Source of the DNA: Bombyx mori | Lineage: Eukaryota > Arthropoda > Insecta > Lepidoptera > Bombycidae | Assembly (NCBI RefSeq): GCF_030269925.1 | Contig: NC_085123.1 | Coordinates: 1,550,001 to 1,614,000 of the forward strand | Direction of reading: 5' to 3' | Length of the DNA stretch: 64,000 bases | Part shown: in pieces, positions 1-64,000 of the stretch | Layout of the letters: each line of letters starts with the position of its first letter | Numbering within the stretch: the first letter of the stretch is position 1 | Notes under the pieces: generated by a model | The model's database searches: none | Told to the model about the DNA's origin: nothing | The model's input: the letters and a program-made list of their open reading frames with translations, nothing else | Program-made: the position numbers and the translations under genes

Positions 1-32
1 CCATCCATCCAAGCAATAAAAAAAATATAAAA
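1..32 (+). repeat. Bm1-type SINE 3' end, cut by window edge
   Basis: ccatccaagcaataaaa is the end of the SINE body with its A-tail. Confidence 0.6.
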
Positions 33-403
33 AAACTGCTATGATATCTATAGACTTCAATAACCAGCACTGATTGGTCTACCAATTAAACACAATAAAA
101 AAAACCTCTGACGTCAGTAGCTTCGCAATGTATGTCGTCAGCCCGAAATGCGTTACACTACACAACACAACACACATACACATAGCTGCCACGTGAACAC
201 ACTCAAACAATTAAACTTCATTGTTTACTGTACAGTAATTAGTACAACTGCTAATAAATTTTTGACGGTACGTACCATATGTTCGCGCGTGTGGAACATG
301 TGTGTCTCAATTCTAGCTCAAAATGATCAGACATTAGACTTGTTTCTGGAAGAGGCTGCTTAGATTTTTATTGCACGATCGTTGAGTAAACGATCAGCGA
401 TTT
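33..403. other. No gene recognised
   Basis: AT-rich; a 71-codon frame on the plus strand has no recognisable features. Confidence 0.6.
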
Positions 404-515
404 TAGGCAGCGGCTTGGCTCTGCCACTGGAATTGCTGAAGTCCATGGGCGACGGTAACCACTCACCATCAGGTGGGCCGTATGCCCGTCTGCCTACAAG
501 GGCAATAAAAAAAAA
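404..515 (+). repeat. Jockey-like LINE tail
   Basis: The last codons and 3' UTR of the LINE seen at 2637-3628, starting aggcagcggcttggctctgc and ending in poly(A); severely 5'-truncated. Confidence 0.8.
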
Positions 516-1060
516 TACGTTTTTCCTGATTGGTTCACATCGTTTTTATTGAGCTAGCACGCAAAAAAATCGTGGCTGGTAGATATTAAACGTGTTTTTG
601 CGTAGTGTGCAATGTTGTATAGAAATAAACTTGCATACGTGGTTTTATAAAAGTCTAAAGATAAATTCATAGGTTCATGACAGGACTAGCTAGTTCATAA
701 AAAACAAAATTACGTTATTAATATGAGATAAAAACATACGGCTGTCAACATAATAATATATGGCATATCCTATCCTACTGATCCTATTAATATTATAAAC
801 GCGAAAGCTTGTAAGAATCTATGGATGTATATGGATGGATGTTTGTAACCGTTTCACGCAAAAACTACTGAATGGATTTTGATGAAACTTACAATAATAT
901 AGCTTACACATCAGAATAACACACAGGCTATAAATTATATAGGCATAGTGTATATTACCCAAAATATAACGATAAGTGACAAGTAAGAAGGAAATATGTG
1001 CCATGTGCAAGCTATTTTGGCGTACGCTGTAAAAACCGTTGGAGTTACACGTACATAATG

Positions 1061-1227
1061 TATTTTTTTTATTGCCCTCTTCGATCAATAATAGATTGCC
1101 CTTGTAGGCAGACGAGCATACGGCCCACCTGATGGTGAGTGGTTACCGTCGCCCATGGACTTCAGCAATGGGAGGGAACCGAAGTCCCTCCGCAGATCCA
1201 GAGGTTTCAAACGATCCGTGATGGAAA
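1061..1227 (-). repeat. Jockey-like LINE tail with internal deletion
   Basis: Minus-strand LINE tail. After the tail, the sequence jumps to the DRLEPLGLRRDFG part of the reverse transcriptase, so about 280 bases seen in the 2637 copy are missing. It is inserted in a Helitron-like element. Confidence 0.7.
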
Positions 1228-1341
1228 TGTTTATCTTCAATAGTCCTGTGACAGCATATATCTATCTTTTATTTGTAAGCCATTATCGCTAATATACTGT
1301 ACCATATATATAAGATTTTAGATTTGTTACGTTGTTTTTTT

Positions 1342-1386
1342 ATCTTGTCCTGACAGTAATAAACACAATTACTGTCAGGACAAGAT
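1342..1386. repeat. Perfect 19-bp hairpin
   Basis: atcttgtcctgacagtaat, a 7-base loop, then its exact reverse complement. Confidence 0.9.
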
Positions 1387-1466
1387 TTGTATACAAGAAC
1401 ATTCAATAAGGTCACTAATAAATTACAGTTCTCGAAGCGAAGCGAGGGCGGGTCGTTAGTTATACT

Positions 1467-2554
1467 TAATATAATATTGTAATGCCGACCAATAACATAG
1501 TAAAAATAGTTTGACTTCTGTCTGTATGCATATGTTATAGCTCATGACAGCTTAAGATAATTTATATTTTACAAAAATATTGAGAAATTATTTATAAAAT
1601 TACGTTTTTACAAACTCGATACTGGCAACAATGGCTGCGTAAGAAGTCTATTGCCATACTAATAAAATTATTTCCTTAATAATCTTCTTCTATAAATAAA
1701 GAATATAATTTTTTTGTATTGTGTCTGTGTTAAAACTTGTAATGTATGTATCAATTGCCTAATTGATAAAACTTGACTGGTTAGGAATATTCTAAATTAT
1801 TTTCTTAAGCATATGAAGTTTAAATTCGAGTTGACGTTTTCAAATACCCCGTTTCTTTATTACAACAATTCAAACTGCTTATCGAGGCAATAGAAACAAC
1901 AGTTTGTATGTATGTTAATGTTGAATTAAACTTCGTAATAACCTACGCCAAAAAAAAATTGGGATTTTTTTCCGACAGCCGAAGGGATGCCTTCTGTGTA
2001 TGTATACAGCCGTAATTCCCTTTGCCTTTGTGCCGTAAAAAGGTGAAATACGACCCTGGCTACCGGCCCTTTTACCTTAAATGCGGGATTAACTCGGTTC
2101 GCGCCGTAATGAAATCTTTTTCTTGTTTCACAATTCATTTTGTAGGGAGGTTTATTAAATAGAGTCGACAACGATCTGACGGTAGTAAGCTTTTATTATG
2201 ATTGGCGCATGGATTTGGAAGGTGTCTGTGATGGACTTGGATTAACAGATTTTGATTGGCATAGACAAGCAGATAAAATCACTCTGATAAAAGCGTTGAC
2301 CAGTTACACAGAATTTGAAATTAAAATTAAGCGTATTCATTTTCAAATTTTGCAATCTTATTTCATCAGACACATGAACATATTATAGTATGAAGCCAAA
2401 AAAACTGTGTGACTTTAAAAAAAATATTGTAAATGAGCGTTACAATATTAAAGAGAAGTTGTTGCCTTAAAAAAAATCTTTGACATAGTACTCATTTTGT
2501 TCACTACCTAATTTTGTTCATCTATAAATGTCACCCGCATAATCAATAATTTTG
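1467..2554. other. No gene recognised
   Basis: AT-rich unique-looking sequence. An 81-codon minus-strand frame at 1926-2171 lacks recognisable motifs. Confidence 0.6.
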
Positions 2555-3814
2555 ACTTTTTTTGCGGGAACGCGAGGGGTGAAGTTGTGAAATTTGTTTT
2601 ATTTTGTCTATTTCGTGTTTCTTCATGTTTAAACATCCTATATATCAATGACATGTTGTCTATTGATGGCATGCATTGCTATGCGGATGACAGCACGGGG
2701 GATGCGCGATATATCGGCCATCAGAGTCTCTCTCGGAGCGTGGTGCAGGAGAGACGATCAAAACTTGTGTCTGAAGTGGAGAACTCTCTGGGGCGAGTCT
2801 CCAAATGGGGTGAATTGAACTTGGTTCAATTCAACCCGTTAAAGACACAAGTTTGCGCGTTCACTGCGAAGAAGGACCCCTTTGTCATGGCGCTGCAATT
2901 CCAAGGAGTATCCCTGCAACCTTCCGAGAGTATTGGGATACTTGGGGTCGACATTTCGAGCGATGTCCAGTTTCGGAGTCATTTGGAAGGCAAAGCCAAG
3001 TTGGCGTCCAAAATGCTGGGAGTCCTCAACAGAGCGAAGCGGTACTTCACGCCTGGACAAAGACTTTTGCTTTATAAAGCACAAGTCCCGCCTCGCGTGG
3101 AGTACTGCTCCCATCTCTGGGCCGGGGCTCCCAAATACCAGCTTCTTCCATTTGACTCCATACAGAGGAGGGCCGTTCGGATTGTCGATAACCCCGGTCT
3201 CACGGATCGTTTGGAACCTCTGGGTCTGCGGAGGGACTTCGGTTCCCTCTGTATTTTGTACCGTATGTTCCATGGGGAGTGCTCTGAGGAATTGTTCGAG
3301 ATGATACCGGCATCTCGTTTTTACCATCGCACCTCCCGCCACCGGAGTAGAGTTCATCCATACTACCTGGAGCCACTGCGGTCATCCACAGTGCGTTTCC
3401 AGAGGTCTTTTTTGCCACGTACCACCCGGCTATGGAATGAGCTCCCCTCCACGGTGTTTCCCGAGCGCTATGACATGTCCTTCTTCAAACGAGGCTTGTG
3501 GAGAGTATTAAGCGGTAGGCAGCGGCTTGGCTCTGCCCCTGGCATTGCTGAAGTCCATGGGCAACGGTAACCACTCACCATCAGGTGGGCCGTATGCTCG
3601 TCTGCCTACAAGGGCAATAAAAAAAAATGTAATACATTTATACATACACATTTAAATATGAAGAAACACTAAATGAAAGTGCACAAATGTGCAAAACACA
3701 GATACTAAACAGTTAATGCACCACCGTTATTACACATTTAAACCTGAAGAGACACTAAATAGACAAAATAAAACAAATCACACAACTTCACTCCTCGCGT
3801 TCCCGCCAAAAAGT
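2555..3814. mobile_element. Terminal-inverted-repeat element split by a LINE
   Basis: Positions 2555-2635 and 3734-3814 are reverse complements over about 80 bases with few mismatches; both contain a gcgggaacgcgagg core and a gaagttgtg block. Removing the LINE (2637-3628) leaves an element of about 265 bases with long terminal inverted repeats, as expected of a non-autonomous DNA transposon. I could not define a clean target duplication. Confidence 0.6.
2637..3628 (+). mobile_element. 5'-truncated Jockey-like LINE, reverse-transcriptase C-terminus
   Basis: An open frame from about 2637 to the stop at 3570 starts at the catalytic block (CYADDS, the YxDD motif of reverse transcriptase) and runs through the thumb and C-terminal region (FNPLKTQVCAFT, LGVDIS, VEYCSHLW, TRLWNELP, VFPERYDMSFFKRG). 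It is followed by a short 3' UTR and poly(A). No frameshift is seen in the retained part, so the insertion is fairly young. The last codons (RQRLGSAPGIAEVHGQR) are the sequence seen as short LINE-tail repeats across the window. The element sits inside an inverted-repeat element (2555-3814). I assign it to the Jockey group, BMC1-like, by recognition only. Confidence 0.8.
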
Positions 3815-3921
3815 GTTGATTTACTGACATTTGAATTGAACACAGAGTATATAAAAATATAGGCTCAAGTTTATGTTTTAGACAGCCAATAATGACGTTA
3901 TATAAGTACAAACAGTTTAAT

Positions 3922-4165
3922 TGATTCGGCGGAGCAGTAACTAGCGCCCCTGACTGTTGCGCCGCGGGTCGTGGGTTCGATTCTTACATCGGGCAAACAT
4001 TGGGTGATGAATAGGTATGTTTGCGTATATATCTGAGTGTTGACTATATATATATTTAGACGTATATACGTATATATCAGTCTTTGGTACACATAAGGGT
4101 CCTTGGTACCCACAGGAAATCCCAAAACGGGGCCGGATGACCGTGCATAAATTGTTCCCAGTTAT
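3922..4165 (+). repeat. tRNA-derived SINE, other body
   Basis: The head resembles that at 34780-34857 (cagtaactagcgcccctgac, gggtcgtgggttcgattc, catcgggcaaacatt), but the body differs (tatatctgagtgttgac, cttggtacccacaggaaatc). This suggests two SINE families sharing a head. Confidence 0.6.
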
Positions 4166-4179
4166 TGAAGTCAAACTTC

Positions 4180-4975
4180 TAATGCGACTTCCAGCAAGGT
4201 TGCGTTAAACGTTTAATGCTACCATACTAGAAAGAGACAGACCGAGAGGGAATGCGTGACACTTGAACGCATGCGCTTAATATACCTGTTACAGGCCAGC
4301 GTGAGCGTTAGCAACGAGTAGCGACCGATATTTTAATGAATTATAAAAAAAATATTATATATTTATTTTTCTATCTATAATTTAAAATATATATAATATA
4401 AATGTTGAAGATGTCGCATCTCTTATACACAGCATTCCCTATTACAAGAGCAATCTGATTTAAGGATGAAAAATTAAGAAAACCACAATACCACACATCG
4501 AAAGAGAAGTTTCACTTCATTCACGTGCACCAAATTGCACGCGCACCGTTTTTTATTATTATAGCTATTATTATTATTGAACAAAGCTTAAAAATGATTT
4601 TGATTTAAAAATCAGTATCTAATGAAAAAATTTTTTCATTAATAATAAGTTTTCCGAAATGGTTTTTCAATCGATGAATGTAAAAAAAGTACTAAGCCGA
4701 TTGTAAGCAAAAGTAAATTTTCATGTTCATGTAAAATTAAACTTCAGCAACGAAGCACCACGTCGCTACCAGCTTAGTAAGACTTCGCTTTGTACTTTAC
4801 AGGGAGCCGTCAAACTTCTCCAACGCCCTAAAGCTGGCGTGGGTGGGGGAAGTTGCAAAGGGCCGCCGAAAACAATACAATTATCAGTAATAGGTGTATC
4901 GCGAACGAGTCCTCCTTGTGTACACAGTGTATGTACATAGCAGAAGAACGATTTTCTATATGTTTTCGGTTGGGT
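4180..4975. other. No gene recognised
   Basis: AT-rich, with a ccagcgtgagcgttagc / agcaacgaagcacc type repeat-like composition; nothing firm. Confidence 0.5.
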
Positions 4976-5131
4976 TGGTTTCGGTTTGAAGGGCAGGGCA
5001 GCCGTTGTAACTATACGGAGATGTCTCTAGGTGGGTGGCGCATTTACGTTGTTGATGTCTATGGGCTCCAGTAATCACTTAACACCACTCACTTAACAAC
5101 AGCTCGTCCACCCTTCTAAGCAATAAAAAAA
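4976..5131 (+). repeat. Truncated Bm1-type SINE
   Basis: Starts at tttcggtttgaagggcag and runs to the A-tail, with a small duplication of cacttaac. Confidence 0.78.
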
Positions 5132-5638
5132 GCATGAAAAACAGATGCATTAATTTTTACACTATGGCCTTATTTAAAGGAAGATAAAGGTTAGTTCTGT
5201 TATGAGATTTATCAGATTTTGTATTGCTAAGCTTAAAAAGTGGTCTCATAGAATCGTTTTTGCTTTTTCGAGTGCTAAATCTTTGTCAGCAATGATAAGT
5301 GTAGAGAATACCGGTAAGACATAAGCATTCAAAGAAACATCGACATAAATTAGCATTATTGTGACTCAACTCAAGAAATAGGTCCTCGGATTATGCCTGA
5401 CAATATTCTTTGTTAGATTGTATAATAGAGAAAATTTATAAGTGTCATTTACTATTTGAAGTCTCCTGCAAATTTCTGAATCCAGGGTAGGGCCTAAGAT
5501 ATTTGATGTCAGAGGCGTAAAATTATAGATAAAATCATATCTAGTGCATTCATGCTTTAAAACAAGAAAATTAACGGCTTCTTTCTGTAAAAAAATACTT
5601 CACGAATTCTAGTGAATGAGAAAAAAAAAACATTCATC

Positions 5639-5817
5639 CTATTTCTGCCGTGAAGCAGTAATGCGTTTCGGTTTGAATGATGGGGTAGCCGTTATAACTA
5701 TACTGAGACCTTAGAACTCGTGTCTCGAGGTGGGTGGCACATTTACGTCGTAGATGTCTATGGGCTCCGGCTACCACTCAACACCAGGTTCGTCCACAGA
5801 CCTAAGTAATAAAAAAC
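5639..5817 (+). repeat. Truncated Bm1-type SINE
   Basis: From atttctgccgtgaagcag to poly(A); diverged. Confidence 0.78.
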
Positions 5818-6798
5818 AATACATTATAAGAACGTAAGGACTGTGTTATCCGCAACTGTGCAAGGTCACCCCCTGACAAAGGGAGTCGTTTCTGGGTCAG
5901 TTATTTCGGGTAAGTACCAAACAGCATGTTGATGACATTCTCACTTTAATTTTATACGGGGAGCGTGTTTAAGGGGCCGTTTACTCATCAGCCTTTGAGT
6001 TGTTTGAACGTACAACATTTTGGACGCACCTGGGTCCGTTTAGTTGGGAGTTTTGTTTCAAACGACGCAACCCTAGTCCGCAGAACCGCAATGTACTGTA
6101 AATTACGGTTTCAGCTCTGGAGGCCGTGTTTTAAAATAAAGGATCAGGACAGTCTCATTAAGACAGCCGAGTGTTAAGGTTTGCTGTGGGTAAAAAATGG
6201 GAGAGAGAAAGTAAACACACATTTAACATTAAAAACTTAGTAAACGGGCCGGTATAATTATACAATAGGCGGTCTTATCTACAACTGTTTTAATCTAGAC
6301 AAATTTCGAAAGAGACTTAACAACCTCATTGCTGAGCTCCAGTAACTAAGTGACACTGAATAATACATACGTAATGTAATGATAAATAAAAAAGACGCAA
6401 TGTACAGGGTATAAAATTGGTAAGTCACTAAACTTGCTCCGGACATTTATGGCAATATCTACCCACTAAATCTTATCTCGTATGAAATCAAATCGGTTAT
6501 GAGGTATAATGGCACCATCCAACATCTTTTAAATGCAAAACAGTAGGCTCATGAAACATCAGATCCTTAAACAGAAACTACGCGCTAAAGGCAAATGTCG
6601 GTAGAAAATCTCCTATTTCCAAGTTTTCGCTATGTTTTATTAATATGAAGCTTTGCGACGCATCTCTATTTGCTTAAATCCGTGTTTCAAGCAGTTCAAT
6701 TATCTGCCATTACTACTTGTACATAGGCTTAGAGGCTCTCGAAACTAAAAAAAAAAAATATGAATTTTCTCATCACATCGATAGGTGTCGCCATATCT
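5818..6798. other. No gene recognised
   Basis: Unique-looking; a 70-codon plus frame at 5965-6177 has no motif. Confidence 0.5.
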
Positions 6799-6856
6799 CT
6801 ATCACGAAGCAGTAATGCATCCTGTTTGAAGGTTGGGGCAGCTATAACACAATACA
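6799..6856 (+). repeat. Bm1-type SINE remnant, target of the R1-clade LINE
   Basis: The cacgaagcagtaatgc and gtttgaaggttggggcag blocks of the SINE body are recognisable, then the LINE interrupts. SINE similarity is not clear beyond 7935. Confidence 0.6.
6840..6856. repeat. Target site duplication, left copy
   Basis: Identical to 7918-7934; the two flank the R1-clade LINE and mark its insertion point. Confidence 0.85.
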
Positions 6857-7917
6857 GGCGATCCGCCCGGTCCTCTCGGACTGGGTGAATCGCGACCGAG
6901 GACGTCTCACCTTCCGAGCGACGCAGGTGCTCACGGGACACGGCTGTTTCGATCGCTACCTACACCTCGTCGCCCGGAGGGAGCCGACGCCGAAGTGCCA
7001 CCACTGCAGTGGCTGCAACGAGGACACGGCGGAGCACACGCTCGCGTACTGCACCGCTTTCGCGGAGCAGCGCCGCGTCCTCGTTGCAAAAATAGGACCG
7101 GACTTGTCGCTTCCGACCGTCGTGGCTACGATGCTCGGCAGCGACGAGTCCTGGCAGGCGATGCTCGACTTCTGCGAGTCCACCATCTCGCAGAAGGAGG
7201 CGGCGGAACGGGAGAGGGAGAGCTCTTCTTCCCTCTCGGCGCCGTGCCGCCGCCGTCGAGCCGGAGGTCGGAGGAGGGCGTTTGTCCAGCTCCAGCCCCT
7301 ATGAGGAGGCAGTCTCCTCCCGGTGATGGTCACGGGGCGACCTAAGGGGGTTGAGGCTGCGCCGCACGCTACCGTCACTCTAGCGCGCTGGCACCAGGAG
7401 GACGGGACGGCGCGTCGGCGGCTGCGGACTGCGATGCGGTCCGCATTTTCGTCGTCGCTGTCGTCGCCGAACATACTGTTGAAGAGCAACCCGGTCGGCG
7501 GTGTATCGCGTTCCGACCTGACAGGCTGGTTCTGGCCCAGCGGGGTATCCCGGAACACCAGCGGCACCGCCCGGGCGGCCTGGTAGGGCCGCCGTACCGC
7601 GGAGACCGACGTCGTTGGTTGTCGACTATCGCCTCGACGACCCGTCGGTCGGGCGTCCTCGGGGTGGCGCCGCGTGTCTGGTTGTAGTGTTGACCGCGGG
7701 AACCCCCCTACTCTGTCCAGGTTCTGACCCCGGACGGAGATCGGACGTCGGGTGTAAGAGTGCAGGGGAGTCGTTTAGTGGGTGGGCCCTAAAATCCTTG
7801 GGCCCGCGATCTGCTCTCAACACCTGCAGATCGTTAAGTCTCACATACCCCGCGCGCCCCCTAGGCGCGGGGACCTCGTAGGAGGTTCGGCCCTCTACCC
7901 GAAAAAAAAAAAAAAAA
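6857..7917 (+). mobile_element. R1-clade LINE 3' fragment with target duplication
   Basis: A 5'-truncated GC-rich element. An open frame to 7304 carries LSDWVNRDRGRLTFRATQVL and a Cys/His motif (CHHCSGCNEDTAEHTLAYC, pattern C-x2-C-x9-H-x4-C) characteristic of the R1-clade C-terminus. A 3' UTR of about 600 bases and a poly(A) end at 7917 follow. It is flanked by perfect 17-base copies of agctataacacaataca (6840-6856 and 7918-7934). The target is a decayed SINE. Confidence 0.85.
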
Positions 7918-7934
7918 AGCTATAACACAATACA
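7918..7934. repeat. Target site duplication, right copy
   Basis: Identical to 6840-6856; it directly follows the poly(A) of the R1-clade LINE. Confidence 0.85.
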
Positions 7935-8057
7935 AACTTCGAAGCCCATCGATATAAAAATAGAATCTCGATGAAAAAAAAACAACGCTTTTAAATATAA
8001 CAATAAATGGGAACCACCCTCATACGGTCATCCGGTCCCAATTTAGGATTCCCTGAT

Positions 8058-8195
8058 CGAGGGAAAGAGACGGCAGTCCCACCAGGTGGTTCTATCAAAT
8101 CCGCACCACACTAGAGATCCCTTTCCACGAAGCCTTTTATGCCGCCAATGATCGGAGGCGCTGGAGGGATAGGATATTACAGGAGTAAAATCCTG
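8058..8195 (+). mobile_element. LINE C-terminal remnant (DRRRWRD)
   Basis: A plus-strand frame reads RERDGSPTRWFYQIRTTLEI and FHEAFYAANDRRRWRDRILQ and then a stop, a SPTRW...DR..WR reverse-transcriptase C-terminus. It is short and isolated. Confidence 0.6.
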
Positions 8196-8403
8196 TCGAA
8201 ATATGATCACGAATAGTAAGGAAAGGACGCGAAGAGGAGTTTTATGGGTAGCAAAGACTGACACACATACTTATAAACGTTTAAATATATGCAGTTAATA
8301 AACACCCAGATAAATATCAATCAAACCTGTTCATCACATGTTTTTTTGATGTGGAACCAAACCTAAGACCCTCGGCGCAATATTCAGGGGCGTTAATTAT
8401 ACA

Positions 8404-8670
8404 GCAAAATTATAATTTGCGTAATTACTGGTGGTAGGACCTCTTGTGAGTCCGCGCGGGTAGGTACAACCACCTTGCCTATTTCTGCCGTGAAGCAGTA
8501 ATGCGTTTCGGTGTGAAGGGTGGGGCAGCCGTTGTAACTATACTTGAGATCTTAGAGCTTATATCTCAAGGTGGGTGGCGCATTAACGTTTTAGATGTCT
8601 ATGGGCTCCAGTAACCACTTAAAATCAGGTGGGCTGTGAGCTCGTCCACGCATCTAAGCAATAAAAAAAA
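8404..8670 (+). repeat. Truncated Bm1-type SINE
   Basis: Begins in the aaattataatttgcgtaatt spacer between head and body, so it lacks the tRNA-derived head; full body and A-tail. Confidence 0.85.
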
Positions 8671-9025
8671 ACAAAAAATATATTTTCGGAGAGATAAATT
8701 CTAATTCATTTGTCAGGATAACAACGCGGTCCGTTTTTTAGTTTCTCTTTGACATCGTCTCACGTTTGCTGTAACCGAGTTAAGTCTCTGAGTTTATGAG
8801 CGGACACACACGGGGTGAAAAATTATCACGTGCCTTTCGTGAGACAAGATTCGCGGCACGTTCCCTCAGTTCCCCCCTCAAAGAAAATTTAATTCGCCTC
8901 CGAAGCATGCGAAACGTGTTGTGCGCGTTCCAACCGAATTATAAAATTTAGTTTGTCACTCGTATACATTTATTTATATATTTATTTTTATTATATATAA
9001 TTATTTAATTAATTAATTAAGGAAC

Positions 9026-9088
9026 AAATTATTTATTTATTTATGTATTTATTTATTTATTTATTTATTCATTCATTCTTTCATTCAT

Positions 9089-9126
<38 letters not shown>
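9026..9126. repeat. (ATTT)n microsatellite
   Basis: About 100 bases of atttattt with a few attc units in the middle. Confidence 0.92.
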
Positions 9127-9127
<1 letters not shown>

Positions 9128-9230
9128 GTTAATTTTGTTTTTTGTTTTTGTTGACATAGAAGTAGAAACACAATCGTAATTTTCATCCGTGCATTAATTA
9201 GGTGATAAAACCTGTATCTCAAGCAGGAGT
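9127..9230 (+). repeat. Unnamed repeat next to a tetranucleotide array
   Basis: gacatagaagtagaaacac, taggtgataaaacctgtatctcaagcag; the same sequence lies inverted at 24578-24690, also next to a (ttta)n array. Confidence 0.6.
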
Positions 9231-9559
9231 ATGATTGATTCCTAATAAATGATTCCTGTGTCTTTTTTTTTTTTTAATTTAACACATACACGCTTTTTTT
9301 TTTATTAATAAGAAAAAGTTGTTACGTTTTTCTTTGTTCAAATTGAAAAGTTTTCATGTCTAACTTTCGAAAAACATTCGAGATTTATCTCTATGTACAT
9401 TAAATACAGTTTTATAGGTAATAAAACATACATTGATAGCGTGCAATCGAGCTGAGTTTAAATTCTAAAATAAACATTATAATTATGTTGTCTTGGTGAT
9501 TCTTCTTGTCTTGGTAATTAATATAAATTTCATTGCACCTACCACTGTTTACTCTGCAC

Positions 9560-9648
9560 TACCTTTGGTTGACTGGTAGAGAATGCTTTAGGCATTAAGT
9601 CCGCCAATGTAAATTTTACATGAAGTGTAATAAATAAATAAATAATTC
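9560..9648 (+). repeat. LINE-type 3' end with (taaa)n tail
   Basis: gactggtagagaatgcttta, taagtccgccaatgta and aagtgtaataaataaataaa. Its reverse-complement partner is at 54918-55025. Confidence 0.6.
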
Positions 9649-10227
9649 CGATCAAAGTTTTCGATGAAATAATAAAATTGTTGTATTGTAATCCTTGACA
9701 TACGCACGTAAGTTTTTAATTTAATCGGACGTAGTGGTGTTTGTCAAAAAACAATATTTTTTTGTGAGACATAGTATTTCATAATGGGAACAAAAAAAAA
9801 ATTAATTTGTTTTGTTGAATAGCCCTTTGTTCATTTTGCATATTTAAAAAAAAACCCTAGAGCGAAACGACTAGCGTTTATATTCGCTTGCGTGATACAA
9901 AGTGATTTTAAAAATCCATTTATTTAATTTTTTTTAAATTTACGTTCCAATATAACTTTTTATAGTACCTAATTCTTTTTTTTAAATTAAAATTTTAAAA
10001 ATTTATTGTGAATAAACTAATGTGATAGTGTCAAAAGCTTACTATTGGTAGCTACTTCAGCAACGAACAATTATTGCGTGATATCGTTTCTAACATGCTT
10101 TTATAAGCAATTATTTAATAATAGCATTCAGAAGAAAAAAATACCTGAAAAACCACATGATTTCGTACCACAGACTTATCTCTGCTAGAATGCACCCAAT
10201 TTTAGGGTCTATCTGGTCGCAGTTATA
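9649..10227. other. AT-rich, nothing recognised
   Basis: Homopolymer-rich A/T sequence without open frames of interest. Confidence 0.6.
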
Positions 10228-10403
10228 TTATTTTTATTGCCTTAGTTGGGAGTCGAGCGTACGGCCCACCTAATGGTGAGTGGTTACCGTCACCCATGGA
10301 TGTCAGCAATGCCAGAGACAGAGTTAATCCGCTGCCTACCGTTATATATTCTCCTTTGAAGATGGACATACCATAGCACTCGTGAAAGAAGGTAGAGGAG
10401 AAT
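10228..10403 (-). repeat. Jockey-like LINE tail
   Basis: Minus-strand 3' UTR plus the decayed last codons of the reverse transcriptase (the ctttgaagatggacataccatagc region). Confidence 0.75.
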
Positions 10404-10475
10404 TTTTAAAAAAATGAACATATTGTTAACATATAGTTAAAAATAAATATAATAATTAGTATTAAAATATACATA

Positions 10476-10585
10476 TCTTCCTAGCCTACTGAGTTTCTCA
10501 TTGGATCTTCTCAGAGGTCGCGATTCCGATCCGGTGGCAGATTCTGCGAGCACCGCTCTTGCTAGAGCTAGTATTAGTAGTGCTA
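10476..10585 (-). repeat. Fragment of the second SINE body
   Basis: tactgagtttctcattgg, gatccggtggcagattctgcg and ctcttgctagagc are recognisable. Confidence 0.55.
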
Positions 10586-11035
10586 GTGTACATATATTCC
10601 TAAAATAATCAGTTGTGCGCTGCCTTTTATGACTAATAGATACTGGCGTTATCAAAAAATTGAAAAGCAAACAAAAACTATAGCGCGGTACATTGGTCGT
10701 CTCTATATTCGTCCGGACTCTGTCAACGGGGCAATTTCTCACTGCGTTTTCCGTTCGACGCTTCAGTTTTATCAATAAACAGTCGAACGCCCACGTTCCA
10801 ACATAAACACTCAGCCGGGAACAAATAAATTATACAAAGCGATGATCGAACTAGAGCATCCAAATATATGTATAATGTTGGGTTACGTTCGTTCGTATTT
10901 TGGCCTTCCAACAAAGGTAAAGCACGTTGCAGATGTTATTAAACAAATCGAAAATAGTTTTTCGGTTGTTTGTATGATCGAACACAAACTTAAATATTGC
11001 AACTTTAGATTTGAAGTGGCTTAATCCAAAATTCT

Positions 11036-11215
11036 TTTTTTAAGCTATTTCATAGCTTTTATGGCGGGCTTTGAGCGCGGCGACCGAATCAAGAAATTTC
11101 GTAACGAAAATAAAACCTAACACCCCCCCACTCCGCCTACCATGTAGCTTGCGTTCAACACACGTTGCGCTTGTGTAGTGTTTGTGAATAAACGCGCGGC
11201 GTGACGTCGCACTGC
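11036..11215. repeat. Unnamed repeat, partner at 51487-51675
   Basis: cgaatcaagaaatttcgtaacgaaaataaaacctaacacc and tgtgtagtgtttgtgaataa plus cgcggcgtgacgtcgcactg are shared in reverse complement with 51487-51675. Confidence 0.75.
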
Positions 11216-11876
11216 ATGCGCATCATGAAAAGTCTGCCCATCTCTTTCTCGCGCGGTCTAGCTTATGAGTGTGAAGGGGACAGGCAATGTTTTGCTTTTG
11301 TTAATCTTTATTGTTGTTAATATAGCGAGGTCTTATTTTATTATCGTTTTAATTTTAAATTATTATTGTCTAATTATAATTGCATAAGTTGATAATAAAA
11401 AAAACCTATGCAATAGCTTTACCGCGGCAGTCCCCGAGTGCCACACGTGTTTTTTTTTGTATACGCTAAAAATGTAATTAAAGAATCAACTGTGGTTTTT
11501 CAGTTTCTTTTTATTTATGTGTACTTTAACCCTTAAAACGCACGCTTTAAAGCTCAAAGTATGCGCATGATTTAAAAGAGACGGAAAGTGTACTTTGTCT
11601 ATTAGACTAAACTTTTAAATTTAATTTTTCATTTTAAAAAATTTCATTTTGTAAATTAAAAGAACACATCGCTTTTCGAAGGGAAAAAACAGTCGAATTG
11701 AGAAGCACCTCCTTTTTTGAAGTCGCTTAAAAAGTGAAGAAAACAAAAACTGTAACAAGTGATTAATAAGATTTAAGTCCTTAAAACTATAAAACTCAAA
11801 CTCATTTTCTTAAAATTTTTAAGTCAGCCATTTCAATTCTAAACGTGTGAACTATAATAAATAAACTATAATACAT
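11216..11876. other. No gene recognised
   Basis: AT-rich after the repeat at 11036-11215. Confidence 0.5.
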
Positions 11877-12120
11877 ACTGGTGGTAGGACCTCTTGGGAG
11901 TCCGCACGGGTAGGTACCACCACCCCGCCTATTTCCGCCGTGAAGCAGTAATGCGTTTCGGTTCGAAGGGTGGGGTAGCCGTTGTAACTATACTGAGATC
12001 TTAGAACTTATATCTCGAGGTGAGTGGCGCATTTACGTTGTAGATGTCTATGGGCTCCAGTAACCACTTAACACCAGGTGGGCTGTGAGCTCGTACGTCC
12101 ATCTAAGCAATAAAAAAAAA
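11877..12120 (+). repeat. Bm1-type SINE body
   Basis: Body-only copy from actggtggtaggacctc to poly(A). Confidence 0.87.
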
Positions 12121-12432
12121 ATACAACAATCATTATGGAAGTTAAGAATAAAAAGACACGATAAAAAAAATATATTTCACCTGAACAGCCTTTAAAACTA
12201 TACGAATGATAAATGTTATTCAAATTAGACGCAGATGCATTAAGTTTCGCGAGCTTCAAATTAGAATTCAGAATTCAATATAGAAAGAGACGACTGACAG
12301 AGGATTATGAAATTTCCCACACTTATAGAGAATATATAGAAGGAGTGCAGAATGCTGACATTTTTTTAAATTTATGCATAAAATACATTAAATCAATAAA
12401 TAAATGAACATTATACACACTACCATGTATTT

Positions 12433-12463
12433 GACACACACACACACACACACACACACATAA
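12433..12463. repeat. (CA)n microsatellite
   Basis: About 15 cacaca units. Confidence 0.92.
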
Positions 12464-12609
12464 CACTCTTTAGTTTATTGTTAAAGTCTGTGGTCATATT
12501 GAGAATAGATTAATATTATCTGTCTTTGATATTATTTTTCTACGGGTATAGTGTAGTCCTGGCAAAATCTGTGTAGAAGTATATAATAGTCATTGACAAT
12601 AGAACCTTA

Positions 12610-12812
12610 ATAATGTTCAAACTTATAATTTCAATTAATTATAGTCGAATTTCGACTACCGCTAGAGACCACTAGTATTAAAAAAAGATCAAACTGACAC
12701 CTCATCAATCTCAAAAAGATATGTGGAGTTTCTTCATTTATACATACGTATAATGTTTAAGCTTATAATTCAAATTAAATAGTCGAACTTTGACTACCGG
12801 GAGACCACTAGT
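12610..12812. repeat. Diverged tandem duplication
   Basis: 12610-12677 and 12752-12812 share taatgtt(c/t)aa(a/g)cttataatt, tagtcgaa(t/c)tt(c/t)gactacc and gagaccactagt, 142 bases apart. Confidence 0.65.
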
Positions 12813-13373
12813 TTCACTAAAATCTCGACTTTTCTCTCATTCACATCACGAGTACAGAATATCTAAAGCAAAAATAAATTACCTGCGTTCGGGAATAGAA
12901 CTAGGAACGCGTGATTCAGTAGTGCATACGTGAGCACTAGTGATAATCAAATGAACGAGAAGTCGAGCTTTTGGATTAAATAAGTAAATTAATTGAAAAT
13001 TTCTTGTAAGTTGGAAGGGGGGTATTAATTAGCCGCGTAATGGAAGTTAAATATTTGTCTCCTTGGATTTTTTTATGTGATCATCGAAAGGTCTAGAGAA
13101 CTAATACCCTTATCGAACAGGGAAGCCGATCAACGATTCAGTGCGCTGTTTTATGCCTTATATCAATACTTGTAGTGATAGCTAACATAAAAATTATGAT
13201 GTGGGACATGTCTGAATCGCGCTGACGACGTTTTCAAAATAAGTTTTCATACGTTCAAGTTCCGAACAATAATATGCGGATCTTGTATGGAAAAGTTTCA
13301 CCCGCTCGTTGGGAGACCCCCCTTAGTCGATCCCTCCAAATACCATTATATTATTAATTATACTATATTGTAC
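12813..13373. other. No gene recognised
   Basis: Unique-looking sequence, no frames or repeats identified. Confidence 0.5.
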
Positions 13374-13512
13374 GATATTGAGACATTAGAACTTATATCT
13401 CAAGGTGGGTGGCGGAATTGAGGTTCTAGATGTCTATGGGCTCCGGTGACCACTTAACACCAGGTGGGCCGTGAACCCGTCCACCCGTCTAAGCTATAAA
13501 TAAATAAAAATT
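13374..13512 (+). repeat. Truncated Bm1-type SINE
   Basis: 3' half of the body only, ending in (aaat)n. Confidence 0.7.
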
Positions 13513-13611
13513 ATACACTATGAGCAAAACCGTGTTTTTTTATTTTTAATGAAAGCCCTTAAAATAAATAGAAAGCCAATTTTTGGCATTAGAGCGTATT
13601 ATAACCAACAG

Positions 13612-13840
13612 GGTAGGTACCACTATCCAGTCTATTTCTGTCACGAAGCAGTCTCCGGCTTGACCTCACGGCCCGTCTGGAGTTAAGTGATTGCTGGGGT
13701 CCGTAGATATCACAACACAGTTTGAGGTGTGAGGTCCAGCTGACAATTACATTCGTAATGCGGTTTTTACACTTTCCGTGTTTGACGGTGGAAACAGGCC
13801 GATTGTGGTACCTTCCCGTGTGGACTCATAGTAGCACCAC
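13612..13840. repeat. Two decayed SINE fragments in opposite orientation
   Basis: A plus fragment (agggtaggtaccactatcc, tctatttctgtcacgaag) runs into a minus fragment (cacggcccgtctggagttaag to ccgtgtggactcatag), giving an imperfect palindrome. Confidence 0.5.
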
Positions 13841-13971
13841 GCGTTTCATAATATATCTCTAAATATTAACGAAGGGTAAAAGGTTATTTGGTTTAAGCGC
13901 AATTTTTTTAAGTATACAGAAGAGCCACGTAAAGTTTAAAATTTGGAAAAAATATATACCTACTGGTGGTA

Positions 13972-14199
13972 GGACCTCCTGTGAGTCCGCACGGGTAGGT
14001 ACCACCACCCCTCCTATTTCTGCCGTGAAGCGTTTCGGTTTGAAGGGTGGGGAAGCCGTTGTAACTATACTGAGACCTTAGAACTTATGTCTCAGGGTGG
14101 GTGGCGCATTTACGTTGTAGATGTCTACGGGCTCCAGTAACCACTTAACACCAGGTGGGCTGTGAGCTTCGTCTACCCATCAAAGCAACAACAAAAAAA
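13972..14199 (+). repeat. Bm1-type SINE body
   Basis: Body-only copy with a small deletion (agtaatg lost) and tail caacaacaaaaaaa. Confidence 0.85.
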
Positions 14200-14371
14200 T
14201 ATCTTAACAAAAAACTTCTTCAACTATTTGAATAGAGTAAGCTCAATTGAAGTTCAATTAAAAACATCGAATTGTTGATACTAACACTAAATAAAACGGA
14301 CCTTTAATTACAAAGATAAATGTCGCGTGTTAAGCCAAATGTCACTTAAACCAAATAGCTTTTCACCAATC

Positions 14372-14482
14372 GTTTTTTTTTTCATTGTACTTGTAGGCAG
14401 ACGAGCATACGGCCCACCAGTAAACGGCTACCGTCGCCCATGGACGTCAGCAATGCCAGGGACAGAGCCAAGCCGCTACCTA
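14372..14482 (-). repeat. Jockey-like LINE tail
   Basis: Minus-strand copy from the T-run at 14372 to the gccaagccgctacct block. Confidence 0.75.
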
Positions 14483-14554
14483 GCAACTGTCTCTAAGTAT
14501 ATTTTATAGATTTTATTTTTATTTTTTATGATTATTTTATACGTTATGTAACTA

Positions 14555-14655
14555 TTCGAACGAGCTCACGGCCCATATGGTGTGAAGTGACTACTAAAGC
14601 CCATGGGCATCACAGCGTGGACACCGTCACCCACCTTGAACGACACTTGTAAATA
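14555..14655 (-). repeat. Decayed SINE body
   Basis: cgagctcacggcccatatgg to gtcacccaccttgaacg on the minus strand; directly precedes the RTE-type LINE target site. Confidence 0.5.
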
Positions 14656-14675
14656 AGTATATATGGGCGCAAACG

Positions 14676-15074
14676 TGGCGGATGAAAGGCGATTGCATGC
14701 AGCAGAGATGCGAATGTTGCGATGGATGTGTGGAGTAACGAGAATGGATAGAATACGGAATGAATATGTTAGAGGAAGTTTGAAAGTGGCACCTGTGACA
14801 GAGAAGCTGAGGAGTGCACGTTTGGGATGGTATGGACATGTGATGAGACGGAATGAAAATGAAGTTGTTAAGAGAGTGTTAACTATGAATGTGGAAGGAT
14901 TTAGAGGAAGAGGTAGACCTAAGAAGAAATGGATGGATTGTGTGAAAGACGATATGGGTAGGAGGGGAGTGGGCGAAGAAATGGTATATGATAGAAGAGT
15001 ATGGAAGGAGAAGGCATGTTGCGCCGACCCCAAGTGACTGGGAGAAGGGCAGGATAATGATGATGATGATGATG
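14676..15074 (+). mobile_element. RTE-type LINE 3' end with target duplication
   Basis: An open frame encodes the conserved C-terminus of RTE-type reverse transcriptases (LRWMCGVTRMDRIRNEYVRG, LGWYGHVMRR, GRGRPKKKWMDCVK, CCADPK) without stops. It is followed by a (gat)n tail instead of poly(A), as usual for this clade. The 13-base sequence atgggcgcaaacg flanks it at 14663-14675 and 15075-15087. Confidence 0.85.
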
Positions 15075-15087
15075 ATGGGCGCAAACG

Positions 15088-16125
15088 CCACTATTGGTAA
15101 TAATTAACATAATAATATATAGTTTCGTTTATTCTACGTTATTATTTATTTATTATTAGCAAGATGAAAATGTTATTCTATCATATTTAAATATTTAGCA
15201 GGCACTGTTTTGATGTGAAAATGCTCAGAATATGTTTAAAAACACAAATGACTGTATAGATAATGAAATATTAATAAAGCATAAATATTAATAATAATTT
15301 ATATTATAATTAATAGTAAAAATTTAACTAGGTATTGTAATTGTTATGCAAATTATGTTGGCACCATCTATTATTAGGCTGGATAATAACAATGTTAGTT
15401 TATATCATTTAAAATAATTTATGTAAAATAAATTATGTCAGAGTCATGTAAAAATCACTAAAATATTTATTGTGAATAGCTATATTTTGTGAATTGTTTC
15501 GCAGTAATTACATTTGTTTGGATAAAAGAAGTTGTAGTTGCTATTATAACCATCACAAAAAAGCTAATTGTGTAAAATTTAAGACGTGTGGCTTATTGTA
15601 ATAAAGAAGTAATGTTAACGTTTTATATATACATAATTGTATTGTATTTTCATTGCAATAGATCTTATGTGTGAAAACCCTGGCGTAACGCCGACATGTA
15701 CCTCTATCCATTTAGGCCGTGTCTTCATCTGACTGTACAAGTTTTTTAATGTTCATCAGACGCCTAATCGCTACAGTGGACATGCTGTCACTTACAGTGG
15801 ATACATGATAATCAGAGACCTAGTCCTAGATCTCACGGATCACACCACTGTTACTCTGTAAGAATATCGTGACTTTTTTTTAACGATTTTACGATAAATT
15901 CGTAGCGAAACCAATAAAACACAATAACGTTAATAAATATTGAAATGGAATATGAACTATTTGCTACTTATATAAATAGTTATCCACAAACAATTGTAAG
16001 TAATGTAATGCGAATAAGGAAATATGTATAGTTAACTGTTATTTTAACTATTAGAAAACACATGTATGAGGAAAAACAATAAGGCCAGATTAATCTAAAT
16101 AATTCCAATATTAGCATAAATTCAA
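15088..16125. other. AT-rich, nothing recognised
   Basis: About 1 kb of AT-rich sequence between the RTE-type LINE and the SINE at 16126. I looked here for the second Ggamma exon without success. Confidence 0.6.
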
Positions 16126-16400
16126 CGGCCGTCTGGTGTAGTGGTAAGTGACATGGTCACTACACAAGGGGGTCGAGGGTTCGAATCCCGCCAAGGGAAG
16201 ATATTTGTATGATAAATATAAATGTCTTTTCCAGGGTTATGGATGTATATTAAATATATGTATGTGTATAATAAAAATATTACATTTATTTTCGTTATCT
16301 GGTACCTGTAACACAAGTTCTTTACGAACTTATCACGGGACTAGTTAACGTGGCGTGATTGTTAGTAAATATTTATTTATTATTTATTAAAAAAAAAAAA
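16126..16400 (+). repeat. tRNA-derived SINE, third type
   Basis: Contains A-box-like gtctggtgtagtggtaagtg and B-box-like gggttcgaatcccgcc and continues as a SINE body ending in (attt)n and poly(A). The 70-base head looks like a tRNA, but the attached body argues against a functional tRNA gene. Confidence 0.6.
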
Positions 16401-16758
16401 AATTCAGAATTACACATCCAAATTTAGTGGAAGAAAATGGTATTGAGTTTGTAAAAGAAAAAAATCACTGACGTGTGTTATTATTGTTAAAATAATTTCC
16501 TACAAAACGCGATATCGAAAATATGTAACGAACGCAAAAAACATTACAATTATTTAATCAATTAAACATACAACAATAGACTTGTATGAAATCACTCAAA
16601 CGAAAGAGACCACATATCCTAACAACTAAAACACGGGATTGTAAACCTCAACTACACGAAGAGAAGCACTAAAATCGTATAAAACACAACACTGGGCACT
16701 CCCGATGACGTCATATATATTCTTTTCGTAATTATCAAAGCACTGGAGAGTTACTCAC

Positions 16759-16881
16759 GCTGCGATGCTCCTGGATAGCGGCCAACGGTCCATAGAAGCC
16801 TGGTACTTCATGTTTTCAATCTGCTTCTTCAGTGCTTCTTTGTCCATTGCTGCGAGTATACTGGGGTCCATCGCGCAGAAT
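16759..16881 (-). CDS. Ggamma30A: G-protein gamma subunit, first coding exon (Ggamma30A/GNG13-like)
   Basis: G gamma subunits pair with G beta through an N-terminal helix and anchor the dimer to membranes by a prenylated C-terminal CAAX. An acceptor (ttttataccacag) is followed by 10 bases of 5' UTR, then ATG at 16871-16869 and 37 codons plus two bases, ending in a strong donor (gtgagt). The peptide starts MDPSILAAMDKEALKKQIEN and includes KYQASMDRWPLSRSIA, nearly the same as Drosophila Ggamma30A (the eye gamma) as I recall it. The second exon, with the NPW motif and CAAX box, was not found at lower coordinates in the window. The gene therefore probably continues past position 1, and the 5' UTR exon lies above 16881. 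Confidence 0.9.
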
Positions 16882-17077
16882 CTGTGGTATAAAACACGCA
16901 CACATACACGTGGGTTAGTGTGAACGAATCGTGTACGTGTAGGGAACAGCGGTTGTACAGGTGAGCAGGAAAATGCTATTGCAGCAATACTTCTTTCTTT
17001 TTTTTTTAACTTCTTAGTCATAACAAGCAAGAAGAAATTGTGCAAGAATTGTCTTTAGATAATCAGGTGATTAACCC

Positions 17078-17266
17078 TTTTTTATTGCTTAGATGGGTGG
17101 ACGAGCTCACAGCCCACCTGGTGTTAAGTTACTGGAGCCCATAGACATCTACAACGTAAATGCGCCACCCACTTTGAGATATGATTTCTAAGGTCTCAAG
17201 TATAGTTACAACGGCTGCCCCACCCTTCAAACCGAAACGCATTACTGCTTCACGGCAGAAATAGGC
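17078..17266 (-). repeat. Truncated Bm1-type SINE
   Basis: Minus-strand copy from the T-run to ggcagaaataggca; about 195 bases upstream (in gene sense) of the Ggamma exon. Confidence 0.83.
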
Positions 17267-17365
17267 AAATATTTCTTACGTCTCGACAAATAAATATTTC
17301 TTATGTCTAAGCGATAGTGTCTTCCGGGACATTTTCCCAGAATTAACACTAGAGCAGTACAGATC
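17266..17365. repeat. Unnamed repeat, partner at 18600-18712
   Basis: cgatagtgtcttccgggacattttccca and ttacgtctcga match the reverse complement of 18600-18712. Confidence 0.7.
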
Positions 17366-17425
17366 GTAATCGCGACCCGCTGAGAAGATCCGGCGAGAAA
17401 CTCAGCGGGGCCTTGTCCTATGGAC
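17325..17425 (+). repeat. Fragment with the gagaagatccggcgagaaac block
   Basis: atcgcgacccgctgagaagatccggcgagaaactcagcggg matches the LINE 3' UTR-type repeats and the second SINE body; too short to decide which. Confidence 0.5.
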
Positions 17426-18394
17426 CTAAAAGCATTAATGTTTCGCAGCACGATTGGGTAGGATGTTTTAAGCAGATTTTCAAGGATTTTACTTGACCTA
17501 TTGTTTTCTCATCGTGCAAGTTCATGAGCTCAGATTAGGCAAAAATTGATGCCTGCCGACCCGACTACGAGTAATCAGAGCTTTTTACCTATCAGACCGT
17601 CAACGAATTATATTATAAAAAATAATTTAAAAATAATGCTACCAAATTTGTGGGCGATGGTCCAAAATCATCCGCTGTACAAACACAGACAAAGCGAAAA
17701 GCTTTGCCTGTGTTAGGGCCATGTATGTGTGGGTGATGCGCGCGCAGAATTTCGTAGTTTCTATGACAACCCCTTAGGAACACTAAAATAAATACGTTCA
17801 GGCGATTTTTGCATCTAAGCCATTCGTTTAAGATCGACAATGGCACGTGTGGACATTTGTAAAATTAATGAATTAATACCCGCCAGTTCTTGCGAGTTTT
17901 GTTCGTTATTCTTTGTTTTCGCGCATTTAACACAGGGGGCGTTTGCAGCGCTGCAGCGCTTACTGAAAGCGATATAAAGATTTATTCTAACCATAATTAG
18001 GCCATAATGGTCAATTTCGTGCGAACAAAACAACATTGTTTCAAAAGTTTAATTAACAAATACATAGTTAGCCATTTCGAACCACTGTATTCAGTTTGAA
18101 AATAACACAGACTACTGCCATTTTAGTTTCTGTCGAAGTTAGACGAGCATGCGGATCATCTCAAAAAAAAAACGATCCCGCTTAATAAGCTGCTTAATTT
18201 AATCTTACTATATTATGTAAAAAATTTATTCAAATACCATTTCTATATGAGATGAATTTCTCCAATGCCAAAATTTGCGTAGCCGTCAAATTGTTTCAGC
18301 TAATGAATATTTAATGTGATTACTTCAGATTAATCAAAATGAATGTAACAATTCTTGTTCATAATTAATTATATCATTACTTAGTTTATGGTTC
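17426..18394. other. No gene recognised
   Basis: Two minus-strand frames of 73-77 codons lack motifs. This region lies upstream of the Ggamma exon and could hold its 5' UTR exon or promoter, which cannot be told from sequence alone. Confidence 0.5.
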
Positions 18395-18575
18395 GTACAC
18401 GGATGAAAATGGCTTATGGATTAGATGCGTCTTTTCATTCTTATCTGAGTACGAGAGGTCGGCAAAGCCTGTTCCGTTTAGGCCTATACGCCATATCTGC
18501 TCCCTAAATCTTCTCTCGCTTAATATCCCCTTGACATAGTCCATTCAAGTCTTTTTAGGACGTTCCCAGAACTAG
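18395..18575 (-). mobile_element. Possible LINE C-terminal remnant
   Basis: The minus strand shows KRLEWTMSRGILSERRFREQ-like sequence, resembling the W-x-DYVK region of LINE C-termini, with shifted frames. Weak assignment. Confidence 0.35.
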
Positions 18576-18599
18576 CTGTGTAGCCTTGAAGTCTCTGTA

Positions 18600-18712
18600 C
18601 TGTTGTAGTGTTAATTATGGGAAAATGTCCCGGAAGACACTATCGCTTAGGCGTAAGAAGTATTTATTTTTCGAGACGTAAGAAATATTTGCGTATTTCT
18701 GCAATCTTGTCT
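18600..18712. repeat. Unnamed repeat, inverted partner of 17266-17365
   Basis: gggaaaatgtcccggaagacactatcgctta and cgagacgtaagaaatatttg; the two copies lie 1.3 kb apart in inverted orientation. Confidence 0.7.
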
Positions 18713-18734
18713 ATTTAGCATAAGGTGGTTTAAA

Positions 18735-19131
18735 GTTGTCCTGGCCTAAAGGATAAGACGCCCGGTGCAGACGTATCTAGTGATGTACCGGTGTTCCAAT
18801 CCCGCAGGCGGGAACTAACTTTTCTAATGAAATACATACTTAACAATTGTTCACGATTGAGTTCTACGGTGAAAGAATAACATGGTGTAATAAAAATTGC
18901 GTAATTACTGGTGGTAGGACGTCTTATGAGTGTGCCGTGTGCCTATTTCTCCCGTGAAGCAGTAATGCGTTTCGGTTTGAAGGGTGGGGCAGCCGTTGTA
19001 ACTATATTGAGACCTTAGAACTCGTATCTCAAGGTGGGTGACATTTACATTGTAGATGTCTATTGGCTCCGGTAACCACTTAGCACCAGGTGGGCTGTGA
19101 GCTCGTCTACCCATCTGTGCAATAAAAAAAA
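18735..19131 (+). mobile_element. Full-length Bm1-type SINE (one internal deletion)
   Basis: tRNA-derived head with A-box-like tggcctaaaggataagac and B-box-like ggtgttccaatcccgc, then the conserved body and an A-tail. About 25 bases of the gtaggtaccaccacc block are missing. Confidence 0.82.
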
Positions 19132-19560
19132 CTCTTATGAGCTTAGATAATTAATTACGCGGTATTAAATTCTCACAAGAAGAAGAAATGTTTGCTAAAA
19201 TAGTTTGAGTTTAATCACGTCTATTTGACTACTAATGCGATTTAATGTCGAATTTAATAAATATATGTGCTTATAATACTAGTCTAAATTTATTAACACC
19301 GAAAACTGCAATACGTACTAGTTTTAATAGAGTATAAATTGCATGCTCAGTGCAGTCGACTGATAAATTGGATTAAACAGCCATCTTACAGTTCGGCTCG
19401 ACTCGTTAGTGAGACATGGAGCTGGGAAAGTTTGGATGTGTTATTTTAGGTTAAAGTGAGAGATCAAGTGAAATCGATTCGATCGAATTGATATTATTTA
19501 AGCTTCAATAGACAAAGAGACAATAGACAAAGAATAGACAATAGAGAAATCGTAAATTGT

Positions 19561-19748
19561 CACTGGAGCCCATAGACATCTACAACGTAAATGCGCCATC
19601 CACCTTGAGATATAAGTTCTAAGGTCTCAGTATAGTTACAACGGCTGCCCCACCCTTCAAACCGAAACAAACGCATTACTGCTTCACGGCAGAAACAGGC
19701 AGGGTGGTGGTACCTACCCGCGCGCACTCACAAGAGGACCTACCAGTA
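19561..19748 (-). repeat. SINE body lacking its tail
   Basis: Minus-strand body from actggagcccatagac to cctaccagt, with cgaaacaaacgc showing a 4-base duplication and no A-tail. Confidence 0.8.
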
Positions 19749-20561
19749 TGGTAAATAAGGACACGCTTGAGATATTTTGCAGTCTTAGTTAACGAAGCGA
19801 TAGCTGTGATCGCCTTCTTACTTAAAACTGTGCAAGACGAAAGTGAAAAATGTGCAAAACAAATTTAAACTGCGTACAGAACAAAATTAGTGATAAAAAC
19901 AAATAGAACTTATAGCGTTCTTAGTACGATTTAATGTTAAGAAATGTAAATCCTTAATCAATATAGGTAATGTAAGAGTATTAGAATGCTGTTGTGATCA
20001 AGAATGTACGATTTGTAAAATTCGTGATTCGTAATAAAACAATCGAAGCAATTGTGAAGTACTTTCGGCTACCAGTAGATCTCCGAAGAAACAATAACAA
20101 TACAGAAACAAGAAAATTCAAGACAACCACAGTTCCAACAGCTCTACGTCTTTTTTTGCATCTAAGCTATCTTAAGCATTTATAGTGAAATTGGGACTTC
20201 AACTTCATACCTCAGGATGGGTGCCTATCTATATTGACGTGATATATATGATGTGTTACCGGAATTTTGATAACGCCAGGTAGACCGTGGTCTTGTTCAT
20301 TCATAGAAATAAAAATACACAAAGAAATAAACGGGTTTCGATAAATAAAATAATTGAATATTTAAACGAAAAAGTAATTTGAGAAATTTTCTTAAATATA
20401 AATAAAATTGAATAATTGATTTTTGAATACCGTATCCAAACCGAACCGATCCATTGACTCCATGTTTCGACTAGTCCAGATCCGAGGGGCTAATTATAAT
20501 ACAATCGTGTAATCATGATCATTTAAATAATCCTTAATATATTGTTCATTTGGTAAATAGT
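19749..20561. other. No gene recognised
   Basis: AT-rich; nothing firm. Confidence 0.5.
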
Positions 20562-20800
20562 ACTGGTAGGACCTCTTGTGAGTCCGCGCGGCTAGGTACC
20601 ACCACCCTGCTTATTTCTGCTCTAAAGCAGCAATGCGTTTCGGCTTGAAGGGTAGGGCAGCCGTTGTAACTATACTTGAAACCTTAGAACTTTTATCTCA
20701 AGATGGGTGGCGCATTTACGTTGTAGATGTCTATGGGCTCCAGTAACACCAGGTGGGCTGTGAGATCGTCCACCCATCTAAGCAATAAAAAAATAAAAAA
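20562..20800 (+). repeat. Bm1-type SINE body
   Basis: Body-only copy, A-rich tail. Confidence 0.85.
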
Positions 20801-21129
20801 TAATATTCTACTGAGCGGGTGATATTACTCACTAGACGGACAATCCGAAAGTTCGGAACTTCCTCAGCAAAAATAATTCCTTAGCGCGATTTAGGCATTT
20901 GTCAAATATATTTAGCTCTATATAATAATATGTATAATTAGCTCCAGATAGAAGTAATTGTTTTTAGAATATACTGAGATCTAAATGATCAGTAGTGATG
21001 TCTTTGAGCCTTGAATAGGGAAGTTTGCTCACCTGCTATTTATCTTCTAGAACAGTCTGATGAGTTTAATTTAACAATAAGTTGATAAAAACTATCAGTC
21101 TTAAGATCCAACTGTTTTCTTTGATCATG

Positions 21130-21425
21130 GCACCAATCCCTTTTTTATAAATAACCTGGGTTCGAGCTCTGGACGAGACAGAACTCACTCGAGGCAGACG
21201 GGAGATAAGTTTCCAAACTTCACCCGTAGTTCATGTCTCCTGCCGCCCTGCCTCGACAGAACGCCAAGCTGGTAGTCGTCATTGCCACAATCGCTGGGCC
21301 TCTACGTATACAACGGGCTACCCCGTCTAGACGGCGCCGCCAACTAATACTCCGGGATACCCCGCTGACTCAGAACCGGCGAGGGTTGGGGCGGGCGGCC
21401 ATCCGTCGCCCGATTCTTAAAATAA
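21130..21425 (-). mobile_element. R1-clade-like LINE 3' UTR fragment
   Basis: GC-rich minus-strand copy; shares cagcggggtatcccgg with the 3' UTR of the R1-clade element at 6857-7917 and ends in a short A-run on the minus strand near 21140. It contains only a spurious 65-codon frame. Confidence 0.55.
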
Positions 21426-21820
21426 ACTAATCACGTTCGCATTGAACGTTATTAATAGCGTTCGATCAATAGCAATCGCGATTACGTACCCGTATTCAAA
21501 TTGGCCCGCGTTCTATGACCGTAATCCGTGAAAATATTGTTCACGATTTATATCTGAGGCTTGTTTGTTTTACTAAATAGCTCGCAGGCTTAATATAAGT
21601 GTTCGTTCGAGGTTATATCGGGAGGAGTTGGGTTGCAAAACATTGTATTCGAAATAGAAGATTAAGTAAGCTTAGAGTGGCAGCGTCTGCTGGTTGCTTG
21701 GTAATACGGTGTAATTATTTAATATGAATCGATTGTAGGGCTATTTGCAGACTCATACGGGTGTATATCACTCTCCCACCCACTTCTGCGACTAAACAAC
21801 CTACAAAAAAAAAAGTTTCA

Positions 21821-22059
21821 TTTTTTTGCTTGTATGGGTGGACAAACTCACTATCTACCTGGTGCTAAGTGGTTACTTGAGCCCATAGACATCTACAACG
21901 TAAATGCGCCACCCACCTCGAGATATAAGTTCTAAGGTCTCAGTATAGTTACAACGGCTGCCCCACTCTTCAAACCGAAACGCATTACTGCTTCACGGCA
22001 GAAATAGGCAGGGTGGTGGTACCTACCCGCGCGGACTCACAAGAGCTCCTACCACTAGT
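21821..22059 (-). repeat. Bm1-type SINE body
   Basis: Minus-strand body-only copy. Confidence 0.85.
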
Positions 22060-22197
22060 AAAAAATAAATTACGAATCTAAATTACACTCCGCATGTCTC
22101 AAGGTGCTTAATCAAATTGACATTTCGATTTTTGATTCCGGCGATTGCTTAACATCAGGCGCAAGCCCCCGATGTATGTACATACACAGTATTTTGC

Positions 22198-22320
22198 GGT
22201 AGGCAGCGGCTTGGCTCTGCCCCTGGCATTGCTGAAGTCCATGGGCGACGGTAACCACTCACCATCAGGTGGGCCGTATGCCCGTCTACCTACAAGGCCA
22301 ATAAAAAAAAAGAAAAAAAG
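22198..22320 (+). repeat. Jockey-like LINE tail
   Basis: Almost consensus copy with an A-rich tail interrupted by g; it directly precedes a Helitron-like element. Confidence 0.8.
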
Positions 22321-22322
22321 TA

Positions 22323-22740
22323 ATCTATACTAATAATATAGGTATATAAATCTATAGTGGTTTTTACGAATGTTCCGTTATAACTACTGAACCATGCTTC
22401 CGATTGTTTTTTTTTTTTTTTTGGTTAGGAGGAAATCGCCGGACTTCCCGCCCTTTTCTGGGCGGATACTGAACCAACGTCCAAACCTCGCATGAGACAG
22501 AACTCATGACAAGGCAAAGGGGGGGAAAGCGAAGCGTTTAGTGCGGAGCACATCTCTCCCATCACCCTCCCCCTCGGGACGCCGGACTTGCGGTCGTCGA
22601 TGCCACGACCACCAGCCCTCTCGGTCGGCAGGCTGTCCGAAGCCCGCCTAAGGTTAATATTTATATGAGTGTTGGACTCCCTAATAATAATGACAATAAA
22701 TAATAATGTTAATTTTAAATACCCCAGCGAAGCGGGCGAG
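22323..22740 (+). mobile_element. Helitron-like element split by an R1-like insertion
   Basis: ctatactaataatatagg, ccgttataactactgaacc, [insertion 22405-22652], ttatatgagtgttggactcc, agcgaagcgggcgag. The uninterrupted order is visible in the minus-strand copy at 32990-33208. Confidence 0.65.
22405..22652 (-). mobile_element. R1-clade-like LINE 3' end inserted in a Helitron-like element
   Basis: A run of T at 22405-22421 is the poly(A) of a minus-strand insertion. GC-rich 3' UTR sequence follows, with a gagttctgtctcatgcgag block like that in the 21130-21425 copy. Helitron-like sequence resumes at about 22653. Confidence 0.6.
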
Positions 22741-23050
22741 TACGGCTTGTGTATTCTAAACACAGAGCACTTGTACTCCTTAATTGTACTCGAAGTTCTA
22801 AGATCATACTCACAGGTCACGAACGGCCACTTGACTCATAGAGCTGACCATCTAACCACGAACCCTACAAACTTGGATCAATTGTATTTAATTGACTGAT
22901 AAATGATAAACTAATGTAGGCATGGCTCGCGAGACGCATGTGAGCTTTGGCGCTCTATGCAAATTTAACTCTAAAATAAAGGTAACCCTTTATTTTTAAG
23001 ACTGCAATTAAATTTCGATACGTGTTCAAAAATAATACGTGAGCGATAGC

Positions 23051-23495
23051 TATACTGATATTATAAAGAGGAAAGATTTGTTTGTTAGTTTGTTTGTATT
23101 GAATAGGCTCCGAAACTACTGAACCGATTTGAAAAGTTCTTTCACTGTTTGGAAGCTACACTATTCCCGACTGACATATGCTATAATATTATTTGAAAAA
23201 AATTTGGGATCCTTACTAAAACTCCAATAATGTAACCCAAGGTGTAAAAAAATTACCTAACACATTATTTACATCGCGTGCCCTGCGAAAACTATTGATG
23301 ATAGAATAATATAATGTACTACGACTTTGTAGAACACATTATTATTTACAAAAAGTGTCGCGACAGCATATGTTATGCCGCCACTATTATAGTTATGCCA
23401 CAATAAGTGTTCTTTTATTTTAAAAAATAAAACAACGTCAAATATCGTTAAAATTTTTGTTAAAGACCCGAGCGAAGCTGGTGCGGGCCGCTAGT
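23051..23495 (+). mobile_element. Helitron-like element
   Basis: From tatactgatattataaagagg, with ctgaaccgatttgaaaag, to gagcgaagctggtgcgggccgctagt; ends in CTAGT as Helitrons do. The next element begins immediately. Confidence 0.65.
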
Positions 23496-24169
23496 CTGAA
23501 GAGTTTGTTTGTTTGGTTGAACGCGCTAATCTCCGGAACTATTACTCCAATTTGTCCGATTCTTTCAGTGTTAAATAGCCCATTTATTGAGGAAGGCTAT
23601 AGGCTATAATATAACGTCACGTTAAGACCAATACGAGCGGAGCACTAATAAAGAATATTTCAAAATCGGTTAAACTTTCGTTAAAATAATGTATGACAGA
23701 ATTGTTCCCCTTTAAATGTTCTATAAGCAATGCGACACTATATTTTAAGGTTGGCTCACTATAACCCTTTTTATATACCTTAAATGGCTCCTTATAATTC
23801 TATTTTTCAAAAACATTTTCACCCTCTACGTAAATGAAGTCGCGGGTAAAATTTAGCGTTATCCCGAAGTAACTACAGTTTTTACTGGTGGTAGGACCTC
23901 TTGTGAGTCCGCGCGGGTAGGTACCACCGCCCTGCCTATTTCTGCCGTGAAGCAGTAATGCGTTTCGGTTTGTGGGGCAGCCGTTGTAACTATACTTGAG
24001 ACCTTTAGAACTTATATTATAGATGGGTGGCGCATTTACGTTGTGGATGTATATGGGCTCCAGTAACCACTTAATACCAGGTGGGCTGTAAGCTCGTCCA
24101 CCCATCTAAGCAATAAAAATAAAATAAAAAAACTATTCCACGCGGACAAAGTCGCGAGCAAAAGGTAGT
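23496..24169 (+). mobile_element. Helitron-like element with nested SINE
   Basis: ctgaagagtttgtttgtttgg, ctattgaggaaggctatagg region, gtcgcgggtaaaatttagcg, [SINE 23885-24132], ttccacgcggacaaagtcgc. Sister of the 35293 copy. Confidence 0.68.
23885..24132 (+). repeat. Bm1-type SINE body inserted in a Helitron-like element
   Basis: Interrupts aagtaacta/ttccacgcgg, which is continuous in the sister element at 35293-35614. Confidence 0.87.
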
Positions 24170-24577
24170 CAAATATGTATAATATTGTTCTTAGTCTATG
24201 CATTTAGTTGGACACGTCCAATGTGGCTTTAAGATGGTGCTTCCATTACCTGTCCCTTCTATTTCTGCCGTCAAGTATCTATACGTTTTGTAAATGTAAG
24301 CTACAGTGCACTTTAAATTGAGATTGAATGTGTCTCTATGGATTCTGGTAACAATCATTAACTGTACGTTTAGGAAAAACTTCCAAAACGATAAATTACC
24401 AAATTTTGATCTTTTGAATTTTAGAAACTTGAGCAAACTGCAATTTTTTAATCTATTGAGTTTGAAAAAAAAAACTAAAATGTATGTGGGAAACGGAACG
24501 TTTAGAGTGAAAGGGACAAATGTATGGGGAAGAAAGGGACGGAGGAGAGATGATTAAGATGGCGATCGGATATTGTT

Positions 24578-24690
24578 ACTGCTGCTTGAGATACAGGTTT
24601 TATCACCTAGTTCAAGCACAGATGCACATTATGCTTGTATTTCTACTTCTATATTAGTAATAAATAAACAAATAAATAAAATAAATAAAT
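24578..24690 (-). repeat. Inverted copy of the repeat at 9127-9230
   Basis: gcttgagatacaggttttatcacc and tatttctacttctata match the reverse complement, followed by (aaat)n. Confidence 0.6.
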
Positions 24691-25054
24691 TAATTTAAAA
24701 AGTGAAAAAAAAAAGTGAACATTTTACGAGGTGTGTTATTATATTAAATGTTACTTTTCCGAAAAGAACTGTTATTTACTTTGAGCTAAGCCCACATCTA
24801 CCATCTAAATTCTTCTAGAACTTCATAATGCAATTGCCGTTACTCAATCTAAATTCAAGAAGTAATCTCGTAACTTTAATAGACAAGCCGAAAATAATTA
24901 ATTACACGACAACAGAGCGAAGGCAGCCATCTGTTCCGAGTGGAGAGTCGTAACAAACAAACATTCCAAACGTAAATATTTGTTTGAGAACATCTTTGAT
25001 CGTGGAGGTTTGTTGTTGTGTGGGCAAGAAAATTAACTTACATATTACTGGATA

Positions 25055-25380
25055 GAATGGATAGAATACGGAATGAATATGTTAGAGGAAGTCTGAAAGT
25101 GGCACCTGTGACAGAGAAGTTGAGAAACGCGCGTTTGGGATGTTATGGACATGTGATGAGACGAAATGACAGTGAGTTTTAACTATGAATTTGGAAGTCT
25201 TTAGAGGTATTTCTCCTAGACTTAAGAAAAAATGGATGGTTCATCTGAAAAATTCGAAAGATTGCGTGTGAATGAAGAAATGGTATATGATAGAGGAGTA
25301 TGGAAAGAGAAAACATATTGCGGCGACCCCAAGTGACTGGGAGAAGATTGGAGAATGATATTGCTGAATGGATGACGGTA
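25055..25380 (+). mobile_element. Decayed RTE-type LINE 3' end
   Basis: The same family as the copy at 14676, with gatagaatacggaatgaat, gacatgtgatgagacg and cgaccccaagtgactgggag blocks, but an early stop and several small deletions. It is an older insertion. Confidence 0.75.
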
Positions 25381-25465
25381 TAATGTTTTATTTTCCTTAG
25401 ACACGTGAATGACCTCAACTGTATACTATTTCGAAGTCTACATAATTATATCACAGCGTAAGCTT

Positions 25466-25562
25466 TTTCAATTGCCTTTGTAGGCAGACATACGGCCTAT
25501 CTGATGATAAGTGTTTACCGTCGCATGGACGTCAGCAAAGCCAGGGTCACAGCTGAGTCGCT
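25466..25562 (-). repeat. Decayed Jockey-like LINE tail
   Basis: Minus-strand copy with several small deletions, followed by a decayed SINE body (to about 25640). Confidence 0.6.
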
Positions 25563-25877
25563 GTTGGTGACGTCACCCACCTTGAGACATGATGTTTAAG
25601 TCTCAGTTGTATAGTACAGCAGAAATAAGCTTGACTAGGCTACCACTAAGCTCTGGTTTGTGATAGTGCGCTTGTATAATGGTATATCTTAGTCGTATTT
25701 ACGACACCCACGGGAAGATGCAGGGTAGTGTTATCCCAGACACCGCACAGCTAAAATTGTACTCGCGGGTATTATACAGGCGTTGGAGGAATCTCATTAC
25801 AAGCTTCAGCACTTACGAATATTTTGTTAGGTTTTTTGTTACACTAGTGTTTTACATAAAAGCGGATCGTGAAAGCG

Positions 25878-26121
25878 TTTTTTTTATTGCTTAGATGAGT
25901 GAACGATCTCACAGGCCACCTGGTGTTAAGTGGTTACTGGAGCCCATAGACATCTACAACGTAAATACGCCACCCACCTTGAGATATAAGTTTTAAGATC
26001 TCAAGTATAGTTACAACGGCTGCTTCACCCTTCAAGCCGAAACGCATTACTGCTTCACGGCAGAAACAGGCGGGGTGGTGGTATCTACTCCCGCGGACTC
26101 GCAAGAGGTCCTACCACCAGT
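25878..26121 (-). repeat. Bm1-type SINE body
   Basis: Minus-strand body-only copy. Confidence 0.85.
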
Positions 26122-26194
26122 AAAAACTTACTTACTACTCCCCGTGAAAAATGTTCTATTTATATATTTTATACGCTTAGAGGAGTGCGATTAA

Positions 26195-26715
26195 AAAAAC
26201 AATCTATCCATTACATTTCTTAGATAATGTGCAGCCATTACAAAAGGTATATCATCATCAGTCTGTATCTCTCCACTGCTGGATGTAGACCTCTCCCATA
26301 GTCCGCCACAATTAACGATCCTCCGCCTTCCACATCCAATCTTTCCCACCATATCACCGCAAGTCATCGGTCCAACGGGCAAGGGGACGCCCAACGCTGC
26401 GCTTATCGGCACGTGGTCTCCAGTCCAAAGCGCGTCTGCTCCAACGTCCATCAGTTCTGAGACACGTATGTCCGGCCCATTGCCATTTCAGCTTGCTAAT
26501 CTTTAGGGCTATGTCGGTTACTTTGGTTCTTTGACGGATTTCATGATTTTTGACTCGATCTATCAAAGAAACTCCGAGCATACATCTTTCCACAGCACGC
26601 TGAGCGACTTTGAACTTGCGGACCAGACCTACGGTCAATGTCCACGTTTCAGCGCCATATGTCATGACCGGACGCACGCAAAGGTATATGTGAAATGTAG
26701 TGAAATGTAAACACA
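26195..26715 (-). mobile_element. LINE C-terminal remnant (WTDDL family)
   Basis: Minus-strand translation gives MTYGAETWTL, RKFKVAQRAVERCMLGVSLI, RTKVTDIA, KLKWQWAGH, RTDGRWSRRALDWRP and SVGRPLARWTDD, a common reverse-transcriptase C-terminus of moth LINEs. A frameshift separates it from the final segment. It ends in a cat-rich tail. Confidence 0.78.
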
Positions 26716-26984
26716 CAGTGAGAGTTATGAATTTTCAAAATTCATAAAACTGTAATTTTAGAGGTGGTTTTTTTATTTTTTAAAACACGATTCTTAATAA
26801 TCTAATTTCTAATGCGAACGTAAACAAAACGAATAAAGCTGATCCGCATTAAGTCTTTGTTTTATTCACAGAACGTATTCCTTTAAAAAAATACTCCGAG
26901 GAAAAATGTAAAGATTAACTTAAACAAGAAACGACAGATAATTATTTGTTGTTGATGAAAACAAAAACTTTTTTGTATTCCAGA

Positions 26985-27255
26985 AGAATATGGAATTTGG
27001 ACAAAGAAAAATTATGTCCAATATGTTTCCTCTTTTTTTTTATAAAAATAATAGTTATAAGCTGCAAGTCTACCACGTCGGAAATAGATGCTTCAACCTT
27101 TACGCACCAGGTCCAAGATCCCGCGGTAGGCCTAAGAAACGCTGGCTGGATATGGAGAACAATAACATCATCCAGAAGGATGCCGAAGACCGGGAAAAGT
27201 GGAGGAGTTTCAGTAGGGAAGCGGACCCTGGCACTGGACCGGGAAAACGCTAGGA
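26985..27255 (+). mobile_element. LINE C-terminal remnant (GRPKKRW)
   Basis: A plus-strand frame from 26990 contains RSRGRPKKRWLDMENN and DAEDREKWRSFSREADPG, the reverse-transcriptase C-terminal pattern GRPKKRW...DR..W. The stop is at 27251-27253. It continues into the 27260-27490 repeat, probably its own 3' UTR. Confidence 0.7.
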
Positions 27256-27490
27256 AGAAGAAGAAGGATGGACGATTTCTTTGTGGTCCAGCGATCTTTC
27301 CCGCATCATCTAAACAGGTGGGCGAGCAGCCCGGTGGTGTGGGATATGCTAACAGTTGCCCGAGCGCCTTGAGAGATGACCTAACAGCACAAGGACAGCT
27401 GTTTGGCCAATGCACCTACTACCGGATCGAGATCACGCCCCGCTGAGAAGACCCGGCGAGAAACTCAGTGGGTTGATGCTATGGGCTAGT
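27256..27490 (+). repeat. LINE 3' UTR-type repeat with gatc-cggcgag block
   Basis: Shares caggtgggcgagcag, gctaacagttgcccgagcgcc and gagaagacccggcgagaaac with the region 40925-41285. It follows directly after a LINE C-terminus, so it is probably the 3' UTR of that element. Confidence 0.6.
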
Positions 27491-27589
27491 TTCAACGTCT
27501 GGCGTTTACGACGAGTACGGTGACTTGAATTTTGGATGCCGCTACCAGGAGCGCGCAATGTGTTTGTTTTAAGAACATTAATAGGTCGA

Positions 27590-27760
27590 CCTCACGTTTC
27601 CCGGGTGCTATGACATGTCCTTCTTCAAACGAGACTTATAGAGAGTACTCAATGGTAACTTGACTGTGCCACTGGGGTTGCTGACATCCTTGAGCGACAG
27701 TAACCACTTACCATCAGGTGGGCCGCGTACTCGTCTGCCTTAAAAAATAATAATAAAAAT
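27590..27760 (+). repeat. Jockey-like LINE tail with C-terminal codons
   Basis: Begins in the F-P-x-R-Y-D-M-S-F-F-K-R codons of the reverse transcriptase and ends in an A-rich (aat)n tail. Confidence 0.75.
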
Positions 27761-30320
27761 AAAGTTACGCGACATTAGATATAGGCGATAAATTACGCGA
27801 AAATAAAGGCGATTTTTATAGAAATTTTGCTTATTACTCTATCATTATTCATGTTCATATAAAATCCATGATGAAAATGCTGTCCGTGTCCGTATAGAAA
27901 TGGCCACAGAGTCCACCACCTTATTTCATCAGGCGAAGTCCCAATAAAGTTTGCATCAAAGACTTTCCACTCTTTACATCCGAATGTATTGGCTTCGCAG
28001 AAGAAATTTTGTATTGTGTTGTGTAAAGTTATAAATACCTAAGTAATAGTTTAAAAAACTAAAAAAAACACGCTGTTATTCTTTACTATGCTAGTTAGTC
28101 GAAATGAGAATAGAAAATAGCTTTCAATCTGGTTAGATCTTTCTATGGAGATCTAATCTTAGGTTAGCTCGTTTATCATAAATTTATAAATCTATTAATT
28201 TTAAAATAAGAATTAAGTTATTAGCAATGTCAATCAGAATGTAAAGTTTATAGAGGGGCAATCTTACTTAAAAAAATATAAAATACTTTCCAAAAACATA
28301 CCTTATTTATGTCACTTCTTGAATTCGGTGATAGATTCTTGCGACTTCCGTACAGTTACTGATTTTCAATTCACCTAAAAAAGACAAACATTATCAGTTT
28401 TTTTTGTTTGTTTAACAGAAGTTTTTTGCCGTTGAATACAGATGAGTATTCATCTGATGGTGAGTGGTAACCGTTACTTATCGTAAAGGTCGTTTAGTTT
28501 AAAATATATTATTATGATAAATGGAAACAATGGGCCTAATTAACTTAAAGACAGCATTCAATTTTCTTCAAATTCACAGGTGGTCTATGTAAAACTAGAA
28601 GAGACTCACACTCGCTTTCTATCTCGCTCGCACGATTTTAATAAAATTAACTAAATTAAATTAAAATAGACTAAAAGCAATCATGCTTGGCGTGTCCCAT
28701 AGTAATAGCCCAACCCGTTTTCCTAAATTTTTGTAGTCCTGCCATTGACTATGGCAGTTGCTGGCCAGGAGTTTTTTTAAACTGAATATGAATTTTAAGA
28801 CTAGCTTACCTCGACTGTCAATGTCACGTAGGCATTCCGAATTGAATTCCAGACTCCGAATTTTTTTTTTTTCATTAAAAACTGAGGACACGAATTAACA
28901 TACAGCCACACAACAACAAGTTGACGATAACCTATTTACGTGATCGCGTGACGAGTGACGATGCGGCCCGTATAATTTAATTAAGCCTAATTTGATTAGT
29001 CCGCTAAGCTACCGTCTGGAATGTTAAGTCGGAATACTAGTTTTTACCCGTGACTTGCTTTTTTATTTACATTATTCTGCCGGAGTTTGGTTTAAATATC
29101 AACAATTTTCCAGCGTTAATTTATAACATTAAAAAAAAATTGTTCTTTTTTGTTTGCTCGATTTTTTTATATCAATTATTCATCTTCTATCTTCGGTGAA
29201 TATGTATACAAACGTCAAATTATAGAATATTTACATGGATTGTATTTATTTATATGTATTTTAACTCTGAAACTTCGAAGAGGTCGTGGTAACTGCTATT
29301 GCCACAATCGGTCGCTCTTGAGATAAACTGTGGTAGAAAAGCTGTGGTAGTACACATGGTAAGAGAATAAGAGACCTTCGGATGTTGCCTTTAGGATTAC
29401 CTAAGCACAAGGATTTACCAAAACCCTCACCACTACAATCCAAATCGATGTGAGGCAGATACTGTTTTTATCTAGGACTCGATTTTTTTTTCTTTATTTT
29501 TTTTTTAGATTACATATGATGTTGTTGTGAGTATACGTAGTTATAGTAGTAATCTATGGGTTCTGGTGGCTAGGCATGCTATCAGCTCGTTTGACATCAT
29601 CAGCAATTTATAACACATCATTAAATATATATTTCTTGAAAATTAACGACTACAGCCTGCTATCGATATTAATTTTATGACATGTTGGAAAAAATCAATA
29701 TTTAAATCAACATTGTTCCAAATCCTTTTTCAAATTGTTTTATTTAACAATATAATTATTCACAATCACAACGCACGTTCACCTTGGAAAAAAAACCGCA
29801 CAATTCTTCCAGAAAAAAATATTGGGAACAACGCTTAAAATCCCGCCACAATTTGACATTTACAAAGAGCACAGATTATCAAACTAAACGAACTGAGTGA
29901 GCAGATTAGTTATTTCTCGTACCGTATAGCCGTGTAGCTCTGTGGACAGCTCTAAGTTGAGTGCTAGAACCAGTACAGGCAGGCCTACCGCCTCTACGCT
30001 CTAATTGTCTAAGAATGTGTCATGCAACATTTTAGACCGTCGCTAATATTACATATCGGCATGTTTGTTTGATTTCAATTAAAATTTGTATATGCGTGTC
30101 TGTGGATCGTGTGAAGCTAGAAAGAATTTTAATCAGTAATGCGCAATGACTTGCTTGACTTACTTTACCTGCGGAATGCCACATCCTAAGCGCACACGGG
30201 TAGGTGCTGTAGCCTTATTTATTTCTGTGACAGTCAGTGTTCAGCGTAATAAAAAAGGGTGGATTTTATCAAAATAATAGTATATCTGTTTTAAACACTA
30301 AATAAACACGCTTAATTAAA
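27761..30320. other. Mostly unique AT-rich sequence
   Basis: 2.5 kb with only a tiny LINE-tail remnant near 28440-28480 and short meaningless frames. Confidence 0.55.
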
Positions 30321-30764
30321 GTCGTTGTTGTCTAAAGGATAAGACGTCCGGTGCATTCGTATCTAACGATTCACCGGTGTTTGAGTCCCGCAGGCGGGTA
30401 CCAATTTTTCTAATTAAGTACGTACTTAACACATGCTCACGATTGACTTCCACGGTGAAGGAAATAACATCGTGTAATAAAAATCAAACTTGCAAAATTA
30501 TAACTTGCTTAATTACTGGTGGTAGGACGTCTTATGAGTCCGTACGGGTAGGTACCACCGCCTTGCCTATTTCTGCCGTGAAGCAGTAATTCAGTTAGAA
30601 GGGCGAGGCAGCCGTTGTACTATTAAAAATGAGAGCCTTACAATTAATATCTAAAGGTGGATGGCGCATTAACGTTGTAGATGTCTATGGGCTCCGGTAA
30701 CCACTTAATACCAGGTGGGCTATGAGCTCGTCCAACCATTTAAGCAATAAAAATAGAAATAAAA
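30321..30764 (+). mobile_element. Full-length Bm1-type SINE
   Basis: Head from gtcgttgttgtctaaagg, B-box region ggtgtttgagtcccgc, full body, A-rich tail. Confidence 0.85.
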
Positions 30765-30844
30765 TTAGCAAAAGGAAGTACCAATTAATTATCTTTTTTT
30801 ATGCTGTAGATGATGATCAGAATATTAGAGCGAAGTTATGAAGC

Positions 30845-30955
30845 TTTTTTTTTTGCCCTTGTAGGCAGAGGAGCATACGGCCCACCTGATGGTGAGTGGT
30901 TACCGTCGCTCATGGACTTCAGCAATTCCAGGGGCAGAGCCAAGCCGCTGCCTAC
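30845..30955 (-). repeat. Jockey-like LINE tail
   Basis: Near-consensus minus-strand copy; its 5' border abuts a short (attat)n run at 30956-30980. Confidence 0.78.
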
Positions 30956-31411
30956 ATTATATTATATTATATTATATTAGGGTCTTTGATGCGTCCGCAA
31001 TTTTTCTGCTTAATCGGACGTCTTGAAGTGGAAGAAATTGACAGTCAAAGATTCCGCTACTTACAAACAAAGCTAAATACAATAAATACCATTCTAATTA
31101 AAGTGTGTTAAAGGCATTATTGTACACACCCAAAATACTATAAATTCTTAACCAAAATAAATAGCTATTTGATTTAGCTTTCATAGAAATTAAATTTTCA
31201 TTGAATATTTCCATTTAATTATCACATACGGTTCAATGCGGACCAAACGCACGCACACAAACAAGCATCGAACACACACAAACATAGCGCGTTGTGTATC
31301 TATATCCGCATCTATATAAGTGAATGCATATTGACCGTTTAATACCATCAGTCGAAGCACTATACTTGTTTCCATTGTAATACGTTATAGTATAATTTAT
31401 TAACAGCATAA

Positions 31412-31660
31412 ATACATATCGACGCTTGAAAGGCAAACGTGACTAAGCGACAATGCGTGAACTTTACAGTATACTAATTTAAAGTTGAAATACCTGAAAA
31501 AAATTTCTATTTTAACGAATCTAACTGTAGGATTGAAATGATTTTAATTGACCTAGAAATATTTTTTTTTTGCACATCGAATATGGTTATTGCCTATCAT
31601 TTATGTATAAAGCAGTTATTGTCGCTTAGTCACGTTTGCCTTTCAAGCGTCGATATGTAT
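31412..31660. mobile_element. Foldback element with 42-bp perfect arms
   Basis: 31412-31453 and 31619-31660 are perfect reverse complements (arm core aagcgtcgatatgtat / atacatatcgacgctt) around a loop of about 165 bases. It could be a short DNA-transposon derivative. Confidence 0.7.
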
Positions 31661-31756
31661 GTTTGAAAGTTGTTAGGGAAATTTATTTCTAGGAGCTTGG
31701 AATACAGCAGGGCAAGATAAAATAGAAGCTGTGATGCTGCGATCTTTGGCACGACA

Positions 31757-32219
31757 TAACTAACTAACGGATAAGACGCCCGGTGCATTCGTGTTGAGCG
31801 ATGCACCCGTGTTCGAATCTCAGGCGGGTACCAATTTTTCTAATGAAATACGTACTCAACAAATGTTCACGATTTATTTCTACGGTGTAGGAATAATAAA
31901 ATCGTGTAATAAAGGCATAATAAATAACATTGTGTAATAAAAATGAAACCCGCAAAATTATAATTTTCGTAACTACTGGTGGTAGGACCTCTTGTGAGTC
32001 TGCGTAGGTGGGTACCACCACCCTGCCTATTTCTGCCGTGAAGCAGTAATGCGTTTCGGTTTGAAGGATAGGACAGCCGTTATAACCATACTTGAGACCT
32101 TAGAACTTATATCTCAAGGTGGGTGGCGCATTTAGGTTGTGGATGTCTGTGGGCTCCAGTAACCACTTAACACCAGGTGGGCTGTGAGCTCGTCCACCCA
32201 TCTAAGCAATAAAAAAAAA
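31757..32219 (+). mobile_element. Full-length Bm1-type SINE with internal duplication
   Basis: Head with ctaacggataagacgccc and gtgttcgaatctcagg. The short segment before the body (taataaaat...gtgtaataaa) is partly duplicated, making it about 20 bases longer than its sisters. Confidence 0.82.
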
Positions 32220-32239
32220 TATACATTTTGTATATTTAT

Positions 32240-32517
32240 AACTAGTTTTGCTTTGCCGGCGACTCCGACCGCGTGGAATAATTACTTTGGCATACCGCTG
32301 AATTTTACCCCCCACTTCATTTACGTAGAAAGTGAAAATATTTTGAAACATTATTTATTGGTGAGCCACTTGTATTGGTCTTAGCGTGATATAGCCTATA
32401 GCCTTCCTCGATAAATGGGCTATCAAACACTGAAAGATTTTTTCAAATCGGACCAGTAGTTCGTGAGATTAGCGCGTTCAAACAAACTCTTCAGCTTTAT
32501 AATATTAGTATAGATTT
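32240..32517 (-). mobile_element. Helitron-like element
   Basis: Minus-strand sister of the 35293 element, from tctatactaatattataaag (at 32517) to the CTAGT-type end at 32240. Confidence 0.68.
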
Positions 32518-32989
32518 CAGTAAATTGCCACTTTTTCTGTGTCGGCATCAATAATCTTACTTTCTTGCTTACCAGGACCAATATAAGGCAATAGAATAAT
32601 AATAATTCACGACCCTCGAATTCACGTAACGATCTGAAAAATCGTGATAGCAACAATGGAAACATGCCATACCCTATGCAAAATGCATTTGTATACATAG
32701 ATCTAGGGTTTATGCCACTCATATTCTAGTCGCGTGATTGCGTCCACAGGTTCGATTGTCTATTGAATTGTGGTGTGGTGTTTCTATGTATTTTTAAGCA
32801 ATGTTTTTTAGACTCATCTAGTATGCGGTTGCTGCAGAATTTATTCGTCTGAATATCGTCAGAAAACATTGAAAAATCGTCACTGCCATCGATTAGGTGG
32901 AACACGAATTGGACTGCAATGAATAATAATAATAATAAATAACTGAGACCAAATCATACTTGTTTATCCGGCCATACTTATATACGACA

Positions 32990-33208
32990 AGTGGAACTCG
33001 CCCCGCTTCGCTGCCCATTTAAAATTAACATTGTTATTTATTGTCATTATTATTAGGGAGTCCAACACTCATATAGATATTAGCCTATTCATTAAGCACA
33101 TGTATTTTCTACACGGATACCAAGTTTCAAGTCAATCGGATGCATGGTTCAGTAGTTATAACGGAACATCCGTAAAAACCACTGTAGATTTGTATATTAG
33201 TATAGATT
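32990..33208 (-). mobile_element. Helitron-like element, internally deleted
   Basis: Minus-strand copy of the family at 22323-22740 with no R1 insertion. Confidence 0.62.
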
Positions 33209-33243
33209 AAATATATAGGTACATACCGAGGAGCGAAATGCTA

Positions 33244-33489
33244 TTTTTTTTTTATTGCTTTGATGGGTGCATGAGCTCACAGCCCACCTGGTGTTAAGTG
33301 GTTACTGGAGCCCATAGACATCTACAACGTAAATGCGCCACCCACCTTGAGATATAAGTTCTAAGGTCTCAAGTATAGTTACAACGGCTGCCTCACCCTT
33401 CAAACCGAAACGCATTACTGCTTCACGGCAGAAATAGACAGGGCGGTGGTACCCACCCGCGCGGACTCACAAGAGGTCCTACCACCAGT
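33244..33489 (-). repeat. Bm1-type SINE body
   Basis: Near-consensus minus-strand body-only copy. Confidence 0.87.
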
Positions 33490-33740
33490 AAAACTTTGGT
33501 TCAAGCGACATTTCGCTACGTGACATTTATCTTTGTGATTAAAGGTGCGTTTTATTTGGTTTTAGCATCAACAATTTAATGTTTTTCATTGAACTTCAAT
33601 TAAGCTTATTCCATTCAAATATCTGAAGAAGTTGTTTTGTTGTTGTTATATTTTTTTCAAATTGTAAACTTTAAATGTTTCTCCTGTAGAGTTGCAAAGG
33701 TGTCGCTTAAAACAAATAGTCTTTCATCTGTCATTATATA

Positions 33741-34093
33741 GATAGTAAGCATTCAGACAAAGAACACCATTAACGGTGCTTTTAGGTACCTCAAGCACCG
33801 GTCACCGTCCTCGTCGAACCCGTCGCTTGCGACGAAGGGCTCGACGAGTAAATTAACCCACAGACACAGCGCATTGAGTTTCTCGCCGGATCTTCTCAGT
33901 GGGTCGCGTTTCCGATCCGGTGGTAGATTCTGCGAAGCACTGCTCTTGCTAGGGCCAGTGTTAGCAACACTCCAGATTTGAGCCCCGTGAGCTTATCTAC
34001 TAGCTCGGTGAATCTAGAATAACCCCTCGAAGTTACTAGAACAGGTAGGAAAAATAAACAAAGAACATACATTCACAACACAAATGTTTTTTT
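33741..34093 (-). mobile_element. Second tRNA-derived SINE, copy lacking the head
   Basis: About 350 bases closely matching the body of the 34337 copy, with the same 3' boundary (gatagtaagcat). The tRNA-like head is absent. Confidence 0.7.
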
Positions 34094-34326
34094 GCTGGTG
34101 GTAGGACCTCTTGTGAGTCCGCGCGGGTAGGTACCACCGCCCTGCCTATATCTGCCGTGAAGCAGTAATGCGTTTCGGTTTGAAGGGTGGGGCAGTTGTT
34201 GTAACTATACTGAGACCTTAGAACTCATATCTTAAGGTGGGTGGCGCATTTACGTTGTCGATGTCTATGGGCTCCAGTAACCACTTAACACCAGGTGGGC
34301 TGTGAGCTCGTCCACTCATCTAAGAT
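34094..34326 (+). repeat. Bm1-type SINE body between two copies of another SINE
   Basis: Body-only copy without a clear A-tail; it separates the two copies of the second SINE family. Confidence 0.83.
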
Positions 34327-34336
34327 AAGTAAGTAA

Positions 34337-34857
34337 GATAGTAAGCATCCAGACAAAGAACTCCATTAACGGTGCTTTTAGGTACCTCAAGCACCGGTCA
34401 CCGTCCCCGCCGAACCCGTCGCTTGCGACGAAGGGCTCGACGAGTAAATTAACCCACAGACCCAGCCCACTGAGTTACTCGACGGATCTTCTCAGTGGGT
34501 CGCGTTTCCGATCTGGTGGTAGATTCTGCGAAGCACTGCTCTTACTAGGGCCAGTGTTAGCAACACTACCGGTTTGAGCCCCGTGAATCTAGAATAACGG
34601 TAGGCAGCGGCTTGGCTCTGCCCCTGGCATTGCTGACGTCCATGAGCGACGGTTACCACTTACCATCAGGTGGGCCGTATGCTCGTCGGCCTGCTCGGGC
34701 AATAAAAAAAATCCCTCGAGGTTACTAGAAGAGGTAAGAAAAAAAAACAAAGAACATATATTCACAACGCAAATGTTTGCCCGATGTGGGAATCGAACCC
34801 ACGACCCTCGGAGCAACAGTCAGGAGCGTTAACTACTGCACCATGGAGTCAGTCGAA
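34337..34857 (-). mobile_element. Second tRNA-derived SINE, complete copy with nested LINE tail
   Basis: On the minus strand it starts with a tRNA-like head (A-box-like ggtgcagtagttaacgc, B-box-like gggttcgattcccac), runs through gcaaacatttgcgttgtg and a body with gagaagatccg and ctcgtcgagcccttcgtcg, and ends in a (ttac)n-type tail at 34325-34337. A LINE tail is nested at 34599-34711. I do not know its published name. Confidence 0.7.
34599..34711 (+). repeat. Jockey-like LINE tail inside a SINE copy
   Basis: Interrupts a copy of the second tRNA-derived SINE exactly between aataac and ccctcgagg, which are adjacent in the sister copy at 33741-34093. Confidence 0.85.
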
Positions 34858-35292
34858 AACAAATAAAATAAAACAAATCAAAAATATTCAATGTAATGTA
34901 CCGCCTTAACACGTGTTCATATTTTGTTTGTTGTTCAAATTACTTCCCTTGAAACTTAAATTTTAATAATAAATGATATCGTTCAAAAATTGTAATGTCG
35001 GCTTCGTAGTCAGAGACTTGGACGTACGTATTACAATAGAGTTATGGAAACTGCACGATTTCAATGGGACAGTGTGTATGCAGTGAATTCATTAGGGCAG
35101 GCGCCGAGAACATTTTATTTTATAAATTTTTGTTTTTAGTTTCCGCTTTGGTGGGCATATTTGCGCACGACCTGGTGGTGATGGATTGTCGCCGAAACTC
35201 AAAGACAGAATATTGTGAAGGCCGCTTCCCGTACCTTGGATTACAGTTTACTATATAAACAGAGCAAGGACTGGTGCTTAAGAGCCTCGCCT

Positions 35293-35614
35293 AAATCTAT
35301 ACTAATATTATAAAGCTGAAGAGTTTGTTTGTTTGAACGCGCTAATCTCAGGAACTACTGGTCCGATTTGAAAAATTCTTTCAGTATTAGATAGCTCATC
35401 TATTGAGGAAGGCTATAGGCTATATAACATCACGGCAAGGCCATTACAACGGGAGCAACAATAAAGAATGTTTCAAAATAGGGGTTTAAATGGCTCCTTA
35501 ATATTATATAAATCAAAAATATTTTCACTTTCTACGTAAATCAAGTGGGGGTAAAATTTAGCGTTATGCCAAAGTAACTATTCCACGCGGACGGAGTCGC
35601 GGGTAAAAGCTAGT
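35293..35614 (+). mobile_element. Helitron-like element, complete copy
   Basis: tctatactaatattataaag at the start, the ggaactactggtccgatttg block, ttccacgcggacggagtcgc, and aaaagctagt at the end; TC start and CTAGT end as in Helitrons. About 320 bases and no coding capacity. Confidence 0.7.
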
Positions 35615-35621
35615 CTATCGT

Positions 35622-35800
35622 GAAGCCGTAAGGAGTTTTTGTTTGAAGGATGCGGCAGCTATTATACTATAAATCTGACACATAGAACTCATATCTCAAG
35701 GTGGGAGGCAGAATATACGTCGTTGATGCCTATGGGCTCTATAACCGCTTAACATTAGGACAGCCGTGAGCTTGTCCAAATATCAATGCAATGAAAAAAT
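35622..35800 (+). repeat. Decayed SINE body
   Basis: tatcgtgaagccgtaagg to aatgcaatgaaaaaa; starts at the 3' end of a Helitron-like element. Confidence 0.6.
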
Positions 35801-35857
35801 TGAACTTTGACGCGCTACTTACATAAATTTCGGTATTAAAAATTGAATTTTATTTAA

Positions 35858-36130
35858 AACTAGCTAATCCGGCAGACTTCGTAGTGCCTCAGTCAATAAA
35901 TAAAAGACCTAAACTTTTGTATAAAATAAACTTAAAACAAACAAAAGGAATCCGTCCGACGGAGGACACATCACAGGAAAAACAAAATTGTTATTTTTAC
36001 TTAATTTCGAGCATTTTCATATTTATCTGCCTTTTAAATCTTCTCTTAATAATTCAAGACCAAAATTAGCCAAATCGGTCCAGCCGTTCTCGAGTTTAAG
36101 CGAGACTAATTTATATATATAACATATATA
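35858..36130 (+). repeat. Moth interspersed repeat
   Basis: ctagctaatccggcagac at one end and ccaaatcggtccagccgttctcgag near the other, with a (ta)n end; the latter block is a very common moth repeat motif. A diverged piece with cggtccagccactt lies at 43920-43990. Confidence 0.5.
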
Positions 36131-36566
36131 GATATAATAATACTTTAGAAGCACCATTTGTTGAATACTGTTTCATTTGCTTTTTCTTTTTCACTTAGGG
36201 CGTTAGGTAAATTCACGGAGCTAGGTACCATGCATTATGGTGATCGAAAATTTCTAAATTAGGCGACACCTCTCTCATGAGTCTAATGACAGGTTATTAG
36301 CAAAATAATCTCACATAAAAAATAAAATCAAAAAATACTCGTGCTATAAATAGACAATTTGAATGGTTTCTCGCCCCTGACTATACAGTCGAGTTGACAA
36401 TGATTGTTGAACCGACAATATGGGTTCTATATACAATAGGTTCGCGCGTCAAAGGTACATTGAGCTATGAAAAAAAGATATACGGCATTACTATTTTTTT
36501 TTTTTAATTATTACTGAAACTACATGAAACATCCGAAAATCTGAGAAGTAACAAGTACTATAATTT

Positions 36567-36680
36567 TAGCTGTTTCTATAGCGAAGCAGTCATCCGTCCC
36601 GAATTGAAGGGTGGGGGATCTTCTACAGTACCGTCAGGGACTTCAATCTCATGTTTCAAGGTGTGTGATAGTTCTCATTC
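36567..36680 (+). repeat. Decayed SINE body fragment
   Basis: gctgtttctatagcgaagcag and gaattgaagggtggggg are recognisable. Confidence 0.45.
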
Positions 36681-36735
36681 ACATTCACACTGTGTCTGTA
36701 ATCTTTATTGTTTATTTAGCCCAAGGTGGTTTTAA

Positions 36736-37165
36736 GTCGTCGTGGCTAAAGGATAAGACGCCCGGTTCAGTCGTATCTAGCGATGCAACGGTGTTCGAAT
36801 CCCGCACGCAGGTACCAATTTTTCTAATGAAATACGTACTTAGGAATTGTTCACGATTGAGTTCCACGGTAAAGGAATAATAGCATCGTGTAATAAAAAT
36901 TGCGTAATTACTGGTGGTAGGACGTCTTTTGAGTTCGCGCGTGTAGGTACCACCACCCTGCCTATTTCTGCCGTGAGTCAGTAATGCGTTTCGATTTGAA
37001 GGGTAGGGCAGCCGTTGTACTGTAAAAACGGAGACTTTAGAACTTATGTCTCGAGGTGGGTGGTGGCATTTACGTCGTAGGTGTCTATGGACTCCGGTAA
37101 ACACTTAACATCAGGTGAGCCGCGAGCTCGTACACAATGTGCTTACATACCTAAGCAATAAAAAA
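36736..37165 (+). mobile_element. Full-length Bm1-type SINE
   Basis: Head gtcgtcgtggctaaagg, B-box ggtgttcgaatcccgc, full body with diverged 3' part, short A-tail. A more decayed SINE body fragment lies just upstream at 36567-36680. Confidence 0.82.
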
Positions 37166-37626
37166 GGTGGACTTTATACCAGAATGCCTTTGAAAATAAT
37201 TTTATGATAAAAATGATAAAATCGGGTTTGCCTAAGATCAGCTTCTGGACTTTTTGTGACAAATATTTCCACTTACAACTCGGTGAAGCTTTATCATTTT
37301 AGTCATCGAAATATTTTAGTGCTGTAGGCTGTCAACTTATTAGCATATTGTGAATACCACATCCAAATTTAAACGGGTCCTTCGTTATAACTAAATAGGT
37401 TTTCACTTCATTTTACTTCGATAACGTAGAGTTTCTAATACAATAGGTCGTAACTGTCTGTATCAATATAGTTACATGTTACGTTTTGTCATTAAGCTAC
37501 GTTCGTGTGTGGATAATGTCAAGAATTTGATTACTTTCGTGTTAAGGAGAATGCTCAACCTTTGGTCCAATATATTTCTCCTTTTGGGCATGAGGTCTTA
37601 TTCTCAATCAGACATTGAAAACATTG

Positions 37627-38001
37627 AGTCATCGTGGCCTAAAGGATAAGACGTCCGGTACATTCGTATGTAGCGATGCACCGGTGTTCGAATCCCGCTG
37701 GCGGGTACCAATTTTTCTAATGAAATACGTACTTAACAAATGTTCACGATTGACTTCGATGGTGAAGGAACAACATCGTGTAATAAAAATCAAACCCGCA
37801 AAACTATACTTTGCGTATTTACTGGACGTCTTGTGAGTTCGCACGAGTAGGTACCACCACCCTGCCTATTTCTGCCGTGAAGCAGTAATGTGTTTCGGTT
37901 TGAAGGGTGGAGCAGCCGTGGTACTGGAAAAACTGAGACTTTAGAACTAATGACCACCTAACATTAGGTGGGTCGTGAGCTCATCCACCCATCTAAGCAA
38001 T
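37627..38001 (+). mobile_element. Bm1-type SINE with 3' deletion and no tail
   Basis: Full tRNA-derived head, then body. About 60 bases between tttagaact and aatgaccacc are deleted, and the A-tail is lost. Confidence 0.8.
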
Positions 38002-38402
38002 ACGGAATTTTGAGAACAGCTCGAACGTTGTGAGTACAATGAAAAAGCAAATTTTGTACTTTATCAGTAGGTAGGTGTACCTATGTATTTAACTGGTATT
38101 TTAAAAAACGATTTTTTTTCCATGGATATAATATTACTATAGGACTCTTGGCGCATAAAATTAAACTATTCCACTGTTACACTTTTATTCTTCTTTTCCA
38201 AAACCTTTATTTATATATTTTTCAAAATCATAATTAATTAAAAATCAATATAAACCTTTTTACGTCTTGCTCATTCAATTGTTTACGCGATCTTGCTTTC
38301 TCTGTCATTCTCTTTTCTCTTTCATACTGTTATCTCTCACTCACATCTTAGCGTTCCGTGCCACATTCTTTTCATACATTCCGTTCTTGCCGATCCAACA
38401 TT

Positions 38403-38590
38403 ATTTTCTTTTAATTATTTAGTTGAGCAGACCAGTTCACTGTCTTCCTAGTTTTAAACAGTCACTTGAGTCTATGTACATCATGAGCATAAAGTAATAG
38501 TTTTGCATAATAGCGGTATCGCTTATCAAAGAGGATCGCGTGGTTGTGTCACGTCTGGAATAGGTAGGATGGTGGTACCAACCCTTGCTG
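38403..38590 (-). repeat. Decayed SINE body
   Basis: Minus-strand remnant from aattatttagttgagcagac to aggatggtggtaccaaccc. Confidence 0.5.
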
Positions 38591-38875
38591 ATTCGCAATA
38601 AGCTCACCAATGAATTGCAGATAGTGATCGCAGTGATCTAGTATATCGTTAGGTTAGGTTAGTTGTGGCCCATTCTCTGGGAGCTCCTTCCGTCTGCGCC
38701 CTATCTACAATTCCCAAGAAGATGTGGACTAAACTATAGGACTATACCACACAGCTGCTATTAATGATATTTTTGCTACCTCTTTTCCAGTTTCCTCTAA
38801 CCAGGCTTAGCTGACAATAATGTTGTTGCCACAATAAAGTTGAAAATTTCAGACTCACACATCTCTTAGAGAGAA

Positions 38876-39312
38876 GTCGTCGTGGACTAACGGATAAGAC
38901 GTCCGGTGCATTCATGTTGAGCGATGCACCGGTGTTCAAATCTCAGGCGGGTACCAATTTTTCTAATGAAATACGTACTCAACAAATGTTCACGATTGAT
39001 TTCCACGGTGAAGGAATAACATCGTGTAATAAAAATGAAATCCTCAAAATTATAATTTGCGTAATTACTGGTGGTAGGACCTCTTGTGAGTCAGCGCGGG
39101 TGGGTACCACCACCCTGCCTATTTCTGCCGTGAAGCAGTAATGCGTTTCGGTTTGAAGGGTGGGGCAGCCGTTGTAACTATACGTGAGACCTTAGAACTT
39201 ATATCTCAAGGTGGGTGGCGCATTTACGTTGTGGATGTCTATGGGCTCCAGTAACCACTTCACACCAGGTGGGCTGTGAGCTAGTCCAACCATCTAAGCA
39301 ATAAAAAAAAAA
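38876..39312 (+). mobile_element. Full-length Bm1-type SINE
   Basis: Clean copy from gtcgtcgtggactaacgg to poly(A). Confidence 0.85.
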
Positions 39313-39632
39313 GATACGTAAACTTGTCCTTAAGCGTAATGACGCATACAGGGCTTTTATTATTCATTTATCGGCTCGTTTGATCTTAAATTACGAGTAC
39401 TCTTCATTTTTATTTGACGAGGAGCACGAACTAGACGATTTCTGTCTGGCTTTTCAGTTCTACGTTTGGCTCATATTGAGTTATATCGGTGTTAAAGTTC
39501 CGAGGTAGGTACTAAATTTCTAAATGTGGTTTTTTGTGTTGCTATTGTTGGCATATTCAGCTGATGCAGATTGGTTACAGTCGCTTGTGAATATCAGCAA
39601 ATTCAGTTCTATACAGAGTCTTAATACAGAGT

Positions 39633-39775
39633 ATTTTTTTTATGCCTTTGTAAGCAGACGAGCATACGGTAAGTTGTACATGAGGGCGTCAGCAATTCCA
39701 GGGGCAGAGCCAAGCCGCTGCCTACTATTAAGTACTCTCCGCAAGTCTCGTTTGAAGAAGAAATCTAGAATCTTT
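39633..39775 (-). repeat. Jockey-like LINE tail
   Basis: Minus-strand copy with a deletion of about 30 bases in the 3' UTR and part of the last reverse-transcriptase codons. Confidence 0.65.
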
Positions 39776-40924
39776 GAAGAAGGTATCTACAGAAAATAAT
39801 ATTTCGCTTTTGCATTTTTATAGTCTATATATATGACTTCAAGAAAAGGCGAAACAGCGAAGCTGACTGATATGACGATCTTCCAAAAATGGTTAAGAAA
39901 TTAACCTTAAGCTATATCTGCTTCTTTATTCCGAATACGTCCCGCGTCGAACCTGTATTTGGCGTATTAAAGCATCAAACAGCGACAAGGTTGTCCTTTG
40001 TAGATGTATGGTACCAACGTATAGATTATACATATTACGTAGCGTAAAGTCAATTAAGCCGGAGGTACCGGGCGCTTGGAACGTGAGTTTTCATTAAACT
40101 CGAGCATTCTGCATATTGAAGCGATGTGTGTTCTATATTGGTGTATTTTCTGTCAAACAACAATTTAAAGTGTATAAAGGGAAAACAAAAAAAATTATTT
40201 GTCACTATCTTGTTAAAAAACTGTCTCCCTTCATGGCTATCAGTGCATTCTCTCAAGTTTTATTCTTATTTTTTGGCCAATGAACTCTAATTTAAGTTGG
40301 CGCATATAGGTATGACAGAGTGAATACTGCCTTGCCCTTTGTGACATTACGTATAAGACTCAATAGTATGGTACGTAATCACCACGCTGCCTATTTCTAA
40401 CATGAAACAGTTTTACGTTCCGGTTTGACTATTACACTTTGACTCGGCTACAGGAGTTTTCTGCTTAATTACGTAAAAATATCTACGACCATTGTGAACG
40501 CTCCAGATGTCTCTAACGTTGTTCTACAAGGCTCTGTTTTTAATCAAACTCCTGGGATGAAAGGTGACGTAGATACATTATTATTAAAACTCCATATGTT
40601 TTTAAATGTTACTACATTCTTTACTATACATTATAAATCGTTAAGTGTAGATGTTACATTATGAAAAATATTGCTAATTGCCTTATGTAAGGGACACGTT
40701 CCCTAAGGAGAGCTGGATTTTTGAAAATTCCTAATGTTTGTGCCAAACATACAATGTAAGCCAATTAAAAGAACGACGCGCGGGGTCAACGTTCGAGCAC
40801 GACACGGGAATGGCGTCTGTCAATTGTCTTAAATTGCGGGTAGCACGGAAATTGATTGGCTAATAAGAAAATATTTTTTTAGTGACAAATGAATATATTT
40901 TTATATTTTTTATGATTGAAAGTT
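39776..40924. other. No gene recognised
   Basis: Unique-looking; a decayed SINE trace near 40370-40430 (cacgctgcctatttctaac). Confidence 0.5.
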
Positions 40925-41285
40925 TACTGGTGGCCCGAAGGCCTTTCCAGTTTCATCAGGACAGGTGGGCGAGCAAAGGCTCAGCTAGGAGGGGTGGGAT
41001 TTGCTAACCGCTGCCCGAGCGCCTCCGAAGGAGACCTAACAACTCAAGAGCAGCTGCTTCGCGAATGAATCTATTTCCGGATCGGAATCGCGACCCGCTG
41101 AGAAGATCCGGCGAGATTCTTAGCGAGCTGATGGATGGGTTAGGTTGCACGAGTACGGTTACCAGGATCCCTAAGCCTGCTCCTAGTGTTAGAGCTGAAG
41201 GCGTCTAATGCTAAGGTTATTGGATCTGATGGATCCGTAAGGACGTGTCTAGGGCGTCGACGATGACTGGCTCTTGCGACAAATG
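40925..41285 (+). repeat. LINE 3' UTR-type repeat
   Basis: Homologous to 27256-27490 (caggtgggcgagcaaaggc, gctaaccgctgcccgagcgc, gagaagatccggcgagattc) and longer at its 3' side. No coding part is preserved. Confidence 0.6.
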
Positions 41286-42083
41286 AATATCGCTATTCAA
41301 TCACCGCACTGGTTTTGCGATCACCTTTTAGATAAAGTTAATAAAGATACATGTACTGTTCCTGTCGGCTTTTCGTCTACTCGTTGGCAGTAATTTATAA
41401 TTCTAAGTGCCTTAACACAAAACGGAATGGCACGGAAACGAAAAGTGAAAACAAAGTAAAGATTCGCTCGAAGAATTTCGGTCGATGATGTAGCGAACAT
41501 CGCGTAGTCTGACTTTATGTGTTTCCTGCAAGAAGTGGCAGGTCTCAACATCGGCCCGTAATAATGAGTACCGACTGATGGTTTCGGCTCCGGGGCTGTC
41601 GTGTCCAGGTCAGGAGAAACGGCGTTTTATTGATATAATATTTTTTGCAAGCAAAAACACTGCGCTATATTAACTTTGATCTTAAGTTTTGAAACGAAGT
41701 TCCTTATGGGACGATGCGGAGGGGTACCATAATCGGGAAAAAACGTCCGTAGCGTAAGATTTTTATTATTTATGTATAGTCTTAGTGTGATGGCTATACA
41801 GTGTCTAATGTATGGACTCTACGTGATGACGGTTATTATTATTATTCATATAAATAGCTGTTTCTTTGTATAATAATATTCTATATTTTTTATAAATCAT
41901 TGTGATTAAAATAAAGTTGATAACTTTTTAAAGTAGTTTTTATTATTTTTATCAATAAAAAAATCATAATAAAAAATGTATACCCGAATAATTATTTTCT
42001 TTATACCTTGAATAGAACTTAAAATTAATATTTTTATAATAAGGACCTTCCTTCCTATCCGGTTTCCCACGACACACCAAACA
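41286..42083. other. No gene recognised
   Basis: Unique-looking, AT-rich toward the end. Confidence 0.5.
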
Positions 42084-42399
42084 TTTTTTTTTTATTGCCC
42101 TTGTAGGCAAAAGAGCATATGGCCTAACGGTGAGTGGTTACCGTCGCCCATGGACTTCAGCAATACCAGAGGCAGAGCCAAGCCGCTGCCTTCCGTTAAG
42201 TATTCTCCACAAGCCTCGTTTGAAGAAGGACATGTCATAGCGCTAGGGAAACACCGTGTATAGGAGCTCATTCCAAAGCCGGATGGTACGTGGCAAAAAA
42301 GATCTCTGGAAACGCACTGTGGCTGAACGCAGTGGCTCCAGGTAGTATGGATGAACTCTACTCCGGCGGCGGGCGGTGCGATGGTAAAAACGAGATGAA
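42084..42399 (-). mobile_element. Jockey-like LINE, about 310-base 3' fragment
   Basis: Minus-strand 3' UTR plus decayed reverse-transcriptase C-terminus corresponding to codons from HRTS through RLWNELPS to the end. More diverged than the 2637 copy; several frame breaks. Confidence 0.78.
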
Positions 42400-43114
42400 A
42401 AGTCAGTAATAAAGGTAAAGAGTCACTAATAGTCTCAGTTTCTGTATGCACGAGCTCACAACCCATACAATGACCATTAAGTTTAAGAGGCATTATTGCA
42501 AATTTGCAAGAGAGCCATTTAAAGTTTAGAAATTGGAGAAAAAAATAACATAATGAAAAAAACTGTTTGATGATGATCAGCTATTTGAACGGGGTTAACT
42601 TAATTGGAATTGGATGGAATAACATCGATGTTAATACGAAATAAAAAGGACATTTAATTACAAAGATAAATGTCGCGTATTAAGCCAAATGTCGCTTGAA
42701 CCTAATATCCTTTCACCTCTCGATAAGATCTTAGATAACTGTGACTACTATCCAGTATTTCCTGATATGGGGTCCAATTATTTTCGCTTAAAAATACTTA
42801 AAATTTCCAAACGTGGAGTAAACAATACCCGCTTTGAACTCATGACTTGACGTTCCCCGAACCATTAGTGCACGCCCATCAAAACCCACTTACCGCCTGT
42901 CTCCAGACTCATGCTAAAGCGTTTTACAAACTATTCACTTTGTACTTTATGTGTTTCTGTATCCCAACTATGTCTTGGAAACCTTTGGCAAACAATTTGA
43001 AGGTTCGTTAATCTTGTCTCTTAATTAGTTAATGGCTTTGAAGATTCGCCATATGTAGCCGATCTATTGTGAAGGAAAACATGAAATGTTTACAATTTAA
43101 CAAATGCACACAAC
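42400..43114. other. No gene recognised
   Basis: A decayed SINE trace at 42410-42490; otherwise unique. Note that 42640-42720 (aattacaaagataaatgtcgcg...gccaaatgtc) resembles 14305-14345 and, inverted, 33515-33560: a further short repeat. Confidence 0.5.
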
Positions 43115-43228
43115 GGTAGGCACGCGGTTTGTCTCTGCCCTGGCATTGCTGAAGTACATGGGCGACAGTAACTACTCACCATCAGGTCGGCCGTATGCAC
43201 TTCTGCTTACAAGAGCAATGAAAAAAAA
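43115..43228 (+). repeat. Jockey-like LINE tail
   Basis: Diverged plus-strand copy ending in poly(A). Confidence 0.7.
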
Positions 43229-43407
43229 TTAAGGTAATTATTTTTGTCAAATTGACGAAAAATATAAAAAAAATACCATATTTTTAATCATTAATAATAT
43301 ATTCGCTGAATGCGACAATCCACGATTTCCGTCTAGTATTCTCATTACAAACTAAAAATTCCATTTAGAACATAAAACAGAAACATACTAACTTTGTCTA
43401 CTGGCAC

Positions 43408-43640
43408 CACAAGCACCGGTCACCGTCCTCGTCGAACCCGTCGCTTGCGACGAAGGGCTCAACGAGCGAATTAGCCCACAGACACAGCCCACTGAGTTTC
43501 TCGCCGGTTCTTCTCAGCGGGTCGCGTTTCCGATCCGGTGGTAGATTCTGCGAAGCACTGGTCTTGCTAAGGTCAGTGTTAGCATCACTCCGGCTTGAGC
43601 CCCGTGAGCTCACCTACTAGCTAAGGTTACGCTGAAATAG
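43408..43640 (-). repeat. Copy of the second SINE body
   Basis: Shares agcaccggtcaccgtcctcg, cgcttgcgacgaagggctc and ttccgatccggtggtagatt with the 33741 copy. A second, more decayed copy follows at 43735-43875. Confidence 0.7.
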
Positions 43641-43734
43641 CCTCGCATATAAATTGGGTTTAAAATTATCGAGTGTTCAAAATGCGATAGTGGAATTCTC
43701 ATAGACACAATCCACAGGGGTGCTTTCACGCCTC

Positions 43735-43875
43735 TTCTCAATAGACCGCGATTCCGATCTGATGGTATATTCTGTGAAACGCTTCTCTTACTGGGGCTAG
43801 TGTTAACAAATTCTCTAATGTCGAGCCCGTGAGCTCACCTATCCGCCCGCGCGTAGCTGCAATACCCTCTTAGGC
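43735..43875 (-). repeat. Decayed copy of the second SINE body
   Basis: ttctcaatagaccgcgattcc, tggtatattctgtgaaacgc and tgtcgagcccgtgagctcacc are recognisable. Confidence 0.6.
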
Positions 43876-44403
43876 TAACGGCTTATAGCTTGGGGAAAAA
43901 AGTGAAATTCAGAATCCATTTAAGATAAGAAATTCGGTCCAGCCACTTAGGAGTTCAGTAACGAACACCCGCACAGAAGAAATATACATATTTATATTTA
44001 TAAACTAGAATAATAATTATGACAGACAAATAGAACAATGTCGACCAATCGAATAATTGTGGAATATACTATTTCCATGTGTTAGTATAATATTTTCATT
44101 TCTCCGTGACTACTATTCCAATGTCAAAAGTATACCAGAAATTCGACAACATAAAGGAGCAATTTAACTAATTGGCCAAAGTATTCTCTTATCTCGTAAC
44201 ATTTGGGGCGACATTACAGAAATTATTGGATCCATTAAAATTCACTTTGCGACGAAATCGTTGTAATGCGACGATCAAAGAACTCGATTGAATATACTAT
44301 TCGCGGTTACGATAAAGTATTTTTTTATTTAAAGGTTTTTTTTATTATATCTTATACCTTTAAACGAGCAATTCTTGTATATTATTTTACTACTTATTTT
44401 TCT

Positions 44404-44651
44404 ACTGGTGGTAGGACCTCTTGTGAGTCCGCGCGGGTGGGTATCACCACCCCGCCTGTTTCTGCCGTGAAGCAGTAATGCGTTTCGGTTTGAAGAGTGG
44501 GGCAGCCGTTGTAACTATACTTGAGACCTTAGAACTTATATCTCAAGGTGGGTGGCGCATTTACGTTGTGGGTGTCTAATAGCTCCAGTAACGACTAAAC
44601 ACCAGGTGATCTGTGAGCTCGTCAACCCATCTAAGCAATAAAATAAAAAAA
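44404..44651 (+). repeat. Bm1-type SINE body
   Basis: Body-only copy. Confidence 0.85.
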
Positions 44652-44654
44652 TAT

Positions 44655-44928
44655 TTATTATAATATATAATCTGAATCTCGGAAACGGCTCCAACGATTT
44701 TCATAAAATTTAGTACACAGGGGATTTCGGGGGCGATAAATCAATCTAGCTACGATTTATTTTCAGAAAATATTGTTTTATTCGTGTTTTCAATAATCAA
44801 CTCTTCCCGACATCTATTGGCGAATAATAATACTATTTTTCTTAATTGAGGGCAACTAACCGCTTTAAAGACACAACAAGATGGCGTTATCAAAAAAAAA
44901 ACCGAGCAAACCTCGGTCATCATCTAGT
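44655..44928 (+). mobile_element. Helitron-like element with 3' hairpin
   Basis: Ends in accgagcaaacctcggt, a short hairpin, followed by catcatctagt, the usual Helitron 3' layout. A SINE abuts its start. Confidence 0.6.
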
Positions 44929-45404
44929 TACTTTTTATCTGTGACAAAGACTCGTGCTTAGGCTTTGGTGGGGGCTTCAAAGTTTGCCCCTAAATCATAA
45001 TTTTTACATCGATTGTTCAAACTGAGTCAAAAATGATGGTATACATAAAACAAATTAAAACTAAGTAGGTACAATTTGATAACATAAAATTATAGAGATG
45101 ATCTATAAGATCTAATTTCGAGATACATCTTATTACTAAAGTCTTTAGCGAAAAATTCCTCATTCTAATGGGAATCTCTAGATGAAAAATATAAAAGTCC
45201 GTTCCTTCAATTTAAGTTTGGAGAAGAAAAGCTTTTGAAACTAATAAAGTGCCGGCAAAATGACAGTCTTGGTTCATCATTCGAGTGCACAGCGCATTAG
45301 ATCAGGGGCACTCGTTGCAATAACACCGATATTGGTTCTTGGCCCCTACCAAAGAGTATTGAGGTAGATAAGGTTTTATTTATTGCATAGACGGAAGTAT
45401 GAGC

Positions 45405-45529
45405 TTTTTTTTTATTGCCCTAGTAGGCAGACGAGAATACAGTCCACCTGATGGTGAGGATGGTGAGTGGTTAGCGTCGCCCATGGACCTCAGCAATGCC
45501 AGGGGCAGAGCCAAGCCGCTGCTTACCGC
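45405..45529 (-). repeat. Jockey-like LINE tail
   Basis: Minus-strand copy with a 9-base internal duplication (ggatggtga). Confidence 0.75.
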
Positions 45530-45599
45530 CTGTTCTTATATACCGCCTATTATATGCTCTAAACCTATTTATTGTTTACATCAGTCCTTAGTCCTGGCA

Positions 45600-45790
45600 A
45601 GAATTCTGTCCCTGCCTTATTTTTTATTTTTTTCGTGCATAGGGCCGAGCCTCACAGGTTTTTCGTGCCTAGGGGATACGCGGGTATGTGGGACTTGACG
45701 GTCTGTAGACGTTAGGAGCAGACCGCGGGCTCAAAGTTGATTTAGGGCCCTACCCAAAAAACGACACCCCATGCACTTTGTTGTCTCAAC
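45600..45790 (-). mobile_element. R1-clade LINE 3' UTR, minus copy
   Basis: Its reverse complement aligns with 7750-7905 of the intact 3' UTR: gggccctaaa, gcccgcg(g/a)tctgctc, cagac/tcgt(c/t)aagt, cacatacccgcg, cccctaggc. It ends in an A-rich tail at its minus-strand 3' end. Confidence 0.65.
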
Positions 45791-46624
45791 TGTATAGTAT
45801 AAGGGCTGTTTCACACTCGCAGAACGTTCAACAGGATGCACTAATGCATCGATACCAACGCGGTTGGTATCTCTCCAAGCATTCACGGGACGCCCTGTCA
45901 TGAGTAAAAGGTTAGCTGGATGTCCTCAGGAGTGTAGTTTTCTTTGGAACCCTCGGTCGAGTTAAAGTTGATATTTAATAAAAAGATAAGTTGTTCCATT
46001 GCCATTGCCAGTTGGAAATTGCAATTGCCATCAATGCCATTTAATTTATTACATAGTTAAGACCGGCTTGGATCGCGCCTATATCAATAATCCTGGTAAC
46101 GAGAACTGGATAGTGGAAGATTTCAGTTTCCAAAGTAGCATCTTAGAAATGCTTTCAAGAACATACGATAGTAATTTAAAACAAATTATTTTAAAACGTA
46201 AGCCAAGTCGCCGTGCAACAAAATGTAAGCCAAAACAGTAGACGACAGAGCTTTTGGTTAAGGGTAAAAACAAAAAAGAGAAAAGATATACAGGATATGG
46301 TTTAAATTTGAATATTGCGACCAATTCTAGGATACGAATTGTTCTAAATTGGTTGCCATTCAATACCGATTGAAAAGTTACAACCGAAAAGGGTCGATAT
46401 CCCAGTAAAAGATAAAAAAACTGCACACACGAACCGTATAAAAGCGATTTAATGGAAAATTGTTTCGATCACTAAGTTTCGAATGTCAAGATTTGCCCAA
46501 ACCAAGTCGCAGGGACTTTGGTTCTAGAAATATGTGCTTCTTGCTGCACGTTACTACCCGTCATAGAGTCTAATCTATCATGACTAGATGAAACCGATAT
46601 GAGCAAAGCATTTTGCCATTTTAT
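45791..46624. other. No gene recognised
   Basis: Overlapping plus (80 codons) and minus (115 codons) frames at 46000-46430 without recognisable motifs. Confidence 0.45.
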
Positions 46625-46850
46625 TACCTCTTGTGAGTCCGCATAGGTAGGTACCACCACCCCGCCTATTTCTGCCGTAAAGCAGTAATGCGTTTCGGTT
46701 TGAAGGGTAGGGTAGCCGTTGTAATTATACCAAGGCCTTAGAACTTATATCTCAAGGTGGGTGGCGCATTTACGTTGTAGATGTCTATGGGCTCCAGTAA
46801 CCAGGTGGGCTGTGAGCTCATCTACCCATATAAGCAATAAAAAATAAATA
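46625..46850 (+). repeat. Truncated Bm1-type SINE
   Basis: Begins at acctcttgtgagtccgc; a short internal deletion removes cacttaaca; tail (aaat)n. Confidence 0.83.
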
Positions 46851-47255
46851 AATAATAAATAAATAAAACACCATCTTGAGTGAGTTGTCGTTATCGCTAA
46901 AGCTTCAAATTAGTTCTTAACAGTAGACAGAGACTTGAATATGCCCGCAGCATTAGTGATAAACGTTATCCGCATGCTAGTTGTCATCGAAGGCAATAAG
47001 AAAACGTGGCGCATCTATTTATTCTTATTCTTCAGCACGTCTCACCTAAATCTGCACGGATCACTAGTGTTATTGGATTTCTGATTTTATGATGTTCCTT
47101 TGAGCAGACCGACCTGTTCTCGAATATTATATATTCGCTGCTGCTACGCCGTGTTATTTACGGAATTGCATTTTGTTACTGTGCGACTACCATTTATTTT
47201 ACAGCACAAAGCAAATATTTATAAGGTTATGATAATTTTTGATAGGTTTTTTTTA

Positions 47256-47541
47256 CGTGACAACGTCTTATAATTCGATGGAGCCTTTACCTCGCTCTGA
47301 GGCGTTCCATTTAAGGCTTGAAGTGCAAGCGAGAGCGCGCAACGAGCGACAAAGAGGCACAATCGGCCTCTGCGTTCGGCAGCGTTCGACATATGTCTCT
47401 TTCCTACTTGAGTGAGCGATGCATCCGTCAAGTATGAAGCTCAGTGAAAAGTGAATGTGGTGTCAATTGTTTATAGCAACGATAATTGCGTTAATTGAAA
47501 AATGAAACCATTCCATCAGTATTTTCTTACGACGTTGTCAC
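47256..47541. mobile_element. Possible terminal-inverted-repeat element
   Basis: tacgtgacaacgtcttat at 47256 and ttacgacgttgtcacgtt near 47525-47541 form an imperfect inverted repeat about 285 bases apart. The interior is GC-rich with an accidental 70-codon frame. Confidence 0.45.
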
Positions 47542-47777
47542 GTTCAACTATCGTCAGTAAACCGACTTTACAGACAATCGTTTTTTTTTTTTTTTAGAAT
47601 AATTTCCTCTCGTCTTAATCGCAACTTTTATTTCCTTCACAAGACCGAGTATCAGTACGAATCGTTTTAAAATTTGCTTTTTAAATACGCAATTTTAAGC
47701 CATCGACGTGACAACAGCATTCTAGTGTGTCACGTAATTCGTATAAAAGTATCATGGATTGGACGTGTTAGTTAGAC

Positions 47778-48005
47778 ATTTTGACCATGTGATACTGGTC
47801 CAGCTGAGTATCCTGGAACACCACCGCCTTCTTGCGTGGCTAGGCGAGGCTTTATATTAGATAGTTTTGCTAGAACGTTCGCTAGTTTGCTCAAGAGTTC
47901 AGGAAGTTTTCGAGATTTTTTATGAGTGGTTTCAACAGTCCCGCATATCCCAGATCTCATCGGCGCTGGGACTTCGTAGGAAATTCTGCCTTGGTCTATA
48001 AAAAA
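47778..48005 (+). mobile_element. Ancient R1-clade LINE 3' UTR, plus copy
   Basis: Diverged but collinear with 7500-7917: ggtccagctgagtatcctggaaca near its start and catatcccagatctcatcggcgctgggacttcgtagga near its end, then a short A-run. Clearly older than the copy at 6857. Confidence 0.55.
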
Positions 48006-48358
48006 GAAGGCAAAAATACTTAACGAAACCTACCGCCCAGTTTTCATGTAAAGTTGACAGTTAATCGTACAAAACGTGACAGAAGTAGCAAAGGTTTCAG
48101 GTTCAAAATAAGCTCGGCAGAGCTTTCACGATTTCTTTCTGTTCGGGAAGGGCTCAATGATAAGCCGTACATTTGAGATATTCTACAAGTACTACATTAA
48201 TTAAAATATTACAAACCAAGTCGTAACAATTGTAACATACAATATTATTATCTTCTTAAATTAATAGAGCGTCAACTCATATACTTTCACTCTCATCTTC
48301 CCTAATTTCAACTCTCCTCTCAAAATGACTGCGATCACAAATCACAGCATTTTTTTCG

Positions 48359-48480
48359 TTATTTCTTTTTAGCATCCTGTTTCTTTTTATTCGCAGATAA
48401 TGTTCTGTTTAAAGCCTCGAGGGCTATAGCATCGTCTCTTTCTTCTAATACCCTTTGCAGTTCCGGTGGCCACCTAGAGT
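48359..48480 (-). CDS. Adgb: Androglobin last coding exon with stop
   Basis: Acceptor tatttatcag, 122 bases ending in TAA. It encodes SRWPPELQRVLEERDDAIAL and ends in a lysine-rich tail (NKKKQDAKKK), like the QKKKKGKKK end of the vertebrate protein. I saw no canonical AATAAA within about 150 bases after the stop, so the polyadenylation site is not called. Confidence 0.87.
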
Positions 48481-51400
48481 CTGATAAATAAAACAAATTC
48501 ATTATTATAGTGTACATGATATCAAAACACATTTTACAATTAGGCGTTTACGATATTCGACCACTATCCTATTTAACGGGAGTTATTCAATCAATTCTTA
48601 CTGGTGGTAGGACCTCTTGTGAGTCCGCACGGGTAGGTACCACCGCCCCTCCTATTTCTGCCGTGAGAAGCAGTAATGCGTTTCGGTTTGAAGGGTGGGG
48701 CAGCCGTTGTGACTATACTAAGACCTTAGAACTATATCTCAAGGTGTGTGGCGCATTTACGTTGTAGATGTCTATGGGCTCCAGTAACCACTTAACACCA
48801 GGTGGGATGTGAGCTCGTCCACACATCTAAGCAAAAAAAAAAAAAAAGCGAGTTTCTATTTTCATTTTAGACTCTTGAAATTTTGTCAGGGTTCGCCATG
48901 AGTATCCCTTCTTGTGTATGAAACAGGTCGATTTTTTGATACTGATCATGCGCTGCCCATCTCACGGTACTATGATAAAAATCAGTTCTGCTTTACCATT
49001 TTAAATCTTAACTAGTTACATCACAGTCGTTTTAAGAACGTATAGATACATAAACATTCAATTTCATATTTTATAATCGTCTCGTATATAATCAGAACTA
49101 CAGTGGGAGGTTCCCTAAATGAATGCACTAGGATGACCTCGAGTAGTCAGAGAAGGCGGGACATCGTGAGATGCGTCAAGTCTACCCCCTCCCAGATGAC
49201 GATCATGACCACTCTGTCAAAATTGAAACGATTGAGAAGAATTATATCTTTTTTCTCCCGTTTCAAGAACTTTCCTCATAAAAAAATATCAGCCACACGA
49301 TACTAAATTATTGTTACATATTTCATTTCCTAACCTTTCAATAGCCCTTCAAGCAAGACACAGCGATTCTTCTGTCTTTCCAACACGTATTCCTCGTTGT
49401 ATGTTTGAAGTTCTTTCATTCTCTCAACTGCCGCTTCGTATCTTGCTTCTCTATTCATTTTAGCCGCTTCTTCTATGTCAGGTGTCATTACCACGCTGAA
49501 TGAAATATACCTCAGTTCAAATATACCTCAGTAGTGTTAACTTCAATTACACGCTTACTTTGATCTAGTTTAAGTTCAGGGTTTTTCGAGTTTACAAACG
49601 ACCTACGTCATGTACCTGGGTTGATGTCGTCATCATGTATGTTCCTGAATCGAAGTGGTATTGCGTCCTGAAAACCCCTTCTCTAAGTCTAGTTGTAGTT
49701 CTCTAGATCATCTTTTCTTTGTGGGATTGGTGTGTACGGGCTTAAACGGTTACCGCCACACATTGCAATCTAAATGCTACCATCTACCCATGACATGACA
49801 TTCTGACACGAGGACGAAGTCCTGAATTACATCCCATTTATCCCATTGCAGAAGCCGATAACTTAGAGAAGCTGATGGTAGTTGGTCAGGTTGACGGGAG
49901 AAGATCATGCGGACGCTCACCATCCCACTGGTCAGATCTGGTAAAGACGCTTACCAGCCTGTCAATAACCGAGGCTATAAAGACCGCCAGGACAGGAAGA
50001 CGTGGAGAAGCATAGTGCATTGAGTGATCAACACTTTAAGCTAGACACGATCTTCAGCAATTAAGAGACCGACTTTGAAGAAGAAAAAGAATCCCATTGC
50101 TGCACCCTATCCCTACAAAACGTCCTACCACTCAATAAATAAACAATCCTTCCAAGTGTAAATAAATATACGTACCAATTTTCACCTCTCTCCTTAGTGC
50201 ACAACGAGATAAAAGACAGCGATATAAATTTGTCCTTCAGTTGATCTGGCATTGAAAGATACAGAGCCTCCTCTTCAATGTCAACTGTCATTTCAAGTAC
50301 TGAAAAGGAAAATAATAATTCCGAGTGTGAAAGCCAAACAATTAGTCCCTTTACGATCTCTTTGAATTCGTAAAGATAAAATTAATTTCTAAAATGATTA
50401 ACTTAGGTCGTGTTATAAGCTGGATACGAGATATTTTTTGTCTAGACGAGATCTTAAAAATAAACCTAATAACTGTTACTGGTGGTAGGACCTCTTGTGA
50501 GTCCGCATGGGTAGGTACCACCACCCCGCCTATTTTTGCCGTGAAGCAGTAATGCGTTTCGGTTTGAAGGGCGGGGCAGCCGTTGTAACTATACTGAGGC
50601 CTTAGAACTTATATCTCAAGGTGGGTGGCGCTATTACTTTGTAGATGTCTATGAGCTCCAATAACCACCTAACACCAAGTGGGTTGTGAGCTCGTCCACC
50701 CATTTAAGCAAAAAAAAAAAAAAAAAGAACTGCATACGTTGCAACTTGCACTATGCACTCTGCAACTTTAACTTTCCGATCTATTTCTGTAAGACGACAG
50801 TGACCACGATATACATTTTAGCTGATGCGGGTCAAGGATACTTTTCTAACTAAATAAATACTACTAAATATTACTAAATACTCCTAAATATTTTTCACGT
50901 GAATTGTTACTGCTTGTGCGTGAACTTACAACCGCTTTCAGTTGCAGGCGTTGGTCCTTGCTGTGCTTGGAATTGATCACCTAAAATATTTTAAAAGATT
51001 TTCAACTTCTAAGCCTATTCAAAAAGTGAATATACAAAGTTCACGCAGATAGCTATTAAGAGATAAATTTGTTTCAAACTACCGTCTTACATTGCTTCAG
51101 TTTAGAGTTGTATCGCGTTACATGCCGTAAATATATATATAATAATATATTTTTTTTATTGCTAGATGGGTAAACGATTTACTACCGCCATTAAAGGATT
51201 TGTATGCTTCTGCATTAGCACACGTTAAAGGCATTTGACCACGCCTTCCCGGGAGAGGCACCCGGTGTACTCATGTCAGGTGATGCACACCGTTGAAACT
51301 CTTCTAAGTAAATACTAACGCAACATAGCTTTCCGCTTTGAAAGTTAAAATATCGCGAAAGGGAGATCTTGCACTATAAATTTCTGTATTCGTTGTTTCA

Positions 51401-54400
51401 GATTAAAATGTAGACCAGGGAATTAACTCATCAGAGCACTCGACATCGATCACACGGTGCAATAATACACAGAAGAACCACTCCGTCGACAAGATTGTGC
51501 ATGCAGTGCGACGTCACGCCGCGCGCTTATTCACAAACACTACACAAGCGCATCGTGTGAATGTGTTGAGCGCGAGCTAATGGTGGGCGGAATGAGGGTG
51601 TTAGGTTTTATTTTCGTTACAGAATTTCTTGATTCGATCGCCGCGCCCAAAGCCCTCAATAAAAGCTATGCAATGCTTGAAAAATGAAATCCAGATAACT
51701 TACTTTTAGTTATCTCTTCAGCAGCTTCATCGTACAGCATTTCCTGAAAATATCAATTTTTGACATCCAAACTTATAAAAACGTTATATTTTTAAAAACG
51801 TTTTCCGAAGACAGTCATAGCGATACGAAATAATGAAAGATGGGCTTAAAAAAGATATGAAACACTAACGGAAATATGGATGGTTTGTCGTAAAAGAAGT
51901 TCGAGAGAAACGGGAAAGAAATCTATTAGAAATGCTTAACCCTTGTGTAATAACATACTTACCTCAAAAATAGTATATTCCGTTTCGGAGGGAGGAATTG
52001 GTGGCGCTTCGAGGAATTCCGCCCGAAATTCTTTCCTGATAATATATAAATTTGGGCTCAATATTCTAAGTCCTATTAAGCTTTCAAGCCTGAGTCGTAT
52101 TTATCGTGTGGGGGGCCGAACCTACTAAGAGGTGCCGGCTCTAGCGTGCAGTAGAGTGCAGTATGGGACTTGATGACCAGTAAAGGCCATGGCTGAAGAT
52201 AGCATAGGCCAGGGTCGAAGAAGAAGAAGAAGTTATTGCACTAGATGATTGAATGTGCTCACCACTTGATGTTAAATGATTATTGGTGCCTACATCACCA
52301 TGTGACTATTGGAGTTTGACTTGAGGCTTTCGATCGAACTTTCGATTTTATTGTACAAAGTCCATCCAATAAATTACACTTTAAAAGTATTGACATAAAA
52401 CCTGAGCTGTGCTCCTCTCAAATTCCTGCCGGGCTCATTAACATCCCATGATCTTCGGGCCGCAGCAAACTCTTGGTCTCTCGTATCATCACGTTTGGCT
52501 AAAGCTCCTCCAGCACTTGCCAACGAGCATTCCAGCTCCACGAATGCGTCACCTGGTTGGGGCTGGCGCAGTGGTATGGGTGACTGGGCTTTATCTTTTT
52601 CTTTTATTAAGACTCCCTGGTGGTTATTTAAGAGAAAGGAATTTAAGTGTTATTATTAATAACAAAATATATAATTTTGCTTACAATAAGGTGTTGTGAA
52701 GATCACGCCTACCTTCCGGAATTAAAGTTATTTTATAATATATATAGCAGTAGGCGAATAGAAGGTACAGTCGAAGGAATATGATTAAAGAAATAGAAAA
52801 AACCTAAATTGCAGTAATGGCATGATCAAGCAAATTTTGCAAATTCACAAGTACCGGACAACAGCACCAGGTCAACCGAGTGGTTACATCCGACTGGTCT
52901 TACCTTCTCTGATGAAAGATCTTCCCTTTGTCGTTTTTCCACATGGAATCGTTAAATAATTTATACTAGGGTATAGTAAGGTCTCACAAGCTTATATAAT
53001 AGTAATTTGATACGTATAAGTAAACAATCACAAAATCATATTTTTCTATAGCAAAAAGAAAACCGATCTGAAAATAAGAAGCTTATTTCTGATCTCTACC
53101 TTTTGGGGCAGGGATATGTGCAGCAGCAGACTTATGACGATGATTGTCATAACTTTCAATGACAAGCATAGATAGTTTTAATTATAGATTGTGAACTCAT
53201 TGTTCATCTACTGAATTTTTCGACGGATCTCAGTGGGTCGCGATTCGGATCCGGTTGTAGATTCTGCGTTAATTATAAATATTTCTCTGAGGTTGAGTCC
53301 GTGAGCTCACCTACCAGTCCGTGAGTAGTTTAAATAGCCTCTACGGCTATCAACGATTAGGCAGGAAAAAAGTCCATCATAGAAAATCTGTCACACTAAT
53401 GATATTAACCTTTTCCTTAACCGTTTTCTTAACTGGACTTTCTGGTTTGGTCTCAACAGAATTTCTGATTTCGTCCACCCTCTTCCACTGGGCTACGGTA
53501 AGAGGCCATCCATTCGTTGCTACAACTCTGCTTTTAAAAATTATGGTGTTATTCATCAACAGTACAATTTCTAATTTTTAGAATTGCGTGTAGTCGATAT
53601 TCACTTTTAATTTTGGGTTTATTGTGAGCTCGTGCCGGTTGGTATTAACATCCTGATGATTTTGACCGCAAAAGAGTCATATTTTCTGAGTAAAGGGTTG
53701 GATAACCGAATATAAATAATATTTCGTCCTCATTTTTGAAGTTGGATAGTGCCACTGATATCTTACTTTATGATAATTTCCAGCTACGGTAACCAACTAT
53801 TTAGTCTATTGTGAGTTTCCTGGCGTACCAGAAATATAGTGTCTGCGTATTCCACCTTGCAGCCATAGCTTCTCGCAAAATCAGTATTCGATCATCCAAA
53901 ATATTACTTAATTAAAGACGAATAAATTTACAATGCGCTCAATAACAAAATTTATTTTTCAATTATACACGTTTAAAAAAAACGAACTTACTGAATTGTA
54001 TACTGCTTTGGCTCTGCCGGCGGAGGCTTATATTCCCTGAGCTGAAATTATGAGTCCATTTTTATGTACATAATTGAACAGCATTCAATTTTGGAAGTAC
54101 ATTTAAATTAGTTAACAAATAACTGAGCTCTTACAAGAAATGGATGATAGACCGACTGAATATATGCGAAATGTTACACACAAACCTTGGTAGAAGATCG
54201 ATTTTTCCCAGTATTCGGTAGCTTTGATCTGACCGATTTGAGTGAACGAGTGCTCGTACCGCCGTCTTTAACTGTCTAGAAGATAAAATCAGTCTAAATT
54301 CACAAAGATTACAAGAACACAAAACAGATGATAATGCTACTAGTAAAACAAGTTTAAAAATAAGATGTCTACTTAATGTGTTATATGCTCTCTTACTCCT

Positions 54401-57400
54401 AAAGTATATATTCCAAATCCGAACGGTATTTTCGTTGAGAAGCAGTCATAGATTGACACTTTAGTCTAACCTCAAGTGCTCCGATAAGTACTTAAGATCA
54501 GCTGAACCTTTGAGCCCAATTAAAAAAAATTGAATCTTCAGAAATATCAACAGAATTAAAACTGCTTTTACGGTTTGATCTCGCGTTTGTTTTAGCATTA
54601 TTTGGCATTTCTGATGTTTAGAATTGGCAGTTTTCGTTACAGATGATTGAAAAGGCCATGACCCAAAAAAAAAATAGCACAAAAAATTATAGACAGTGCA
54701 ACAAAAATATACTAACTGTAGCCACATTAGATTGGGAAGCCGCCCTTTTCTTCCAGTTGATCGAGTCTGCTGGAGGTGCCGGCTCCAACATAATATAGGG
54801 CCAATATAATTCACCTTTCCCCGAGCAGTGTGCCAACTCTTCGACACCGTTCGGTGTTATTGTATAAAGGATCGCTACCATTTCTAACTGCAGGACAAAG
54901 TATTCACTTATCACTTTAAATGTTTATTTATTTATTTATTCAACTTCATGCACAAAGGTACAATGGCGGACTTAATGTCTGAGGCATTCTTTACCAGCCA
55001 GCCAAGGGTGATGTAGAGAGTCCTGTAGTAGGTGGTATTATAACATACATATACAAACATATATACGGTATACATATACATATATATCATCACATACAAC
55101 AACGTACACAATATTATATCATGATATATCTATATATAATCATAATTAAATGCTCGTATATTCATATACACATATTATTATACACACTTAAACGCAACAT
55201 AAAAATATAACACATTTATTAGAGAAATAGAAGAATATAGTATAAGTACAAGAAAATAGTATATTGCACGGAACACACTACATTGCGAGTAAAATTTTAA
55301 AGTTTAAGTAATACCATCATCAGCAGCCCATAAACTTTCACTGCCGGACATAGACCTGATCCAAGGTTCACCACAATGACCGGCTCTGCCCAACCCGCAT
55401 CCAGCAGGTTTTTACGGACTTCAGCAGGCGTCGGTCCAACTCGTGGGAGTGCTACCTCATGATGCGCTATCCGATGCGCAGTCGTCTCTCGAGATTTTTT
55501 CGGCCCCAGTGGCCATCCGTTCTTCTAGCAATAACCTTGCCCATTTCGATCCTTCAAGCTGGTGGTAGGACCTCTTGTGAGTCCGCACGGGTAGGTACCA
55601 CCGCCCCACCTATTTCTGCCGTGAAGCAGTAATGCGTTTCGGTTTGAAGGGTGGGGCAGCCGTTGTGACTATACTGAGACCTTAGAACTATATCTCAAGG
55701 TGTGTGACGCATTTACGTTGTAGATGTCTATGGGCTCCAGTAACCACTTAACACCAGGTGGGCTGTGAGCTCGTCCACACATCTAAGCAATAAAAAAAAA
55801 AAAGCTATGCCAGTTATCTAGATTCTTCTGCGATTGAGCTCCTCATTTCAGATTCGATTTCGCAGGGAAACCCCGACCATAACCATTGGACTTTGAGTGA
55901 ATTTGACAAGGCCTATTGTCATCGACCACATTTTACTGCCTTCTTTCATGACTGGCAACAAATGAGGTCAAAGATTTTTATCTTGAGATAGTGTGGTAAT
56001 TGGATTTACATGTGTATATTTTTATATGTGTAATTACATAATTTATTTTTGGTACTTAATGGGTGATCTCTTTTACGGCCCACTCGTTATTAGTGCAAAC
56101 TATTCCATAGAAATCTCAATGTGAATGCTATAACCTATTCTCGAGACGTGAGGTCAAAATATCCATTACTTTGTATAGGGGTTTTCACACCCCTTTTCCC
56201 TTTAAAACCATGAATTCTTACATCTGACCAAGTAGCAGCTGCTCTAAAGCTGATAGCCTCGTGTTTCGTTACAGAAATCTGAACACCACCCAAGATGTTT
56301 CTTCTATTTGGCACAAACATCTCTTCAACATGAAGCTTAGTAGCCGGCAGAAGTGGAATGTCTTTGCAGTAATCCAAGTCATTGTCGCAGGGATGGAATG
56401 AATCTTCTATTGATGATAACACTGTCAACTGCCAGTGACAATCTTGGTTAAATCCTAGAGCGCGATTTAAAGTTCCGTGGCCCATTACAGTATAGCTGTG
56501 GATGTTATTATATAATTGACTAGAATCATTTTATGAAAAATATATCGCAATGTGATGATTGTAGGTTTATTTTACTATCTCAGAAAAACAATGAAAATGT
56601 ATCATTAAGATAAGATACATTAGTAACAAAATTTATTACTAAGAGCTCATGTTTTACCACTTATATAATAATATATTGGCATCTATTAAGATTGAGAATC
56701 ACTCTGCATGATTTGATTTATTTTATCGCGTTGCGCCTGATATAATATTGTAATAGGTAGGAATGGTTTATTCATCGGTGATCTTGCGTAAGGAGCTAAC
56801 TTATACACTCATAATTAGCACAATAACTATAACTATCTGCCATTTAATTAGGTATTTAAATCCCAGATTAAGTATTAATTATTGCTTAATGAAACTGCAA
56901 CCTTATCAAAATATTTTATATCCCCTTTAGGTTCTACTACTTGCTTACGTAAAATTTTCGATAACGCTGCGAGGAAGAATGGTGATAATCTCGAAAAATT
57001 ACTCATCACTAGTAGTGATGTAGTTCCATGCGCTGGTCCGAACAAATTAAGACAAGATTGGGCTCCAGCATCAATGTCGCTATCCACTGCGTAAGGAACA
57101 GATAAGAATAGCGGAACATAGTCCAAACAAAATATGCTCCAGAAACGTCACGACCTTCAGCGCTCAGGAACACGATACAAGGAGGAGAAGGTTCCACTAG
57201 ATTTGTCTACAAAGTGCATTTACAGTTGTATTAATACGAACCCACGGTTATTCGGCGATAAATCAAACGTCAAATGGGCTCTATAAGGTTGAGGTAATTG
57301 TATTCCATCGTCATTATTATAAACAGCAACAATACAATCTTGCAATGTGCTCAAAACATCGAGATGCACTTTGACTGGGTCGTGACAGTAAAATACTCCT

Positions 57401-60400
57401 TGAAAGAACGGTATCCATTTGCAACTGGAAGTGACATGAGAAATTCCACTGAACTGCTGTAAGCCGTACACTCCGCTAAGAGCTGAAGCCACTGAATAGG
57501 CAGATTTAGCGCCGGGAAACATTAAAAAGAATTCGTTCATTAACGACGAAAGCGCATCTAGATTACCGAAAGCCGATTCCATCACCTGAAAGAAATGTAT
57601 CAAATAGATTACACGAAAATGTGGACCCAATTTCACATTTATTACACGGTATCTTTCATATTTATTTTTGTGTCTTAGAAATTCAGATGATATATGTATT
57701 CTTGTTGAAAGAAAAATGTGTGTGTGTGCAAGTCACATACGGTAGAAGTAAAACTTATAAAATATAAAAATAATCGCAAGGGTCAACCACTCCACAGTGC
57801 AATGGAGCAGCCGCACCCCGGGGGAACCGCCTGCATGATCACGGTATCCCGACGCGAGGTAGGCATGATTTAGCAAGAGAAATACGACAACGTCTATCAA
57901 CTGTGTAACATCTCGTCACCGCGATTCCGGAATTGTTGAATTTACGTGCAGCAACATCTGTTGATAATAAACTTAATAGAAATAAAATAAACATAGTGCG
58001 TAACGGAAGAAATTAAAATGGCGCGTAACCGAAAAACGTTACATACGTTTTTTCCTCCCCCACTTCGATAAAGAAGTTTCACTTCAAAATTATCGAAGTA
58101 TTCTTGTAAAACGGGTAATAATAGAAAATGAACGCTATTAAGTTGTGAACGTATTTAAAAATTGCTGTGACTCAGCCATTAAGTTCATTTTTTTCTCGTC
58201 ATTTAACCCCTTATATAGTTGGCTGCAATATGCACCGAAAATCATATTTAAATAATATAGAGCTAAGACAATAATATATTGGGTGCCACATACCATAAAT
58301 ATTTAATCAACTCTGATCTCGGTATTTGTAATAAGTCCATGAGGGTCCGATAGCATCGGTTCGGATCCACAGTCCGGCTGTGAGAACACACGCACATTTT
58401 TAATCAGACGCTTATCTATAGGGCCTACTAACAACACATCACACAAATAGTACCAATTTCAATACATCCGCATTCAATGACACATGACTGTTCAAACATT
58501 TTCTTGCCCACGCTCCTCTCCAAAGAGCCTGAATACGTGTTGCGGCTTCATGTTTTCTTATTACTAAATCTCGTTCTCTTTTCAGCACTCCGCATTGTAA
58601 TTCGTCTGTAGCCAGCTCACAGACTCGAGAAAAGCCTGGAGTCTCTGCTGCTTTTAGCAGTAAATTCATTGTTTCCGAATCGACCAAAGGTTTTTCCTCT
58701 GGGACCTAAAAGTACGTATTTATGTCAGGTAAGTTAACGACTGTGAATTTTGTTATTCGCCAAACACATAGGTAATGTAAAAAGAGGTATGTATTTATGT
58801 AATCGTTCTAACAAAGTATTTTTTTAAGTTACAGAAGAATGTCTTAACATTTTAGAATTTTATCCTGATTCTCTGAAATCTGATCGAAATGCAAGACCAG
58901 TGACAGAACCACAGGATCAACTTCGTCATAAATACACTCCTTTAATTCTGAAGAAAGAAGTTATTTATAATGACAGTTATAAATATGATTATATAGGTGC
59001 TAATAGATATTGATAATCTTGCAGAAAGAGAAGAAATGAAGACTAATTTAAGTAGGCTCAAATTTCATGGAGCTACTCGTTATTATCCAAAGATGTCATT
59101 AGCTAGGGGAAGCGACAACTTTGCTTTGTACTATGCACTGCACACCCTTGATTTTTTTTTCAACAAGGATAAGTTTCTTAGTTGGAAAAGTGAACGGAAT
59201 TGCTTCGAAACGATACACAGTAATATAAGGGATTCAATCCGATATTTCGAAGGTTTTCGCATCTGTTATAGTACTCAAGTAAGAGCCGAGTCTCTTTGTA
59301 GTAGCCGCCACCAGAGAAGTCATTCGACAACAGATCGAATGGCTGTCAGTCATATATTATTGGGAAATGCATACAGCGACCGAAAAACAAACATGAATCG
59401 TTTTTATTAGTCATATCCGTAAATTTTGATTTTAAACATATAATGATTCCACAATGTATTGGTAAAGAAATCCGAAATTCTGGGACAAAAATAGAAAAGG
59501 TCAAAATCTGAAAGTATTAAGTAGATACCTGTTCGTCAAGTAATTCTTCTTGAATAACATACTCCTCGGCTTCGGGTATTAAGCAGTCGCATGGATCTAA
59601 ATCAGCTATCTCCCTTAAAGATTTCAAAGGCTTTGGCTTCATTGAAAAACCAAAATCAGGATCGCAGAAATATCTCCTCAAAACTGCACTGACCGTCTTG
59701 AATTCAGCCAACAAGAGTTTCTTCTTTAAAACTGACTGTAAAGCCTGTTTGAACATCCAGTGGAGGAGAGGTCGTTTATAGCCCACTTTATCTGGACTCC
59801 ATTGAAGGTCGGGTTGGTAGGATCTGATAAGAACTTTTATTTTTTTAAATCTATGTTTTAATTGAAGAACATGACATCACATGTAAATGAAACCGCATCT
59901 TCTGATGTGTGATCGGATTTTCTATTGGATTTTAAGAAAGAATATTCTAACTTTAAAACTAAACTCGTAACCTTTTTACAAAATTACTCATGTCAATATC
60001 ACTTAAAATAAAGGTTACGGAGATTCATATTTGTATATAGAGAAGACGGGAGGAGTATAACAAGTTGAATAGTCCTCTACTAAAGTACTATTACAGAGTA
60101 GATAATAGAGTACATTTTTAATTGCGATACACATATTACCCATAGCATATGACATACCATATTACTCAGTACGGAAACAAAAATATTCTTACTTATGAAT
60201 ATATTTTTATTTTATTTTCTGAAGTCGTCGTGGCCTAAAGGATAAGACGCCCGGTGCATTCGTGTTGAGCGATGCACCGGTGTTCGAATCTCAGGCGGGT
60301 ACCAATTTTTTTAATGAAATACGTACTCAACAAACGTTCACAATTGACTTCCACGGTGAAGGAATAACATCGTGTAATAAAAATCAAACCCGCAAAATTA

Positions 60401-63400
60401 TAATTTGCGTAATTACTGGTGGCAGGGCCTTTTGTGAGTCCGCGTGGGTAGGTACCACCACCCTGCCTATTTCTGCTGTGAAGCAGTAATGTGTTTCGGT
60501 ATGAAGGGTAGGGCAGCCGTTGTAACTACACTTGAGGCCTTAGAACTTATATTTCAAGGTGGGTGGCGCATTAACGTTATAGATGTCTATGGGTTCCAAT
60601 AACCACATAACACAAGGTGGGCTGTGAGCTCGTCCAGAAATCTAAGCAATAAAAAAAAATTAAAAATTAAACTGCTGTATGCTTGCTTTTTTTTTAGATA
60701 ATAAAAATAGTTGGACAAAGCGGTGATCGAACTCTTTGCTGCTATAAATAATTCGACTGCTTCCAAATGTGTGTGTGTAAATACTGAAGCATAAACGTAC
60801 TTGTAAAATTCTCTGTCACCCTCGACAACATTCGTGTTAGATCGGTTAATCTTTATCCAATTCGCAAAAGCGTTTCCGAGACCTGTCAAGAATTTCGAAG
60901 CCCACGGGCATTCGCGTACCGCAGCCGTCTGTATCAAGTCTCTTGTGCCCAAAAGCAACTTAGATTCGCTCAGTAACATCAAATGCCAATGCATTCGGGA
61001 GTGAATCCAGAGTCTGGAACGTGTAATAGATTTGCTCATGTTAGTAGTTTCACTCCCCTGACGAGTTCGACTAGCTAGTCATACAGAATAAGGATATGCG
61101 ACTCTGACCTCGCCGCGCTACATTTATTATTGGCTCAAATGGGACAACAAGTTAACGAATATACCGATGTCGGAAAGGCTAATTGATTAAAGTGACATTT
61201 TTAATATCTAAACCGGTTATTTTAGTGCTTGTGACGTAATACTATTGAAAATCAAAGGTCATAAGGTCGATCTTTCAATTATTTGGAATACAGCGAATTG
61301 TCGTTTTCTCGATAAAAACAATCTCTTCTAGACAACAATTTTAAGCGTGTATTGTGAAAGTACTCTTAAAAACTCGAACACATGAATGATTCAAAATAGT
61401 TTTTGCAAGAAGGGTGGTGGTGATACCAGCCTATGGGAGCTCACAGTGACAACGTGCACTTGGTACTGTGTACTGGTAGGTTGACGAAGTAGATCTTTTG
61501 AGTCTACTCTTTTTGCCTTACCAGCGATACGGGATACAACATTTAGTTTAAATTTTAGAATCACCTCACATTTTGCGCCTAAAGTTAAGGAACACTTATT
61601 ATTTTCAATATCTTGACAAAAAATGTTATTTAAAACTAATTCCATTAAACTATTTATTTTCTAAAACAAATAAGGCTTTTATTTGTTGAATTTGCAACCT
61701 ATATAGAATGCACCAACATCATAACAGAGAAGAATCAGCAAGAACTTAAGGCCTTCTCAACTGCACCTGCGAATTTATTCATTAAATAGTAATACAAACT
61801 CACCTACAAAAATGCCTACCAGGTTCGAATTCAACTTCAACTGAATCATAGCCCCGCGTCCGGATAAATCCCTCGGCAACTGGCTGCTCCCAATCTTCAA
61901 ACCACTCAAACCTCTCAATAACCAAATAGGCAGGTTCTGTGTTATCAACTATTGGATTACCAGAATTTAGGAGTATGGTTGGGTTCAATATGCTTAGCGA
62001 TAGCCGAAGCTTGTTCTCTTCGGGGCTGTCAATTTGTAGGTACATTGGCCCAGATTTCGGTGCTGGGATGTCCAAGGCCTTGTTGGGAGGAGCCTTCGTA
62101 ATCCTGACAGGCGGGTTGCTGGCAGCTGACGTAAATTGATACATTGACGGGTAAAATACCACACTTGTCCTTTTGATACGTTCTCGCAACTGGAATCAAT
62201 TAGGACATGTAAAAATTGAGCTATGTGTGGATTCGTTTGTCAAGTTCCTATTAAAATAGCTTTGGCTTTTGGTTGAAATATTTAAAAACCGATACCCTAA
62301 TGTCCAAACTAAAAAGAGCCTTGGAGGCCTGATTCGCGCAGTATATTTTGGAGGGTAAACAAGATCATACCGCATCTGAATGTGGGACACGTACATACTC
62401 GTACAATGTTATTACGAAAGGGAATAGGAATGCAGAGAGCGTATGGAATGACCCTTTAGGCGCCACCCGGTTCGCAGATCGAATCAGTAAGGATCTCGTA
62501 AAGTCAAAGGTGCCTGATTGACCTGAGCTGCTAAAACAAATTAGTAGTAAATTCAGTTGATGAAAGACATTCGACATTAGGAAAAACCGGGCGGTTACGA
62601 CGCGGACTATTCTGAACACACGAGTGGGTTTTTATTGCATACGCATTGCGTCAGTGACGTTCTGGTTTCGGGAACAGAAAACTGTTTTTCGTTTGAAAAA
62701 CTGATGTTGATTCCAGGTCTACATCAAGCTGCGGCTTCAGGCGTACTCATATATTTCAGTCGGTCAAAAAATATGGTGCATGTTAAGTACCGCTTTAAAT
62801 TTGATCCATTCTCTTAATTCTTCTTTCTGTTGCTGGCTAACCGCTGATATACCCGTTACTGATTTATTATCCTTCGTTGGTTTCTTTATCTGAAACATTA
62901 ACTCAATTTGAGCGTACGGGTTTTTAGAAAGTCGTCGTGGCCTAAAAGATAAGACGTCCGGTGCATTGTGTTGAAGCGATGCACCGGTGTTCGAATCCCG
63001 CAGGCGGGTACCAATTTTTCTAATGAAATACGTACTCAACAAATGTTCACGATTGACTTCCACGGTGAAGGAATAGCATCGTGTAATAAAAGTGAAACCC
63101 GCAAAATTATAATTTGCGTAATTACTCGTGGTAGGACCTGTTGTGAGTCCGTGCGGGTAGGTACCACCGCCCTGCCTATTTCTGTCGTGAAACAGTAATG
63201 CGTTTCGGTTTGAAGGGTGGGACAGCCGTTGTAACTATACTGAGACCTTACAACTTATATCTCAAGGTGGGAGGCGCATTTACGTTTTAGATGTCTATGG
63301 GCTCCAGTAACCACTTAACATCAGGTGGGCTGTGGACTCGTCCAACCATCTAAGCAATAACGAAAAAAAAAAAAAAATAGTGTAACGAGGAAATTATGTT

Positions 63401-63813
63401 AGTGTAGTGGCGCACTATTAGTTAACATGGGTTTTTATTGTGTCTTTGTGAGCTTAGTGCGAGTTTTTTAACGCTCTCGATAGCGTAAAAGCTAACTCAA
63501 ATTTGTATGCAAATGGAACAGCGCCCCTAGTGGCAAACGTAGGCAAACGTTCCAACTCGATACAAATTTGAGTTAACTTTTACGCTATCGAGTACGTTAA
63601 AAACTCGCACCAAGCACACTGGTCGCGATTTTCCCGGGGGGGTTTTGTGATTGTTGATGTGATTCACGTTATTATGTTTCTCGGCTCCGGTGACCGCATA
63701 ACACCAAGTGGACCCTAAACTCGTCCACTCACCACACGACCCATACCGCTAAAAATAAATAAACTTACAGCCGGAGTCGTTCTTTCGTGCTCATCACGAA
63801 ATCCGAGCGTGAT
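48359..63813 (-). CDS. Adgb: Androglobin gene, 19 joined coding exons, 5' part missing
   Basis: Androglobin is a chimeric protein with a calpain-like N-terminal half, a circularly permuted globin domain interrupted by a calmodulin-binding IQ motif, and a long C-terminal part; in mammals it acts in sperm flagellum and cilium formation. Nineteen minus-strand exons with GT/AG borders join in compatible phase into about 1,058 codons: 63813-63769, 62889-62791, 62189-61804, 61013-60801, 59823-59529, 58705-58466, 57585-57224, 56495-56170, 54883-54717, 54275-54186, 54041-53992, 53527-53410, 52616-52402, 52035-51963, 51743-51704, 50980-50930, 50299-50177, 49495-49335, 48480-48359. Diagnostic pieces, recognised by memory of the vertebrate protein, are the IQ block (ATRIQALWRGAWARK), the NGWPLT segment, the W...EPGR block and the KKK-rich C-terminus. 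Vertebrate androglobin has roughly 1,660 residues, so about 600 N-terminal residues should lie beyond the right edge. Some exon borders are ambiguous (given per exon). Confidence 0.9.
48600..48847 (+). repeat. Bm1-type SINE body in the last androglobin intron
   Basis: Antisense to the gene, between the exons at 48480 and 49335; closely related to the copy at 55558 (both have gtgactatac, actatatctcaaggtgtg and cacacatctaagc). Confidence 0.86.
49335..49495 (-). CDS. Adgb: Androglobin exon, C-terminal coiled coil
   Basis: Acceptor atttcattcag, donor gttagg, 161 bases. It encodes a charged helix (EEAAKMNREARYEAAVERMK, then EEYVLERQKNRCVLLEGLLK) that corresponds to the EEYRNKLLEAEHLK coiled coil near the vertebrate C-terminus. 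Confidence 0.85.
49845..50030 (+). mobile_element. LINE C-terminal remnant in androglobin intron
   Basis: Plus-strand frames read VDGRRSCGRSPSHWSDLVKT and, after a shift, QDRKTWRSIVH and a stop, the usual GRSPxRWSDxxK...QDRxxWR end of a moth LINE. It lies between the androglobin exons at 49495 and 50177, antisense to that gene. Confidence 0.65.
50177..50299 (-). CDS. Adgb: Androglobin exon
   Basis: Acceptor ccttttcag, donor gtacgt; the 3' border may be off by one base. It encodes LEMTVDIEEEALYLSMPDQL and then KDKFISLSFISLCTKERGEN. The phase joins to VVMTPDIEEAAKM in the next exon. Confidence 0.8.
50478..50726 (+). repeat. Bm1-type SINE body in androglobin intron
   Basis: Body-only copy with a 17-base poly(A). 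Confidence 0.86.
50930..50980 (-). CDS. Adgb: Androglobin micro-exon (51 bases)
   Basis: Acceptor atattttag, donor gtaagt, encoding DQFQAQQGPTPATESG. A competing donor three bases upstream keeps frame but has a poorer consensus (gttgta). This small linker exon is supported mainly by its strong sites and matching phase. Confidence 0.65.
51487..51675. repeat. Unnamed repeat, inverted partner of 11036-11215
   Basis: About 180 bases collinear with the reverse complement of 11036-11215. It ends 29 bases from the androglobin exon ending at 51704. Confidence 0.75.
51704..51743 (-). CDS. Adgb: Androglobin micro-exon (40 bases)
   Basis: Acceptor gatattttcag, donor gtaagt, phase 0 to 1. It encodes EMLYDEAAEEITK. 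It is short, but phases and splice-site quality fit both neighbours. Confidence 0.7.
51963..52035 (-). CDS. Adgb: Androglobin exon (73 bases)
   Basis: Acceptor tattatcag, donor gtaagt, phase 1 to 0. It encodes KEFRAEFLEAPPIPPSETEY, in the same place as the LHYLSGFI-type sequence after EPGR in vertebrates. Confidence 0.82.
52402..52616 (-). CDS. Adgb: Androglobin exon with W...EPGR block
   Basis: Acceptor aataaccaccag, donor gttttatg, 215 bases, phase 0 to 2. It encodes AFVELECSLASAGG, a helix with KRDDTRDQEFAAARRSW and then DVNEPGRNLRGAQLR. Vertebrate androglobin has a homologous ERADEIRAMKQAWETTEPGR stretch, recalled from memory. This pairing firmly supports the family. Confidence 0.9.
53205..53370 (-). 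repeat. Decayed second SINE body next to an androglobin exon
   Basis: ctactgaatttttcgacgg, tggttgtagattctgcg and gtccgtgagctcacctacc are recognisable. It lies just 3' of the exon ending at 53410. Confidence 0.6.
53410..53527 (-). CDS. Adgb: Androglobin exon with NGWPLT segment
   Basis: Encodes VVATNGWPLTVAQWKRVDEI and a lysine-rich stretch; donor gttaat, phase 1 to 0. The acceptor aaaagcag at 53528 gives the right phase. An acceptor at 53571 (aaattag) would lengthen the exon by 43 bases but breaks the frame. N-x-WPLT is a well conserved androglobin signature and is one of the strongest identity points. Confidence 0.87.
53992..54041 (-). CDS. Adgb: Androglobin exon (50 bases)
   Basis: Acceptor taatttcag, donor gtaagt (strong), phase 0 to 2. 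It encodes LREYKPPPAEPKQYTI, leading into the NGWPLT segment of the next exon. In vertebrates an IIQCSVLYNSWPLT-like sequence holds the same place. Confidence 0.8.
54186..54275 (-). CDS. Adgb: Androglobin exon (30 codons, basic Ser/Thr-rich)
   Basis: Acceptor atcttctag, donor gtttgt, 90 bases, phase 0 to 0. It encodes a low-complexity basic segment (TVKDGGTSTRSLKSVRSKLP). A different, longer open frame runs through the same bases, but the phase-0 frame is the one that fits both neighbours. Vertebrate androglobin has a similarly unstructured basic stretch here. Confidence 0.72.
54717..54883 (-). CDS. Adgb: Androglobin exon
   Basis: Encodes MVAILYTITPNGVEELAHCS and WPYIMLEPAPPADSINWKKR; donor gttagt, phase 0. 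Two acceptors lie four bases apart (cag at 54888, then ttag at 54884). Only the second gives phase 1 entry compatible with the preceding exon, so I start the exon at 54883. The more typical ctgcag acceptor would force a frameshift. Confidence 0.82.
54918..55025 (-). repeat. LINE-type 3' end with (taaa)n tail in androglobin intron
   Basis: Minus-strand counterpart of 9560-9648. It starts 31 bases 5' (in gene sense) of the exon at 54887/54883. An AT-rich stretch with tacatata repeats follows to about 55260. Confidence 0.6.
55300..55555 (-). mobile_element. LINE C-terminal remnant (WTDDL family), frameshifted
   Basis: Minus-strand frames give MGKVIARRTDGHWGRKNLER, then after shifts WMRVGQSRSLW and LDQVYVRQ, the same family as 26195-26715. 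A SINE abuts it at 55558. It lies in the androglobin intron between the exons at 54883 and 56170. Confidence 0.65.
55558..55803 (+). repeat. Bm1-type SINE body in androglobin intron
   Basis: Near twin of the 48600 copy; inserted at the edge of a LINE remnant. Confidence 0.86.
56170..56495 (-). CDS. Adgb: Androglobin exon, beta-rich C-terminal segment
   Basis: Acceptor acatccacag, donor gtaatg, 326 bases, phase 1 to 1. It encodes about 108 residues including GFNQDCHWQLTVLSS, a KLHVEEMFVPNRRNILGG strand pair and RAAATWSDVRIHGF. The VPN(R/D)(R/K)(N/K)IL pattern matches the IPNDKKILF region of vertebrate androglobin, recalled from memory. Confidence 0.88.
57224..57585 (-). CDS. Adgb: Androglobin exon, post-IQ globin helices and beta segment
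   Basis: Acceptor cctttctttcag, donor gtaaat, 362 bases, phase 0 to 2. It encodes VMESAFGNLDALSSLMNEFF (globin-type helices after the IQ motif), then WIPFFQGVFY and QDCIVAVYNNDDG, which line up with the WFIVFRETF and ICILHIVNNDT segments that I recall from vertebrate androglobin. A stop lies one base past the donor, so the intron is required. It splices to the exon at 56495, giving the continuous RGFVLIQLYTVMGHGTL. Confidence 0.9.
58466..58705 (-). CDS. Adgb: Androglobin exon with IQ motif
   Basis: Acceptor acttttag. It encodes about 80 residues ending just after a perfect IQ motif, IQALWRGAWAR (consensus IQxxxRGxxxR), at about residues 404-414 of the joined product. In androglobin this calmodulin-binding motif interrupts the circularly permuted globin. 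The 3' border is uncertain: donors gtattg at 58466 and gtgtca at 58484 are both phase 0 and differ by six residues. Confidence 0.9.
58826..59412 (+). pseudogene. Frameshifted plus-strand coding-like segment in an androglobin intron
   Basis: A plus-strand frame reads ECLNILEFYPDSLKSDRNAR through to NDSYKYDYIG at about 58996. One base over, an open frame continues with VLIDIDNLAEREEMKTNLSR, FHGATRYYPKMSLARGSDNF and NCFETIHSNIRDSIRYFEGF to a stop at 59408-59410. Near 59290 a third frame (SLFVVAATREVIRQQIEWLS) looks more protein-like than the open one. Protein-like composition that shifts frame at two points suggests a decayed gene copy or transposon protein rather than a live gene. I do not recognise the protein. 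It lies opposite to androglobin, between the exons at 58705 and 59529. Confidence 0.4.
59529..59823 (-). CDS. Adgb: Androglobin exon, globin helices part
   Basis: Acceptor cttatcag, donor gtatct, 295 bases, phase 1 to 0. It encodes SYQPDLQWSPDKVGYKRPLLHWMFKQ-type sequence and a second amphipathic stretch ending in VLRRYFCDPDFGF, then an acidic linker (DLDPCDCLIPEAEEYVIQEE). The KRPLLHWMF segment carries the best candidate for the proximal haem histidine, judged only from position and helix context. Family assignment comes from order and neighbours. Confidence 0.85.
60224..60659 (+). mobile_element. Full-length Bm1-type SINE in androglobin intron
   Basis: Near-consensus head (cggtgttcgaatctcagg) and body with A-tail; antisense to androglobin, ending about 140 bases from the 3' end of the exon at 60801. 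Confidence 0.85.
60801..61013 (-). CDS. Adgb: Androglobin exon, start of permuted globin region
   Basis: Acceptor cgttccag, donor gtacgt, 213 bases, starting with one base that completes an Arg codon and ending in phase 2. It encodes HSRMHWHLMLLSESKLL followed by a predicted helical stretch (WASKFLTGLGNAFANWIKIN). In vertebrate androglobin the corresponding segment leads into globin helices C to H. The reading frame stays open past the donor, but only this donor gives a frame-compatible join to the next exon. Confidence 0.85.
61804..62189 (-). CDS. Adgb: Androglobin exon, beta-rich segment before the globin
   Basis: Acceptor ttgattccag, donor gtgagt, 386 bases, phase 0 to 2. It encodes about 128 residues with proline-rich stretches (NPPVRITKAPPNKALDIPAP) and aromatic and acidic blocks (ERFEWFEDWE, VEVEFEPGRHF). 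The donor after FC-R joins to LWIHSRM in the next exon, giving the continuous GRHFCRLWIHSRMHWHL typical of this part of androglobin. An earlier donor (gtaggc after EPG) exists but breaks phase with the next accepted exon. Confidence 0.85.
62791..62889 (-). CDS. Adgb: Androglobin exon (33 codons)
   Basis: Acceptor aatgtttcag, donor gtactt, phase 0 to 0. It encodes a charged segment containing SVTGISAVSQQQKEELREWI, continuing in frame into the LRERIKRTS start of the next exon. It belongs to the linker between the calpain part and the globin part. A SINE begins only 41 bases upstream of the acceptor. Confidence 0.75.
62931..63377 (+). mobile_element. Full-length Bm1-type SINE in androglobin intron
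   Basis: Complete copy, antisense to androglobin, starting 41 bases upstream (in gene sense) of the acceptor of the exon at 62889. The poly(A) is interrupted once (aacgaaaa). Confidence 0.86.
63440..63626. mobile_element. Foldback element with about 70-bp arms
   Basis: Left arm tagcgtaaaagctaactc / aaatttgtat, right arm atacaaatttgagttaac / ttttacgctatcgag; flanks extend the pairing through gtgcgagttttt. The loop carries gcgcccctagtggcaaacg. It lies in an androglobin intron. Confidence 0.75.
63620..63735 (+). repeat. Decayed SINE 3' half
   Basis: gtttctcggctccggtgacc to ctcgtccactcaccaca is recognisable; abuts the foldback element and lies 34 bases from an androglobin exon. Confidence 0.45.
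63769..63813 (-). CDS. Adgb: Androglobin exon (15 codons, pre-globin part)
   Basis: Short exon between a clean acceptor (atccacag) and a strong donor (gtaagt), phase 0 to 0, encoding ITLGFRDEHERTTPA. The intron between it and the next exon holds a full-length SINE (62931-63377) and a foldback element (63440-63626). The peptide is too short to recognise by itself; phase and position support it. Confidence 0.6.
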
Positions 63814-63931
63814 CTGTGGATTACAAACCGGTATTTTAATTAAGACTTATTGCATAATGAAACACAAAATTGTATATTCACGTCTGTTAGTATTTATCTG
63901 TATATCGTTTGCACGATCTTGTTGTGCTTAC

Positions 63932-64000
63932 GTGAAAATATCTAAATGTACCGCACTCCAAACAGCTCAACGCAAGCAAGAATAGGGAGAACAAGAACAG
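63932..64000 (-). CDS. Possible partial androglobin exon at window edge
   Basis: Read on the minus strand, the last 69 bases are open in one frame and end in a good donor (TTTCAC|gtaagc) in phase 0, which matches the phase-0 start of the next exon at 63813. The peptide ends in LECGTFRYFH. The 5' border lies outside the window and the peptide is not recognisable by itself, so this is a weak prediction based on phase and splice-site quality. Confidence 0.35.

Follow-up and report, generated by a model that had tools for sequence, protein, structure and literature searches.

The end of a 64,000-nucleotide stretch of the Bombyx mori genome (contig NC_085123.1, positions 1,550,001 to 1,614,000; the whole stretch is called the window, and coordinates are counted from its first letter) reads, frame by frame, as a series of unconnected short open reading frames. 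The locus raises the question of whether these frames belong to a single gene, and, if so, what its product does. The original prediction joined them into androglobin, a large protein associated with cilia and sperm tails.

Splice-signal reading in three frames, together with orthologue alignment, showed the presence of an androglobin gene on the minus strand, running from 63813 to 48359 and represented in the window by 19 exons (Table 1). All 18 introns are bounded by GT...AG, the phases agree at every junction, and the joined frame of 3,123 bases, including the stop codon at 48359, encodes 1,040 residues with no internal stops. The proposed assembly of 19 phase-compatible exons into one protein was thereby confirmed; the length of about 1,058 residues given for this protein was 18 too high. 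The two long introns that had been described were not recognizable as an outstanding pair: the longest intron, 56221-54888, comprises 1,334 bases, and five more are of 800-1,000 bases.

Table 1. Exons of the androglobin gene in the window, according to the final spliced model compared with the Bombyx mandarina protein.
Feature	Position	Strand	Further basis
Exon 1 in window (ITLGFRDEHERTTPA)	63769..63813	-	AG/GT borders, phase 0; corresponds to B. mandarina residues 445-459; upstream exons off-window
Exon 2	62791..62889	-	Spliced model
Exon 3, most of androglobin domain II (W...EPGRHFCR)	61804..62189	-	Pfam PF22068, model residues 94-202
Exon 4, end of domain II and start of globin-like helical part (apparent E helix)	60801..61013	-	Helices in orthologue models
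Exon 5, apparent F-G-H helices of permuted globin part	59529..59823	-	Orthologue models
Exon 6, IQ calmodulin-binding motif (IQALWRGAWAR)	58454..58705	-	Pfam IQ, E=0.0019, below cut-off
Exon 7, apparent A-B-C helices, then start of domain IV	57242..57585	-	Pfam PF22069, model residues 472-576
Exon 8, rest of domain IV and start of calpain-domain-III-like beta domain	56222..56495	-	Pfam; Heliothis model
Exon 9	54717..54887	-	Spliced model
Exon 10	54186..54275	-	Spliced model
Exon 11	53992..54041	-	Spliced model
Exon 12, NGWPLT	53410..53527	-	GWPLT in 31/38 aligned homologues
Exon 13, W...EPGRN	52402..52616	-	EPGRN in 25/38 aligned homologues
Exon 14	51963..52035	-	Spliced model
Exon 15 (40 bases)	51704..51743	-	Spliced model
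Exon 16	50930..50980	-	Spliced model
Exon 17	50176..50299	-	Spliced model
Exon 18, long C-terminal helix	49335..49495	-	Heliothis model helix 1002-1051
Exon 19, last helix, lysine-rich tail, stop codon	48359..48480	-	Heliothis model helix 1056-1089

The closest orthologue is the protein LOC114241421 of Bombyx mandarina (P0001, 1,484 aa), with residues 445-1484 of which the model aligns without gaps; identity extends to 1,023 of 1,040 residues (98.4%), with substitutions at the other 17. In a tblastn search of the window with the B. mandarina protein, the exons were matched colinearly, with E-values down to 1e-72 and the weakest match, E 0.016, belonging to the 40-base exon; these colinear matches are far above the chance level. 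For residues before 445, no tblastn match was found in the window at E<=1, with the exception of one match that extends some residues upstream of its own exon, into the intron, so the 5' exons are located beyond the window edge at 64000. The gene is cut on its 5' side by this edge, residues 1-444 of the orthologue falling outside, and the window carries the 3' two-thirds of the silkmoth androglobin (ADGB) gene, the frame of which is real and intact. It is highly improbable that this gene copy has decayed into a pseudogene or is an unexpressed duplicate: its introns do hold repeated elements, but all 19 exons are open, all splice borders are canonical, and the gap-free agreement with the B. mandarina protein extends over the entire model.

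The repeated element, searched for with a 30-base probe and at most three mismatches, is present in 21 copies in the 64 kb, compared with a mean of 0.00 in shuffled sequence, and looks like an interspersed repeat. Four copies are located in androglobin introns, namely, at 48749-48778, 55705-55734, 60564-60593 and 63272-63301. Elsewhere in the window, the open reading frames 2512-3570 (plus), 6816-7304 (plus), 14657-15037 (plus) and 26354-26734 (minus) resemble, by eye, pieces of non-LTR retrotransposon reverse transcriptase or RNase H.

Several candidates were rejected during construction of the model. The segments 58222-58151 and 58102-58047 have incompatible phases as exons and are absent from four aligned orthologues, as are the six extra residues (FVLIQL) that an alternative donor would add to exon 57585-57242. 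The minus-strand frame 61660-61391 is intronic in the final model, while the frame 56875-57147 of the same strand (90 residues) lies in the intron between exons 7 and 8, is not part of the orthologous protein and is possibly a transposon remnant.

The androglobin identity is supported by two Pfam domains found in the 1,040-residue model, Androglobin_IV (PF22069; 1.6e-22, 80.0 bits) and Androglobin_II (PF22068; 1.1e-10, 42.0 bits), both with a cut-off of 27 and both detected in 13/13 orthologues at E<=1. The IQ calmodulin-binding motif, located between the two globin halves, scored 18.3 bits in the same model, below the cut-off of 20.3; its sequence matches the pattern [IVL]QxxxRGxxxR, which is kept in 36 of the 38 aligned homologues. 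No Pfam match to the NGWPLT part was found in scans of the window protein and the 13 orthologues. Accordingly, the expected profile hit to ADGB was obtained for domains II and IV and did not extend, above the cut-off, to the IQ and NGWPLT regions. The domain Androglobin_V (PF22070) is listed in the precomputed record for the B. mandarina protein and was not recovered in our own Pfam scans at E<=1. The IQ motif, NGWPLT, W...EPGR, the helical C-terminus and the lysine-rich tail follow one another in the order that had been proposed. Structures were predicted for two moth orthologues, which stand in for the window protein; the long helical C-terminus is represented in the Heliothis model by predicted helices 1002-1051 and 1056-1089. 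With vertebrate androglobin (ADGB), a comparison resting on Pfam and the cited papers, the moth protein shares domains II and IV, the IQ motif and the helical C-terminus, but it differs in having no globin profile match.

Searching protein databases with the first-draft model as query yielded 47 homologues at E<=0.001, whose source names are lepidopteran without exception, and added protein searching gave two more, P0048 and P0049, also from Lepidoptera; the homologue set is thus lepidopteran throughout. Among the first ten homologues, three are named androglobin-like (Galleria, Achroia and Melitaea) and one Androglobin (Loxostege). The proteins of Galleria mellonella (P0004) and Melitaea cinxia (P0010) are homologous over their full length, with 59% and 58% identity to the draft model, and contain precomputed domains II, IV and V; only species divergence separates them from the silkmoth protein. 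As for the expectation that automatic gene callers would split the gene, the closest orthologue is annotated as one uninterrupted model, whereas 10 of the 47 lepidopteran models (P0027, P0029, P0039 and P0041-P0047) are shorter than 1,200 aa and look fragmentary, suggesting that the annotation of those genomes is split or incomplete at this gene. Androglobins of hexapods in which the globin domain is degenerate were published in 2020 (PMC7457136), and on the strength of that report the silkmoth gene may be regarded as already known. It is an ordinary member of this known family, is already annotated in related moths and has an eroded globin part.

The globin part is represented in both orthologue models by several helices following domain II, a long IQ helix and more helices preceding domain IV. 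This succession fits the order E-F-G-H, IQ, A-B-C of a permuted globin, the helices being assigned by eye. Such an arrangement would suit an oxygen, nitric oxide or redox sensor, with haem bound in the permuted globin part and the remainder of the protein under its control, and one report calls the mammalian domain a functional permuted globin (PMC9249397). This function is nevertheless quite unlikely for the moth protein. No globin match was detected by Pfam in 13 full-length members (E<=1) or in six de-permuted domains (E<=10), and a de-permuted profile of nine sequences found no PDB globin at E<=10; the fold-match lists for both models are filled by beta domains. Among 38 lepidopteran sequences, in which helices were assigned by eye without a reference globin, positions 652-675 (apparent E helix) contain no conserved His or Gln, and positions 688-712 (apparent F region) contain no conserved His, Gln695 of this region being common (33/38). 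Residue 658, aligned by eye with E7, is Trp in 38/38 Lepidoptera, the register here being uncertain because the predicted helix starts very near this residue. The sole fully conserved His between 640 and 920 is H713, located in HWMF of the apparent G helix. According to the 2020 survey, neither of the haem residues, E7 (Gln/His) and F8 (His), is present in any hexapod androglobin examined, so an apparent lack of these ligands is, within the scope of that survey, no bar to membership in the family; no androglobin was found there in the Diptera covered (PMC7457136). The moth gene fits this known hexapod pattern.

The calpain-like parts raise a second possibility. Both domain II and the beta domain following domain IV have calpain domain III among their matches; in the Heliothis model, the calpain-like match comprises residues 682-919 and spans the beta domain, including parts of exons 9, 12 and 13. 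The protease part itself is located outside the window, and Peptidase_C2 was detected at E<=1 in 4 of 13 orthologues (best 0.009), the B. mandarina protein not being among them. For the calpain histidine, we take the His of the GHEM stretch as the most probable equivalent, and this residue lacks conservation across the 13 orthologues. A main role as a calpain-like protease in spermatid shaping, acting, for example, on a septin, is therefore unlikely in moths, despite the reported loss of SEPT10 cleavage in transfected mammalian cells after deletion of the protease or IQ part of ADGB (PMC9249397).

A different likeness was found to FAP42, a Chlamydomonas protein of the C1b projection. It was the top structural alignment for both orthologue models in VIA, which re-ranks only the top 1000 Foldseek candidates; the rmsd was 13.9 for the Heliothis model. 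The Foldseek superposition with FAP42 was poor overall (TM 0.14, rmsd 37.7), and the next matches after it, with E about 1e-04, were two phage fibre chains; for the smaller orthologue model, no Foldseek match was obtained at E<=0.001, and FAP42 was absent from the 50 matches listed. The models themselves are of middling confidence, with mean pLDDT of 60.5 and 58.5. By sequence profile, FAP42 was also the best solved match, its best profile stretch alone having E 0.0053. The Pfam domain FAP42_B2 matched the window protein below threshold (E 0.041, 14.5 bits, cut-off 27), and in the domain IV part, within 57585-56222 of the minus strand, it was detected in 10 of 13 orthologues at E<=1, with a best value of 8.5e-06. 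The FAP42_B2 match connects androglobin with the algal C1b protein at the sequence level; a general calpain or beta-sandwich fold may account for part of the resemblance. FAP42, which belongs to the C1 central-pair microtubule, has a greater length (2,540 aa) and, over the aligned parts, an identity of from 9% by Foldseek to 18-19% by VIA; it is not known to contain a globin part.

Data on the location of androglobin come from other lineages. The Tetrahymena protein Adgb was reported to co-purify with Spef2A, Cfap69, Cfap246 and Cfap174 and was placed in the distal C1b, cells without it swimming at 81% of the wild-type rate (PMC8175508). In a 2025 preprint on mouse sperm, ADGB is modelled in the distal C1b together with SPEF2 and calmodulin (PMC12642653). 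Androglobin is reported to occur in every major flagellated lineage and to be missing from clades that have no flagella, the androglobins outside animals and choanoflagellates being described as having no globin part; the same source records that loss of Adgb is mild in Tetrahymena and severe in mouse, so its function may differ by lineage (PMC13331133). The findings in Tetrahymena and mouse and the distribution among flagellates point to the moth protein as a C1b scaffold of the sperm flagellum. On these grounds, the product of the gene whose 3' two-thirds lie in this region is probably a calmodulin-binding scaffold of the distal C1b, with structural globin-like and calpain-like parts. It would be located in the distal C1b projection of the central apparatus beside SPEF2, would bind calmodulin through its IQ helix and, in this way, tune the flagellar beat; the calpain-like and globin-like parts would serve as structural elements, neither protease nor oxygen binder.

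More tentatively, moths may retain the permuted globin helices without haem, as an insert of the C1b whose role is purely structural or that of docking calmodulin, an interpretation that is conceivable but falls somewhat short of probable. If true, what the globin part contributes to sperm flagella would be something other than oxygen or redox sensing, which would contradict one current proposal, as set out in PMC13331133, for the gain of this part by animals.

A multi-exon insect gene thus proved readable from raw sequence. As a discovery, the result is limited, since annotations of the same gene already exist for the sister species and for numerous Lepidoptera. Moth androglobins are useful in another respect, since the ciliary scaffold and the calmodulin motif seem to be kept and the haem site lost, which would separate the two proposed roles. 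No androglobin was reported for the Drosophila genomes considered in 2012 (PMC3361466), which, as far as that report extends, makes the moth a natural insect model. Moth androglobins look like haem-free versions of the ciliary scaffold, in which the role of the globin part becomes testable; if the haem-free interpretation is true, the silkmoth would provide a natural version for such a test.
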